Below, piece after piece: positions 1-50,812 of a stretch of 50,812 nucleotides of DNA. The position numbers and the translations under genes were made by a program. This stretch comes from Bacteroidota bacterium (lineage in GTDB: Bacteria; Bacteroidota; Ignavibacteria; Ignavibacteriales; Ignavibacteriaceae). Under the pieces are notes generated by a model. It did no database searches. It was not told the origin of the DNA and worked only from the letters and a program-made list of their open reading frames with translations. The DNA lies in contig JAKAKL010000135.1 in NCBI GenBank assembly GCA_021824565.1, positions 1-50,812 on the forward strand. The letters run 5' to 3'. Position 1 is the first letter of the stretch; each line of letters begins with the position of its first letter.

Positions 1-282
1 TAAAGCATCCAATTTTTCTTCCCAGAATTTTTTATACTGATCAATCCACTGTGACACTTCGCTTAGCTTTTCCATTTTAGCTTCGCAGTAGCGCTCACGT
101 CCTTGCTGCTTAACTACAACAAGTCCACACTCAGAAAGAATTTTTAAGTGCTTGTAAATGGCTGCACGACTTACCTTAAAATTCTGAGTTACAGAATTTA
201 TATTCATCGGCTGCGCTACAAGCATGCTTAATATTTCTCTTCTTGTGGGATCCGCTATAGCTTGAAAAACATCTCTTCTCAT
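1..282 (-). CDS. ArsR-family winged-helix transcriptional regulator (C-terminus cut by window edge)
   Basis: The frame opens with ATG at 282 and stays open to base 1, giving 94 residues without a stop. It starts MRRDVFQAIADPTRREIL, the typical ArsR/SmtB N-terminus, and continues through a helix-turn-helix (about residues 30-55, containing VSRAAIYKHLKIL) and a wing (GLVVVKQQGRERYC). The C-terminal part has WIDQYKKFWEEKLDAL, as in the SdpR-like ArsR proteins that usually lie beside an SRPBCC/AHSA1 gene. Such a neighbour would be just left of this window; that is inference. No metal-binding Cys cluster of the classical ArsR type is visible. It is probably autoregulated through the two dyads directly upstream (286-329). 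Family assignment is firm; the ligand or signal is unknown. Confidence 0.9.
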   Translation of the reverse strand, partial: MRRDVFQAIADPTRREILSMLVAQPMNINSVTQNFKVSRAAIYKHLKILSECGLVVVKQQGRERYCEAKMEKLSEVSQWIDQYKKFWEEKLDAL

Positions 283-285
283 AAT

Positions 286-329
286 ATGAAACCTTTCGGT
301 TGCCAATATAAATGAAACCATTTGGTTGC
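286..329. promoter_or_regulatory. Tandem dyad operator upstream of the ArsR gene
   Basis: Two 18-bp near-identical copies lie at 286-303 (ATGAAACCTTTCGGTTGC) and 312-329 (ATGAAACCATTTGGTTGC), 26 bp apart. They differ at two positions. Each holds the dyad AACC-N4-GGTT. The first copy begins 4 bp upstream of the ArsR start codon, where an autorepressor would bind. That ArsR-family dimers bind such dyads is family knowledge; binding here is inferred from position and symmetry. Confidence 0.6.
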
Positions 330-407
330 GCAAGTAAAATTTTAAATCCTGCCGTCGTTTTTATGATTATCGTGATTCAAATCATTCACGTTAAATATTC
401 TTTAAAA

Positions 408-971
408 TTATTTCCCGTAGGCAGGCTTATAAGAAAGTAAAAGATTTCCATTCTTAAAAGATCTCGTATTGATCAATTCAAGTTTAAGTTTTTCATTTAT
501 ATTGGTGAACAACGGAGTTCCTTTTCTAAGGATTATCGGATTTATCATTATTCTGAATTCATCAATCAGATCAGTTCCCATCAGAGAAGAGATTAATTTA
601 CCACTTCCGAAAATGTCCAGATCATAATTTGAACTGCGTTTTAATTTCCGAATTTCATCCGCCGCATTGCCTTTAATCAATTTTGAATTATTCCACTCGA
701 CTTTGTCCAGCGTTTTTGAAATAACATATTTGGGAAGCGAATTCATTTTAGCCGCAACTATCGGATCATTTTCCAAAGCTTGTTTTGTCTGCCAGTAGCT
801 TGCCATCAACTGGTACGTTACTCTTCCGAACACAAGTCCGCAGATTGAATTTAAATTTTCAATTGCAAACTCATTAAACTCTTTGTCAACATTATGCCAG
901 CTTAAATCGTGGTTTGGACCTTCGAAGAAGCCGTCAAGTGTAGCCAAATTGAATACAATTAACTTTGCCAT
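408..971 (-). CDS. Dihydrofolate reductase-family (RibD C-terminal-like) protein
   Basis: A 187-residue protein of the RibD-C/DHFR-like fold. It opens MAKLIVFNLATLDGFFEGP, the nucleotide-binding first strand typical of this family. It also carries GLVFGRVTYQLMASYW, the conserved G-R-xT/M-Y region, and a late IFGSGKLISSL segment matching the family's G-G/S loop. These proteins are usually NAD(P)H-dependent reductases of unknown substrate and rarely true folate enzymes. The start codon lies 2 bp after the DoxX stop codon, so the pair is probably translationally coupled. It is a paralogue of 1937-2521. Confidence 0.85.
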   Translation of the reverse strand: MAKLIVFNLATLDGFFEGPNHDLSWHNVDKEFNEFAIENLNSICGLVFGRVTYQLMASYWQTKQALENDPIVAAKMNSLPKYVISKTLDKVEWNNSKLIKGNAADEIRKLKRSSNYDLDIFGSGKLISSLMGTDLIDEFRIMINPIILRKGTPLFTNINEKLKLELINTRSFKNGNLLLSYKPAYGK

Positions 972-973
972 TG

Positions 974-1408
974 CTAATTCTTTTTTCTAAATGGAATAAA
1001 TTGTTTTATTAAATCGTCGCGCAGATAAATTCCGCCCCAAACAAATACCGCAAAATAAACCGGAAATAAAGTGTTGCTGAAGAACGGACCAAATGTACGC
1101 AGATTCGCTTCCACGGCTCCGCCAAGATAACCGGTGAGTAAGATAGCTGCAAATATCGAAGTCCTCGGAATTACATAAAGAATTGTAAGTACCAAAAGAG
1201 TAGCGCCTATTGCCGGTATATATTGCGTCGGATACCCAAACTTTGCGGATGCCTGCATTACATACGGAGCCTTCAGAATTTTTGTAATACTGTCGAAAAG
1301 TAAGAATAGAACAGCAAAGCCGCTCATAATTCTTCCAATCCAAATTTTTGCGCCGGTTCTTTGCGCGCTTATCTCTCCCGCGTTGATTGCTTGTGCATCG
1401 GTTTTCAT
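974..1408 (-). CDS. DoxX-like integral membrane protein
   Basis: A 144-residue protein with four predicted hydrophobic helices. Family hallmarks are the first helix GRIMSGFAVLFLLFDSITKI, the AKFGYP loop and the closing region with AILLTGYLGGAVEANLR. Length fits the DoxX-like (DoxX_2) group. Function in this group is poorly defined; redox or membrane stress roles have been suggested for relatives. A strong ribosome binding site (GAGGAAAAAATT) precedes the ATG at 1408. It sits between a VOC gene and a DHFR-like gene, a common grouping in Bacteroidota accessory regions. Confidence 0.85.
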   Translation of the reverse strand: MKTDAQAINAGEISAQRTGAKIWIGRIMSGFAVLFLLFDSITKILKAPYVMQASAKFGYPTQYIPAIGATLLVLTILYVIPRTSIFAAILLTGYLGGAVEANLRTFGPFFSNTLFPVYFAVFVWGGIYLRDDLIKQFIPFRKKN

Positions 1409-1446
1409 AATTTTTTCCTCATATATTTTTTATTTTAGTTTTTAAT

Positions 1447-1474
1447 GATGTCATCTTTAGAAAAAGATGACATC
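1447..1474. terminator. Perfect 12-bp stem hairpin between the VOC and DoxX genes
   Basis: GATGTCATCTTT (1447-1458), a 4-base loop, then its exact complement AAAGATGACATC (1463-1474). It lies just past the stop of the VOC gene on the minus strand and before the DoxX gene. There is no clean U-tract on the minus-strand RNA, so it may be a weak terminator or an mRNA-stabilising or processing hairpin. Confidence 0.55.
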
Positions 1475-1484
1475 TTTACTTTTA

Positions 1485-1913
1485 TTAAGCCTTCGGATAA
1501 GTATAATTTATCATCCATTGGATGCCGAACTTATCTGTCAGCATTCCGAAATAATCGCCCCAGAAAGTATCAGCTAAAGGCATTGTTACTTTTCCGCCTT
1601 TCGAAAGTCCGTTAAAAAATTTTGTCGCTTCTTCTTTAGAATCAGTAGTTATGCTTATATGGAAATTTGTACCAGGAGTAACTTTATGCCCCATTGATTC
1701 GAGTGCATCGGTAGCCATCAGCGTATTGTTTTTACCGATGGGCAGCGAAACGTGCATCAGCTTTTCTTTTTCATTCGGCTTCAGCTTACCGCCTTCCGGT
1801 GTATCGCTAAAGCGCGTTAAGCCGACAAGCTCTCCGCCGAAAATGGATTTGTAAAAATTAAATGCTTCCTCGGTGTTTCCGGGAAAGTTCAAGTAAGGAT
1901 TGATCGCTTTCAT
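1485..1913 (-). CDS. PhnB-like VOC (glyoxalase-fold) protein
   Basis: A 142-residue single-domain protein. It opens MKAINPYLNFPGNTEEAFNF followed by YKSIFGGELV, the signature of the PhnB/3-demethylubiquinone-methyltransferase-like VOC group. The end DTFWGDYFGMLTDKFGIQW is equally typical. The metal-site residues of true glyoxalases are not obviously conserved in this group, and no substrate can be named. AAAGGAATC upstream of the ATG supports the start. It belongs to a minus-strand run with DHFR-like and DoxX genes. Confidence 0.88.
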   Translation of the reverse strand: MKAINPYLNFPGNTEEAFNFYKSIFGGELVGLTRFSDTPEGGKLKPNEKEKLMHVSLPIGKNNTLMATDALESMGHKVTPGTNFHISITTDSKEEATKFFNGLSKGGKVTMPLADTFWGDYFGMLTDKFGIQWMINYTYPKA

Positions 1914-1936
1914 TTTATGATTCCTTTCATTAATGA

Positions 1937-2521
1937 CTAATTATTTTTTACCGGTTCGTAATGGTTCATTACAATTCCGCAATCGAAGCTTACACTATTA
2001 ACAAGCTTCAAGTTGAAGTTTTTATTTATCTCTTTGAATATCGATATGCCTTTTCCAATCGCAGCCGGGTTGATGAAAAGATGATACTCATCTATCAAAT
2101 TATATTTTATTAATGAAGAAACAAAAGTTGCGCCGCCGTAAACAATTATTCCTTTTCCCGGCTGCTGCTTTAAGTTATTTACTTCTTCGACTAAATTTCC
2201 TTTTGCCAATTTTGTATTTATCCAATCACTTTTATCAAGAGTTTTTGTGAAAACAAATTTCGGCTTATCAACCATCTTCCGCGCAAACGCATATTCGGGG
2301 CTATCCGGCTTTACACTCGTCCAGTATGACACAAATCCTTCAGTCATTTTTCTTCCCAGAAGAATCGTGTCGACAGAATCTGTAAGCTCATTTATGTAAT
2401 TCATATTCCTATTGTCCCAATTCATATTCATCCAATCCTGTTCTCCGTTTGGTCCACCGACAAATCCGTCAATCGTCATCTGAACCTGAAGTTTCAATTT
2501 CCTCTTTCCATTCGCGGACAT
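1937..2521 (-). CDS. Dihydrofolate reductase-family (RibD C-terminal-like) protein
   Basis: A 194-residue RibD-C-fold protein, second of two in this block. Visible family features are KLQVQMTIDGFVGGPNGEQD at the N-terminus, TILLGRKMTEGFVSYW in the middle and IIVYGGATFVSSL toward the end, which is the glycine-rich loop that holds the dinucleotide. TAGGAAGGAAAAATCAA precedes the ATG. It lies 23 bp upstream of the VOC gene on the transcript. It differs clearly in sequence from 408-971, so the duplication is old. Confidence 0.86.
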   Translation of the reverse strand: MSANGKRKLKLQVQMTIDGFVGGPNGEQDWMNMNWDNRNMNYINELTDSVDTILLGRKMTEGFVSYWTSVKPDSPEYAFARKMVDKPKFVFTKTLDKSDWINTKLAKGNLVEEVNNLKQQPGKGIIVYGGATFVSSLIKYNLIDEYHLFINPAAIGKGISIFKEINKNFNLKLVNSVSFDCGIVMNHYEPVKNN

Positions 2522-2558
2522 TTGATTTTTCCTTCCTAATTAAAATGTTTTAAACAAA

Positions 2559-3470
2559 TTATACTTCTTCGTAGGCTTTGATTAAGTCATTGCTTTCAAT
2601 CTTTACCATCTTCATCATTTCCTGCATTACACGAGTTGCTTTTTTCTTATCCTGATCGCTCATCAATTTCATCAATATTGTAGGAACGACTTGCCAGGTT
2701 ACACCGAACTTATCCGTAAGCCAGCCGCACTGCATTGGATTTCCGCCATCAAGCAGCTTATCCCAAAGTATGTCTACCTCTTTTTGTGTATCGCAATTAA
2801 TGAATAATGAAGCTGCCGGAGAAAATTTAAATGGGCTGCTGTCCATTGCCATATACTCCTGTCCGTTCAAAGAAAAAACAGCGTGCTGTACTTTTCCCAT
2901 CGGACCGTTTTCATTCACACCAAACCGGCTTAACTTTTTTATCTCGGAAGACTTATTCCCTAAGGAAGAAAATAATGAAGTGTAATAATTCATTGCTTCT
3001 TCAGCTTTATTATCAAACCATAGGAAAGGATTAATTTTTGGTGCATCTCCGGATAAATTAATCTGCCATGATATTCCGTACTTGTCGTCCAGCCAGGCAA
3101 ATCTTTCGCTGAAAGGATATTTGTCCAGAGGCATTCTGATTTCACCGCCGTCGGAAATTTTCTTAAACAGTTTATTAACTTCGTCTTCAGTTTTACAAGA
3201 GACGAAGAATGAAAATGAAGGATTAAATGTAAAGTCTTTTACCGGTCCGCCGTTTAATGCGATGAATTCTTCGCCGAGAAGTTTAAAATTAACCGTCATT
3301 ACTTTGCCTTTAAGATGAGGCATTGCATCGCCGTATCTGCTGGTGGCTGAGATATTGGTTTCTTTTTCTTTTCTGGAAGTTTCGAACGCAGAAGCGAAAG
3401 AAGAAACATAAAAGTTGACCGCTTCTTCCACACCATCATCAAACCATAAAAAAGGATTTATATTTTTCAT
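2559..3470 (-). CDS. Tandem two-domain PhnB-like VOC protein
   Basis: A 303-residue protein with two PhnB-type VOC domains in a row. Domain 1 (about 1-145) opens MKNINPFLWFDDGVEEAVNF and ends in RFAWLDDKYGISWQI. Domain 2 (about 148-300) restarts with KINPFLWFDNKAEEAMNYYT and ends CGWLTDKFGVTWQVV. Because VOC domains pair to form one active site, the fusion probably replaces a homodimer. A very strong ribosome binding site (TAGGAGGGACACTCAA) precedes the ATG. A 68-bp motif shared with the region upstream of the DUF1569 gene lies 60 bp upstream. Substrate unknown. Confidence 0.9.
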   Translation of the reverse strand: MKNINPFLWFDDGVEEAVNFYVSSFASAFETSRKEKETNISATSRYGDAMPHLKGKVMTVNFKLLGEEFIALNGGPVKDFTFNPSFSFFVSCKTEDEVNKLFKKISDGGEIRMPLDKYPFSERFAWLDDKYGISWQINLSGDAPKINPFLWFDNKAEEAMNYYTSLFSSLGNKSSEIKKLSRFGVNENGPMGKVQHAVFSLNGQEYMAMDSSPFKFSPAASLFINCDTQKEVDILWDKLLDGGNPMQCGWLTDKFGVTWQVVPTILMKLMSDQDKKKATRVMQEMMKMVKIESNDLIKAYEEV

Positions 3471-3529
3471 TTGAGTGTCCCTCCTAAAAATATTTTATTT
3501 CGATTATCCGCGTTATTGAATTGCTGGTG

Positions 3530-3597
3530 CAAATTTACTTCCGCAATCTGCAAAGCGAAAGGCTTGAGTACGACAAATTAGATGGCTGTTTGCGACA
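3530..3597. promoter_or_regulatory. 68-bp shared intergenic motif, copy A
   Basis: This segment aligns without gaps to 4230-4297 (42 of 68 positions identical by hand count). Identity is concentrated in blocks CAAAyTTACT, AAAGG, TACGACA and TTTGCGrCA. It lies 60 bp upstream of the tandem VOC gene. Both copies have the same orientation relative to a downstream minus-strand gene, which fits a regulator-binding region. The GlxA-type regulator at 6057-7037 is a plausible but untested partner. Confidence 0.45.
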
Positions 3598-3648
3598 TTA
3601 AGAATTCTAAACGCTATATCTGGCTAAATCTTTCTTCATACTTTACTA

Positions 3649-4095
3649 TTAAACATTAAATTGTCTTAAATGATGATCGGTATGTTTATAGGCTAATTTA
3701 CCAATCTGATCTTTATCCATCTTACCGAAAAAAGGATGTATTATTGAATGATCATCCGGCTGCCCGTATTCATTTAATTGTTCAATCAACTTTTGTTTGC
3801 TGGATTCCAAATTACCGGCATGGTCTTTTATAATTAAGAACGGTAATGTAGGCATGTTTTGAGGCACCGGTTTTTCATCCTTTAGAAGTCTTCTTAAAGC
3901 CAGTTTTCCAAAAAGAATTCCTAGGAATGTTTGTTTGGACTTTATTCTTCCCATCGAAAGCTCATTCCATAAAATACAATGCCTTATCATTTGATCAACA
4001 TTCATCTTTCCCCATTTAGGTTTAGAATTTTCTCTTAATAAATTAATTCTATTGATTAATCCGGCTCTGATTTCCTCGTCTAAAACAGATTTCAT
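3649..4095 (-). CDS. DUF1569 / DinB-like protein
   Basis: A 148-residue protein matching the DUF1569 family, a branch of the DinB-like four-helix-bundle proteins. Histidines placed as in metal-binding DinB proteins are visible: WGKMNVDQMIRHCILW (H42 region), NPFFG-like HPFFGKMDKDQIG, and the C-terminal KHTDHHLRQF. The three-histidine site typical of these proteins therefore looks intact. Function is not established; relatives are suspected metal-dependent thiol or stress enzymes. The start codon overlaps the stop of a 30-codon upstream frame (ATGA), suggesting translational coupling. Confidence 0.87.
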   Translation of the reverse strand: MKSVLDEEIRAGLINRINLLRENSKPKWGKMNVDQMIRHCILWNELSMGRIKSKQTFLGILFGKLALRRLLKDEKPVPQNMPTLPFLIIKDHAGNLESSKQKLIEQLNEYGQPDDHSIIHPFFGKMDKDQIGKLAYKHTDHHLRQFNV

Positions 4096-4184
4096 TTTTG
4101 ATATTTCGTTGTTTTTTGGTTTTTAAAAGTTTTTGCCGGCACACATATAAGATTTAAATCATCTTTCAAAAAATATTTTTCCAT
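4092..4184 (-). pseudogene. 30-codon upstream ORF, likely remnant of a GyrI-like protein N-terminus
   Basis: ATG at 4184 is preceded by TTGGAG six bases upstream and encodes MEKYFLKDDLNLICVPAKTF followed by ten residues. Its TGA overlaps the DUF1569 ATG. The first 20 residues resemble the N-terminus of GyrI-like effector-binding proteins as I remember them from Bacteroidota, which would normally run about 150 residues or more. The likeliest reading is a truncated gene whose start now couples translation to DUF1569. A real small protein or leader peptide is the alternative. The rest of 4185-4430 holds copy B of the shared motif and nothing else I can name. Confidence 0.45.
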
Positions 4185-4229
4185 TCTGATCTCCAAGTAT
4201 TTTAATTGTACATCACTTGGTTTCTGTTA

Positions 4230-4297
4230 CAAACTTACTCCACGCGCTTTCTAAACAAAAGGTGCAAATACGACAGTTTGGGTGGTCATTTGCGGCA
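4230..4297. promoter_or_regulatory. 68-bp shared intergenic motif, copy B
   Basis: Ungapped partner of 3530-3597. It sits between two divergent units, upstream of the small ORF/DUF1569 pair on the minus strand and of the plus-strand gene at 4431. Conserved blocks are CAAACTTACT, AAAAGG, TACGACA and TTTGCGGCA. An open frame running through it on the plus strand shows no recognisable protein and I do not call it. Confidence 0.45.
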
Positions 4298-4430
4298 ACC
4301 CTATTTTTAATCCGCCACAGGCAGTTAAAGCCCAAAAGAGTTTCTGCAATTTCGATTAACGATGAGACTGCAGAAGCATTGTGTTTGAAAAGAAAGAATT
4401 ATATTAGCAAAATCAAATGAAGATTGAGAT

Positions 4431-4787
4431 ATGAATAATTTAAATCTGCACGGTGCCGATGAAAAAATTCATCAAGCTATGATCAACTTCGAAGGAATAA
4501 CTTCAAACAGTCACCGTTATGGTGGAACTGAATACAAGCTTGGTAAAAGAGAGATCGGACACGTACACGGAAATTTTCTTGTCGATATTCCTTTCCCGAT
4601 GAAAGTGCGAAACGAGATTGTAGAGAGAGGTGAAGCTGAGCCTCATCATATTCTGCCGGAAAGCGGATGGGTAAGTATTTACTTAAAGGACGAACAAGAC
4701 ATTGACAGAGCAATTTCTCTGTTAAAAAAATCATACCAACTGGCTCTTGAACAAAAGGAGAAAAGGTTAAGTGAAAAAGAATACTGA
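4431..4787 (+). CDS. DUF5519 (luciferase-like domain) family protein
   Basis: A 118-residue protein. The segments YGGTEYKLGKREIGHVHGN and FLVDIPFPMKVRNEIV, then AEPHHILPESGWVSIYLKDE, match the family annotated as luciferase domain/DUF5519. The H-x-H of GHVHGN and the PHH-x-LP-x-SGW motif are the recurrent signature. Despite the name, no light-emitting activity is implied. It is first of three plus-strand genes and overlaps the next by 17 bp. The upstream ribosome binding site is weak. Confidence 0.8.
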   Translation: MNNLNLHGADEKIHQAMINFEGITSNSHRYGGTEYKLGKREIGHVHGNFLVDIPFPMKVRNEIVERGEAEPHHILPESGWVSIYLKDEQDIDRAISLLKKSYQLALEQKEKRLSEKEY

Positions 4788-5352
4788 TACAATGCCGGCA
4801 TTTTCATTTAAGTCGCAAAAATTATTTCGGGAATGGCTTGAAAAGAATTTTGATTCTTCAACCGGAATTTGGCTGAAGTTTTATAAAAAAGATTCCGGCG
4901 AATCTTCAGTTAGTCATGACGAAGCACTGGACGAAGCAATTTGTTTCGGATGGATTGACGGGCAGTTAAAAAAGTCTGATGATAAATCATGGTTACAAAA
5001 ATTTACTCCAAGAAGACCAAAGAGTATTTGGTCCAAGAAAAACGCAGAGCGAGCGGAAAAATTAATTAAACTTGGAAAGATGCAGCCGTCCGGCTTGAAA
5101 GAAATTAAATTAGCAAAAGACGACGGAAGATGGGAGAAAGCTTATGATTCTCCAGCCGACATGAAAATCCCGGATGATTTTCTGAAAGAAATTTCCAAAC
5201 AGAAAAAAGCTCTTAAGTTTTTTGAAACACTTAACCGCGCTAATCTTTATGCAATCGCCTGGCGTTTGCAGACTGCTAAAAAGCCGGAGACAAGAGAAAA
5301 ACGGATGACGCAGATTATAGAAATGCTTTCTAAAGGTGAAAAGTTTCATTAA
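4771..5352 (+). CDS. YdeI/OmdA-family protein
   Basis: A 193-residue protein of the YdeI/OmpD-associated (OmdA) family. Hallmarks are REWLEKNFDSSTGIWLKFYK near the N-terminus, LDEAICFGWIDGQLKKSDD, and FTPRRPKSIWSKKNAERAEK in the middle. Relatives are called bacteriocin-protection proteins from limited genetic evidence, so the biochemical role is open. I choose the GTG at 4771 because AAGGAG sits about ten bases upstream; the first ATG (4792) would be too far. That start overlaps the preceding gene by 17 bp, consistent with one transcript. Confidence 0.86.
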   Translation: MKKNTDTMPAFSFKSQKLFREWLEKNFDSSTGIWLKFYKKDSGESSVSHDEALDEAICFGWIDGQLKKSDDKSWLQKFTPRRPKSIWSKKNAERAEKLIKLGKMQPSGLKEIKLAKDDGRWEKAYDSPADMKIPDDFLKEISKQKKALKFFETLNRANLYAIAWRLQTAKKPETREKRMTQIIEMLSKGEKFH

Positions 5353-5381
5353 ATTAATTTAACAGTAAATTTAAAAAGTAT

Positions 5382-5915
5382 ATGCAGAAGTATGCAGCAT
5401 TTCTTCGCGGTATAAATGTCGGCGGGAACAAAAAAGTTCCGATGGTTGAACTCAAAAAAGTTCTTGAGAAAATCGGTATTAAAAATGTAAAAACTTTATT
5501 GGCATCGGGGAATGTTGTGTTTGAAGCAGATTCAAATAAAATTGATGAATTACAAGCTACAATTTCCACTGCAATTGAGAAAGCATTTAAGTTCCCCGTT
5601 CCGGTATTGCTTAGAACATTCGATGAAATTAAAAAAATTATTGCTCTGGATCCTTTTAATAATATAACTGTAACACCGCAAACAAGGTTGTACGTTACAT
5701 TCCTTACTGAAAAAGTTAAAGATAAAGCTTCTTCAAACAAAGTTTCGCCGGATAAATCATTTACGATTCTTTCAAAAAGAAAATCAGAAGTTTTTTCTGT
5801 CCTTGATCTTTCGATAACCGGTACTCCCGAAGCAATGAGCGCGCTTGAAAAAGAATTTGGTAAAGAAGTAACTACACGAAACTGGAATACTATTTTAAAA
5901 TTAGCTTCGCTATAG
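5382..5915 (+). CDS. DUF1697 family protein
   Basis: A 177-residue protein. The N-terminus MQKYAAFLRGINVGGNKKVP and then VELKKVLEKIGIKNVKTLLA plus SGNVVFEAD are the diagnostic first half of DUF1697. The C-terminal KEVTTRNWNTILKLASL is equally characteristic (TxRNWxT). Length is normal for the family. No enzymatic function is established. It lies 29 bp after the YdeI-like gene, probably on the same transcript, with no strong ribosome binding site of its own. Confidence 0.88.
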   Translation: MQKYAAFLRGINVGGNKKVPMVELKKVLEKIGIKNVKTLLASGNVVFEADSNKIDELQATISTAIEKAFKFPVPVLLRTFDEIKKIIALDPFNNITVTPQTRLYVTFLTEKVKDKASSNKVSPDKSFTILSKRKSEVFSVLDLSITGTPEAMSALEKEFGKEVTTRNWNTILKLASL

Positions 5916-6056
5916 GCGCCTAAGTATTGTGAATTGAAACACATTCAATTATGTACTACGACGACTACCAAAATTCTATCATAATTTTTTTTTAACTTTT
6001 TGGTGCGGTTAATCCATTTAACAAAGATTTTATTTCAAACTTATTTAGTGAATTGT

Positions 6057-7037
6057 ATGAAACACGTATCGATTCTAATACCAAAGGGACACACAAGTTT
6101 AGTAAATATTGAAGGCACCCATCAAATACTTGGCGAAGTAAATAATATTCTATCAGAGATGGGACGTGATCCGATTTTCAATGTGAAGCTTGTTGGACTT
6201 TCCAGAGTAACAACGCAAACTTCCGGATTGTTCACAGTTAATCCGGATGAACTAATTAAAGAAGTTAAGAAAACCGATTTAATTTTTATTCCAGCTTTGC
6301 ACGGCGATCAAGTTAAAGCCCGCGAGATGAACAAAGAATTTATTCCGTGGATAATCAATCAATATAAAAACGGCGCTGAGATTGCGAGCTTCTGCATCGG
6401 CTCTTTCTTCCTTGCATCTACCGGGCTGCTTAAAGGAAAACAGTGTACGACTCATTGGCTGTCTGCAAATGAATTTAGAAACATGTTCCCGGATGTTATT
6501 CTTCTTGACGACAAAATTATGACAGCTCAAGACGGCATTTACACAAGCGGCGGCGCTTATTCTTATTTGAATCTTCTTCTTTACCTAATTGAAAAATATG
6601 CCGGAAGAGATGTAGCGCTGATAATTTCAAAAGCGTTTATGATTGATATTGATAAAGACAACCAGTCGCAGTTTATAATCTTTAAGGGACAAAAAGAACA
6701 CGATGACCTCGAAGTAATAAAAGCGCAGGAATTTATTGAGAAAAATTTTAACGAAAAAATAACTGTCGATCAATTAGCAGACATGCTTGCCTTAAGCCGC
6801 CGCAGCCTTGAGCGGAGATTTAAAAAAGCTACATGCAATACCGTTACGGAATACATTCACAGAGTAAAAATTGAAGCTGCAAAGATGAGTCTTGAATCTT
6901 CGCGAAATAATGTGAACGAGGTGATGTACAAAGTCGGCTATGCGGATCCGAAAGCTTTTCGCGTAACTTTTAAAAGAATTACTGGCTTGTCGCCGGTTCA
7001 ATACAGAAATAAATATAATCGACAGGCTGCGGTGTAG
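6057..7037 (+). CDS. GlxA-type AraC transcriptional regulator with DJ-1/PfpI domain
   Basis: A 326-residue regulator. Residues 1-190 form a DJ-1/PfpI amidotransferase-like domain with FIPALHGD and the nucleophile-elbow sequence ASFCIGSFFLAS (Cys113). Residues 225-326 form a double helix-turn-helix AraC domain (MLALSRRSLERRFKKAT, then VGYADPKAFRVTFKRITGLS). The frame extends upstream to a TTG at 6000, but MKHVSILIPKG from ATG 6057 is the natural domain start. Relatives sense small molecules or stress. Neighbouring VOC, DHFR-like and DUF1697 genes are candidate targets; see the motif at 3530 and 4230. Confidence 0.9.
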   Translation: MKHVSILIPKGHTSLVNIEGTHQILGEVNNILSEMGRDPIFNVKLVGLSRVTTQTSGLFTVNPDELIKEVKKTDLIFIPALHGDQVKAREMNKEFIPWIINQYKNGAEIASFCIGSFFLASTGLLKGKQCTTHWLSANEFRNMFPDVILLDDKIMTAQDGIYTSGGAYSYLNLLLYLIEKYAGRDVALIISKAFMIDIDKDNQSQFIIFKGQKEHDDLEVIKAQEFIEKNFNEKITVDQLADMLALSRRSLERRFKKATCNTVTEYIHRVKIEAAKMSLESSRNNVNEVMYKVGYADPKAFRVTFKRITGLSPVQYRNKYNRQAAV

Positions 7038-7081
7038 TTCATCCCGCAAAGAGTTAAGGTTGCATCTATAATAATCACAAA

Positions 7082-7302
7082 TTATTTTATTCTTGTAAAC
7101 TCTATAAATTCGACGGGCGCGCCGTTTTCGATTATCATCGCAGTTTCACACCACTCGATGGAACGCTTACTTCGCCGAGCAGTTCTTTGCCTTTGATAGC
7201 CGAATCCAGATCATCAACTTCAAAAGCTATGTGAGGAATTTTTTATAATTTAGGAAACCGGGCTGTCCCTTTGCAGTGTTGTTAAAATAGAATAAGCTAA
7301 AC
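7082..7302 (-). pseudogene. Decayed VOC-family gene (3' part)
   Basis: Read on the minus strand, three adjacent frames give pieces of one VOC protein: LFSLFYFNNTAKGQPGFLNY, then KIPHIAFEVDDLDSAIKGKE with LLGEVSVPSSGVK, then AMIIENGAPVEFIEFTRIK and a stop at 7082-7084. Joining them needs at least two frameshifts, and no start codon or N-terminal third is present. This is a degraded gene. It continues the VOC theme of the block and lies directly beside an AraC remnant. Confidence 0.8.
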
Positions 7303-7307
7303 AGGTA

Positions 7308-7451
7308 TTTGGCAAGCTTCAGACAATAAATGAAGTAATGTATGAAGTTGCTTATTCAGATGAAAAAGCATTCCGCGAAGCCTTCAGAAAAATCACCGGC
7401 ATCTCTCCGCTTCAATATAGAAACAAGTACTGCCGCTATATTTTATCTTAA
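7308..7451 (+). pseudogene. AraC-family C-terminal remnant
   Basis: An open stretch ending with TAA at 7449-7451 encodes TINEVMYEVAYSDEKAFREA, then FRKITGISPLQYRNKY. This corresponds to the second helix-turn-helix of an AraC domain and resembles the end of the intact regulator at 6057-7037 (VNEVMYKVGYADPKAF). In-frame stops upstream and absence of the rest of the protein mark it as a fragment. It probably derives from a former second GlxA/AraC gene. Confidence 0.85.
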
Positions 7452-7457
7452 GGAAAT

Positions 7458-8846
7458 CTATTTGAAATAAATTTTATATTCCCATGGCTTTAATTCAATT
7501 TTTTTTGACGATGAAAGCGAAACTTTAATGCCCGAAAATAGATCGGTATAATCACCGTTAATTAAACCGCTGCTAAGATCTCTTTCAACTGTTTTACCGG
7601 ATAAATTAAAAATTGCAAAAATTTTGCTGCCGTCTTTTTCTCTGACAAAAGAATAAACAGATTTATCCTCCGGCGAAGAGACAAGTTTAAGCTTGCCGCC
7701 TTCTTCACCCTCAAACAAAGCTTTGTTAGTCATTCTTAAATTAAAAAGTTTTGTATAGAATTCGCGGTACGGAGAAGGTTTCCAGTTTATAGGATCTTTG
7801 TCAAAGAATTTCAATCTCTTGTGCATCCCGATTTCCTGCCCGTTATACATCAGCGGCATTCCCGGAACGACAACAGTAAGCGCTGCAAATGTTTTGGCGG
7901 CATCGCCGAACTTTTCAAACTCAGTTCCATTCCAGCTATTCTCATCATGGTTGGAAGTGAATCTCATTCTAAAAGAATTATCTGGAAATTTTTTTGCGTC
8001 TTTGACAAAATAATTTGCAACGTCAGCGGCATCTTTTTTACCGATGTAAACCTCGTGCATTAAATCGTACAAGGTCCAGGAATAAGTCATGTCAAATGCT
8101 TTTAGCTGCAATCCGGGCTTCTCGGCTTCTGCAAGCATAAAAACCGGTTTGATTTTTTCTAATTGATTTCGAGCTTCATCCCAAAAAGGTGTTGGAACCA
8201 TATCTGCAACGTCGCAGCGAAATCCATCTATGTCGCAGTTTTTTACCCAAAATTCCATAGCATTGATCATAGCGGTCCACAATTTTTTATTAGAATAATT
8301 TAGAGCAATAACGTCCGTCCAATCTTTTACAGGAGGAACAAAATTTCCAGCGGAGTCTTTTTTATAATAGTCAGGATGTTCCTTCGTCCATACATTGTCC
8401 CACGAAGTATGATTCGCCACCCAATCAATAATAGCATACATTCCCATTTTATGAATTTCCGCAACAAGAGACTTAAACTCTTTTAATGTTCCAAATTCAG
8501 GGTTAACTGCTTCATAATTTTGGACAGAGTAATAGCTGCCAAGCTTTCCTTTACGGTTCTTCTCACCTATAGGATTTATCGGCATAAACCAGAGAATTCC
8601 TATGCCCATTTTTTTTAACTCCGGAAGATGCTTTGCAAAATCTGCGAAGCTCCCGCTCTGCGAATATTGTCTTAGATTGACTTCGTAGATCGTTTGACTA
8701 TAACTCCACGATGGATGATGCACTTCAGACTTTACCTGCGCGGCTGCTTTGTAAAATGAATTGCTTAATATGAATACCATAATTAAAATAATTGATGCAA
8801 TTTTAGAAATGCGAATTTCTTCGCTTCTGCTTTTTGAAATGAACAT
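7458..8846 (-). CDS. Secreted alpha-amylase-family (GH13) glycoside hydrolase
   Basis: A 462-residue protein with an N-terminal signal peptide (hydrophobic about 15-33, AAAQ near 34-37). The GH13 barrel follows with all four classical regions: DWVANHTS (region I, about 141), DGFRCDVADM (region II, nucleophile Asp212), MLAEAEKP (region III, acid/base Glu240) and TSNHDEN (region IV, Asp301). The C-terminal beta domain starts near 385. It should hydrolyse or rearrange alpha-1,4-linked glucans outside the cytoplasm; exact specificity cannot be read. It stands alone between the accessory block and the coiled-coil gene. No T9SS sorting domain is visible, so a periplasmic location is likely. Confidence 0.92.
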   Translation of the reverse strand: MFISKSRSEEIRISKIASIILIMVFILSNSFYKAAAQVKSEVHHPSWSYSQTIYEVNLRQYSQSGSFADFAKHLPELKKMGIGILWFMPINPIGEKNRKGKLGSYYSVQNYEAVNPEFGTLKEFKSLVAEIHKMGMYAIIDWVANHTSWDNVWTKEHPDYYKKDSAGNFVPPVKDWTDVIALNYSNKKLWTAMINAMEFWVKNCDIDGFRCDVADMVPTPFWDEARNQLEKIKPVFMLAEAEKPGLQLKAFDMTYSWTLYDLMHEVYIGKKDAADVANYFVKDAKKFPDNSFRMRFTSNHDENSWNGTEFEKFGDAAKTFAALTVVVPGMPLMYNGQEIGMHKRLKFFDKDPINWKPSPYREFYTKLFNLRMTNKALFEGEEGGKLKLVSSPEDKSVYSFVREKDGSKIFAIFNLSGKTVERDLSSGLINGDYTDLFSGIKVSLSSSKKIELKPWEYKIYFK

Positions 8847-8944
8847 AATTTATCTTCTCGTTTACTAAAATGTGATTTAACAAATAATAATTTCTTAGAC
8901 CTTTCAGGTAAGTTGCGCATTTGCAGAAAAACAGTTTGTGAAAA

Positions 8945-10888
8945 TTATATCTTGAAAATCTGCGGGTTTTTTTGATCAGCATTTTTTATTTCGGACGCCT
9001 TTGGCTGATCGCCTTGATATGGTCCTCCGACTTTTTTATTAGGTTCAAGCACCTTCTCAATCATTAGCTTTTCTCTTACCTTCTGATATTTTTGTAAAGC
9101 AGTCTGCTGTTTTAGAATTTCTTCGTGAAGACGCTTTCTCATACTTACCATTTTCGCAAGACTGCCTTTATATTCTTCGTGTTCTACTTTAATAGCCCCT
9201 ATGCTCGCCTGAAGCTGTGCAAGCTCTTTCATCGCTTCATCTATTTCTTCGCGGTAACTCTGAAGCTTTTCTTCGTATTCTTTAATATCATCAAACTGCT
9301 TTTCCTTTTTATCCTCTATTTTTGTAAAGCTTTCGTTATAAATTTTTAAAAGCTCCTGCAGACTTTTTTCTAAAAGAATTTTCTTTTTAAGCAGCAATTC
9401 AGTTTCTAGACGCAGATCAGAATTAAAATTTTTCTTTTCGATAGCAGACTCGTCTAATTTTAGTAGCTCGTTCTTTACACTGTCGCGCTGTTCTGAAAAC
9501 CTGCGCAGCGATTCCTCAATTGATTCTACTTCTGCATGACGAATATTTAGTACTTTTTCACTCTCTTCAAGCGAAGCAATTTTTTCAAACAGCAGCTGAT
9601 CTTTTTCATCAAGATCTTTTTCTTTCTTCAATACTATCTGCTCAAGAACATTTCGCTTCTTATTAATCTCATTCAGTTCCATGTTAAACTTCTGGAACAT
9701 TTTGGTAAACCGCTCTTCAAGCTCAAAATTGCTTTGCTCAATTTCCTTTTTCCTTTTTTCGAGGAGGGGAACTATTTCCTGCATCTTGATTTTTTGTTCG
9801 GAAAGCTTGTCTATAACTTCTCTTTCCTGAGCAAACTTCTGTTGTATTTCGCTCTTTAGATCCTCATATTTTTTCGTTTCGTCTTTCAGTTCGTTCGATC
9901 TTTTTTCAAGTGTGAGGATTTCAAGGTTCAGCTTTGAAAGACGTCCAGCTTTTATCGTTAACGTTTGGTCTATGGCATAAAGTTCTTTTTCTTTGAACCC
10001 GTTTTCTTCATTAAGCTTTTTAGATTTTTCTTCAAGCTCGTTTATAAGATTTCTTTTTTTATCAAGCTCCCGCTGGAATTCTTCAATTTCTTTTACAGAT
10101 TGGCTTTTCTCTTTTTCTTCAGCTAAAAGTTTTTCAAGCCTATTGCGGATGCTCTTTTCTTTTTCATGCAGCTCCGATAAGTTTTGTATAACAGTTTCAT
10201 ATTCAAACTTAATTGACTCTAATTTTTTCGTCGATTCTTCTATCTCGCGGTTTTTTGCGTCTATTTCAGTTTGAAGCCGGCTTTGTTTTTCTTCGTAGGA
10301 AAGAATCTTGCCGCTGGAATCATCCAGCTCATTTTGAATTTCATTCTGCTTTGATAAAAGCTCAAACTTTTGATCATCGATTTGACTCAACTCTTCCTTA
10401 CGCAATTCTACAAGCCGCTGAAGCTCGGCTTCCTGCTCGGTTAATTCTTTGATCCTTTGATTTGCTTCTGCAACATATCTATCTAGCTCGGCTTTCTGAC
10501 TTTCGTTTTCGCCAGATGGAATTGGCTCTTCGGTTTCGCTTAACGTATTTTCGTTTGAAGTGAGGCTTTCAAGGTTGTCAACATGACCGGTATATGAAAG
10601 AATGGTATTCTGTAGTTCATCCTTCATCTCATTCAAGCTGTCAATTCTTTTTTGAAGCTCTACAATCTGATTCCTTTTTTGTTCTTCTTCAATCTTAAAA
10701 GAATTAATATTTTCCTGGATTGAAGATTTATTTTTATTTAACTCAACAACTTCCTTTCGAAGCCTTACTAATAATTCTTCAAGATACCTTACATTCTCCT
10801 GCTTCTCGTTAATAAAATGAAGCTTCGTTTTTAATTCTTCATTTTCATAACGGAGTTGTTCTAATTCTTTTGAGCTAAAAAGTCCCAT
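8945..10888 (-). CDS. Large coiled-coil protein of unknown function
   Basis: A 647-residue protein almost wholly made of Glu/Lys/Leu/Gln heptads from residue 6 to about 615. It has no signal peptide, membrane segment, Walker motifs or hinge, so it is not an intact SMC or Rad50 protein. The N-terminus MGLFSSKELEQLRYENEELK and a short disordered tail (KKVGGPYQGDQPKASEIKN) flank the coil. It should be a cytoplasmic filament- or rod-forming scaffold; that is inference from composition. It is probably transcribed alone or after the 112-residue gene at 11047. I recognise no named family. Confidence 0.85.
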   Translation of the reverse strand: MGLFSSKELEQLRYENEELKTKLHFINEKQENVRYLEELLVRLRKEVVELNKNKSSIQENINSFKIEEEQKRNQIVELQKRIDSLNEMKDELQNTILSYTGHVDNLESLTSNENTLSETEEPIPSGENESQKAELDRYVAEANQRIKELTEQEAELQRLVELRKEELSQIDDQKFELLSKQNEIQNELDDSSGKILSYEEKQSRLQTEIDAKNREIEESTKKLESIKFEYETVIQNLSELHEKEKSIRNRLEKLLAEEKEKSQSVKEIEEFQRELDKKRNLINELEEKSKKLNEENGFKEKELYAIDQTLTIKAGRLSKLNLEILTLEKRSNELKDETKKYEDLKSEIQQKFAQEREVIDKLSEQKIKMQEIVPLLEKRKKEIEQSNFELEERFTKMFQKFNMELNEINKKRNVLEQIVLKKEKDLDEKDQLLFEKIASLEESEKVLNIRHAEVESIEESLRRFSEQRDSVKNELLKLDESAIEKKNFNSDLRLETELLLKKKILLEKSLQELLKIYNESFTKIEDKKEKQFDDIKEYEEKLQSYREEIDEAMKELAQLQASIGAIKVEHEEYKGSLAKMVSMRKRLHEEILKQQTALQKYQKVREKLMIEKVLEPNKKVGGPYQGDQPKASEIKNADQKNPQIFKI

Positions 10889-11046
10889 GCAAATACCTTA
10901 ACATGAATTAATAAAATACTTGTCGAATAATTACAGACATCAACATAATTAATACTTCTATAATTTTCAATTAAAAATTGTTGTTTCATATCTTTGGAAT
11001 TAAGCCGGATATTATTATTAGATTATTGGAAGGGGCTAAAATAGTT

Positions 11047-11385
11047 TCAGGCTTCGCCGTTTTTAATTTTCATCCGCCATCTGATCTTTTGAATTTGCCG
11101 GTTGATTATAAGATCTGCAAGTGCCGAGGGAATGTATTCTTTGTTTTGGGGAGAAAATAATTCGTGCAGTTCTTCTTCACCGACATCAATGCGGTAAAGA
11201 AGATTTATTACGCCGTCATAATCCCGGTCCATCATATCTGATAGCTTTTTGGTAAGATATATTTTAAAGTCATTCAGCGTCTTGATATTCTCATTGTTGA
11301 GCTCAATATCATATCCGCTCTGCCTCATTGTGCTTGAGATAAGATTGGAAACGGCAAAAACATTCGTAGGTTCTTCTTCCGACAA
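11047..11385 (-). CDS. Conserved hypothetical protein (112 residues)
   Basis: A small acidic/basic helical protein opening with SEEEPTNVFAVSNLISSTM and ending IINRQIQKIRWRMKIKNGEA. I choose the TTG at 11385 because AGGA lies seven bases upstream, an unusual but well-placed start; no in-frame ATG fits the N-terminus. It has no signal peptide or membrane helix. The mid-region NDFKIYLTKKLSDMMDRDYD and VNLLYRIDVGEEEL-like stretch suggest an all-alpha fold. I do not recognise a function. It lies upstream of the coiled-coil gene on the same strand. Confidence 0.75.
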   Translation of the reverse strand: MSEEEPTNVFAVSNLISSTMRQSGYDIELNNENIKTLNDFKIYLTKKLSDMMDRDYDGVINLLYRIDVGEEELHELFSPQNKEYIPSALADLIINRQIQKIRWRMKIKNGEA

Positions 11386-11495
11386 CTCGTTATCCTAATA
11401 ATTTATTAAACAAAACCATTACACGGGAACAGCAAAAGGGAAAAAATAACTTCAATTATTTTTATTAATTAGTGCTCTGAAAAAATAGATTGTAT

Positions 11496-12101
11496 TTAGG
11501 CTTTATGAATCGATCCAACAATTTTATACGAAGCGTAAGAAAAAAATGGAGCAGCAAATACATCTATCGAATAATGAACATGCTGCAAAAGAACAGATGC
11601 GGCTACAAGAGCAGTAAATATTAAAAACAAATTCTTAAAGAATTTATTTTCTGTAATAAGGAAGAACAGAAAAAGTGTAGCAGTATGCCCAGAAAAAAAT
11701 AAATCTTTCGTAAGAACTTTTCCAGTACCAAAATACTGCACAAAAGGATCATTGAGCTGGATCATACCTGCCGGCGGATTGAGCGGCATTAAATACATCG
11801 CAATAATTCTAATTATAATCATCAGCGCGTACGCCTGTATCGCGAACATTAATTTCTGCGGATGCCTTACTAAAAGGAGAAAAAAAATAATTATTGAAAA
11901 ATATATTAAGGTAAAAACAAGCCACGTAAGGTTAATTGCGCCAAAAGTTTTAAGAACCGGATCATCGAGTACCACACCTTTGCGCTGTTCAGCATAATTT
12001 AAGATTTGTGTTAAGAAATGCAGAACAAAGATGAGAAGTATTACCGTAACGATAAATTCTATTAATAATTTCTTATTGTCAAAAAATTCCCGCCAGCTCA
12101 T
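11496..12101 (-). CDS. PAP2-type (PAP2_C, sphingomyelin synthase-like) integral membrane protein
   Basis: A 201-residue protein with about six hydrophobic helices. The PAP2 phosphatase motifs C2 (LFFSGHTATLF, His139) and C3 (HVHYSIDVFAAP, His176 and Asp180) are present, arranged as in the sphingomyelin-synthase-like PAP2_C family. The classical C1 motif (KxxxxxxRP) is absent, as usual there. The likely role is phospholipid phosphatase or phosphotransferase in the inner membrane; the lipid is unknown. Its ATG lies 6 bp after the stop of methylmalonyl-CoA epimerase, so the two form an operon. Confidence 0.82.
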   Translation of the reverse strand: MSWREFFDNKKLLIEFIVTVILLIFVLHFLTQILNYAEQRKGVVLDDPVLKTFGAINLTWLVFTLIYFSIIIFFLLLVRHPQKLMFAIQAYALMIIIRIIAMYLMPLNPPAGMIQLNDPFVQYFGTGKVLTKDLFFSGHTATLFLFFLITENKFFKNLFLIFTALVAASVLLQHVHYSIDVFAAPFFSYASYKIVGSIHKA

Positions 12102-12107
12102 AATAAC

Positions 12108-12524
12108 TTATTTCCCGGTAGATTTTTTTTCACAGAGTTCGGTAAGTACACCGTGTGTAGATTTCGGATTAATAAAAGCAATATCAAACTCCTCTGCGCC
12201 TGCTCGTTTAGATTTATCGATCAATTGTATTCCATTAGCTTCAAGTTCCTTTAACGAACTATTCACGTCGTCAACAGCAAATGCTATATGATGAATTCCT
12301 TCGCCGCGCTTTTCAATAAATTTTTCTACCGGTCCGCCTGTCCCGGTACTTTCAAGAAGTTCTATTTTAACTTCTCCTATTTTAAAGAATGCAGTCTTAA
12401 CTTTCTGTTCATTCACTTCTTCAATCAAATAGCATTTTAGTCCGAAAATATTCTCGTAAAGCTTTATCGCTTCATCAAGGTTTCTAACTGCGATTGCAAT
12501 ATGTTCAATCTTTTTTATAAGCAT
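12108..12524 (-). CDS. mce: Methylmalonyl-CoA epimerase
   Basis: A 138-residue VOC protein interconverting (R)- and (S)-methylmalonyl-CoA in the propionyl-CoA/succinyl-CoA pathway. Hallmarks are KKIEHIAIAVRNLDEAIKLY (metal ligand His8), RGEGIHHIAFAVDD (His about 78) and the terminal HGVLTELCEK (Glu129). Length matches the family. It is first in a two-gene unit with the PAP2-type gene. The mutase and carboxylase partners are not in this window, which is common because mce is often unlinked. Confidence 0.92.
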   Translation of the reverse strand: MLIKKIEHIAIAVRNLDEAIKLYENIFGLKCYLIEEVNEQKVKTAFFKIGEVKIELLESTGTGGPVEKFIEKRGEGIHHIAFAVDDVNSSLKELEANGIQLIDKSKRAGAEEFDIAFINPKSTHGVLTELCEKKSTGK

Positions 12525-12737
12525 TTAAGCAGAGCTAAAATTATAATCTATCAATCAAATATTTTTTCATGAAAAACTTAAGTGAATAAAATTGAAAGTG
12601 CAAATCAGCTTCTTAATATTTAAAGGTTGAATTTCTATTTGTTCATCAGCATCACAATAGTGTTTGCATATTTCGATTAATGTATTATTTTAATTTATAT
12701 CTTATTTCCGCATAGATGAAAAGGAAGAATAAAAATT

Positions 12738-13706
12738 ATGCTAATGAAACAGTTTGCTAAATCGAAATACAAAATATCGCAGCTTGGATTCGGCTGCTGG
12801 GGAATTGGAAAGTCAATGTGGATCGGTGCAGACGATATGGAGTCGAAAAAAGCTTTAGTCAAAGCTATTGAAAAAGGAATCAATTTTTTTGATACGGCAC
12901 TTGTATATGGCAACGGGCACAGCGAGAGGCTTGTGGGAGAAGCTGAAAAAGAATCCGGTCGACAGTTATTTATTGCATCTAAGATCCCTTCAAAAAAAAT
13001 GGAGTGGCCTGCATCTGATAATTCTACTCTCAAAGAATCATTCCCTGCAAAATATATTATTAGTAAAACCGAGGAAAGCTTAAAGAATCTAAGAAGAGAT
13101 TATGTCGACCTTATGCAGTTCCATGTTTGGAATGATAAATGGTCGAAGGAAGATGATTGGAAAGAAGCGATTCATAAATTAAAGAAAGACGGCAAGGTGA
13201 GATTCTTCGGAATCTCAATTAACGATCATCAGCCTAATAACGGAATTGAAGCCGGTAAGACTGGGCTTATTGACTGCTTCCAGGTTATATTTAATATCTT
13301 CGATCAAAAACCCGCAGAAAAACTATTTCCTTTTTGTCTTGAGAACGGAATAAGCATCCTCGCAAGAGTGCCGTTCGATGAAGGCGCACTTACCGGGAAT
13401 ATTGATCCTTCAACCGAATTTCCTGTAGGCGATTTTCGTAATAATTATTTTAAAGACAAGCGCAAAGTTGACGTGAAACTTCGCGTTGATAAAATATGGA
13501 ATGATGTGAAAACTGAAGCGGCTTCAATGGCTGAAGCTGCTCTAAGATATATTATAAGCTTCCAGGCAGTAACTTCTGTAATACCCGGAATGCGAAAAGA
13601 AAAAAATCTTCTGGCTAATATTAACAGTATTGAAAAAGGACCCCTTCCTCCAAAAATTCTCGAAAAATTAAAAGTGCATCACTGGGAAAAGAATTTTTAT
13701 TTGTAA
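12738..13706 (+). CDS. Aldo/keto reductase
   Basis: A 322-residue NADP(H)-dependent oxidoreductase. The catalytic tetrad is intact: Asp52 and Tyr57 in NFFDTALVYGNGHSE, Lys82 in FIASKIPSKK and His129 in DLMQFHVWND. The C-terminal cofactor region (RYIISFQAVTSVIPGMRKEK) is typical. Substrate cannot be read. AAGGAAGAAT precedes the ATG. It stands alone and converges on the dienelactone hydrolase gene, with 17 bp between stop codons and no clear terminator. Confidence 0.92.
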   Translation: MLMKQFAKSKYKISQLGFGCWGIGKSMWIGADDMESKKALVKAIEKGINFFDTALVYGNGHSERLVGEAEKESGRQLFIASKIPSKKMEWPASDNSTLKESFPAKYIISKTEESLKNLRRDYVDLMQFHVWNDKWSKEDDWKEAIHKLKKDGKVRFFGISINDHQPNNGIEAGKTGLIDCFQVIFNIFDQKPAEKLFPFCLENGISILARVPFDEGALTGNIDPSTEFPVGDFRNNYFKDKRKVDVKLRVDKIWNDVKTEAASMAEAALRYIISFQAVTSVIPGMRKEKNLLANINSIEKGPLPPKILEKLKVHHWEKNFYL

Positions 13707-13723
13707 AATTTAAAACAAAGATT

Positions 13724-14437
13724 TCATGCCGGCAAATGCTGCTTAAAAAATTCAAGCGTTAAAACCCATGCCTGTTTCGCTGCATCGGGATTATAGCTTG
13801 AACGTGCATCGCAGAAGAATGCGTGACCTGCATTAGAGAAAATAACATTTGTAAATACTTTTCCGTGTTCTGTCAACCGGCTGGTTAAGTCATCGATCTG
13901 GTCCTTGCCTATATTTTTATCAAGCCCGCCCCAAAATAAAAGCAGCGGACCTGAAGAGTTTTGAAGCTGATCTCCCATAGTTTTTGCGATCGCGCTGCCG
14001 TAGTAAGAAACGGAAGCTTTTAGATGTACTTTTAAGTTAGCAAGCACAGAAACTCTTCCGCCCATACAATATCCGGTCGATACAATCTGATCTTTTTTTA
14101 CATGCGAATTTCCAGTCAGCCATTCGTATGAAGCCGTAATATCAGCCGTCAAATCGCTTTGGTTCAATGCTTGAATATGAGGCATCACAGAAGGAAAATT
14201 GTTGTAATCTCCCTGGAATCCTGGAGCGGTGCGGTGAAACAGTTCCGGAGCGACAGCAACATAACCTTCATTCGCAAATCTTTTTGCCAAATCCTTAATA
14301 TGATCATTCACACCAAAAGCTTCCTGGAAAAGAAGAAGACCCGGATATTTCTTACCGTCATCAGGACGAGCAGTAAAAGCGCTCATCTTCGTTCCGTCGG
14401 ATATATTTAACGAGATCATTTCAGAATTAATTTTCAT
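13724..14437 (-). CDS. Dienelactone hydrolase-family alpha/beta hydrolase
   Basis: A 237-residue hydrolase with the complete DLH triad: Cys124 in STGYCMGGRVS, Asp173 in LFWGGLDKNIG and His205 in SNAGHAFFCD. The family's conserved Glu is in LLLFQEAFGVND (Glu39). I start at ATG 14437 because GAGGAAAATCTT immediately precedes it; an in-frame ATG 18 bases upstream would place that ribosome binding site inside the gene. No signal peptide, so it is cytoplasmic. Substrates are probably lactones or small esters. It is a single-gene unit. Confidence 0.9.
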   Translation of the reverse strand: MKINSEMISLNISDGTKMSAFTARPDDGKKYPGLLLFQEAFGVNDHIKDLAKRFANEGYVAVAPELFHRTAPGFQGDYNNFPSVMPHIQALNQSDLTADITASYEWLTGNSHVKKDQIVSTGYCMGGRVSVLANLKVHLKASVSYYGSAIAKTMGDQLQNSSGPLLLFWGGLDKNIGKDQIDDLTSRLTEHGKVFTNVIFSNAGHAFFCDARSSYNPDAAKQAWVLTLEFFKQHLPA

Positions 14438-14507
14438 AAGATTTTCCTCATGCATTATTCAAGATATAAACTAATAAAAATATTTTAAATTAATTACAAC
14501 GGGAATT

Positions 14508-14981
14508 CTATCCTATTTTGATAATTAATTGCGAGCCGGAAACTGTTGTCTGAAACTTTTGAAGCGGTGCGCCGGCAGGACCTTGAGTTACATTCCCGTT
14601 TAAATCAAAGCGCGAGCCGTGACAGGGACAAACAAACTGGTTGCTTCCCGAATCAAAGTTTGTAATCTGGCAGCCTTGATGTGTACATATCGACGACAAC
14701 GCGTTGTACACGCTTGTCGAAGGATGATCGACTAAAACCGATCCGTTTGAAAAATTAACCAAAGCCGCTGTGCCCGTATTTGCTATTGGCGAAGACGAAC
14801 CAATACTTACTACCACATTAGTTCCCGATGTCGTTCCCTGAACTGTAGACAGATTGGAACCCGCAGGTCCCGTAATATTATTCTTGCAGCTTTCTAGAAA
14901 AGGACCTAACGCACCAGGCAGCGCCAGGATGATTCCCCCTTGTATAGTTTTTATAAAAAAATCTCTACGTGAAACTTTCAT
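14508..14981 (-). CDS. Rieske [2Fe-2S] protein with Tat-type signal
   Basis: A 157-residue exported Rieske protein. The N-terminus MKVSRRDFFIKTIQGG is a twin-arginine signal, followed by a hydrophobic stretch and LESC (Cys32), a possible lipobox. Cluster ligands are in CTHQGC (Cys99, His101, Cys104) and CPCHGS (Cys118, Cys120, His121), giving both ligand pairs and the disulfide pair of bc1-type Rieske proteins. GGAG lies nine bases upstream of ATG 14981. It is third in an operon with a YceI protein and a b561-like membrane protein. No cytochrome b/petB gene is linked, so it probably serves another electron route. Confidence 0.9.
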   Translation of the reverse strand: MKVSRRDFFIKTIQGGIILALPGALGPFLESCKNNITGPAGSNLSTVQGTTSGTNVVVSIGSSSPIANTGTAALVNFSNGSVLVDHPSTSVYNALSSICTHQGCQITNFDSGSNQFVCPCHGSRFDLNGNVTQGPAGAPLQKFQTTVSGSQLIIKIG

Positions 14982-15019
14982 TGTCATGTACTCCAATAAG
15001 AAATCGAAATTCAGAAAAA

Positions 15020-15568
15020 TTAAATATTAAAAAATTGTTTAAAAGTGAATGTAAGCTTATCGTTCACCGGTACCATAAACAGCGACGGTCTCTCAATCTT
15101 GAATTCAGTAAGGCTTATACTAAATGTCCCCGTAATGGTAAGATTATACTGCGTCCATTGTGAATAGGCGTCGATTATAACATTTTTAGTAACACCGTGA
15201 AATGTAAGCTTGCCGTAAATTTTTAAACTGTCTCCGTTTTGTGTTATCGAAGAGCTTAAGAATTTTGCGTCAGGGTAAGTGAGAGCGTTTACGACTTCCA
15301 TTGCGTGCGAATCGCGGTTTGAATTTTCGCTGTTAAATGAAGTAACAGCAACCATCACCAGAGCCTGCTTGATTTCTTTTGTCTTAACGTCTGCATTGAT
15401 TAAACAAAGTGAACTCTTGCTCGTTGCTTCCACTTCATGAAGCGGGTGAGTTATTTTATATGTAATCCATGAATACTGTTCTTCGGCTTGATATCTTTTT
15501 ACCTGCGGACGTAATGTTGACAAAGGAATAATCACGCTAAGTAAAAGAAGGATTATTTTGATTTTCAT
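15020..15568 (-). CDS. YceI-family periplasmic protein
   Basis: A 182-residue secreted protein with a signal peptide (MKIKIILLLLSVIIPLSTL). The lipocalin-like YceI fold is recognised by SWITYKITHPLHEVEATSKS near the N-terminus, AMEVVNALTYPDAKFLSSSI in the middle, and LKIYGKLTFHGVTKNVIIDA. Family members bind polyisoprenoids or amphiphiles in a beta-barrel, and some belong to redox operons with b-type cytochromes. ATG 15568 is preceded by GGAG at six bases. The gap to the upstream gene's stop is only 13 bp. Confidence 0.9.
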   Translation of the reverse strand: MKIKIILLLLSVIIPLSTLRPQVKRYQAEEQYSWITYKITHPLHEVEATSKSSLCLINADVKTKEIKQALVMVAVTSFNSENSNRDSHAMEVVNALTYPDAKFLSSSITQNGDSLKIYGKLTFHGVTKNVIIDAYSQWTQYNLTITGTFSISLTEFKIERPSLFMVPVNDKLTFTFKQFFNI

Positions 15569-15581
15569 TTTATACTCCATA

Positions 15582-16433
15582 TTAAAAAGTTATTACAAGC
15601 ATAGAAGCGGTAAATACCGCGGTAGTTAAATAGCCTGCAATTTGATGATAATGTGCTTGATCCATATTAAAGATGCGTTTGTGCCTTATAGATGAACCAA
15701 GGATAGGAGTAATAATCATCCCGGCAAAATGCACCCACGCTAATATTTTATGAATGCCTGTGGTTCCGCCTTCGCCGGTTCTAATTATCGGCGGCGGAGA
15801 TAATATTGCAAGCAGACCCGTGGCGGTATATGAAAATATTGTAGCTGAGACTAATGCTTGATGAATATCTCCCTGGTTTCGATGCCCATCAATAACGCGC
15901 TGACCGAAGTATGCGGCTGACCACATTAAAGCTAATGTGGTAAATCCTCCGATCTGATGAGCGATAAGCATTGCTCTTCTAATTTTAATTTCTCTTTCGC
16001 GAACTTCCGGCGTTAGCGGAGGCTCAATACCTATTGTTCTAACAAAGCCTTTTTCTCCCCACAAGAAATTTTCCATAAAGCTGATTTTTGTTGGAAGCAA
16101 TAGAGGTTTTGGCTGCGCGAAAAGTGAATCGGCGCTGCTGAAACTTAATGCGCCTGCTGTGTCTCCGGAAATGGATGAGTCGGGCATAAAAGCTAAACTT
16201 CTAATTTTGTTTTCTTTCAGCTCGACTTGTGCGGCAGAAATATTTTCTGCTAAATCATTACCGGGTAAAAAAGAAACGAAATCGGGACCGGGAAGTTGTT
16301 TCGTTTCATAGTTAGAAGGAACTTGAGCCGGCAAAAAATTTGTGAATAACACAAGTGTCATTGCCACAGCAAGTTTCCTTTTGATTACAAGCTGATTTAT
16401 TTTAGCTTGAATCCGGCTTACAGTATGAACCAT
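15582..16433 (-). CDS. Cytochrome b561-like four-helix membrane protein
   Basis: A 283-residue protein with an N-terminal signal-like helix (about 18-36), a roughly 110-residue polar region and four membrane helices (about 154-176, 192-212, 228-248, 263-283). Histidines lie where b561-type haem ligands are expected: MLIAHQIGGF (His159), DIHQALV (His191), GIHKILAWVH (His228, His235) and HYHQIAGYLT (His261, His263). I infer a dihaem or quinone-linked electron-transfer protein. Family membership is by pattern, not certain. It is first gene of the b561-like/YceI/Rieske operon; GGAG precedes ATG. Confidence 0.7.
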   Translation of the reverse strand: MVHTVSRIQAKINQLVIKRKLAVAMTLVLFTNFLPAQVPSNYETKQLPGPDFVSFLPGNDLAENISAAQVELKENKIRSLAFMPDSSISGDTAGALSFSSADSLFAQPKPLLLPTKISFMENFLWGEKGFVRTIGIEPPLTPEVREREIKIRRAMLIAHQIGGFTTLALMWSAAYFGQRVIDGHRNQGDIHQALVSATIFSYTATGLLAILSPPPIIRTGEGGTTGIHKILAWVHFAGMIITPILGSSIRHKRIFNMDQAHYHQIAGYLTTAVFTASMLVITF

Positions 16434-16465
16434 GGATCTCCGTTTATTAGTTTAAAAAAATAAAA

Positions 16466-16543
16466 GCACCGCGATAAAAACGTTAAAAGTCATTCTTCTC
16501 CGCACAAAAGAAAAAACTTTTAACAAATTTTTATACGCGATGC
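16466..16543. terminator. Long imperfect inverted repeat between the YpdA gene and the redox operon
   Basis: The left arm (16466-16490, GCACCGCGATAAAAA then CGTTAAAAGT) pairs with the right arm (16517-16543, CTTTTAAC through ATACGCGATGC) around a 26-base loop. On the minus strand the structure ends in TTTTATTTTTTT, as expected of a terminator after the flavoprotein gene (stop at 16640). It could also act as a leader element for the downstream redox operon, whose start lies 33 bp beyond. Confidence 0.5.
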
Positions 16544-16639
16544 CTTCCAATAAGTTATAGGCAAATATAAATAGTATCTTTTTTAACTTTCAATACAGCC
16601 TTGTTATCGCTTTGATTTCTAACACATTAAAAAGTTCTA

Positions 16640-17608
16640 TTACTTTTTCTCAAATGAATCAAAAATATTTTTAGCATGGTAACGGGAATTTTCAATGAAC
16701 CACTTGCCGTTATCCATTCCGCCGCAGACAACTCCTGCCAGAAACAATCCGGGCACATTTGTTTCAAATGTATTCTCATCAAAGCAGGGAGTGCGCTGCT
16801 CATCGTTAAGAATTTGAACTCCGGCTTTCTCCAATAAATTAAAATCTGAGTGATATCCTGTCATGGCAAAAACAAAATCGTTTTTCAAAATAACATTCCC
16901 ATCCGGTGTCTTAATTTCAACTTCATCTTCTTTGATATTTATAATCTTTGAATTGAAATATGCTTTAATGCTTCCTTCTTTTATCCGGTTGTCAATATCA
17001 GGCTTAACCCAGTATTTAACATTGTCTTTAATTCTATCCTCGCGAATTACCATTGTAACATCCGAGCCGCGGCGGTAAGTTTCCAATGCAACATCAACTG
17101 CAGAATTTGCAGCGCCGACTACTATTACTTTTAGATATGCATACGGATGGGCTTCATCAAAATAATGTTTTACCTTGGAAAGATTCTCTCCGGGAACTTT
17201 TATATAATTGGGTTCATCGTAGAAACCAGTAGCGATAATTACTTTCCTGCTTGAATATTTTCTTTTATCTGAGATGATATGAAAAAATTCATTCTCCTTT
17301 TTTATATCAAGAACTTTTTCATAATTGTTAACACTTAAATTCCATGATTGTTTTACGCGGCGGAAATATTCAAGAGCTTCTCTTCGAGTCGGCTTATCGC
17401 CGTGAGATACAAATGGAACTTCGCCGATCTCCAATCTTTCCGATGTTGAAAAGAAAGTCATATTTGTCGGATAATGGAAAATAGAATTTACAAGGCAGCC
17501 TTTTTCAATTATTAAATGAGAATAGTTTCTTTTCACAGCCTCTATCCCGCATGTAATACCGATAGGTCCGGCGCCGATTATTACAACATCAAAAATATTT
17601 TCAGACAT
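16640..17608 (-). CDS. ypdA: YpdA-family FAD/NAD(P)-dependent oxidoreductase
   Basis: A 322-residue flavoprotein. The FAD Rossmann motif is DVVIIGAGPIGITCGIEA near the N-terminus, and the NAD(P) motif is VIVVGAANSAVDVALETYRR (about 160). The C-terminal GLFLAGVVCGGMDNGKWFIE is the FAD-contacting region of the YpdA (bacillithiol disulfide reductase) family. No CxxC redox pair of thioredoxin reductases is visible, as expected for YpdA. The likely role is reduction of a low-molecular-weight thiol disulfide in the cytoplasm. Upstream of the redox operon in transcription order, but separated by the inverted repeat. Confidence 0.88.
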   Translation of the reverse strand: MSENIFDVVIIGAGPIGITCGIEAVKRNYSHLIIEKGCLVNSIFHYPTNMTFFSTSERLEIGEVPFVSHGDKPTRREALEYFRRVKQSWNLSVNNYEKVLDIKKENEFFHIISDKRKYSSRKVIIATGFYDEPNYIKVPGENLSKVKHYFDEAHPYAYLKVIVVGAANSAVDVALETYRRGSDVTMVIREDRIKDNVKYWVKPDIDNRIKEGSIKAYFNSKIINIKEDEVEIKTPDGNVILKNDFVFAMTGYHSDFNLLEKAGVQILNDEQRTPCFDENTFETNVPGLFLAGVVCGGMDNGKWFIENSRYHAKNIFDSFEKK

Positions 17609-17762
17609 AAATTTCCTTAAGCTAAAAAATCATAAAGGAAATTTAATCAATTAGGCAAATAAGAAATTTGATCTGTGTTAAATGTGGCGGAGGAAAAGCT
17701 GAGTTATCAAAAATGTATCTTTAAAAAAAATCTTTAAGGAATAATTTCAATTAAGGAGCAGG

Positions 17763-17942
17763 TCAGGCGGATATTTTTGATTTCCTTATCGTTTTTTTTA
17801 AAACCTTTGAAACTAATCGACCTTTCAAAGTTTTCTCTATCTCTTTTGCTTTGGCAAATAGCAGCGAAAGGTCTCCATTGCATTCCTTTTCTATCTCTCG
17901 ACGATTTTTCCTTACTTCTTCTACGATTGGGTCTGTCCACAT
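17763..17942 (-). CDS. Short conserved hypothetical protein (59 residues)
   Basis: ATG at 17942 opens MWTDPIVEEVRKNRREIEKE, then CNGDLSLLFAKAKEIEKT and a basic tail (GRLVSKVLKKTIRKSKISA). The MWTDPIVEE-x-R-x-x-R opening is a recurrent start of short bacterial proteins often found beside antitoxin-like or mobile genes; I know no verified function. GGAG lies 9 bases upstream. It follows a 15-codon ORF with one base between stop and start. Codon pattern and the conserved opening make it more credible than the overlapping frames on either strand. Confidence 0.7.
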   Translation of the reverse strand: MWTDPIVEEVRKNRREIEKECNGDLSLLFAKAKEIEKTLKGRLVSKVLKKTIRKSKISA

Positions 17943-17943
17943 A

Positions 17944-17991
17944 TTATAGCTCCATTAGTTCTTCTGGTGTACATATTATTGGCGTTAACAT
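17944..17991 (-). CDS. 15-codon leader-like ORF
   Basis: ATG at 17991 is preceded by AAAGGA at seven bases and encodes MLTPIICTPEELMEL, ending in TAA one base before the ATG of the 59-residue gene. The good ribosome binding site and tight spacing suggest a translated leader or the residue of a truncated upstream partner. No similarity is recognised. Confidence 0.4.
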   Translation of the reverse strand: MLTPIICTPEELMEL

Positions 17992-18147
17992 TTTTATATC
18001 CTTTCTTTATTAATGCACTATGGTAAAATACTAAATGCCTAATATGAAGCAAACTGTACTTACTTATCTAGGAGATAGAGATGAAACCTTTTCAATACGA
18101 TGCCATCTCTACCGCCAACATCCAACCCCCAACAATACAACACCCAA

Positions 18148-18762
18148 TCACTGCACTCTGCTTGCGGCTTCGCTCCACGGACCTTCGCCCGCTGTGTTTA
18201 CAGCGCGCACCCGGTAAAAATACCTCACGCCTTTTTGAACATTGTCGTCCACAAAGGTTAACCTGGTCGTTGTTTTAAATAATTTCAGCTCGGGAACTAT
18301 ATTCGTCGTTGAAGCATCTGCGCCCGCGCCTTTATACCACTCGTACTGGTCAGCGTTAGAATCCGGCGTAGTCGAAACAATAAAACCCTGCCCGTCAATA
18401 TCATCCTGCAGCCTTACATGAAGCGCTTCGACCGGGCTTGTTCTTTTCGATCTCGGCTTGCGGAGCCGAATCCCGTATGCGTTGAGCTGCACCGCGTCGC
18501 TTTTATGATATGCGATCGCCGAGTTCTCCATATCGTCTGCAAACTTTCCCGAAGCCGCCAGCGCTCTCCTCGCATTTACTTGCACTATTGATAATGTTTC
18601 CTTCGCTTCGTCTATTGCTTTGGAAGAATTTTCTAAAATTGTTATCTGCGCCTGCACCGTTTCCGGCGTTTCATCCGGCTTCGTCCATTTTTCCGGATTT
18701 TTTAACATCCCGTTAAGTAAATCTTTTAAGCGGAATATTGCGTCTGAGAGGTATTTCACCAT
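18148..18762 (-). CDS. Fibronectin type III domain protein, no signal peptide
   Basis: A 204-residue protein. Residues 1-100 are helical (KYLSDAIFRLKDLLNGMLKN, then QAQITILENSSKAIDEAKET). Residues about 108-204 form an FN3-like domain ending FVDDNVQKGVRYFYRVRAVN and TAGEGPWSEAASRVQ, the classic G-strand signature. No export signal is present. Its coding sequence is clearly richer in G+C than the AT-rich flank on its upstream side, suggesting a different history. It lies just downstream of the AT-rich 21-bp array. Function unknown. Confidence 0.8.
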   Translation of the reverse strand: MVKYLSDAIFRLKDLLNGMLKNPEKWTKPDETPETVQAQITILENSSKAIDEAKETLSIVQVNARRALAASGKFADDMENSAIAYHKSDAVQLNAYGIRLRKPRSKRTSPVEALHVRLQDDIDGQGFIVSTTPDSNADQYEWYKGAGADASTTNIVPELKLFKTTTRLTFVDDNVQKGVRYFYRVRAVNTAGEGPWSEAASRVQ

Positions 18763-18892
18763 TTATCTATCCTCTTCCTTTCTTTTTGTATGTTGTAATT
18801 TTTGTTGTTTAAGTAATTAGTCTTAGCATGTCAATATTTTCACATAGACTATTGTCCATGCTGCTGTTAATTTGTCTAAATTTTCATCAAAC

Positions 18893-19417
18893 AAGCATAT
18901 TTTTATCTAAAATATCCATATTTATAATATTTATTTAGATATTATTATTATCTATTTATGAATTAATATTATCTTTTTGAATAATATTATTATCTATTTG
19001 CAAATTGATAATATCTTTTTGAATAATAATATTATCTTCTTCCATATTTATAATATCTTTTTAAATAATGATATTATAAATTCTTCTAATAATATTTTTT
19101 ATTCGCAAATTCATAATATCTATACGGAAATGGTTATTATATATAGGCATATTTTAATTATTCATTCGCCTATTTTAATTAACTATTTTATAATAATTAT
19201 TATCTTTAGTCGAATTAATAATATGTTTTCGCAAATAGACATTATCTTTTCCGGGATTAATAATATCTTTCTAAGAATTTATATTATCTATTCCGGCATG
19301 TGTAATAATATTATTTACGCCGGAAGTTATTATAAATATGATCGACTTATTTTTTCCGGCTCAATTTATCAAAGAACAAGAATTTTTATTTCATCTTTGC
19401 AAATCGAATCTTAGCAC
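18893..19417. repeat. AT-rich degenerate 21-bp-period array (about 25 units)
   Basis: Cutting from 18893 in steps of 21 gives units that align without indels to about 19396, with weaker units at both ends. The commonest pattern is TCN-NNN-ATT-NAT then AATATCTTT; examples start at 18998, 19040, 19208 and 19250. Units differ from one another at many positions yet register is kept. Several units contain dyads such as AATAATATTATT. The 21-bp period equals about two B-DNA turns. The long open frame across the array follows from 21 being a multiple of 3; I regard it as non-coding. Confidence 0.85.
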
Positions 19418-19509
19418 ATCAAATCTGTTTCTTCTAAGCCTGAAACGTCAAATCAAAATTTTCAAATAAATAGGAAACACTAAATAATTTTTGGGAAGGT
19501 CCCGCTATT

Positions 19510-19558
19510 AAGAATTAATTGCCCCTGTATAAAGATCTCCGCTTTGCAATTAATTCTT
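19510..19558. repeat. 13-bp perfect inverted repeat, 23-base loop
   Basis: AAGAATTAATTGC at 19510-19522 and its complement GCAATTAATTCTT at 19546-19558 form a strong hairpin. It is the only structure I see in 19418-19740, a stretch with no convincing gene. It may be a terminator, a small RNA stem or the trace of a lost element. Confidence 0.6.
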
Positions 19559-19741
19559 TAAGTCAGTCGAATTTATTTTTGCAGTTTGTAATTATAAGAT
19601 GAACTCTCATTAAAAAACTCCTTTGCGCGATATAGTTTTAAGTTCAGCAAAAAGACTAATTATATTAATTTTTAAAATCAATCAAATTCTTTAAGAGATT
19701 TTTCACAAAATATTTTGATCGAAGGTAAATGAGAAAATGAA

Positions 19742-19770
19742 AAAAGCGGCATTATGAGAATGCCGCTTTT
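19742..19770 (-). terminator. Rho-independent terminator of the gene at 19780
   Basis: AAAAGCGGCATT (19742-19753), a five-base loop, and AATGCCGCTTTT (19759-19770) form a perfect 12-bp stem ten bases beyond the stop of the minus-strand gene. Its A and T ends make it bidirectional in principle. Confidence 0.85.
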
Positions 19771-19779
19771 AAATAAACT

Positions 19780-20202
19780 CTAAGGAATTATTTCGATCAA
19801 GGCGCTTGCCACCGTTTCGCTTTGATCATTCAAGAGGAATACCCTGTAAAACCCGGGCTCGGCAAATTTAAGATCGCTGTCTTCATTTTTAGAAAAGAAT
19901 ACGTACTTCATATCCGGTTCAATCGTATAATTGAACTTTTTGTAGTACTCGAATTTGTGAGTGTCGGGGTTATACTTATCAAACTGAATATAGCAGTCTT
20001 TTAATCCAAGCGCGTGGCTTGACTTGACCATAACAGTAAGATATCCTGTTGTGAATCTATCGCTGATATTGACCTCTCCGTATTGGTCATCGTACCTTTC
20101 ACAGAAATACATGACCGGAGAACTTTGTGCAAGTGTAATTGTCTTCATTCCCGAAATTATTAGAATGAACAATAACACCGAAACGATCCTGAAGCTTTTC
20201 AT
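19780..20202 (-). CDS. Small secreted protein of unknown function
   Basis: A 140-residue exported protein. The start is ATG 20202, preceded by AAGGAGTAAAT; a longer frame upstream lacks a ribosome binding site. The signal peptide is SFRIVSVLLFILIISGM with cleavage near TLAQ. The mature part looks all-beta (FTTGYLTVMVKSSHALGLKD, then PGFYRVFLLNDQSETVASAL), like a small Ig-like or PilZ-unrelated sandwich. No lipobox or T9SS sorting domain. It has its own terminator and is probably a single-gene unit. Confidence 0.75.
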   Translation of the reverse strand: MKSFRIVSVLLFILIISGMKTITLAQSSPVMYFCERYDDQYGEVNISDRFTTGYLTVMVKSSHALGLKDCYIQFDKYNPDTHKFEYYKKFNYTIEPDMKYVFFSKNEDSDLKFAEPGFYRVFLLNDQSETVASALIEIIP

Positions 20203-20379
20203 ATTTACTCCTTTATAATTGTTTATATAAAAGTATAGGACAATTTTGTACAAGAATTTATAAACTCAAATATTAATTTTCAATAGCAGAGAGAAAAATA
20301 TTTTTCCGCATATTTTTTCCTGGAAAAAATTGTTTAAAGATAAAATTATACTTAATTTTTCACCGTCGATTAAAAACCA

Positions 20380-20583
20380 ATGAACTCACAAGATCATAAA
20401 GAAAATATTATTTGCAACTGGTGCGGACAGCCGGGCTGGATAATCTGGGTGCATGGTCACGGTCAATGCTCCGTTTGCGGTATCAATGTAGATGAATGCT
20501 GCCGCGGCGAACAGTGTGAGATTCATTTAAAAGAGGAAACGCCGGATAAAAACACCACAAAAAAAATTAAAGATGATAAATAA
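20380..20583 (+). CDS. Cys-rich zinc-binding-like small protein
   Basis: A 67-residue protein with cysteines in knuckle pairs: IICNWCGQPGW (C-x2-C), GQCSVCGINV (C-x2-C) and ECCRGEQC. Two His (HGHG) lie between them. The spacing suggests one or two structural zinc sites; the fold resembles rubredoxin-like ribbons, but I recognise no named family. The last 11 bases overlap the start of the HAD gene, so the two are probably translated from one mRNA and may work together. Confidence 0.72.
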   Translation: MNSQDHKENIICNWCGQPGWIIWVHGHGQCSVCGINVDECCRGEQCEIHLKEETPDKNTTKKIKDDK

Positions 20584-21226
20584 TATTACATTCGATCTTG
20601 ACGGAACTTTGGTCGATTCCTTCAAAACAATTTACAAGACTACCGTAAGATCGCTGGAGTATCTTAATATTTTCAGCGAAGTGGATGAGAATGAATTTTA
20701 CAAGCTTATCGGCTATCATTTCATCGACATATTTAAGCGGCTTCATATTCCGGTTAATGATTTTAATGAATTTATTTCCGTCTATAAAAAATTTTATTTC
20801 GATTACATAGATGATTCCGTCATTTTTAACGGTCTTATCGGCGTCCTCGAAAGTTTAAAGGAAAAGAATATTTATGTTTCCCTGCTGACAACCAAGGCGC
20901 AGGATCAGGCGGATAAGATAATCGACCATTTCAATCTCAGGAAATATTTTTCAGTTGTTATGGGAAGAAGGAACGGCGTTGCAGATAAGCCCGCCGCCGA
21001 GCCTCTGCTGATCATATCAAATCAACTAAACGTAAGCCCCGGGAATATTCTGATGGCGGGAGACACTGAATTAGATATCCGCTGCGGTAAAAATGCCGGC
21101 GCTAAAACATGCGGCTGCTTCTACGGCTACCGTTCTAAAATTATTCTGCAGGAAGAAAACCCGGACTATTTAATCGGCTCAATCGAAGAGATAATGAAAA
21201 TAGTCGGCGAAGAAAATAACTATTAG
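20573..21226 (+). CDS. HAD-superfamily hydrolase (phosphoglycolate phosphatase-like)
   Basis: A 217-residue HAD phosphatase. Motif I is NITFDLDGTLVDS (nucleophile Asp8, Asp10), motif II VSLLTTKAQ, motif III lysine in GVADKPAAEP, and motif IV ILMAGDTELDIRCGKNAG. A helical cap of about 70 residues follows motif I, as in the Gph/PGMB group. It removes phosphate from a small metabolite, which cannot be identified from sequence. It starts inside the Cys-rich gene (11-bp overlap) and converges on HemW with 5 bp between stops. Confidence 0.9.
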   Translation: MINNITFDLDGTLVDSFKTIYKTTVRSLEYLNIFSEVDENEFYKLIGYHFIDIFKRLHIPVNDFNEFISVYKKFYFDYIDDSVIFNGLIGVLESLKEKNIYVSLLTTKAQDQADKIIDHFNLRKYFSVVMGRRNGVADKPAAEPLLIISNQLNVSPGNILMAGDTELDIRCGKNAGAKTCGCFYGYRSKIILQEENPDYLIGSIEEIMKIVGEENNY

Positions 21227-21231
21227 ATTAT

Positions 21232-22362
21232 TTAAAGAAGCTTCGCTAAAATTTCATCGCAGATCGCATAACCCTTTTTAGTAAGTTCGATATAATCATC
21301 TTCGAGCTTGACATATTTTTCATCCACAAGATTCTGAAAAATATTTTTATTCTTCACAAGCCAACCCTCGCCGAATTTTTTTTGAAATTCTTTTACATCA
21401 ATACCCTTGCTCCTCAAAGCGAGCATTACATATTCGTCAAGCTTTTGTTCGCCGGTTATTACTTCATGATTTGCTTCGGCATTATTATTTTCTTCAATCG
21501 CATTTATATAATGTTTCAGGCTTGAAAAATTCCACCATCTCTTTTTGTTAAAAAAAGAATGTGCAGACGGACCGAAGCCAAGATAATTTTTATATCTCCA
21601 GTAAGCATTGTTATGACGGCATTCAAAGCCGGGCAGAGCGAAATTGGAAACTTCATACTGCATAAACCCGGATGATGTTAGATAATCAATAGTCATTTCA
21701 TAAAGATCGGCATCGTGATCATCATCCTGCAATTTTATTTTGCCGTCGATGACCATTTTATTTAAAATAGTGCCGCGCTCTAATATCAAGCTGTAAGCAG
21801 ATATATGCTGAAGCGGAAGCGTTACGGCTGTTTCAAGGTTTTGCTTCCACATATCTTTTGTTTGTTTTGGAAGATTAAAGATCAGATCAATATTAATATT
21901 ATTAAAGCCTGATTCTTTTGCGTCGTAAACTGTTTGAACGGCGGTTTGTTTATCATGGATCCTCGTTAAAAATTTCAGCTCATCTTCATGAAACGATTGC
22001 ACCCCGATGCTGATCCTGTTGATTCCGATCTGCCTGAACGATTCCAATTTTTTTCTATTAACTGTTCCGGGGTTAGTCTCCAGGGTTATCTCAACATCTT
22101 CACTTACGGCGAAGTTATTCTTCAAGCAGTGAATTATTTGATCGATATAATCCGGCTGCATTAAAGAAGGCGTACCTCCGCCGAAAAAGATCGAAGTGAA
22201 ATTTCTACCCTTAGAATATTTCTGCGAATAAAAATTAATTTCTTTTTTCAGCGACACAAGAAAAGCCGAAACATTATCGGAAGTAATTATAGAATAAAAA
22301 TCACAATAAATACATTTATGATCGCAAAAAGGAATATGAATATAAAGCGCGGCGTCTTCCAT
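21232..22362 (-). CDS. hemW: Radical SAM haem chaperone HemW
   Basis: A 376-residue radical SAM protein. The cluster motif CxxxCxxC is at HIPFCDHKCIYCDFYS (Cys13, 17, 20). FGGGTPSLMQP and ETNPGTVN are the SAM-binding segments, and RISIGVQSFHEDELKFLTRI is highly conserved. The N-terminal extension and fourth cysteine of true oxygen-independent coproporphyrinogen oxidase (HemN) are missing, and length fits HemW, which transfers haem to target proteins. It converges on the HAD gene and lies 27 bp after the amidase start... on the same strand as the amidase gene, downstream of it is not coupled. Confidence 0.9.
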   Translation of the reverse strand: MEDAALYIHIPFCDHKCIYCDFYSIITSDNVSAFLVSLKKEINFYSQKYSKGRNFTSIFFGGGTPSLMQPDYIDQIIHCLKNNFAVSEDVEITLETNPGTVNRKKLESFRQIGINRISIGVQSFHEDELKFLTRIHDKQTAVQTVYDAKESGFNNINIDLIFNLPKQTKDMWKQNLETAVTLPLQHISAYSLILERGTILNKMVIDGKIKLQDDDHDADLYEMTIDYLTSSGFMQYEVSNFALPGFECRHNNAYWRYKNYLGFGPSAHSFFNKKRWWNFSSLKHYINAIEENNNAEANHEVITGEQKLDEYVMLALRSKGIDVKEFQKKFGEGWLVKNKNIFQNLVDEKYVKLEDDYIELTKKGYAICDEILAKLL

Positions 22363-22389
22363 GACTTAATTTTCGCTTTAATTGCTCAA

Positions 22390-24078
22390 TTAAAAACCTG
22401 CGCTGAACATCGGCGGATGCTTCAACTGGTAGCCCGTGGCGTCCTGGTAAGCTTTTGCTACTTCAAGAATTTTTCCTTCATCGAACAATCTTCCTACAAA
22501 AGTTATACTCGTAGGATGATTGCCGTTTAAAAAGCCATTTGGAACGACAACGAGCGGATGCCCGGTTAGATTAGTTACAAGAGAATTGTCGCCTTCGTCA
22601 GACGGCGCGAGGTAAAGATCAATTTTATTATCGTCAAACATTTTTTCCATCTGCTGAATGAGCAGATATCTAACGCGGTTGGCATTTACATATTCTACCG
22701 CCGGAATAAAGCGCGATGCGCGGAAAATATTCGGCCAGTTATCCTTTCCTTGACGCGCAAGCAAATCAACTTTGCCGTTTCTTGTAATGACATCAAACGC
22801 CGCGCCTGCTTCTGCATCGAGTATAAATGAAATATCGTTTACCGGAAGATCAGGCAGTTTAATCGGAATTAATTTTGCGCCGAGCTTTTTCATTTCTTCT
22901 ATGGTTAATGAATCGTTTGTTTTAAATGCGTACTTATGATTAAAATCGCCGGCTAAATAACCAATCCTTAATCCTTTCAAATTAATCTTAGGAGTATAAT
23001 TGAAAGGATAATTATATAAAGTTTGATCTAATCCATCGGGACCGTAAATGGCTTTGAAAACAAAAGCGCAGTCTTCAACGTTGCGGCAGATAGGACCAAT
23101 CTTATCCATTGACCAGCTAAGCGACATTGCACCGTAGCGACTGACTCTGCCGTAAGTCGGTCGCAAACCCGAAACACCGCATCTCGTAGAAGGCGAAACA
23201 ATCGAGCCCCAGGTTTCAGTGCCGATTGCAAAAGGAACAAGCCCCGCGGAAACAGCCGCAGCAGAGCCCGCCGACGATCCGCTTGAGCCTTGAGTTGTAT
23301 CCCACGGATTTCTTGTCAGCCCGCCGAACCAAACATCATCCATCGCCAATTCTCCCATTGAAAGCTTTGCGATTAAAACTGCGCCTGCGTCTTCAAGTCT
23401 TTTAATCACTGTTGAAGTAGTATTTATTTCCTGATCTTTATACGGCGCCGCGCCCCACGTAGTTTTATAACCCTTCAGCGCCAATAAATCTTTCACGCCG
23501 AAAGGAATTCCCATAAGCGGACTTTTGTATTTTCCGGCGGCAATTTCTTCGTCGGCTTTCTTAGCCTGCTTCATTGCAAGGTCTTCAGTAAAAGTAATTA
23601 CACAGTGAAGTTCCGGTCCATACTTTTTAAGTCTGTCCAAAAAGAATTTTGTTAGTTGTACCGAAGAAATTTTTCTTGTTCTCAGCAAATAACCAAGCTG
23701 TCCGATTGAATAATACGCAAGGTCATTCATATTCTTCGGCATTATAGTTTTAGAATAATCACTGAATCTAACAGGCAATTGTTTCGTGCTGAATTTTATT
23801 CCTTCCGGGATAGGATTAAAAATTATAGCCGGCGGGACGCTGTTTGCAAGATCTATTTTTCTAATGTTCTGATAGCTTTCCAATCTCTGGTTCAGAAGAT
23901 CGATCATCGAATCCTGCTGCGCTTCTGAAAAATTAATTCCGAATATTTTTTCTGCGTTGGTTATTACTTCATTATTTATAGTTTTATCGCCGGTCTTCGA
24001 CACGATTACCGCGCCAATTAAAAAAGATGAAAGAGCGACAAGAATTAACCTTATATTTTGTACAAAATATTTTTTCAT
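22390..24078 (-). CDS. Amidase-signature-family enzyme, exported or membrane-anchored
   Basis: A 562-residue amidase. The Ser-cisSer-Lys triad is intact: Lys196 in GIPFGVKDLLALKG, cis-Ser about 268 in GSSGSSAGSAAAV and nucleophile Ser292 in GTETWGSIVSP. The N-terminus KKYFVQNIRLILVALSSFLI plus GAVIVSK is a signal anchor or signal peptide, and residues 35-110 are an extension absent from GatA. It should hydrolyse an amide outside the cytoplasm; the substrate is unknown. GatA is excluded by the signal sequence and lack of gatB/gatC neighbours. It follows the golvesin-domain gene by 36 bp and may share its transcript. Confidence 0.9.
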   Translation of the reverse strand: MKKYFVQNIRLILVALSSFLIGAVIVSKTGDKTINNEVITNAEKIFGINFSEAQQDSMIDLLNQRLESYQNIRKIDLANSVPPAIIFNPIPEGIKFSTKQLPVRFSDYSKTIMPKNMNDLAYYSIGQLGYLLRTRKISSVQLTKFFLDRLKKYGPELHCVITFTEDLAMKQAKKADEEIAAGKYKSPLMGIPFGVKDLLALKGYKTTWGAAPYKDQEINTTSTVIKRLEDAGAVLIAKLSMGELAMDDVWFGGLTRNPWDTTQGSSGSSAGSAAAVSAGLVPFAIGTETWGSIVSPSTRCGVSGLRPTYGRVSRYGAMSLSWSMDKIGPICRNVEDCAFVFKAIYGPDGLDQTLYNYPFNYTPKINLKGLRIGYLAGDFNHKYAFKTNDSLTIEEMKKLGAKLIPIKLPDLPVNDISFILDAEAGAAFDVITRNGKVDLLARQGKDNWPNIFRASRFIPAVEYVNANRVRYLLIQQMEKMFDDNKIDLYLAPSDEGDNSLVTNLTGHPLVVVPNGFLNGNHPTSITFVGRLFDEGKILEVAKAYQDATGYQLKHPPMFSAGF

Positions 24079-24114
24079 ATTAGCTCCTTAAAGTTTTATT
24101 TAAACCAATAAATT

Positions 24115-27100
24115 TTATTTCGAAAAGAAATTCAAAATTCCTTTCATAAGAAAATCTCTTTCATTCTGCGTGTCGATAGTTTCAAAAGGGAATCCGGCAA
24201 CTACAACGCCGTATTTTTTCTTATAAGCAACGCACGCTGGAAATCTATTCTCTTTATATCTCATAATAACCCTGCTTCCTCCATATTTTTCCACCGCATC
24301 CGGCGCCCAGACATCATATACCTCCTGGCTTAGGCGCTGATTAAATTTTAGCTCAAAATATTTAGATAATATCTTTTCATCAACAGAATAAACTTTTCCC
24401 TTCTTTGCCGCATGGTCCGCATCAAAAGTAAATTTTAAAACATTATGAGCAAATGCAATGTCGCTTTTGCTTCCGTTTGATTTAAATAAATCAGAAGCAA
24501 CGTAAGAGCCGCTTACAAATATATTACCGCCGGTGCTGCAATAGTCTTTAATAATTTTTTGAAGCTTTTGGGGAAACGCCGCGTATCTAATTCCGCGCAA
24601 AGAATCCTCAACGGCTTTTTGCCAGTGGGTCTTTTTCTGTTCGCCTAAAATTAAATCAACTATTTTATAGCGGTTCATTTTTATTTGATCGTTTATTACC
24701 GCACCTTCACTGGAAGATACAAAAGAGCAGCCGCATGCTTTAATAGAAAGCCCGTGAACATAAGGGTAGTCAAAAGTGTTTCCTGCAATTACTTTTGTTT
24801 CGTAATCAGAGCTGCTTGCCCCCCAGCCCGGATCATCATTGGAAATATATTTAGATGAAGGATCAAAATTATATTGAGCGCCGGTAAAGCTGAGATCATA
24901 TTTGTACGGAACACCGCCGTCAATTTTATTTTGAAAGCCGGCATAATTTTTATCATCAATTGAAGCGGGAGCAGAAATTCTGTCAAAGCCATTTATAATT
25001 AATATTGTCTTTTTTGATTTCGGCATTTTGCAGACAGATAAAATCTCTGATGGAAAACTTTCTCCGCCTTCATTTACTGCTGTAACTTTGAAGCTGTAGA
25101 TTTCCCCTTCGTTTATATTTTTAATTACGGCGGAAGGCTTATTCGTTAAAATCCCGTTGTCAAAATCTCCGCCGTTAATTCTAGTATAGACAATATATTT
25201 TTTTGCCTCAGCAGAAGGCTCCAGCGGATCGACAGCAGGCTGCCATTTTAGTACGACATTATTTTCCGCACCGAACTCGGCGCAAAAATTTTTTACCGGC
25301 AGAGGTTCAACTATATATTTAAAATTGTCCTGAACAGACAGAAACTTTAACATGCCAATATAAATAGATCTGGCAGCATCGAACCTAAACTGAGGATCAA
25401 GAGCAAATTTCATATCAAGAAAATTTTGATGCGCAAGAAGCTCAATTAAACATGATGGAACATTGGGTCTAACAACTTCGCTGTAACGAGAATCCTCAAG
25501 CATTCTCCGGTTCCAGATGGGATCGTACTTCGATCTAATATCATTAACGATTTGCGTTTGTATTAAGTCTGCGAGATCGCGGTTTGCGAGGCGCGAGACT
25601 CCGTTAGGAAATACCTTTTGCGAATCCATATCTGTCGAGCTGTAAATTGCCAGCGTACCGATAGTAGTGTCGCTGGCGGATGTTCCGGCATCAGTATGAA
25701 GAGCCAGCGAAAGATCGATTGGAATTCCTAATCCTTTAACGCTGCGGTCTTTATTTGGTCCGAAGGGATTTCCATAAAGATAATTAACATATTCTCCGCG
25801 GCTTTTATAATCATCCATGTAGTCGTCTTTACCATCGCTAAGATTATAAACAAGAGTATCGGGCATGCCAAGAAACTGTTGATAGTAGCGGGCAGCTTCT
25901 AAAATTTTGGGTCTGCCGCTTGTTCTGCCGTTTCTTTCAATCACGCCGACGCCTCCGCCAAATCTTACTGCGTCTGCCGTAATTATTTTTCCCGCTTCCT
26001 TACTTTGATTTGTCAACACAACTTTATCTTTTGCAGGATTATAACCTTTATCGAATTTAAATTCTCCTAAATATTCCCATGTGCTGCCGCCAATTTGCTG
26101 ATTCACAATAAAGTCGGTTTTTATTCCTTCATGATAAACAGAATAATGAGCATCATCTGCATTTTGGTCTGAAGCCGAGTATGAAATATAAACCGAATAA
26201 TATCCTGCTTTAGGAATATTTGGAATCCAGCTTACCGATGCGCTCGCCATACTGTCAGAATTAATTTCTCTAAAACTTCCATGGGCGAAAGGATTATAAT
26301 CTGCTTGATAAGGAATTGTTCCTGCAGAAAAACCTTTTCCTTCGCCTTTTCTCCATTTGTTTTTTTCAACATAGTATTTCAGCCTTATATCTGAATGAGT
26401 ATCGTTGTCAACAATAACTTCGTTTGTTTGATAGTCCCTCTCTCTCGGATCAAAGACGTTTGCGCCCGCTTTTTCAAGCATTGGAATTAAATAAGGTACA
26501 ACTATCGAAAGGGACAGTTTGTCCTCAACGCTCTGAAACAATCTTGGTCTCTGCCATTCCCATCTGTCCTTAGAATTGTTATAATACCAGCCGTGGCTTT
26601 GCCAAACAACAATATTCTTTTTGTACAATCCGTTAGTCGGAATAAATTTTTTACTTGCATTTTCCACAACAGGATTAGGACGAATTGTTTTAGGCGGAAT
26701 TCTCGATAAGTCGTATTTTGAATGAGCGCTTCTATAGTAATTCGGAATTAAATTTTCAATCGGATACCCGAGTGTCCGTATAGAAAATGTATAATCTTTA
26801 TAAACAGGATCAAATTCGCTTTTTACTTCCGAATAAATTTCCCTTACATTGTCTTCACGGAAAGGAATGTAGGAAAGGTCTTTATTAAAATTCACAATAA
26901 TTATTTTGTTGATTGTATCAATAATGGTAGATTCTATTTTTACATCCTGGGGCATTCCGAAGGACAAACTTTTTTTAGGCAGTTCTTTTGGAGGTTGTAT
27001 TATATTTTTTTTTGCTATAAAAAACTTTTTTTTGATGGGCTGCTGTAGGCGCTCCACTTTACCGGAAGAACAGCCGTAAAGAAAAGTTAAAATTATCAAA

Positions 27101-27132
27101 ATAAAATATAGTAACCGTAAACCATGTTTCAT
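24115..27132 (-). CDS. Lipoprotein with N-acetylmuramoyl-L-alanine amidase and golvesin-like domains
   Basis: A 1005-residue lipoprotein (LYGC lipobox, Cys21). An amidase_3-like catalytic domain is split: VVWQSHGWYY (His180), then after an insert SLALHTDAGTS (His479) and PSCLIELLAHQNF (Glu564). The insert (about 255-395) resembles the golvesin C-terminal/Xly carbohydrate-binding domain (GYYSVYISYSA, ADAVRFGGGVG). An FN3 domain follows (about 605-705), then a roughly 290-residue C-terminal domain ending FETIDTQNERDFLMKGILNF. Bacteroidota homologues are often mislabelled xanthan lyases. It probably cleaves peptidoglycan at the outer membrane. The downstream amidase-signature gene is 36 bp away. 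Confidence 0.85.
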   Translation of the reverse strand: MKHGLRLLYFILIILTFLYGCSSGKVERLQQPIKKKFFIAKKNIIQPPKELPKKSLSFGMPQDVKIESTIIDTINKIIIVNFNKDLSYIPFREDNVREIYSEVKSEFDPVYKDYTFSIRTLGYPIENLIPNYYRSAHSKYDLSRIPPKTIRPNPVVENASKKFIPTNGLYKKNIVVWQSHGWYYNNSKDRWEWQRPRLFQSVEDKLSLSIVVPYLIPMLEKAGANVFDPRERDYQTNEVIVDNDTHSDIRLKYYVEKNKWRKGEGKGFSAGTIPYQADYNPFAHGSFREINSDSMASASVSWIPNIPKAGYYSVYISYSASDQNADDAHYSVYHEGIKTDFIVNQQIGGSTWEYLGEFKFDKGYNPAKDKVVLTNQSKEAGKIITADAVRFGGGVGVIERNGRTSGRPKILEAARYYQQFLGMPDTLVYNLSDGKDDYMDDYKSRGEYVNYLYGNPFGPNKDRSVKGLGIPIDLSLALHTDAGTSASDTTIGTLAIYSSTDMDSQKVFPNGVSRLANRDLADLIQTQIVNDIRSKYDPIWNRRMLEDSRYSEVVRPNVPSCLIELLAHQNFLDMKFALDPQFRFDAARSIYIGMLKFLSVQDNFKYIVEPLPVKNFCAEFGAENNVVLKWQPAVDPLEPSAEAKKYIVYTRINGGDFDNGILTNKPSAVIKNINEGEIYSFKVTAVNEGGESFPSEILSVCKMPKSKKTILIINGFDRISAPASIDDKNYAGFQNKIDGGVPYKYDLSFTGAQYNFDPSSKYISNDDPGWGASSSDYETKVIAGNTFDYPYVHGLSIKACGCSFVSSSEGAVINDQIKMNRYKIVDLILGEQKKTHWQKAVEDSLRGIRYAAFPQKLQKIIKDYCSTGGNIFVSGSYVASDLFKSNGSKSDIAFAHNVLKFTFDADHAAKKGKVYSVDEKILSKYFELKFNQRLSQEVYDVWAPDAVEKYGGSRVIMRYKENRFPACVAYKKKYGVVVAGFPFETIDTQNERDFLMKGILNFFSK

Positions 27133-27232
27133 TTTCGACAGGCTTATACAAAATATTTATTGATGCTTTAAAATAAAAAAATAAATCGATGTTTACATGA
27201 TCTGGTGTAAAACTTTTCTCGCCGAACTTTTG

Positions 27233-27238
27233 TATAAT
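27233..27238 (+). promoter_or_regulatory. Candidate -10 element for ppc
   Basis: TATAAT stands 54 bases before the ATG at 27292 in the short divergent region between the golvesin-domain gene and ppc. A plausible but weak -35 (TTTCTC) lies about 17 bp upstream. If used, transcription begins near 27245, which favours ATG 27292 over the upstream TTG at 27253. Confidence 0.35.
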
Positions 27239-27291
27239 ACGCTCGAAGAATTTTGTCCTCAGGAAAGCAAAGCAAAAACATTTTAAAGTTT

Positions 27292-30066
27292 ATGGCAACA
27301 AATAATAAATATGAGGTGGACTCGGCGCAGGATGAACCACTTAAACGAGATATAAAAGAGCTTGGAATTATTTTAGGTAAAGTTCTAATTGAACAGGAAG
27401 ATTACGCACTTTATGAAACGGTTGAAAATCTTCGAGCTCTGACAAAACAACTTCGCAGCTCGTATAACAAAAAAATCCGCGATGAAATTATTTCTTTAAT
27501 AAACTCCCTTTCCATCGAAAAAGCTTATAAAGTGGTACGTGCATTTTCTATTTATTTTGTTCTAGTAAATGCGGCAGACGAAGTGCATAGAATTAGAAAG
27601 CAAAGGACTAATTCAATTAAATACAATACTCCAGCCGCCGGTTCTATTGAAGAGGCTCTTCTTCAATTAAAAAAGGAGAACTTTTCTGAAAAAGCTGTAA
27701 GAGAAATTTTAAATTCTGTTGAGATAATCCCTGTCTTTACCGCGCATCCGACTGAAGCCACGCGACAAACTACTCTAAGAAAAATTTTGAGAATTAGCCA
27801 GCTTTTAATCCAGCGCGAAATAAGCACGCTTACCGCTTTAGAAAGAGAGGAATTGAACTTTCAGCTTCAGACTGAAATTACTTTGCTCTGGCAGTCAAAT
27901 GAAATCCGATTCCACAAAGTTACCGTACAGGATGAAATTCAAAGAGGAATGTTTTTCTTCAAAGAAATTATGTATGACGTTATTCCAGCTTTTTATTTAA
28001 CCCTTAATCAAAATTTAAAAAATATTTTGGGAGTCAAAGCGCCAACACCGGCGATTATTAATTTTGGTTCATGGATGGGCGGAGACAGAGACGGGCATCC
28101 TTTCGTCACCGTAGATATAACAAGAGAAACATTGCTCAACAACCGCAAACAAATAATCATTCTTTATCAGAAGGATTTAGACTCGCTTTATACTGCGCTT
28201 AGTCCTTCGTTAAACATTGTATCTGTTGATCGAAAGCTTTTAGAATCAATTGAACACGACTGCGAAGTCTTACAAATAAAAAGATCGGACGGAATTCTTC
28301 GCGATCCGACCGAGATATACAGAACAAAGTTGTATTTAATTTCCAACAAGCTTGAAAAAACAACCTCGTACCTTGAAGGTCGTTATAATACGTCGGCTGA
28401 ATTTGTAGACGATTTAAATATTATTTACCAAAGTCTGCTCTCTAACAAAAGCAAAATAATTGCCGATTCATTGGTGCTTCCGTTAATTTACAAAGTGAAA
28501 ACATACGGCTTTAGACTTGTCGCTTTAGACATCAGGCAAAATTCTTCGCTAATAAATTTTGCCGTAAAGGATTTATTGGCTTACTCTGAAGTAGAAGAAA
28601 ATTTTCTTGATCTAAATGAAGATGATAAAATCTCTCTGCTTACTACTGAAATATTAAGTTCTAGACCGCTAAAAAATAATTACAGCGAGCTTAATCCTAT
28701 AACCAAACAAGTTATTGATGAGATCGCAGTTATAAAATGGGGAAAAGAGAATATCTCTCCGAAGTCATGCAATGATTATATAATCAGCAATTGTTCAAAT
28801 GTCAGCGAGGTGTTAAGCGTCCTTCTGTTAGCGAAAGAAGCCGGACTGATAAAAGTTTTTAAAAGACAAATAATCAAATCGGATTTTGATATTCTCCCGC
28901 TTTTTGAGACAATCGCCGATCTGCGTAATTGCAATGTTATTATGGAGACTCTTTTTAATAACGAAGCATACAAAAAACATATCGAACTTAGAGCCAATAA
29001 ACAAAAAATTATGATCGGTTATTCCGACAGCAACAAGGACGGCGGGATTATAACGTCAAACTATGAACTCTACAAAGCGCAAATAAATTTAAAAAACTTA
29101 TGCGATAAAAAGAAAATTAGTCTTTTATTATTTCACGGCAGAGGCGGCAGCATTTCAAGAGGAGGCGGTCCCGTCAATCAATCTATTCTCGCGCAGCCAT
29201 ACGGCACTATTGAAGGCAAAATAAAAATTACAGAACAAGGAGAAATGATCTCTTCAAAATATCTGGTGCCTCAAATAGCTGAGACGAGCCTTGAACTTAT
29301 GACATCAGCGGTTATTACGGCATCGGCAAAAACGAAATATCGCAAAAAGCATGAAAAGTTTCAGATATATCATCAGATTTTTGAATCTATCTCAGAGTAT
29401 GCTTTTAAATTTTACAGAGAACTAATTCTTCATCCGAAATTTCATTTCTATTTTAGGAACACAACTCCGATTGATATTATAGAGCATATAGAAATCGGTT
29501 CGCGCCCGGCTTCACGAAACAAAAGCAAAGACATACGTTCTTTACGCGCGATACCCTGGGTTTTCGCCTGGACTCAAAACCGCCAAACTATTTCCGGATG
29601 GTACGGCTTCGGCTCTTCTATACATAAATGTGTTTCTGAAAATTTGACTGACTGGGAAGAAGTTATCGAAATGTATTCAGACTGGGAATTTTTTAGAACG
29701 CTCGTAGATAACATTGAGATGGTATTATTGAAGACAGATATGATAATTGGCAGAGAGTATTTATCTTTAACAAAAAAACATGCCGGCTCGGAAGAAATTT
29801 TTCAAATGATAGAGGGCGAGTACAATAAATCATGCAGCACTATTTTAAGCATCACAGGGGAAAATAAACTGCTCGATAATAACGAATCCCTTAGACAATC
29901 TATTTTATTACGAAACCCGTACATTGATCCGATTAGCTTTATTCAGGTAAAATTCGTAAAACAGTTTAGAAAAAAGAAACTTCCTAAAGACAAAGATGAA
30001 AACCTTCTTATGCTGTTAAGGTCAACAGTAAACGGCATAGCATCAGGCGTCAGAAATACGGGTTAG
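27292..30066 (+). CDS. ppc: Phosphoenolpyruvate carboxylase
   Basis: A 924-residue enzyme that carboxylates PEP to oxaloacetate, feeding the TCA cycle. Diagnostic motifs in order: VFTAHPTEATRQT (catalytic His152), FGSWMGGDRDGHPFVT, RLVALDIRQNS, MIGYSDSNKDGGI (Lys582), LLFHGRGGSISRGGGP, RAIPWVFAWTQNR, and the invariant C-terminal RNTG. Length is normal. The frame extends to a TTG at 27253, but MATNNKYEVDSAQDEP from ATG 27292 looks like the true N-terminus. Cytoplasmic, and a monocistronic unit with no obvious terminator directly after the stop. Confidence 0.96.
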   Translation: MATNNKYEVDSAQDEPLKRDIKELGIILGKVLIEQEDYALYETVENLRALTKQLRSSYNKKIRDEIISLINSLSIEKAYKVVRAFSIYFVLVNAADEVHRIRKQRTNSIKYNTPAAGSIEEALLQLKKENFSEKAVREILNSVEIIPVFTAHPTEATRQTTLRKILRISQLLIQREISTLTALEREELNFQLQTEITLLWQSNEIRFHKVTVQDEIQRGMFFFKEIMYDVIPAFYLTLNQNLKNILGVKAPTPAIINFGSWMGGDRDGHPFVTVDITRETLLNNRKQIIILYQKDLDSLYTALSPSLNIVSVDRKLLESIEHDCEVLQIKRSDGILRDPTEIYRTKLYLISNKLEKTTSYLEGRYNTSAEFVDDLNIIYQSLLSNKSKIIADSLVLPLIYKVKTYGFRLVALDIRQNSSLINFAVKDLLAYSEVEENFLDLNEDDKISLLTTEILSSRPLKNNYSELNPITKQVIDEIAVIKWGKENISPKSCNDYIISNCSNVSEVLSVLLLAKEAGLIKVFKRQIIKSDFDILPLFETIADLRNCNVIMETLFNNEAYKKHIELRANKQKIMIGYSDSNKDGGIITSNYELYKAQINLKNLCDKKKISLLLFHGRGGSISRGGGPVNQSILAQPYGTIEGKIKITEQGEMISSKYLVPQIAETSLELMTSAVITASAKTKYRKKHEKFQIYHQIFESISEYAFKFYRELILHPKFHFYFRNTTPIDIIEHIEIGSRPASRNKSKDIRSLRAIPWVFAWTQNRQTISGWYGFGSSIHKCVSENLTDWEEVIEMYSDWEFFRTLVDNIEMVLLKTDMIIGREYLSLTKKHAGSEEIFQMIEGEYNKSCSTILSITGENKLLDNNESLRQSILLRNPYIDPISFIQVKFVKQFRKKKLPKDKDENLLMLLRSTVNGIASGVRNTG

Positions 30067-30309
30067 AAAAACTACATAACACACGCCAAACCTATTGAAA
30101 GAACCTCTTAATCTCTTTGGACTACTTAGGGTTGTCCGAAGAACCTACAAAGCTCTCTAAACAAGATTCTGAGTTAATTGTTAAACATTGCAAACTAATT
30201 ATCGGACAATGAGTATTGTCATGCTCTTCCTGCAATCAATAATTACGCCTCTAAAAATAATCAGCGTAGATTAATCTTTGCAAACAAGCAAGGTCAAATA
30301 AGTTTGTTT
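30067..30309. other. Intergenic stretch without recognised features
   Basis: Between the ppc stop and the terminator of the PorV operon I see no open frame of convincing length, no tRNA-like structure and no repeat. A short inverted pair around GTTGTCCGA and TCGGACAAT is the only symmetry noted and may be chance. Confidence 0.5.
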
Positions 30310-30351
30310 AAAATAAAAAGTTCCGTGCAGCTTACCGTAACCGCACGGAAC
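30310..30351 (-). terminator. Rho-independent terminator of the TonB-T9SS-PorV operon
   Basis: On the minus strand GTTCCGTGC, a 14-base loop and GCACGGAAC form a perfect 9-bp stem followed by TTTTTATTTT. It lies 38 bp past the stop of the PorV-like gene. Confidence 0.85.
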
Positions 30352-30388
30352 AGGAGAGAGAGATATGAGGAGGAATTAAATCTTCAGA

Positions 30389-31444
30389 TTAAAATCCTAA
30401 TGATATCTCGAAAACGTTATTAGAAGTGAAATACTTCACGCTTCTATACGCATAGTCTACCTTTACAGAGATACCGCCTAAATCATAATTGATTCCGGCA
30501 CCGGCAGTAAATCCGTATATGTAATTCGGATCCTGGTTTGTTGGGGACATTGTGTAACCCAGTCTTGCGAAAAACATTTTATTGTAACCGTATTCTGCGC
30601 CAATATTGTATACATCGCCAGAGAAGTTATTGTTCTCAAATACGAAGGATACTTGAAGCGAGTTAAGATCATCCAGCTTTGGAGTATATCCAAATCCGAT
30701 ATCAAATGCTGATGGAAGATCAAACGGAGCAGCATCTATCGAATAAAAGCTGGGCGCTCTATTAAACGGATCTGAAGGTGTAGAAGTTGATCCTGTCGGC
30801 GATGCCTTAACCAAAAGACCAGGACCGCCGAAGGTCATTTGAGGACCAATGTTTTTCACTACTAAGCCGAAACTTAGCCCCGGTACATCTCCTAAATCTT
30901 TATATTGAACGCCAGCATTAACTCCGAAACCTGATGCGCTTACCTGAGCGATTGTTTCAGATATATAATTAACTGTTAGTCCAATAGAAATACGATCAGT
31001 TAATGCACGTGAGTAAGTTGCTCCTGCAGTTAAGAACTGAGGATTGTAGGTCTGACCGGTTCCATCAGGCTGATCATTAGTAGTTATCGGAATGTCTCCG
31101 ATATTTAATGATTTTACGTCCAATGAAACAACACCAAAGCCTTCAAAGTTTGCAGCTACTGCACCGTATTCAACACCAATGTTTGCTATGTAGCTCATGT
31201 GTGAAAAAGATGCTGTGGCTGAATTTGTCATATTAGCTACTCCAGCCGGATTCCAGAATAAAGCATCAAGACCTGATTCTGTGGACACAGAGGATCCGCC
31301 TAAAGCGATTCCGCGTGCTCCAACCGGGATTGCCAATTCGTTTGCGCCGCCGGTTCCATTTCTCGAACCGCCGCCGGCAAATGCGCTATCTACTCCTATA
31401 AGGAGGATAGCCATCATTACTAAAATTCTTATTGCTATTTTCAT
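30389..31444 (-). CDS. PorV/PorQ-family outer-membrane beta-barrel protein
   Basis: A 351-residue protein. The start is ATG 31444, with GGAGTAAAA before it; a longer frame to 31471 lacks a ribosome binding site. Signal peptide: AIRILVMMAILLIGVDSAFA. The mature N-terminus GGANELAIPVGARGIALGGS, then LDALFWNPAGVANM, is the UPF0164/PorV hallmark, and the remainder is beta-barrel strands ending in FEISLGF. PorV shuttles type IX cargo to the attachment complex in Bacteroidota; here a dedicated role for the neighbouring sorted protein is inferred. It is last in a three-gene operon, 26 bp after the previous stop. Confidence 0.88.
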   Translation of the reverse strand: MKIAIRILVMMAILLIGVDSAFAGGGSRNGTGGANELAIPVGARGIALGGSSVSTESGLDALFWNPAGVANMTNSATASFSHMSYIANIGVEYGAVAANFEGFGVVSLDVKSLNIGDIPITTNDQPDGTGQTYNPQFLTAGATYSRALTDRISIGLTVNYISETIAQVSASGFGVNAGVQYKDLGDVPGLSFGLVVKNIGPQMTFGGPGLLVKASPTGSTSTPSDPFNRAPSFYSIDAAPFDLPSAFDIGFGYTPKLDDLNSLQVSFVFENNNFSGDVYNIGAEYGYNKMFFARLGYTMSPTNQDPNYIYGFTAGAGINYDLGGISVKVDYAYRSVKYFTSNNVFEISLGF

Positions 31445-31470
31445 TTTTACTCCTTGAGTTTTTAGCTTCA

Positions 31471-34400
31471 TTAAAAATGATCTGGGAATTGTTGTTCTTG
31501 AATAATTGCCAGCTTAAGTATCTTCGTAGTTCCTAGCGTCGGCATATCGACATAAGCAATATACAAACCGCTTGCTACAGGTAAGCCGGAATCATTCGTC
31601 AAATCCCATGTCTGGAATTGACTTCCAGCCGGATGATTTATTGTCTTCACCATTACGCCAGCAAGATTGAATATGTGTATTGTTACTGAACCGCTTGCCG
31701 GTAAATGGGAGAATGTAACAAATCTTGCGTATTTGTTTAACTCTTGGGAGTTGACACCGTAATATGGATTCGGGAATACATTAATTGCATTTACATCACT
31801 CTTAGCAGTACCAGAGTTATATGACTGCTTTGGTACAGTAAATGTGAATGTATCTTTTCCAATCTGAAGCGGATTGTTATAAATTATCTTTATATCATCT
31901 CCGGTCTTAAATTCGGAAGCAAAGAATACCCAATTCCACGTTGAACTGTCTGCAACGACAGCAGAGGTTGGACTTATTACGGCTTTATTGTATTTAGTAT
32001 TTACAACCCACGTATACATCCTATTAATGGTATTCCAAACTTGAAAATTCTGAGAAGGATAGTTGCCTAGTCTGTCATAAACTAAAAGGTTAACCTGTTC
32101 ATTTTTTGTAATATTCCAAACCTCAAAAGGTATCCTGATCATGAATGGAGCATTGTTCCCAGGATTTGGATTTAACGGATGAACTGCCAATTTATAATTA
32201 TGGGCACCAATTAGTGTAGCAAAAGAGCCTCCGGATTTGGTTATTTGAACAGTATCTCCACTTATTACAGTGTCTCCTAAAACTCCTGTCCATTTTAATT
32301 CGTAATCCTGTTGTAGACTATTAATATCGGTCGCACCGATTGCTACATTTCCATTATAATTTAATAACGAGCTTTTTGTTGTACCATCTGCTGTTCCAAA
32401 AGCTGTAAAGTCAGTTATGTTAAAAGCAGCAGACGATGAATTTATAGCTAAAGGTTTCCCATTTAGAAAGAGTTTGCTGATTGTAGTAGGGGCAGTAAAA
32501 TTACCATTAACAGCCGCCTGTAAACCTGCAAATATTACATTAGCTCCGGCGCCAATAGCGGCAATAGGGCTTCCGCTTGAACCGCCAGGTCCATGAAAGC
32601 CAGTGCTATTGTAGTACACATCAGGCGCATAAATATCCTGTCCGCCATAAATGGTTTGGTTCTTTAATACGATATTACCAGTTGTCAAATCATTAACATT
32701 CCATTGATGCTGGGTAATGACCTTAGATATGGTTTTTAAAGTATCAGTACTGCTAACATCAACTATATGCCCTCCGTAGCCGTCATCAAACATCCTATAA
32801 CTTGCTATTATTGGTAAAGCAGAAGTATGAGATAATATTTTTATGTCTTCTCCTCCGGCAAAAACACCGTTTGCAGATCGAGAGCTATCACCAAAGAATA
32901 TGGTGTTTGTGGCTTTATCATACGTATAGCTGATTGGATTACCAGTATTGTTACTAATTGGTTCAAAAATAGAATCGGGTACAAAACTAGCCGGTAATTT
33001 AATCATGATTCCATCACACCAATCAAAATCTGATGAAACTACATTTGCTATATAATGAAGCTCAAAATGGCCTGGGTTTTCGGTCCATGAACCTACCGAA
33101 GTTATAGATGATCCATTTAAGGAATCAATCTTGCTCATTCTTTTACTTGGGGGAGTAATATCAGTCCATTTTCCATCTGACCCGAGAGAATACATTTCAT
33201 TATGAAAAGAAACCTGGTATTGATCACCTGTAGTCTTAGTAGGATCAACAACAGTTACGTTAACGGACGCGTCAGCAGTTCCGCTATGGGTAACATTAGA
33301 ATAAGCTCCTTGACTCTGATAAGAGATTCCAGGATCCGGAGCGTGCGGAGTAACCGTTATAACTGAGATTGGATTTTCAATTGCATGGGGGAATCCCTCT
33401 GCGTTATAACCATAGGCTGTAACAGCAAAATAATACGGGATGCCATTAACTAAAGTCTTACCGGCGCTAAAGAAATCCGTAGAATCAACAAACGATCTCT
33501 GAATGCCGTTATCGTTTCCAAATTCTGAAACGTGTGTTAAAACAGTACCCTGGTTTGGATCAAAATATTCATCATATATTTTGCCTACTTTATCAACTAA
33601 GTCATAAGTAGCAAGTAATTTCCCTTGTTCTACTGCTGCCGATGCATAAGGCAATTGATAAACATTATATCCTTCAAATTTGTAACCAAGGCTGTTTGAA
33701 TTTTCTGTCTTAGCAACACTGACTGGATCTTCTCCCCAGTCAAGCACTATTTTATTAGACAACGCAATCGCATTAACCTTTGGTGCAGCCGGAGGAACAG
33801 GAATATTAAAGAAATTATTATAAGACGCTTGCGCGGTTTGATCATAGAATTTTACTAAATTGATAGCTGACAATCTATCAACACCCGGAATAGCGCCGCC
33901 GAACATTTCTGCAACTACTACTTCCTGTGTGTCGCCTGGTGCCATTGTAAATGGACCGGAAGCCATACCTTGTCTTCTATCTGCCGGTGGATTGGTAACA
34001 CCATCAAGCCATCCTGTACCGGCTACCGGATCACCAGGGAAAGCGAATCTTGTAAGATTACCATTTGGATCAGAAAACTCTTTTCCGGTTAAGCCATATT
34101 CACCATTGAAGAAGTTATAGAACTGGGTTGATCCTGCAACGTCTCCCTGCGGCGGATCGCCGAAGTTAGCATCTCCATTGATAAAGAAATATGCAGCAGT
34201 CATAGGCAAGTTTTTCTTACCATGAACTACTTTGCCCATAAAGATACCGGAATCAGTAGGAGCGCCGGCAACTAATGGACCCTGGAAAAAGTCAAAGCCG
34301 TCTGCCGGTGGCGGTAATGGGGCATAAACTTGATCAACAGCCTGACCGTTATACGTAAACTGCAAACTTAAAGTAGTATCACAACCGACCAAGTCGTCAT

Positions 34401-35295
34401 TGGCATTACCAAGGTCAACATCTGTCCAGTATGACACAAACATACTGTCTATCGGAGTAGTTCCTCCTATTTTGCCTTTATGAATAATATCCCACTTCTT
34501 AAAATACATATTTCCTAAGGCTCCTTGTTGTGCATAAGCCCAATAAGTAACATGAATCTCCATACCCATGGGATTAGTTCCATACAATAATTTTGTAGCG
34601 CTCGAATCTTGATCATTAGCTACAAAATAAATAGTTTGATCTGCGCCAGGCACACCAGGAATATCAATATTGGGTTCATATTTCCCATCACCATTAACGT
34701 CTGTGAAAGGCGCTCCAAGGTTGTTTGCCGTACCAGCAGCAGGCCAGTTTGTCCAATCTGATTCATACTGCGCCCTTATCTGCGCTGCAGTCAACGATTG
34801 ACCTCCTTCTGCATAAGAAGAAACTTCGGAACTCAGATCTACTGAAGGCCCACCTGGATATACATCCGGACGGACACGATAGATTGACCAGCGAGGATCA
34901 GTATTGGGGTTTGGTGCAGGCGAACCGTCAGACATAATAGGTCCTGGCTGCAACCCTGAAATATAAGCTGAACCGCCTACTCTTACCTGAGGATCACCGG
35001 GGACAAACCCGCCCCAAAGAAATCCACCCTCGAATACTGCATTTTTACCGCTGCCTTTAGGAAATTCAGTGCCTTCAAGATTACTGTTAAGGTTATAATC
35101 TGCAAAGCCTACATTTGATTCAAGGGCATTGAGGTTATTAATATCCATTCTTGTTACAGCAACTTGGCTAGTGCCTGTGGTCTTCGCCAGTTTTTGTTTT
35201 TCTTTACCATTACCAATAGCGCTTGCTTCCTGGGGTATCATAAACAAAATACCGACAAGTGCTATCAGTAAGTATTTGATTTTTTTATAAGTCAT
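31471..35295 (-). CDS. Large secreted protein with T9SS C-terminal sorting domain
   Basis: A 1274-residue exported protein with a signal peptide (KYLLIALVGILFMIPQEASA). Around 530-640 there is an FN3-like segment (GYKFEGYNVYQLPYAS, PYYFAVTAYGYNAEGFPHA). The last about 100 residues form a type IX sorting domain: VFPNPYYGVNSQELNK, then VTIHIFNLAGVMVKTI, WDLTNDSGLPVASGLYIAYV and TTKILKLAII. The central region is Gly/Asn/Thr-rich beta sequence with no enzyme motif. It should be delivered to the cell surface. It sits between a TonB-dependent receptor and a PorV protein, an arrangement suggesting a surface capture or cell-contact module. AGGAG precedes the ATG. Confidence 0.85.
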   Translation of the reverse strand: MTYKKIKYLLIALVGILFMIPQEASAIGNGKEKQKLAKTTGTSQVAVTRMDINNLNALESNVGFADYNLNSNLEGTEFPKGSGKNAVFEGGFLWGGFVPGDPQVRVGGSAYISGLQPGPIMSDGSPAPNPNTDPRWSIYRVRPDVYPGGPSVDLSSEVSSYAEGGQSLTAAQIRAQYESDWTNWPAAGTANNLGAPFTDVNGDGKYEPNIDIPGVPGADQTIYFVANDQDSSATKLLYGTNPMGMEIHVTYWAYAQQGALGNMYFKKWDIIHKGKIGGTTPIDSMFVSYWTDVDLGNANDDLVGCDTTLSLQFTYNGQAVDQVYAPLPPPADGFDFFQGPLVAGAPTDSGIFMGKVVHGKKNLPMTAAYFFINGDANFGDPPQGDVAGSTQFYNFFNGEYGLTGKEFSDPNGNLTRFAFPGDPVAGTGWLDGVTNPPADRRQGMASGPFTMAPGDTQEVVVAEMFGGAIPGVDRLSAINLVKFYDQTAQASYNNFFNIPVPPAAPKVNAIALSNKIVLDWGEDPVSVAKTENSNSLGYKFEGYNVYQLPYASAAVEQGKLLATYDLVDKVGKIYDEYFDPNQGTVLTHVSEFGNDNGIQRSFVDSTDFFSAGKTLVNGIPYYFAVTAYGYNAEGFPHAIENPISVITVTPHAPDPGISYQSQGAYSNVTHSGTADASVNVTVVDPTKTTGDQYQVSFHNEMYSLGSDGKWTDITPPSKRMSKIDSLNGSSITSVGSWTENPGHFELHYIANVVSSDFDWCDGIMIKLPASFVPDSIFEPISNNTGNPISYTYDKATNTIFFGDSSRSANGVFAGGEDIKILSHTSALPIIASYRMFDDGYGGHIVDVSSTDTLKTISKVITQHQWNVNDLTTGNIVLKNQTIYGGQDIYAPDVYYNSTGFHGPGGSSGSPIAAIGAGANVIFAGLQAAVNGNFTAPTTISKLFLNGKPLAINSSSAAFNITDFTAFGTADGTTKSSLLNYNGNVAIGATDINSLQQDYELKWTGVLGDTVISGDTVQITKSGGSFATLIGAHNYKLAVHPLNPNPGNNAPFMIRIPFEVWNITKNEQVNLLVYDRLGNYPSQNFQVWNTINRMYTWVVNTKYNKAVISPTSAVVADSSTWNWVFFASEFKTGDDIKIIYNNPLQIGKDTFTFTVPKQSYNSGTAKSDVNAINVFPNPYYGVNSQELNKYARFVTFSHLPASGSVTIHIFNLAGVMVKTINHPAGSQFQTWDLTNDSGLPVASGLYIAYVDMPTLGTTKILKLAIIQEQQFPDHF

Positions 35296-35337
35296 TTTAA
35301 ACTCCTGTATAATTTATATTTTCTGCCAAATTTTCAA

Positions 35338-38300
35338 TTAGTATTCCAAACGAATTCCAAGTCTGATTTGACGCGGAGTTCCATATAGACCAGCATAATC
35401 AAGAGCCATAGCTTGATAAGCACTTGCAAATTGCGGCCCATAGGTTTGAACTTGCTTATAGCCGGTTAAATCAGGATTAGTTAAGTAACCGTTAGTAACA
35501 GCAGAGCCGGTGTTTGAAAATACATCTTCAACATTTTTCGTATTCAAGAGATTAACTACTTGAATAAAAATGTTTGCAGATAATTGATCCATCAACTGAA
35601 CCGTCTTGTCCAAACGAAGGTCAAGCTGGAAAGTAGACGGGGTCGTTGATGCGCCGAGAGCTTCGATAGCTAATCTATTTCTGGGATCAACAGCAACAGG
35701 AGCATTCGGATCACTATTTCCAGGAGTCTTGGCATCACCAAGAGTATAAGCATGACCGCTCGCAAAGGTAAATAGAAGTGACGCTCCAAATTGATGAAGC
35801 ACTTCGGGACCGTCATCCTTGCCAAACCTATAGTCTATGTTTAAGTTACCAGTAATTGCATGGTCTTGAGCAAGAGGAGCAATAAAGTGAGGGACAAAAA
35901 CATAACTTGGATCTATAGGCGCTCCGAATTCACCAGCATTTGAATACGGGTTGTTACCGGTACCTTGCGCATTCTCGAATGATATTGAGCCATTAACAAG
36001 GAACCTTTCCGTTCTTCTCATGTTAAAGGATAGTTCAACACCGTCTGTTGTAGAAAAGTCTCCGTTAACAAGCACAGAATATGGCCGCCAGCCGGTTGTC
36101 GGGGCAACACTCTGGACTCCAAATACAACCTGGTCTGCAATATTTTTATAATACGCAGTAATATCGAACGATGCAAAAGATCCTATTTGCTGTGTGAATC
36201 CGATTTCATACTGGGTGGTTCTTGTAGGTCTTACATCTAAACCAACAGGTGTTGAAAAGAAGAAACCGCTGTTTGGATTCAGTTCAAATCCTTCTTGATA
36301 AGGACCTAAGTACATAGTTGTTAAACTTGGCTGCTGAACAAACTTTCCCCACTGAGCATGGAATACAGTTTGATCTGTAATCGGGAAAGAGAAACCAAGT
36401 CTCGGGCTAAGGGCATTAAAAGCAGAAACTTTTTTCAACTGAGCACCAGTAATATTATTTGTACTGCCGTTAAATACCAAATTTGGCTGCGAAGGGTCCG
36501 CAAAAGTTTGATTATCAGTATTAATATAGTCATACCTCAAACCTGCGTTAACAATTAAATTTTTATATTCCATTCTGTCTTCAATATATGCACCGGCAAA
36601 GATAGGTCTTTTTGGCGCAATTGAACCGTTAGAATAATTAGATGATCCGGAATATGAATTTCCCATTACATCATAGCCATAATTGTTAACTCCCAGCTTA
36701 ATCATTGCAGCCTGTATTTGCTGGGTATTTGCGCCTTGTAATTGTGCGGCAAGATTAACAGCCGGAGGAGTATAACTTCTGAAAGTCATAATTTGTATTT
36801 CGCCGCCGATTTTCAAAGAGTTTTGTTTATTCAACTCATCCGAAAAAGATGCATTTAAATCTAAATTATCATTTTCATATTTATTAAAGTTAATTCCAGA
36901 AGCGGATCCAGCACCTATAAGAGGATAGTTTGGAGACGCAAATTGGAATGTGGAGTAAATATCATACGGTAATGGCAACTGATATCTGCCGTACTGTGTT
37001 TCCTGAGATCTGCGATACCACGGAACTCCAGCTTTTGCGTTTGCAACGCTGTCTCCGTATGCAATAAAATTGTCGCCTAATTGCGGATCATAAGTTTTTC
37101 CAGTATTAAAAACATAACTTGCATTAACTTCAAAATAAGCTTGCGAGCTTAAGATATGGGTTAACTTAATGCCGAAATCTCCATTATAAACGTCCTGGAT
37201 AGGAAGACGGTTATTATCAAACATAGTAAAAATGCCTGCACCAACACGCTGTCTTAATGATGTATATGTGCCGAGCAATCGAACAATTGTTGGGTTGTAA
37301 TCAAAAGTTACAGTTGCAACGCCGGTATATTGATTTGAGTTATTACCTGGCTGAGGTCCGCCCGGATATTTTAAGGTTAATGTATCGTAAGGAGGCGTAA
37401 TTGCGTCTCCGAGAGTACCTAAATTAAATCCGTTCACTTGCTGGGGATTTCTATCTGCTTGAGACAAATTATCTAACAATGCAAAAAACTTAATATGATC
37501 ACCAACTAAAGGACCGCTGATACTACCGGTAATATCGTTATAACCGTAAGAATAAGTACCAAGGTGTTGTGTACCATCGTATCTGTTTTTGCTTCCCTTG
37601 AATGTCCAGTTATCAGTTATATATTGTAGGTTTGCTTTCAAGGTTGGACCGCCTGATTTTAATTGAGTGCTGATAATACCGGCATTAGCCCCGCCGTATT
37701 CAGCAGTATAACCACCGGCTTGCACTTGAATTTCTTCCAAAGCATCCTGCGGTATAGTAACATTGCTTGCAGCACCATGACCGGTAGTAGCGTTTGCAGT
37801 ATAAGATGAGATAGCATTAGTAACATTTGTTCCTTCAAGGTAGTAACCTACTTCATCTATACGCCCGCCTCTAACATAAATGTTATTGTTCTGTAGAACT
37901 ATACCAGGCGTAAGAGCAATAATATTATCGATACCTCTGACAGGCAAAGCATCAATTACTTCGTTGGTGGTAGTACGAATAGCATTTGTGTTACTCGTAT
38001 TAACCAACGGTCTCTGTGCAACAATCTGTACTTCACCAACTGTTACGCCGGTAGGAGGTAATTTAAAATTCAGATCTGTTGCAAGGTCAGCATTAACACG
38101 AACATTAGAAATAGTAACAGTCTTATAGCCAAGGTAAGTGGCTTTAACTGTATAAACGCCTGCATCAAGGAAGTTAATGGTATAGTCTCCATTAACATCT
38201 GTAGCTGCGCCCAAAGAAGTACCAACAACAAGTACGTTGGCACCTATTAATGGTTCTCCAGTTTGGAGATCTACAACTTTACCTTTGATTCTTCCAGTTG

Positions 38301-38364
38301 TACCAGCGAATAGCATCACAGGTAATAACAACAGGAAAAAAACGACGGTAATCTTTGGCTTCAT
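35338..38364 (-). CDS. TonB-dependent receptor with carboxypeptidase-regulatory-like N-domain
   Basis: A 1008-residue outer-membrane receptor. Signal peptide (ITVVFFLLLLPVMLFAG), then a regulatory-like beta-sandwich (about 24-105: GRIKGKVVDLQTGEPLIGAN). A plug follows (about 125-235: DALPVRGIDNIIALTPGI, NIYVRGGRIDEVGYYLEG, ALEEIQVQAGGYTAEYGGAN). A 22-strand-type barrel ends in RQIRLGIRLEY. No SusD gene is linked, so this is not a canonical Sus pair. The ligand is unknown. It is first gene of the operon; AGGAG precedes the ATG, and the next start is 42 bp away. Confidence 0.92.
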   Translation of the reverse strand: MKPKITVVFFLLLLPVMLFAGTTGRIKGKVVDLQTGEPLIGANVLVVGTSLGAATDVNGDYTINFLDAGVYTVKATYLGYKTVTISNVRVNADLATDLNFKLPPTGVTVGEVQIVAQRPLVNTSNTNAIRTTTNEVIDALPVRGIDNIIALTPGIVLQNNNIYVRGGRIDEVGYYLEGTNVTNAISSYTANATTGHGAASNVTIPQDALEEIQVQAGGYTAEYGGANAGIISTQLKSGGPTLKANLQYITDNWTFKGSKNRYDGTQHLGTYSYGYNDITGSISGPLVGDHIKFFALLDNLSQADRNPQQVNGFNLGTLGDAITPPYDTLTLKYPGGPQPGNNSNQYTGVATVTFDYNPTIVRLLGTYTSLRQRVGAGIFTMFDNNRLPIQDVYNGDFGIKLTHILSSQAYFEVNASYVFNTGKTYDPQLGDNFIAYGDSVANAKAGVPWYRRSQETQYGRYQLPLPYDIYSTFQFASPNYPLIGAGSASGINFNKYENDNLDLNASFSDELNKQNSLKIGGEIQIMTFRSYTPPAVNLAAQLQGANTQQIQAAMIKLGVNNYGYDVMGNSYSGSSNYSNGSIAPKRPIFAGAYIEDRMEYKNLIVNAGLRYDYINTDNQTFADPSQPNLVFNGSTNNITGAQLKKVSAFNALSPRLGFSFPITDQTVFHAQWGKFVQQPSLTTMYLGPYQEGFELNPNSGFFFSTPVGLDVRPTRTTQYEIGFTQQIGSFASFDITAYYKNIADQVVFGVQSVAPTTGWRPYSVLVNGDFSTTDGVELSFNMRRTERFLVNGSISFENAQGTGNNPYSNAGEFGAPIDPSYVFVPHFIAPLAQDHAITGNLNIDYRFGKDDGPEVLHQFGASLLFTFASGHAYTLGDAKTPGNSDPNAPVAVDPRNRLAIEALGASTTPSTFQLDLRLDKTVQLMDQLSANIFIQVVNLLNTKNVEDVFSNTGSAVTNGYLTNPDLTGYKQVQTYGPQFASAYQAMALDYAGLYGTPRQIRLGIRLEY

Positions 38365-38613
38365 ATCGCTTCTCCTATATAATGAATTGTTTTGTTACTG
38401 GTTGATTATTTAATTGTAACTAGTGGGGAAAAAAATAGAAAGTTAATCGGAAAACAGTGCCATTTCTTAGTAAAGAATTGTAAATAGTTGTCATAACGGA
38501 CTTATTTTTGACCGATTTTTCCAAGTTTTTCTCTATTTCAATTAAAAAATTTTATGATAAACGGTTTAAACATCTACTGTTAAAATTTATTTGAGTATAA
38601 ATTTATTTTAAAA

Positions 38614-39303
38614 TTAACCAATTGCTTTATAGCCAATGCCATGTACTGTTAAAATTGTTTTTGGGCGATCTGGGTTTTCTTCAATTTTTTGTCGCAGCTT
38701 AACTATAAAATTATCTATCGTACGAGTTGTAGGACTTTCTTCGAAACCCCAAACTATTTTCAATATTTCATCTCTGCTAACTGTGAAGTTTCTTTTATCC
38801 CAAAGCAAATGTAATATCTCGAATTCTTTATGCGACATCTGGACGGGACCGGTGCTATCGAAAGCATTATATGTTGCAAAGTTTACTATTACTTTTCCCA
38901 CCTGTATATCTTTATTATTATCTTTTGCCGGCAGCGGTCTTTCTTTTCTTCTTAGCACTGCTTTTACGCGTGCAATTAATTCTCTTATGCTGAACGGTTT
39001 TATTACATAATCATCAGCGCCTAATTCTAATCCCAGCACGCGATCTATTTCATCGCTTTTAGCAGTCAGTAAAATTATAGGAGTATCAATCTCATTTTTC
39101 CTTACTGTTTTACAAATTTCAAAACCGGAAATATGCGGAAGTATTACATCAAGAATTATTAGATCATAATTGTTCTCCATAATTTTCTTCAAGCCGTCTT
39201 CGCCATCGCGAGAAGAATCTGTAGTAAACCCTTCTGTCTCAAAGTTATCCTTCAATCCAATTATCATATTCGGGTCATCTTCAATAATTAAAATGTGTGC
39301 CAT
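38614..39303 (-). CDS. OmpR/PhoB-type response regulator
   Basis: A 229-residue two-component regulator. The receiver (1-120) has acidic pocket IIEDD, phosphoacceptor Asp52 in LIILDVILPHISG, Thr80 and Lys102 in DDYVIKPFS. The winged-helix domain (about 130-229) includes MSHKEFEILHLLWDKRNFTV and FEESPTTRTIDNFIVKLRQK. Its kinase partner is the gene 49 bp upstream in transcription. The TonB operon start lies on the same strand at the other side, 249 bp downstream, and may be a target by proximity only. Confidence 0.94.
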   Translation of the reverse strand: MAHILIIEDDPNMIIGLKDNFETEGFTTDSSRDGEDGLKKIMENNYDLIILDVILPHISGFEICKTVRKNEIDTPIILLTAKSDEIDRVLGLELGADDYVIKPFSIRELIARVKAVLRRKERPLPAKDNNKDIQVGKVIVNFATYNAFDSTGPVQMSHKEFEILHLLWDKRNFTVSRDEILKIVWGFEESPTTRTIDNFIVKLRQKIEENPDRPKTILTVHGIGYKAIG

Positions 39304-39352
39304 ATACTTTCCTTAAATTTTACTATTTCAAAGATAGCATTTATATTTATTT

Positions 39353-40927
39353 CTAATCAAGATTTCTGCTAAAAAATTTTAAGGTAAAACAACTACCTTT
39401 TCCCTCAGAGCTTTCAAGAAACACTTTACCTTTATGAGCATTCATAACGTCTTTAACAATTGCAAGCCCAAGTCCGGTACCTTTAATATCCTTATCGGAT
39501 GTGTTTTTTATTCTAAAAAATTTGTTAAAAATTTTTTTCTGATTTGACGATGAGATACCTATGCCATAATCTTTTATTTTAATGAAAACATAATTTTTCT
39601 CTATGCCAGTACTTATATCGATTTCTTTCCTGTCGCCGCTATACTTCATTGCGTTATCAATCAAATTTATTACTGCTTCTGCTACGGTATCTTTATCAAC
39701 CAAAACTTCAGGAAGAAAATCAGGATGATTAAATGTAACAGTAAACTTGCTATTATCAAACTGGTTTTTATAATTAAGTAAAACATTCTCTACTATTATA
39801 TTTAGATTTTCCAATTTGAAGTTATATTTTTTACCTTTGGATTCAACCGTATAAAAATTTAATATTTTATCCACTATTCTGCTCAAGCGGCTGCTCTCTT
39901 CATTAATAATTTTGTAGTACTCTGCTTTCTTTTCCTCATCATTTATTTTTCCGATCATCAGCGTTTCGGAGAATAAGCTGATCAAAGAGAGCGGGGTTCG
40001 CAATTCATGAGAAACTACAGACACAAAATCCGTCTGTAATTTCATGAGTTCATTCTCTTTCTTAAAATTTCTTAAGACGAACAAAATTCCAAGTATAATA
40101 AAAATATTAATTGCTAAAACCAGAGTAAGGTTTTTTAATGTTCTGCTCTTTACAAGGCTTTTTATATCTTGTCCTTTTAGTTCTATAGAAAGCATATACC
40201 GGGGAAATAAATCTATTGCGGATTGGTGTTCCGCTGTTGAGATGTCATTATTATCCGGTTGAAAATTTTTTTCTTTATAATCTGCTTTTGAAATATTTAT
40301 GGTGAAGTCCTCATGTGCAACTTGAGTTATTTTATACGAAAGGATATTATTAATAAATTTTCCCGGATCAATTAACATCCCGCATATTTTATCTTCGCCG
40401 TCATTAAATTTAATAAGAAAGATTACAAGCGTTTTACTGTTTATACTATCCCCGGGAATATATTCTATGCTTTTAAGACTTTTTTCTCCGCGTTTTAATA
40501 CGTTATTAATTTTATCCTTATTATTATATAAAAGCCCTTCTAAGCTTCCGGCAGATGTTATTGAAGTCGAGTCGTTATATATAATTATTGCCCTTTGCTG
40601 TCTGCTGGTATTAGTGTCAGCAATAATTAATGAACTAATCGAATTATTTAGTCCAAGAAATTGTCTGCATGACTTTAAAAATTTTTTCTGATTACTGAAG
40701 CTTTGTTCAGATGCGATCAGTCTTATTTCTCTTGCAAGGTCTGCTACATAATCATTTGCATAGTCATTTATTGATAATAGGATTGCCTTTAATTCGTTGT
40801 TATATACCTCTTCAATATTTTTTTCTGTGTTGTCGAGTGAACTGATTTGGTAAAATGATAATAAAAAGACGGGCAGGAGAATAACGATGAGTAATAATAG
40901 AATAATATTTTTATAGTGCTTGTTCAT
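39353..40927 (-). CDS. Membrane sensor histidine kinase
   Basis: A 524-residue kinase. Membrane helices at about 7-27 and 266-286 enclose a roughly 235-residue extracytoplasmic sensor domain of no recognised family. HisKA contains VVSHELRTPLSLISLFSETL (His307). HATPase has N-box LIDNAMKYSG (Asn425), G1 DYGIGISS, F-box FNKFFRIKN and G2 GTGLGLAIV. All catalytic motifs are intact. It is the first gene of the two-component pair with 38614-39303. No HAMP domain is evident. Confidence 0.94.
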   Translation of the reverse strand: MNKHYKNIILLLLIVILLPVFLLSFYQISSLDNTEKNIEEVYNNELKAILLSINDYANDYVADLAREIRLIASEQSFSNQKKFLKSCRQFLGLNNSISSLIIADTNTSRQQRAIIIYNDSTSITSAGSLEGLLYNNKDKINNVLKRGEKSLKSIEYIPGDSINSKTLVIFLIKFNDGEDKICGMLIDPGKFINNILSYKITQVAHEDFTINISKADYKEKNFQPDNNDISTAEHQSAIDLFPRYMLSIELKGQDIKSLVKSRTLKNLTLVLAINIFIILGILFVLRNFKKENELMKLQTDFVSVVSHELRTPLSLISLFSETLMIGKINDEEKKAEYYKIINEESSRLSRIVDKILNFYTVESKGKKYNFKLENLNIIVENVLLNYKNQFDNSKFTVTFNHPDFLPEVLVDKDTVAEAVINLIDNAMKYSGDRKEIDISTGIEKNYVFIKIKDYGIGISSSNQKKIFNKFFRIKNTSDKDIKGTGLGLAIVKDVMNAHKGKVFLESSEGKGSCFTLKFFSRNLD

Positions 40928-41169
40928 ATGCTGGATCGATTCAACCGCACTTTATTTTTGCTGACAACTATGAAGAATCTCCACTATCTCTCTCTCCGGG
41001 AATATATCTCAAGTCATAAAAAATTTGCCGACCAGATATATCTATTAATATTACTGATCAAAAATTTCTTTACAGATCATTAACACATTATATAATTTTG
41101 TTATTAACGTGTTAAGAAACTTATTCAAAGTCAACAACCGATATGCTGTAAAACAGCATTGAATATTGC

Positions 41170-41877
41170 TTAGTAATTAGCTGTGCCGGATTTTATTTTT
41201 GCATTCTCAAGCATCACGCTGTAAGAATAACCCGCACCAAAATCCTGATTGATCGCAACTGTGCCTTCAACAATTATTACATCGCCTACCTGAGCCTGGT
41301 CTTTCGATGTTACTAATAAATCAAATTGATTATTATTAGAAGTACCGTCTTGAATGTGAATCCAGTTACGGTTCATAATGTCGCCGTTATATTTTACAAC
41401 CTTGCCCTTTACTTTTATTGTCTTGCCAGCAAGCGATTCTCTTTGAGCATAAATTTCAGCAACAGTCTTTCCGTCTTTTAACGGCGTTAAAGAAATTTCT
41501 TCTTTGGGAATATTCAGCGTCTGCGAATGTGCTTCCGTAACCGAATTATTTGCCGGCTGCTTTGATACGCTTTGAACAAATAAAATCGAATCAAAAGTTT
41601 TGTTTAAAGTATTACTGTGGAAATTTTTCATTTCCATTCCCTGCGAATAATAAACCGTTTCTCCTTTATCAACCTGGGTTTGGGGAGCTGCGAGCCAATA
41701 TTGATTTCCGTTTTCATCCACCTGCAAATATGTATAACCTGCGGCATCAATCTTATCTATAATTTTTACTGCGTGAGTTCCTGCCGGAAGATTCTGGACC
41801 GGCTGATTGTTTTTCTTCGAACATGAAGTGAAAGTTATTAATGTTAATACTGATAAAAATAAAATTAAGCGTCTCAT
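41170..41877 (-). CDS. Lipoprotein with OB-fold-like C-domain (NrfJ-like N-half)
   Basis: A 235-residue lipoprotein starting at ATG 41877 (MRRLILFLSVLTLITFTSCS; lipobox Cys19). A longer frame to 41943 lacks support. The first half (GYTYLQVDENGNQYWLAAPQ, VDKGETVYYSQGMEMKNFHS) is like the domain seen in NrfJ-related proteins. The second half (LAGKTIKVKGKVVKYNGDIM, NWIHIQDGTSNNNQFDLLVT) is an OB-fold-like beta-barrel. NrfJ-like proteins accompany nitrite-reductase or cytochrome c maturation systems in other bacteria; none is present here, so the role is open. Probably monocistronic. Confidence 0.75.
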   Translation of the reverse strand: MRRLILFLSVLTLITFTSCSKKNNQPVQNLPAGTHAVKIIDKIDAAGYTYLQVDENGNQYWLAAPQTQVDKGETVYYSQGMEMKNFHSNTLNKTFDSILFVQSVSKQPANNSVTEAHSQTLNIPKEEISLTPLKDGKTVAEIYAQRESLAGKTIKVKGKVVKYNGDIMNRNWIHIQDGTSNNNQFDLLVTSKDQAQVGDVIIVEGTVAINQDFGAGYSYSVMLENAKIKSGTANY

Positions 41878-42038
41878 AAAATTGCCGTTTGTTTTCAATA
41901 ATAAATTTTTAGAACTCAACAAATATATTAAAGCCAGATTCAATCTCCGAATGTTAGATTTATTTTATCAAACTATTTTATCTAAAAATAAATCGTTAGT
42001 TTAGCCTTTATAAAATTTACAAATACTTATCAGGAATA

Positions 42039-42668
42039 ATGAGTCATCCCGTTTTATCTTTTATAGATAATCTTTATATAATAATTCACCATTACGGCTA
42101 CATTGGAATTTTCTCTCTGCTCGTTTTCGGAATTGTTGGATTGCCGGTGCCTGACGAAACTTTATTGACTCTCTCCGGCTACCTAATTTACAAAGGTCAC
42201 CTGCATCTTGTACCGACATTTTTAGCCGCTTACCTGGGAAGCATCTGCGGAATTTCTATCAGCTATTCAATCGGCAAAACTTTCGGACGTCCGTTCCTAA
42301 TTAAGTATGGAAAATATTTTCACATCAATGAAGCTGGGCTGGACAAAGCTCACCGCTGGTTTGAAAAAATTGGAAGGTGGACTTTATTCGTCGGATATTT
42401 TATTCCCGGCGTTAGGCATTTGACCGCGATTTTCGCGGGCATTTCTGAATTGGAAATGTGGGAGTTTGGACTGTTTGCTTATTCAGGCGGCTTACTATGG
42501 ACTGTAACTTTTTTATCAATCGGATATTTCTTCGGAGAGCACTGGGAAAGAATTTTAATTATAGTTCAACGAAATATTTTAGCCGTCTCAATCGTAATTA
42601 TTATTTTCCTGATAATAATCTTTATTCTAAAATTAATTTCTAATCGCAGGAAGAAAAATCTTCAATAA
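42039..42668 (+). CDS. DedA-family membrane protein
   Basis: A 209-residue DedA (SNARE-associated/VTT fold) protein. Signature segments are FGIVGLPVPDETLLTLSGYL and GYFIPGVRHLTAIFAGISEL (the R-H-x-x-x-x-x-AG re-entrant motif), with membrane helices around 20-45, 55-75, 140-165 and 176-200. Family members flip or recycle lipid carriers and support membrane homeostasis and proton motive force. Basic C-terminal tail RRKKNLQ. No strong ribosome binding site is visible. It converges on the acyl-CoA synthetase gene. Confidence 0.92.
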   Translation: MSHPVLSFIDNLYIIIHHYGYIGIFSLLVFGIVGLPVPDETLLTLSGYLIYKGHLHLVPTFLAAYLGSICGISISYSIGKTFGRPFLIKYGKYFHINEAGLDKAHRWFEKIGRWTLFVGYFIPGVRHLTAIFAGISELEMWEFGLFAYSGGLLWTVTFLSIGYFFGEHWERILIIVQRNILAVSIVIIIFLIIIFILKLISNRRKKNLQ

Positions 42669-42716
42669 ATTTTTTACTTTTCACTTCTCGCGTCTAACTT
42701 TTCTCATCTCGCTTTT

Positions 42717-44438
42717 TCATACATTCCCGTTTTCGTTGCTTACCAGATATCTTTTAATCTTCTGGGTCGTTGTCTTTTCAAACTCAGCCTGGCGGACATA
42801 GAATTTTTTTATCTGCTTGTAAACCGGAAGCTCTTTATTGACTTCTTTAATTACCTGCGCAATCGTCTGCTGAACCAATTCCTCAGTAATCGGAACATTA
42901 TTATTTTCAGAATATTCTATGAACGCTTCCGCATCTGTTACAAGCTGCACCGCAATTATTTCATCTTGCTTCTGATCTTTTTCGCCGTAGACCAAACTTT
43001 CGAGCACATAAGGATTGCGGTTTAAAATATCTTCAATCTCTTCGGGAAAAACATTTTCTCCGTTCCTCGCGATGATCACGTTTTTCTTTCTTCCGCTTAT
43101 ATGAAGAAAACCATCTTCGTCAAATGAACCCACATCGCCGGTCTTAAACCAGCCGTCCTCAAACGAATCGGAAGTTAATTTTTCATTCTTGTAATAGCCA
43201 AGCATAACGTTCGGTGCCTTTGCGAAGATTTCACCGACTCCTTTAGCATCCGGATGATTAATCTTTAATTGAACACCCGGCAAAGGAATTCCCGCCGCAT
43301 TGTCTTTAAAATTATTTAATCTATTCAAGGTCAATATCGGGGATGTTTCCGTCAACCCGTAGCCTTGAACAAAATTAAATCCAAATTCGCGCAATCCTTT
43401 CGCAACCTTTGGATCGGGCGCGGCGCCGCCTGCAATAAAAATTCTGATCGAGCCGCCGAACTTTTCGTGAAGCTCTTTAAATACAATTTTCTTGAAACTT
43501 TTCCATCCGGCTTTTTCCGCAACGTCAGTAATCTTTATTAATGGCTTTATGATCTTCGATTTCGTTTTATCTTCATTAATCGATTTATAAATTCTCTTGA
43601 ACATTTTATCGAACAACAAAGGAACGCCGAGAAGCATTGTCGCTTTAACTTTTTGAAGATCGTCAACAACAGTTTTAAGCGACTGCGCATAATGCGCCGA
43701 TGAGCCGCAGTAAAGCGGGCACAAAAATCCGCACGTGCACTCGTAAGTATGGTGCATCGGGAGCACCGATAAAAACCTGTCTTCCGGATAAATGAAAAGC
43801 ATGCTTACCATGCTCATCAAATTTGATTTGAGATTTCCCTGGCTGAGCATCACTCCCTTCGCTCTTCCAAGCGAGCCGGATGTAAAAATAATTTCCGCTA
43901 CTTCGTCATTATTAATTTTAGGAAGTTCTGATATACTTACTGCTTTGTTTGAATTAATAAGCTCCGGCATCGACACGAATCCGTCTTTGGCAGAAAGCAA
44001 ATCCATGCTGATAAAGTGCTTCAGCTTTTTTGTAAGGTGCATATTCTCTCTCATCATCGAATGGAAATTCCCGGAGAATACAATCGCCTCTGAGTCGGAC
44101 TCATGAATGATATTTAAGATCTCATTCGTGGTAAGATTTTTATCGATAGGCACAATGACAAGATTAAAAACCATAGCGGTCAAATAAGTAATTCCCCATT
44201 GAACCCTGTTCTCGCCGATGACAGCGATGTGCGTCCGCTCTTTAATGCCAAGCTTTTGCAGCGCGCCGCCGAACTTTAAAACATTATCGAGAAGCTGAAT
44301 GTATGTTACTTTAGAAATAGGAGTAGATGATATGTCCTCAAGAGCAGTTTTGCCCTGGTATCTCTCCGCCGATTTTAGTAGCATGTCCTGAACCGAAGAT
44401 ATTTCAGGAACATCGAAAAGTTTATTTTTATCTTTCAT
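42717..44438 (-). CDS. Long-chain acyl-CoA synthetase-like AMP-binding protein
   Basis: A 573-residue ANL-superfamily enzyme activating fatty acids via acyl-adenylate. Motifs: A3 loop IIFTSGSLGRAKGVMLSQ, A5 VQGYGLTETSPILTLN, A7/A8 FKTGDVGSFDEDGFLHIS then GRKKNVIIARNGENVFPEEI, and the A10-like lysine in TTQKIKRYLV. The A3 loop deviates from the usual TSGTTGxPKG (here SLGRAKG), but the lysine is kept. It lies alone next to a large non-coding interval. Substrate is probably a long-chain acid; a narrower one cannot be excluded. Confidence 0.9.
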   Translation of the reverse strand: MKDKNKLFDVPEISSVQDMLLKSAERYQGKTALEDISSTPISKVTYIQLLDNVLKFGGALQKLGIKERTHIAVIGENRVQWGITYLTAMVFNLVIVPIDKNLTTNEILNIIHESDSEAIVFSGNFHSMMRENMHLTKKLKHFISMDLLSAKDGFVSMPELINSNKAVSISELPKINNDEVAEIIFTSGSLGRAKGVMLSQGNLKSNLMSMVSMLFIYPEDRFLSVLPMHHTYECTCGFLCPLYCGSSAHYAQSLKTVVDDLQKVKATMLLGVPLLFDKMFKRIYKSINEDKTKSKIIKPLIKITDVAEKAGWKSFKKIVFKELHEKFGGSIRIFIAGGAAPDPKVAKGLREFGFNFVQGYGLTETSPILTLNRLNNFKDNAAGIPLPGVQLKINHPDAKGVGEIFAKAPNVMLGYYKNEKLTSDSFEDGWFKTGDVGSFDEDGFLHISGRKKNVIIARNGENVFPEEIEDILNRNPYVLESLVYGEKDQKQDEIIAVQLVTDAEAFIEYSENNNVPITEELVQQTIAQVIKEVNKELPVYKQIKKFYVRQAEFEKTTTQKIKRYLVSNENGNV

Positions 44439-44636
44439 TTTTCTTTCCCGTAAAAATCTTTGCCGAAAGTTAAAAATAGTTTTGTTTATTTAAAAGAAAA
44501 TTCTTTATGGGAACAGAACGATTTTTTTTACAATAAATATTCATGAACTTAACCATAGATCAAAGTATCCATAAAGATATAAATAAATCTGCCTATGTTA
44601 ATCTTATCATCTGTTGTCTATTCTTTATATTAAGAA

Positions 44637-45006
44637 GCATCATTGCTTAAATTTAAGGATTAATGCTAAATTTTAAGGAATAATGCTTCGCCGGAAGCAT
44701 TAATGCTTCTCAGGAAGGGAAATTCCTTCGATCCGAAGGAACATTCCTTCATTAACAAGTAACATTCCTTCCCGCCGGAGCAATGTTCCTTCCGCTGCAA
44801 GGAAAGTTCCTACCCGCCGAAGGGTTAATCCTTCCACTGGCAGCAATTTTTCTACACAAGGCAAGAAAATTCCTTCGAGAGGAAGGATTAATGCTTCCGA
44901 TGCCAGCATTAATGCTGCGGAGTGAAGGAATGGTGCTTCGCCGGAAGGATTAATGCTTCAAAATAAGGGAAGATGCTTCAGCGGAAGGGATTTTAGCTTA
45001 TTTTCG
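44637..45006. repeat. Degenerate 20/21-bp-period array with dyad units (18 units)
   Basis: From 44637 the sequence divides into 18 units: four of 20 bp, ten of 21 bp (44717-44926), then four of 20 bp. Each starts near GG/GC and contains a dyad such as GAAGCATTAATGCTTC (perfect 16-bp palindrome at the unit 3/4 junction) or GAAGGAACATTCCTTC (near-perfect). Between dyads lies a second symmetric core like TTCGCCGGAA. Units vary widely but keep these positions. The change between 20 and 21 bp breaks any reading frame, so the array is non-coding. It is neither CRISPR-like nor a simple microsatellite. Confidence 0.88.
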
Positions 45007-45140
45007 CAGCTTTAATCGTTTTTTATATAGTAATTATTCTTAACAATTTTGAATGAAAATTCTTGAGTGTAAATGTGTTTTTAGATTTCAAGCTTTCATT
45101 TGTGATTTATGAGCAATCTTATAATGCACAATTTTCATCT

Positions 45141-45290
45141 TGAACTTAAACATGAACTTTTACTAATTCACTTTACACAATGCTTTTGAACTCATCCTCC
45201 TCACCCCCTTCTCTTACCAAGAAAAGGGGGACGGGGGGTTGAGTTTTTGCAAACATGCGTAAGGTGAGTTACCAAGTTCAAGTTTAAGTA
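45141..45290. repeat. About 150-bp imperfect palindromic element (MITE- or REP-like)
   Basis: The left arm (GAACTTAAACATGAAC near 45142, running to GAACTCA near 45194) is the imperfect reverse complement of the right arm (TTGAGTTTTTGC near 45239 to GTTCAAGTTTAAGT near 45290). The centre is a G/C-rich hairpin (CCCCCTTCTCTT, then AAGAAAAGGGGG). No open frame is inside. Palindromes with a CCCCTTCTC/GGGG core are common intergenic repeats in Bacteroidota as I remember them. A small non-autonomous element or REP-type repeat is the best reading. Confidence 0.65.
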
Positions 45291-45296
45291 TAAAAA

Positions 45297-45336
45297 AATA
45301 CCCGGCTTTGATTTAGCAAAGACCGGGTATTTTCGA
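45297..45336 (-). terminator. Rho-independent terminator of the gene at 45362
   Basis: On the minus strand, AATACCCGGTCTTTG and CAAAGCCGGGTATT pair around a six-base loop with one bulged base, followed by a T-rich run. It begins about 25 bp past the stop codon. Confidence 0.85.
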
Positions 45337-45361
45337 TTATGACGGGTTTAAGAATCGTTAT

Positions 45362-45847
45362 TTATTGAGCCGGGGTAGGAGGAGGAGTTGGAGTGCTGCC
45401 GCCGGTTTTTCTTGCGAACCTTTTTCCAAGCTCGTCAACTGCGGCTTCCATTCCGCCTACGTTCTGACCTTTCACTTTTGCCATTGTATAGACTAAAAGG
45501 GATGCGCTGTAAGCCTCTGCGCCGATCTCTTTTAGAGTATCGGTTAATTTTTCGGTGAAAGTAATATAACGTTTTACTACAGGATAAAATACATTGTATA
45601 GCTCAACGTCTTTTCTCATTTCCGTTACATCAAATTCGCGCGGCATCATGCCGGGGTTTTGCAAAGCAGTTTGTAAAGCCTGTGTGAAATACTCTGCGTG
45701 CTGGTCATCGAACCGGGGCAATGCGGATTTTTGCTTTTGGGTAAGAGTAATCAGAAAGGGAAGCTTTGCCTCTTGATTGATTACATCAGCTATCATTTCG
45801 TCTGCAACCGTTTGCTCAAGTGCTGCGCTGACTTTATTGGGTACCAT
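45362..45847 (-). CDS. Helical hypothetical protein with proline-rich tail
   Basis: A 161-residue soluble protein. It is mostly alpha-helical (VADEMIADVINQEAKLPFLI, YFTQALQTALQNPGMMPREF, VVKRYITFTEKLTDTLKEIG) and ends in a low-complexity tail (GSTPTPPPTPAQ). No signal peptide, membrane helix or catalytic motif. GGAGGTTACT-like sequence precedes the ATG. It has its own terminator and is flanked by hairpins on both sides, so it is a single-gene unit. I recognise the type as a recurring Bacteroidota hypothetical but know no function. Confidence 0.78.
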   Translation of the reverse strand: MVPNKVSAALEQTVADEMIADVINQEAKLPFLITLTQKQKSALPRFDDQHAEYFTQALQTALQNPGMMPREFDVTEMRKDVELYNVFYPVVKRYITFTEKLTDTLKEIGAEAYSASLLVYTMAKVKGQNVGGMEAAVDELGKRFARKTGGSTPTPPPTPAQ

Positions 45848-45881
45848 AGTAACCTCCGATTTATATTTTTATTTAAATAGG

Positions 45882-45919
45882 GGAATACCGCACTACAATT
45901 AATTTGTGCGGTGTATTCC
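45882..45919 (-). terminator. Hairpin terminator of the secreted-protein operon
   Basis: GGAATACCGCAC (45882-45893) pairs with GTGCGGTGTATTCC (45906-45919) with a two-base bulge, about 10 bp beyond the stop of the minus-strand gene at 45930. No U-tract follows, so efficiency is uncertain. Confidence 0.6.
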
Positions 45920-45929
45920 AGTTAAATAT

Positions 45930-46562
45930 TTATTTTGTTAGAATCATCTTTTTAGTTGAAACATAATTACCCGCGTGAAGCTGATAGAAGTAAACTCCGC
46001 TGGAAAGATTACTTGCATTAAAGTTATTTTCATAATACCCGGCGCTCTTTTCTTCATTATCAAGTATAGTCAATAACTCTCTTCCTATCATATCATATAT
46101 CTTTATCGTTACTCTGCTGCCAACAGGCAATTGGTAACTTATCTTTGTAACCGGGTTGAAAGGGTTAGGGTAGTTTTGAAATAATTCGTATTTAACGGGA
46201 GCGCTGACTATGATCTTTATTTCTTTCGTCCATGATTCTTTCATGCTGTTGGTGATAGCGAAGTTAATGCTCGCTTCATTGTCAATCAGGGCTGTCTTCA
46301 GAACATCAAAGTCAAATGTAAATGTCTTTTCTTTTCCGGCTTCTATCTCTCCTATTGCCGTCTCAACACTTTTCATCTTTATCCATGACGGACATGAGCT
46401 GACTTTAATGTTCACTCCCTCAGCCGCCAATGTTGACGTGTTTGATACCGTCAGTTCAATGCGATTATCTTTACCGCCAAATGGCAGCTTGTAAATAGTC
46501 TGTGGAAATATTTCGTTTCTAAATAATATTGTAAATAATGTTAATAATATTATGGCTTTCAT
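45930..46562 (-). CDS. Secreted protein with T9SS type A sorting domain
   Basis: A 210-residue exported protein with a signal peptide (KAIILLTLFTILFRNEIFPQ). Residues about 20-125 form a beta-sandwich (FGGKDNRIELTVSNTSTLAA). Residues 128-210 are a textbook type A sorting domain: FQNYPNPFNPVTKISYQLPV, VTIKIYDMIGRELLTIL, SSGVYFYQLHAGNYVSTKKM. It should be exported through T9SS and anchored or released at the surface. Last gene of a three-gene operon, 19 bp after the repeat protein. Being short, it may be a partner or adaptor for the two upstream secreted proteins, which lack sorting domains; this is inference. Confidence 0.9.
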   Translation of the reverse strand: MKAIILLTLFTILFRNEIFPQTIYKLPFGGKDNRIELTVSNTSTLAAEGVNIKVSSCPSWIKMKSVETAIGEIEAGKEKTFTFDFDVLKTALIDNEASINFAITNSMKESWTKEIKIIVSAPVKYELFQNYPNPFNPVTKISYQLPVGSRVTIKIYDMIGRELLTILDNEEKSAGYYENNFNASNLSSGVYFYQLHAGNYVSTKKMILTK

Positions 46563-46581
46563 TTTTTCTTCTCTCTTTTAT

Positions 46582-48699
46582 TTACTGACCTGTGGTAACT
46601 GTAAAATCAACTATATTGTTTGCCGACAGATTCTGGGTTTTGTCTTGATGTAATGTTCCATAATTAACACGGAAAGTCAGATTGGCAGGAAGTAATTCTT
46701 TACTAACTTCACCGTTTGCAGATGTCATTCCTATCTCCCTCCATGCGCCCGAATAATATTTTGTATCTGCATCGCTTAACGACTGTCCCTGAATATCCTT
46801 TACTCTTACAGTACACAAAACAGTTGAGAACGAAACTACACTGTTAGTACCGATGTTTTGCGCAATATCTTTTGAAACAAATTCATAAGTCATTCTAAAT
46901 GAGTAATTGTTTGGAAGAAGTTCTTTTGTTGCAACTCCGTTTGTTGTTGTGCCAAAGTCTCTCCATGCGCCGGCGTAATATTGAACTGTGCCTTGATCAA
47001 TTAAATTGCCAAGACTATTTTTTAATTGAACATTTGCATTAACTGTTTGGAAGATTACGTTTGGGTCAGTGCCGATGTTTTGCTGCTTATCGTTGCTTGC
47101 GTAAGCATAAGTCATTCTAAATGAGTAATTGTTTGGAAGAAGCTCTTTAGTTGCAACTCCGTTTGTGGTTGTGCCAAAGTCCCTCCATGCGCCGGCATAG
47201 TATTGAACCTTTCCGGTATCTATTGCAACTCCGCTGCTGTTTTGTATTTTTATTTGTGTATTAACAGTGCGGAAAATTATTGTATCCCGTCCAACAGCAA
47301 CGTTGGATAATGTTTGGCTGCCATATTCGTACGTCATTCTTAAACTTACTTTTGTTAGCTTAGTATCAACTGAGAAAGTACCGTCGTTATTGTTAACAGC
47401 ATCTTTCCATGTGCCGTCATAGTATTGAAGTGAGCTGCCGGTAAGGTTTGTGCCGGTACTGCTAACAAGTTTGACTGGTAATCCGGTGGGCACTGAAGGT
47501 AATCTATCAAGTATATATTGAGAATAATAATATAGAAATTTATATCCGTCGCTGCTAACATATTTGGGGTAGCTTCCCGCAGAATCTGAATACACTTGCC
47601 TAATGCTTGTTTGAAATGATTTTATTTCCTTTGCGCAGTCGATAGAATCCGATTGCATTAAATAATTTTTTGCGGAAATAATCTTATTAGATAGATCATT
47701 TAAATAATTATTATCTCGTAGCCATGAGTAGGCGTAGCATTGATCAATGTACGAAGTTAACGTGTCTTTCAATGTCAAAATAGATATGCTGCTATCGGGC
47801 TTTATAGGTTTATAATATTCAAGAAATACATTTAAGTATGGTCTAAATATTTCATCTGTCAGTTGTTCCTTTGTATAGATTGCTAATTTATAGTCTGATA
47901 TAGTTCCATAATTATTCAGTAACTGTTCGATTATCCCCGACTTTACCTGAGCATTAGTATCAATTACGGATTGTTCTCTTAATAGATTATGAACATCTGT
48001 ATTATGATAATGAGCAAGAATTTCTGTAAGTATGAGATCTCTAGTAATATAATCCGTTTCTTCCTTAAACCGAGTTATAGCAAAAGGCAATATCTGTATT
48101 CCATAATGGTCGTGTAAAATGCTTATTGCTATATATCGGATTAATTCATCAGGACTCTCACTAGCTGCTTTTATTAAATCTTCTTTTACTCGCGCAGAAT
48201 CACTTGGAACATTCATAAGTATCTTTTCTAATAAATAAATTTCAGTTTTACTTAACACGGGAGAAATTTCATCCACGTAATTAAAAGTATTTTCTTTTTT
48301 AGTATAATCATTTAATTCAAATAGGATCATATTAGTTAAAGATTTTAATTCTTGAGATGAAATAACTGAATCTGAATAATCATAATGATCAAGTGAGTCA
48401 AGGTAAGAAAGAGTTAAAGGATAAATCCCTGAATAATGTAAAGATTGCAGTGTAAATAATATTTTAAATTCAGTAAATGGGCGATATTTCCAAAAATTAG
48501 TTGTCAATTGGGGAACGAACTCAACGAGATTATTCTGTTGGATTTTCTCCACGGCGAACAGAACTTGACTTTCATCGCCATTTGCCAAAAAATTATTCAG
48601 CATTTGTATTTGTTCAGGCGATATTTCTTGGGAAATCGAAATTTGCAAAGGAAAAAATATTATTAAAAGGAATGTTTTAAGGTTTAATTTGTTTTTCAT
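46582..48699 (-). CDS. Secreted HEAT-like protein with four about 74-residue repeats
   Basis: A 705-residue exported protein (signal peptide LKTFLLIIFFPLQISISQ). Residues 30-300 are helical, HEAT-like (DLIKAASESPDELIRYIAIS, ILTEILAHYHNTDVHNLLRE). Residues 335-400 resemble a FIVAR-type helix pair (IISAKNYLMQSDSIDCAKEI). Four beta repeats follow at 408-479, 480-553, 554-627 and 628-702, each with a YYxGxW core (VQYYAGAWRDFGTTTNGVAT). It lacks a T9SS sorting domain. Middle gene of the operon, 13 bp after the HExxH gene. Probably a surface or periplasmic binding protein; function unknown. Confidence 0.85.
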   Translation of the reverse strand: MKNKLNLKTFLLIIFFPLQISISQEISPEQIQMLNNFLANGDESQVLFAVEKIQQNNLVEFVPQLTTNFWKYRPFTEFKILFTLQSLHYSGIYPLTLSYLDSLDHYDYSDSVISSQELKSLTNMILFELNDYTKKENTFNYVDEISPVLSKTEIYLLEKILMNVPSDSARVKEDLIKAASESPDELIRYIAISILHDHYGIQILPFAITRFKEETDYITRDLILTEILAHYHNTDVHNLLREQSVIDTNAQVKSGIIEQLLNNYGTISDYKLAIYTKEQLTDEIFRPYLNVFLEYYKPIKPDSSISILTLKDTLTSYIDQCYAYSWLRDNNYLNDLSNKIISAKNYLMQSDSIDCAKEIKSFQTSIRQVYSDSAGSYPKYVSSDGYKFLYYYSQYILDRLPSVPTGLPVKLVSSTGTNLTGSSLQYYDGTWKDAVNNNDGTFSVDTKLTKVSLRMTYEYGSQTLSNVAVGRDTIIFRTVNTQIKIQNSSGVAIDTGKVQYYAGAWRDFGTTTNGVATKELLPNNYSFRMTYAYASNDKQQNIGTDPNVIFQTVNANVQLKNSLGNLIDQGTVQYYAGAWRDFGTTTNGVATKELLPNNYSFRMTYEFVSKDIAQNIGTNSVVSFSTVLCTVRVKDIQGQSLSDADTKYYSGAWREIGMTSANGEVSKELLPANLTFRVNYGTLHQDKTQNLSANNIVDFTVTTGQ
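46594..47478 (-). repeat. Four in-frame coding repeats of about 222 bp
   Basis: Repeat boundaries on the minus strand are about 47478-47263, 47262-47041, 47040-46819 and 46818-46594. Repeats 2 and 3 are nearly identical over the core (both encode RDFGTTTNGVATKELLPNNY) and differ by only a few, mostly silent, bases there. Repeats 1 and 4 have diverged. The pattern indicates a recent duplication or gene conversion within an older array. Confidence 0.9.
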
Positions 48700-48712
48700 A
48701 TCATTCTCCTTT

Positions 48713-50014
48713 TCATTTACAATTAGGAGCTAAACTTTTTAATATAGCCAAATAAGGTGCAGCATATTGAAATGCATAGTTTTGAGTTTCTTGCTCAAGT
48801 GCTGGGATACTAAATTTTGTGTTTAGAAATTCTCTAAGCCCTTTCTTAAAATTATCAATTAGATTATTGACAAAATCTTGAGCATCATTTTTTATTTTAT
48901 TAAAATCTTCATCTGGTGAACAATTTTTATTAAATGAATAATAATTACTTCCAAACTTTGATCCTTTGTAAAATTCAGTTACTCTGTTAATAAAATCTAT
49001 TTTATGCTTGATCTCATGTTGTTTAATAACGTCAACTACACAATAATGTGCTCCCTGTTTACCGTATTTAGCTTGCATAATAATTTCCTTGATTGCCAAA
49101 CAATAATCTTCTGGCGGAACTTGAGATTTTATGTAATTAATGTCTGCGTAATAAAGAGGGGTCTTTGTCTGATTTTTCATATTTTCTTCGCACCAATTCA
49201 GTTCATACTGCACTGTCAATAAATTGTTATCATCAAATTTAATTTGCCATCTATCAATGTTTGGATTGTAACAAATTTCTAAATTGAAGGGAGATATAAG
49301 TTTGGGATAATTTCGATTGGGAGTAAACCAAAGCCCGTAATTATCCCACTTCTCCCATTCTAAATACCCTTCCATGTTAGGATCATCTTCACACCAACCA
49401 TCGTGTGCTTCATAAAAATCGAGTTTTGGCGCCTGCGGCTGCGAAGTACATTGCGGCGCATCCTGACAATGATATTGTTTTTGTGTAAAGGTAAGATCAC
49501 CTCCATATCTCCATTCGGGAGCAGTCCATGGATAGCCAACATCTACCTGAATGCTGTATTTATTAGGATTACTTCCGTCCTGGACAAAATTCACCGGCAG
49601 ATCATACCATTGACAATCACCCTCTCCGGTGCATTGACAGCTTACATAGTCTATATAAATCTTAGTTCCTGCTCTCAGATTATTATACGGGTATATATTA
49701 GGTCCTCCAATTAGCGCCCAATATTGTGTTGTGCATTCCGCAAGTGTCGTCCCTCCATGAGGTAAATTGAAGTTTGGGTCATCGCTTGTATATAAAATTA
49801 CTGTGGTCTTCGGAATTAAAAAGTGCCAATAAAGCGTTATTACCGCATCGCCGTAAAATGGCATTGATATAGAATTATTAAGAGAAGGCACATCTAAAGA
49901 TTTATCAATAGCCTTTTTCTTTGGACCGATTTCCACTTTCTCCTTTATTATCTCCTGTGGAAATATTAAAATTCCTGCCATCACCAAATAAATCACTATA
50001 AAAAATGTTTTCAT
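48713..50014 (-). CDS. Secreted Cys-rich protein with HExxH motif (putative metallopeptidase)
   Basis: A 433-residue exported protein (signal peptide TFFIVIYLVMAGILIFPQ). Residues 50-160 are beta-rich with CQCTGEGDC (126-134); more cysteines follow at 183, 189, 208, 248, 275, 305, 325, 366 and 432. The segment CVVDVIKQHEIKHKIDFINR holds an HExxHxxD motif (His333, Glu334, His337, Asp340), as in zinc metalloproteases. Upstream helix character and flanking Cys pairs support a folded extracytoplasmic domain. No known peptidase family is recognised and activity is unproven. First gene of the operon with 46582 and 45930. Confidence 0.75.
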   Translation of the reverse strand: MKTFFIVIYLVMAGILIFPQEIIKEKVEIGPKKKAIDKSLDVPSLNNSISMPFYGDAVITLYWHFLIPKTTVILYTSDDPNFNLPHGGTTLAECTTQYWALIGGPNIYPYNNLRAGTKIYIDYVSCQCTGEGDCQWYDLPVNFVQDGSNPNKYSIQVDVGYPWTAPEWRYGGDLTFTQKQYHCQDAPQCTSQPQAPKLDFYEAHDGWCEDDPNMEGYLEWEKWDNYGLWFTPNRNYPKLISPFNLEICYNPNIDRWQIKFDDNNLLTVQYELNWCEENMKNQTKTPLYYADINYIKSQVPPEDYCLAIKEIIMQAKYGKQGAHYCVVDVIKQHEIKHKIDFINRVTEFYKGSKFGSNYYSFNKNCSPDEDFNKIKNDAQDFVNNLIDNFKKGLREFLNTKFSIPALEQETQNYAFQYAAPYLAILKSLAPNCK

Positions 50015-50213
50015 CTTTTACTCCCCTGGTATTATTGAGTTATCCTTTTTTCGTTTTATAACCATATTCTTTTACCTAATTATTGTTCAGCTCTATTGTT
50101 GTTTTGCAAAGCACTTGTACAGCTGCAAATCTTATCATGAAATAATTCTTTTTAAATTGAGAAGATTGAATTATTTTATGTCCGATCTGTAAGAACTTGA
50201 AATGGTTAATATT

Positions 50214-50603
50214 TTAAATCAGAAAGACTTCGTGATTGGATTTATCGATTTGTTTTGTTTGGGAATTTTCTATTAGAAATGTATTAGAATTGTCTGCTGT
50301 TAATAATATAGGTACATGCTTATCAACCAGCTTAAGCTTATTTTGCTGCTTGCGTTTCCGCATTACAAATTTGACATTGGAAGTCGCTTCTTGTGAGGGA
50401 ACTATGTTAAAGGCAGACGAAGAGGAAAAGTTAGAGCATAAGAACTCTATATGTTGATTATCAAGTTGCTGGCTTTGGGAATCATCAAGAAATGCATCTG
50501 TTAGTGTATCATTTCCCTTTATAGATATATCAGCTAAGACAACTAAGAATAAAGACGAAAACAAGAAAAGTAAAAAGTAATATTTCAAATTGCCTTTAAA
50601 CAT
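50214..50603 (-). CDS. Small membrane-anchored or secreted hypothetical protein
   Basis: A 129-residue protein with an N-terminal hydrophobic segment (YYFLLFLFSSLFLVVLA). The remainder is polar and low in distinctive motifs (KFVMRKRKQQNKLKLVDKHV, then NSNTFLIENSQTKQIDKSNH). AGGAGT is placed well before the ATG at 50603. It lies 199 bp upstream of the HExxH operon on the same strand, so it could be its first gene. No family recognised. Confidence 0.6.
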   Translation of the reverse strand: MFKGNLKYYFLLFLFSSLFLVVLADISIKGNDTLTDAFLDDSQSQQLDNQHIEFLCSNFSSSSAFNIVPSQEATSNVKFVMRKRKQQNKLKLVDKHVPILLTADNSNTFLIENSQTKQIDKSNHEVFLI

Positions 50604-50750
50604 ACTCCTGTTAAAATTTTTGTTCTAAACCAACTTATATTAAATAAGTTAAACTGTCAAGTTTAGTAGATGGATTCTTTAAAAATTGTAATAACTCCAT
50701 AGAAATGTCATAGATTGGACTCAGTAGAAATGTCAGTAAAAATTAAATTA

Positions 50751-50775
50751 GAGAACTCAGAAAAAAGGAGTTCTC
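50751..50775 (+). promoter_or_regulatory. Hairpin covering the transposase ribosome binding site
   Basis: GAGAACTC (50751-50758) and GAGTTCTC (50768-50775) are perfect complements around a nine-base A-rich loop. The Shine-Dalgarno AAGGAG (50766-50771 region) lies partly in the right arm, four to eight bases before the ATG. Folding would hide it, limiting translation from read-through transcripts, as known for several insertion sequences. Confidence 0.6.
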
Positions 50776-50778
50776 GCA

Positions 50779-50812
50779 ATGGAAGGAATACTGACAATGA
50801 GTCAAAAAGAAG
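50779..50812 (+). CDS. Transposase, N-terminal fragment at window edge
   Basis: ATG at 50779 opens MEGILTMSQKE and runs off the window. The MxxxLTMSQKE opening is what I remember from ISNCY-type (IS1202-group) transposases, whose next segment is a helix-turn-helix. Eleven residues are too few for certainty. AAGGAG supports the start. Confidence 0.5.
   Translation, partial: MEGILTMSQKE

Follow-up and report, generated by a model that had tools for sequence, protein, structure and literature searches.

A phased array of 14-bp dyads in an Ignavibacteriaceae genome and a candidate HTH_26 partner protein

An intergenic array of 18 helically phased dyads lies near 44.6 kb of the 50,812-nucleotide stretch of DNA analysed here (the window), and it is probably a remote binding platform for a small HTH_26 protein encoded on another contig of the same genome, C18. 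The array recurred at dispersed places in the genome, and between copies its cores changed more slowly than its spacers. Genes of the HTH family carried a 21-bp period upstream, and the core of the window array resembled that of the array in front of the C18 gene. Binding of the protein, its cooperativity, autoregulation of its gene and the role of the remote arrays are what we infer from these patterns. No description of such arrays, or of their pairing with an HTH gene, was found in the literature searched, which lay mostly outside subscription journals.

Anatomy, copies and conservation of the array

The features of the window are as follows.
18859..19341, no strand: AT-rich phased array (the first in the window) with a 21-bp period and a unit different from that of the 44.6-kb array
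42717..44438, minus strand: AMP-binding enzyme (acyl-CoA ligase type), start codon about 200 bp from the 44.6-kb array
44635..45005, no strand: phased dyad array of 18 units, each a 14-bp core (consensus AAGSAWNNWTSCTT) and a G+C-rich spacer of 6-7 bp
44985..45008, plus strand: right end of the array, AAGGGATTTTAGCTTATTTTCGCA
45362..45847, minus strand: 161-aa protein without a Pfam match, 3' end facing the array

The centres of the 44.6-kb array were spaced, in order, by 20 bp (four times), 21 bp (ten times) and 20 bp (three times), and the array ended at about 45005. The coordinates and the count of 18 units, 20 bp at both ends and 21 bp in the middle, given in an earlier sequence-only reading of this DNA, were thus confirmed. 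The palindromic core that it assigned to each unit was present as a dyad, but an imperfect one, with exact AAGSAWNNWTSCTT in 6 of the 18 units. The second symmetric core that it saw alternating with the first did not hold up, since TTCGCCGGAA was exact at just two of the 17 junctions (44687 and 44937); the other spacers differed, mostly from one another. The G+C content was 65% in the spacers and 34% in the cores. A terminator-like hairpin at about 45300-45329 (by eye) faces the array beside the 3' end of the 161-aa gene.

When even dyads 20-22 bp apart were sought across the 50.8-kb window by a search blind to sequence, one outstanding chain was obtained. Its score was 50.4, compared with a mean of 11.0 and a maximum of 15.7 for 60 Markov shuffles of the window, and it took in 16 of the 18 array units. 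When lags of 8-63 bp were scanned, the top 60 windows all fell in the 44.6-kb array or in the array at about 18.8-19.3 kb, with lags of 20, 21, 42 or 63. Tandem Repeats Finder detected just two fragments of the 44.6-kb array. The 18859-19341 array is of the same class as the 44.6-kb array; its dyads were weak and odd-centred, and it had no match to the 44.6-kb core.

CRISPR arrays consist of near-identical repeats and unique spacers, typically with 50 bp or more per unit. The unit of 20-21 bp, the variable cores and the spacers of 6-7 bp set the 44.6-kb array apart from them, as the sequence-only reading had already stated. No match to an Rfam family above the gathering score was found in the window. 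Nor did the array have the form of a MITE or REPIN, for its ends were conserved but not inverted (by eye), and a Pfam scan of ten neighbour proteins of five family arrays revealed no transposase, nor did it turn up a gene for replication or partition.

The window is contig C128 of a genome of 4.59 Mb in 148 contigs (G000), and its array is called W below. Copies of W were present on C142 (96% identical) and C68 (79% identical), and a more distant copy on C147 had 23 dyads in chain. Across the 4.59-Mb genome, the core pattern matched only W, C142, C68 and C18, and a reversed-pattern control gave 0 matches. These dispersed arrays lay in either orientation relative to the neighbour genes. C142 and C68 had part of the left end in common with W (by eye), and six arrays compared by eye (the window, C142, C68, C147, and those on contigs C11 and C7 of G018, a genome of the same genus) all carried TTTTAGCTT at the corresponding right end. 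As a side observation, related lipoprotein-like proteins (..GCSSTYT..) are encoded next to the arrays on C142 and C68, and both are oriented alike with respect to their array (L036 7066-8466 and L037 11488-12144).

Among relatives, BLAST with the array found nothing in the other 79 of 80 family genomes. R1, a three-unit model derived from W, C68 and C18 that is more sensitive than BLAST, matched four of the 80 (G000, G018, G071 and G043). Diverged copies were found in G018, as two remote arrays of AAGSAA type; absence from all related genomes, which the sequence-only reading had named as fatal to itself, is therefore not the case. In the other 11 genus relatives R1 had no match at an E of at most 0.01. 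The G043 match was dropped, as it had no 21-bp period; the G071 match was a 21-bp array (z 8.8) but had another core and was not tied to an HTH array. The orthologous ligase locus was found in 11 of 12 genus relatives, and the array was absent from the fetched flanks in all 11, some of which end at contig ends. The best dyad chains there scored 12.7 and 14.3, inside the shuffle range.

A scan of genome contigs returned 21 stretches, of which eight were clear arrays (two of them those of G018) and 13 were not; three of the 13 had short chains of 14-19. Six of the 21 stretches came from other phyla and contained arrays with an AAGSAW core phased at 21 bp; each of the three genomes had two such loci.
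L085 and L089: arrays of Myxacorys californica
L091 and L098: arrays of a Dysgonamonadaceae MAG
L092 and L093: arrays of an Acidobacteriota MAG
These arrays may be convergent or horizontally acquired. No HTH gene of the C18 type was present in the fetched loci (at most 8 kb) of the cyanobacterial, Acidobacteriota and Dysgonamonadaceae arrays. The flanks appeared common within the Myxacorys californica pair and within the Dysgonamonadaceae pair (by eye).

Between W and the C142 copy, changes were found at 5 of 224 core positions and 9 of 106 spacer positions (Fisher 0.016). Between W and the C68 copy, whose first four aligned units may not be homologous, the corresponding counts were 38 of 238 and 40 of 99 (Fisher 3.7e-6). 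Among 67 distinct cores, positions 6 and 9 covaried (46 paired versus a shuffle mean of 31, p 0.0002), weaker covariation was seen at core pairs 1-14 (p 0.004) and 4-11 (p 0.007), and the remaining four pairs showed none; these p-values are optimistic because units within one array are related. The overall pattern is that of a double-stranded DNA site rather than that of an RNA or a protein-coding repeat.

It is very doubtful that the array acts as an RNA folding into serial hairpins in a transcript, a possibility raised by the sequence-only reading together with a check by folding and covariance. Both strands did fold more stably than their shuffles (z -7.3 and -8.4, 100 shuffles each), but stable folding of both strands is expected because the array consists of dyads, and the predicted pairing was long-range instead of serial. 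G-T mismatches in the cores were not in excess of C-A mismatches (27 versus 33), and positions 6 and 9 covaried even though a five-pair hairpin would have them in its loop. The lack of an Rfam match in the window and the arrays' two orientations to their neighbours speak against an RNA as well. We give still less credit to a decayed coding repeat, in which 21 bp would be seven codons of a heptad-repeat protein. The C147 array and a 42-bp array at L134 are open in several frames, as such a repeat might be; however, the 20-bp units common to W and C142 break the frame, each of the six frames of W contained 3-9 stops, and the variation fell in contiguous spacers and not at every third position (by eye). 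No intact in-frame homologue of the array was seen in a relative. A coding origin, the other finding that the sequence-only reading held would count against it, is thus not supported.

HTH_26 genes and their upstream arrays

The array on C18 consists of nine AAGGAATATTCCTT-type units about 70-250 bp upstream of an HTH gene, the last of them about 70 bp from the ATG. The gene product has 117 aa and a Cro/C1-type HTH_26 domain. Two intact HTH genes were recognised by profile in G000, on C18 and C132, and their proteins matched Pfam HTH_26 (PF13443) with 40.5 and 51.1 bits, respectively, at a gathering cut-off of 22. By tblastn, 21 such genes, the C18 gene included, were found in 8 of the 80 family genomes. 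The complete members seen were 116-123 aa long, and most start with ML[KRT][YL]N and contain CTPND or CTPHD. A profile based on an alignment of the family (A3) was run over 296 genomes of the phylum and matched in 8, the own genome included. Five full-length new genes lay outside the family, in genomes of the same order (G337), the same class (G326) and the same phylum (G163, and G205 with two).

In the AlphaFold2 model of the HTH protein (mean pLDDT 78.8, pTM 0.52), residues 1-60 formed a confident HTH and the C-terminal helices were less so. All Foldseek matches to this model were above an E of 0.001, with SaPI2 Stl, CylR2, SinR and EspR among the first. Searches of NCBIfam, PADLOC and PDB sequences with the HTH proteins returned nothing. 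Apart from the HTH gene, no ORF family was common to more than 4 of the 26 HTH loci (up to 3.4 kb), and the system therefore seems to consist of the protein and its arrays alone.

A plasmid or phage origin was considered and is not supported. The array sequence had no match in plasmids or phages, and an exact-pattern scan of viral contigs gave 0. The HTH profile yielded 51 pattern matches in viral contigs, none of which was confirmed. By tblastn, one HTH protein had no match in plasmids and one partial match in phages, another had three partial matches in plasmids, and no full-length plasmid or phage match to an HTH protein was obtained.

The strongest periodicity within 900 bp upstream was then compared among genes. 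For the family HTH genes with at least 190 bp of upstream sequence, the top lag was 21, 42 or 63 bp in 19 of 19 (z 4.7-14.4). This count includes the C18 gene, from which the association was discovered, and several G040 paralogues that are nearly identical to one another. The periodicity at L195 was barely above its own null maximum. Two of the 21 family genes (L197 and L199) were excluded for too little upstream sequence; in both, the unit of the paralogue L201 was present up to the contig end. Outside the family, the top lag was 21 or 42 in 5 of 5 HTH genes (z 4.6-15.8; L210 barely above null). Altogether, 24 of the 24 full-length or near-full-length HTH genes with enough upstream sequence had a top lag of 21, 42 or 63, and 22 of them did so with z of at least 5.5. 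The corresponding background, taken from ORFs in the sampled stretches, was 113 of 1198 by top lag and 13 of 1198 with z of at least 5.5. On the downstream sides of the HTH genes, such a top lag was seen in 1 of 20 (L203, z 4.6). Upstream of the genes of short HTH_26 proteins (L207, L208, L214, L215) it was seen in 0 of 4, although the second-best lag was 21 at L208 (z21 5.8) and 42 at L207 (z42 6.0). Upstream of the 19 family genes, the best periodic window ended 42-520 bp from the ATG, the distance being about 400 and 520 bp in two genes. In addition, a 14-bp array with z21 7.3 was noted downstream of L197, and a 14-bp-period array downstream of an HTH gene at L242 505-770 (G040:C6).

The upstream units differed between most HTH genes. 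Of 24 HTH arrays, 4 had dyad symmetry at p<0.05, as did 3 of 12 remote arrays, all three of which belong to the 44.6-kb family; that family and the arrays of C18 orthologues had clear dyads. Since dyads were found in only 4 of the 24 HTH arrays, the mode of binding may differ between members.

Assignment of array units to HTH genes

A core matrix was trained on the W and C68 cores alone, with no HTH data, and was applied to the 24 HTH arrays. The C18 array scored highest, with 98.8 against a null maximum of 17.0, and by this score the unit of the window array is that of an HTH gene in the same genome. Three further arrays exceeded their own null maxima, two in G040 with 47.1 and 35.7 and one in G058 with 19.0, and the remaining 20 scored 10.9 or less, inside their nulls. 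The array of the C18 orthologue in G021, a short sequence, scored 2.2. For the remote arrays on C147 and the two in G018, the scores were 215, 204 and 154. The two HTH-gene arrays of G018 itself scored 8.8 and 7.7, below their null maxima, and the AAGSAA arrays of that genome are unmatched.

Units of HTH genes recurred at remote places in other genomes as well. In G205, the unit CAATAGTGTCCGTCCANATGG of an HTH gene was found at two remote places, in fetched loci without an HTH gene, and one of these arrays had the same gene-proximal end as the HTH array. In G040, three paralogous HTH genes had the unit of one HTH gene, and so did a single remote locus (L269 1484-1790, G040:C10). The array there precedes an arginase-family gene, its proximal end is similar, and it is possibly a captured promoter. 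Remote arrays thus matched an HTH array of their own genome in G000 (the 44.6-kb family), G205 and G040, and those of G018 and the other 21-bp arrays of G000 were unmatched. The array of the second G000 HTH gene, on C132, had one weak match elsewhere in G000, five weak matches in G021 and one in G018, the matches in the other genomes all being AT-rich. Three of the four genomes matched by R1 were among the 8 HTH genomes of the 80 (P 0.0026, relatedness ignored), a co-occurrence to be read with the facts that R1 includes C18 units and that just G000 and G018 of the four carry the 44.6-kb core.

In sampled sequence of G000, 9 intergenic 21-bp arrays were counted in 302 kb including the window, which had been chosen for its arrays, and 7 in about 251 kb without it; one of the 7, L123 (lag 84), was taken from the scan alone, and contig L138, with many N, was excluded. 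G018 had 4 in 383 kb, leaving out the row L112, which looks like an acidic coding stretch. The units of the sampled G000 and G018 arrays were unrelated, and several arrays had no identified partner. No intergenic 21-bp array was found in 236 kb sampled from G020, a genome of the same genus without an HTH gene. The HTH-minus genomes G034, G031, G042 and G047 (200 kb each) gave 0, 1, 1 and 0 rows, those of G031 (lag 21) and G042 (lag 85) coming from the scan alone. In 318 kb sampled from G040, which has eight HTH genes, the sole array was an HTH gene's own, and no remote one was seen. Separately, a second dispersed 21-bp family, of GAAAAGGAAACAGCGAGCTAC type and with degenerate edge units, was observed in three copies in G000.
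L121 13215-13600: GAAAAGGAAACAGCGAGCTAC-type array
L127 12037-12352: GAAAAGGAAACAGCGAGCTAC-type array
L182 1310-1660: GAAAAGGAAACAGCGAGCTAC-type array

Explanations of the array and related systems

Cooperative binding by a dimeric protein, as proposed in the sequence-only reading, is the best supported option, and the HTH_26 protein of C18 is now a candidate for it; the binding itself we infer. Dimers of HTH_26 (Cro/C1-type) proteins would bind the 14-bp dyads, and because the dyad centres are two helix turns apart, the dimers would all sit on the same side of the helix and could form a cooperative filament. The 117-aa product of the C18 gene is the likely protein, and the array of the same core upstream of that gene probably serves its autoregulation. 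The remote arrays (window, C142, C68, C147) would descend from such a promoter array by copying. They would most likely organise or silence the local chromosome in the manner of a nucleoid-associated protein, or place a neighbour gene under HTH control. The association of the HTH family with 21-bp arrays, together with the recurrence of HTH units at remote places in G205 and G040, makes the window array most likely a remote array for the C18 protein.

A dispersed satellite without host function, non-autonomous and spread by recombination or mobile copying, is an unlikely but serious alternative, under which the HTH genes merely adjoin the birthplaces of arrays. Such a satellite would agree with the occurrence of copies with conserved ends at unrelated sites, with their patchy distribution, with the missing array at all 11 orthologous ligase loci, and with the other family of three dispersed, edge-degenerate copies. 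Nevertheless, the lower variation of cores than of spacers between copies and the upstream period of all 24 HTH genes tested argue against it, and no transposase was among the ten neighbour proteins scanned. Binding by a different host protein, either another regulator or a nucleoid protein, is less probable again. The G018 arrays are unlike the G018 HTH arrays, further 21-bp arrays in G000 and G018 are without an identified partner, and the similar arrays of other phyla have no HTH gene nearby, all of which would suit another protein; however, the core similarity to the C18 array, top of the 24 by a factor of two, points to the C18 protein.

The assignment of the window array to the C18 protein could be one case of a wider arrangement, satellite chromatin, which we put forward tentatively and with somewhat less than even confidence. 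Each HTH_26 protein would own a private 21-bp unit, present in about 8-20 repeats at the promoter of its gene and also copied to distant loci, and would form filaments on these arrays. Protein and unit would co-diverge, and lost proteins would leave orphan satellites, in a patchy set of genomes of the phylum. If this is true, an apparently ordinary family of small repressors comes with long phased DNA arrays, both at home and at a distance. It would provide a compact, testable model for cooperative filaments and for the co-evolution of a protein with its repeated site, would explain the purpose of the 21-bp intergenic satellites here, and would offer hypotheses of function for many unannotated arrays.

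Several known systems share part of this organisation. Plasmid iterons and centromere arrays (ParR-parC, TubR-tubC, SopB-sopC) consist of repeats in helical phase to which a small DNA-binding protein binds cooperatively, and they often precede the gene for that protein. Unlike them, the HTH loci here are without a common partner gene, and the scanned neighbours are without a replication or partition gene. REP, BIME and REPIN elements and MITE-type palindromes are intergenic, palindromic and dispersed, with conserved ends, and the 44.6-kb family is alike in all these respects; it differs in that its arrays reach about 23 units, phased at 21 bp, and in its link to a regulator gene family.

The nearest working analogue of the C18 system is StbA of plasmid R388, which binds stbDR, two sets of five 9-bp direct repeats with two-base spacing around the promoter of its own operon (PMC3098194). 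Copies of the motif also occur at other promoters, and the authors discuss segregation without a motor (PMC3098194). The likeness lies in a DNA-binding protein with repeats at its own promoter and the motif elsewhere. StbA-stbDR is plasmid-borne with 11-bp spacing (PMC3098194), whereas here the spacing is 21 bp, the contigs look chromosomal and the protein is of the HTH_26 type. A further difference from the StbA system is that the remote arrays here are as long as the promoter array and that the HTH protein has no full-length plasmid match. The nearest nucleoid-protein analogue is EspR of Mycobacterium tuberculosis, a DNA-binding protein described as nucleoid-associated, which targets its own gene as well as clusters of sites outside promoters (PMC3315491). 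Its fold match to the HTH model was weak and not significant (E 0.08). The abstract on EspR mentions no phased 21-bp arrays (PMC3315491). Nucleoid-associated proteins of this kind bind at many sites and bridge them; in G000, four family arrays and the C18 array are known.

Two other repeats were noted in G000. The array at L134 4790-5220 (G000:C89) has a 42-bp unit, and one of its several open frames reads as a hydrophobic heptad repeat (by eye). The repeat at L122 12202-13285 (G000:C5), whose 76-bp period comprises a constant part and a spacer that differs from unit to unit, looks like a CRISPR array.
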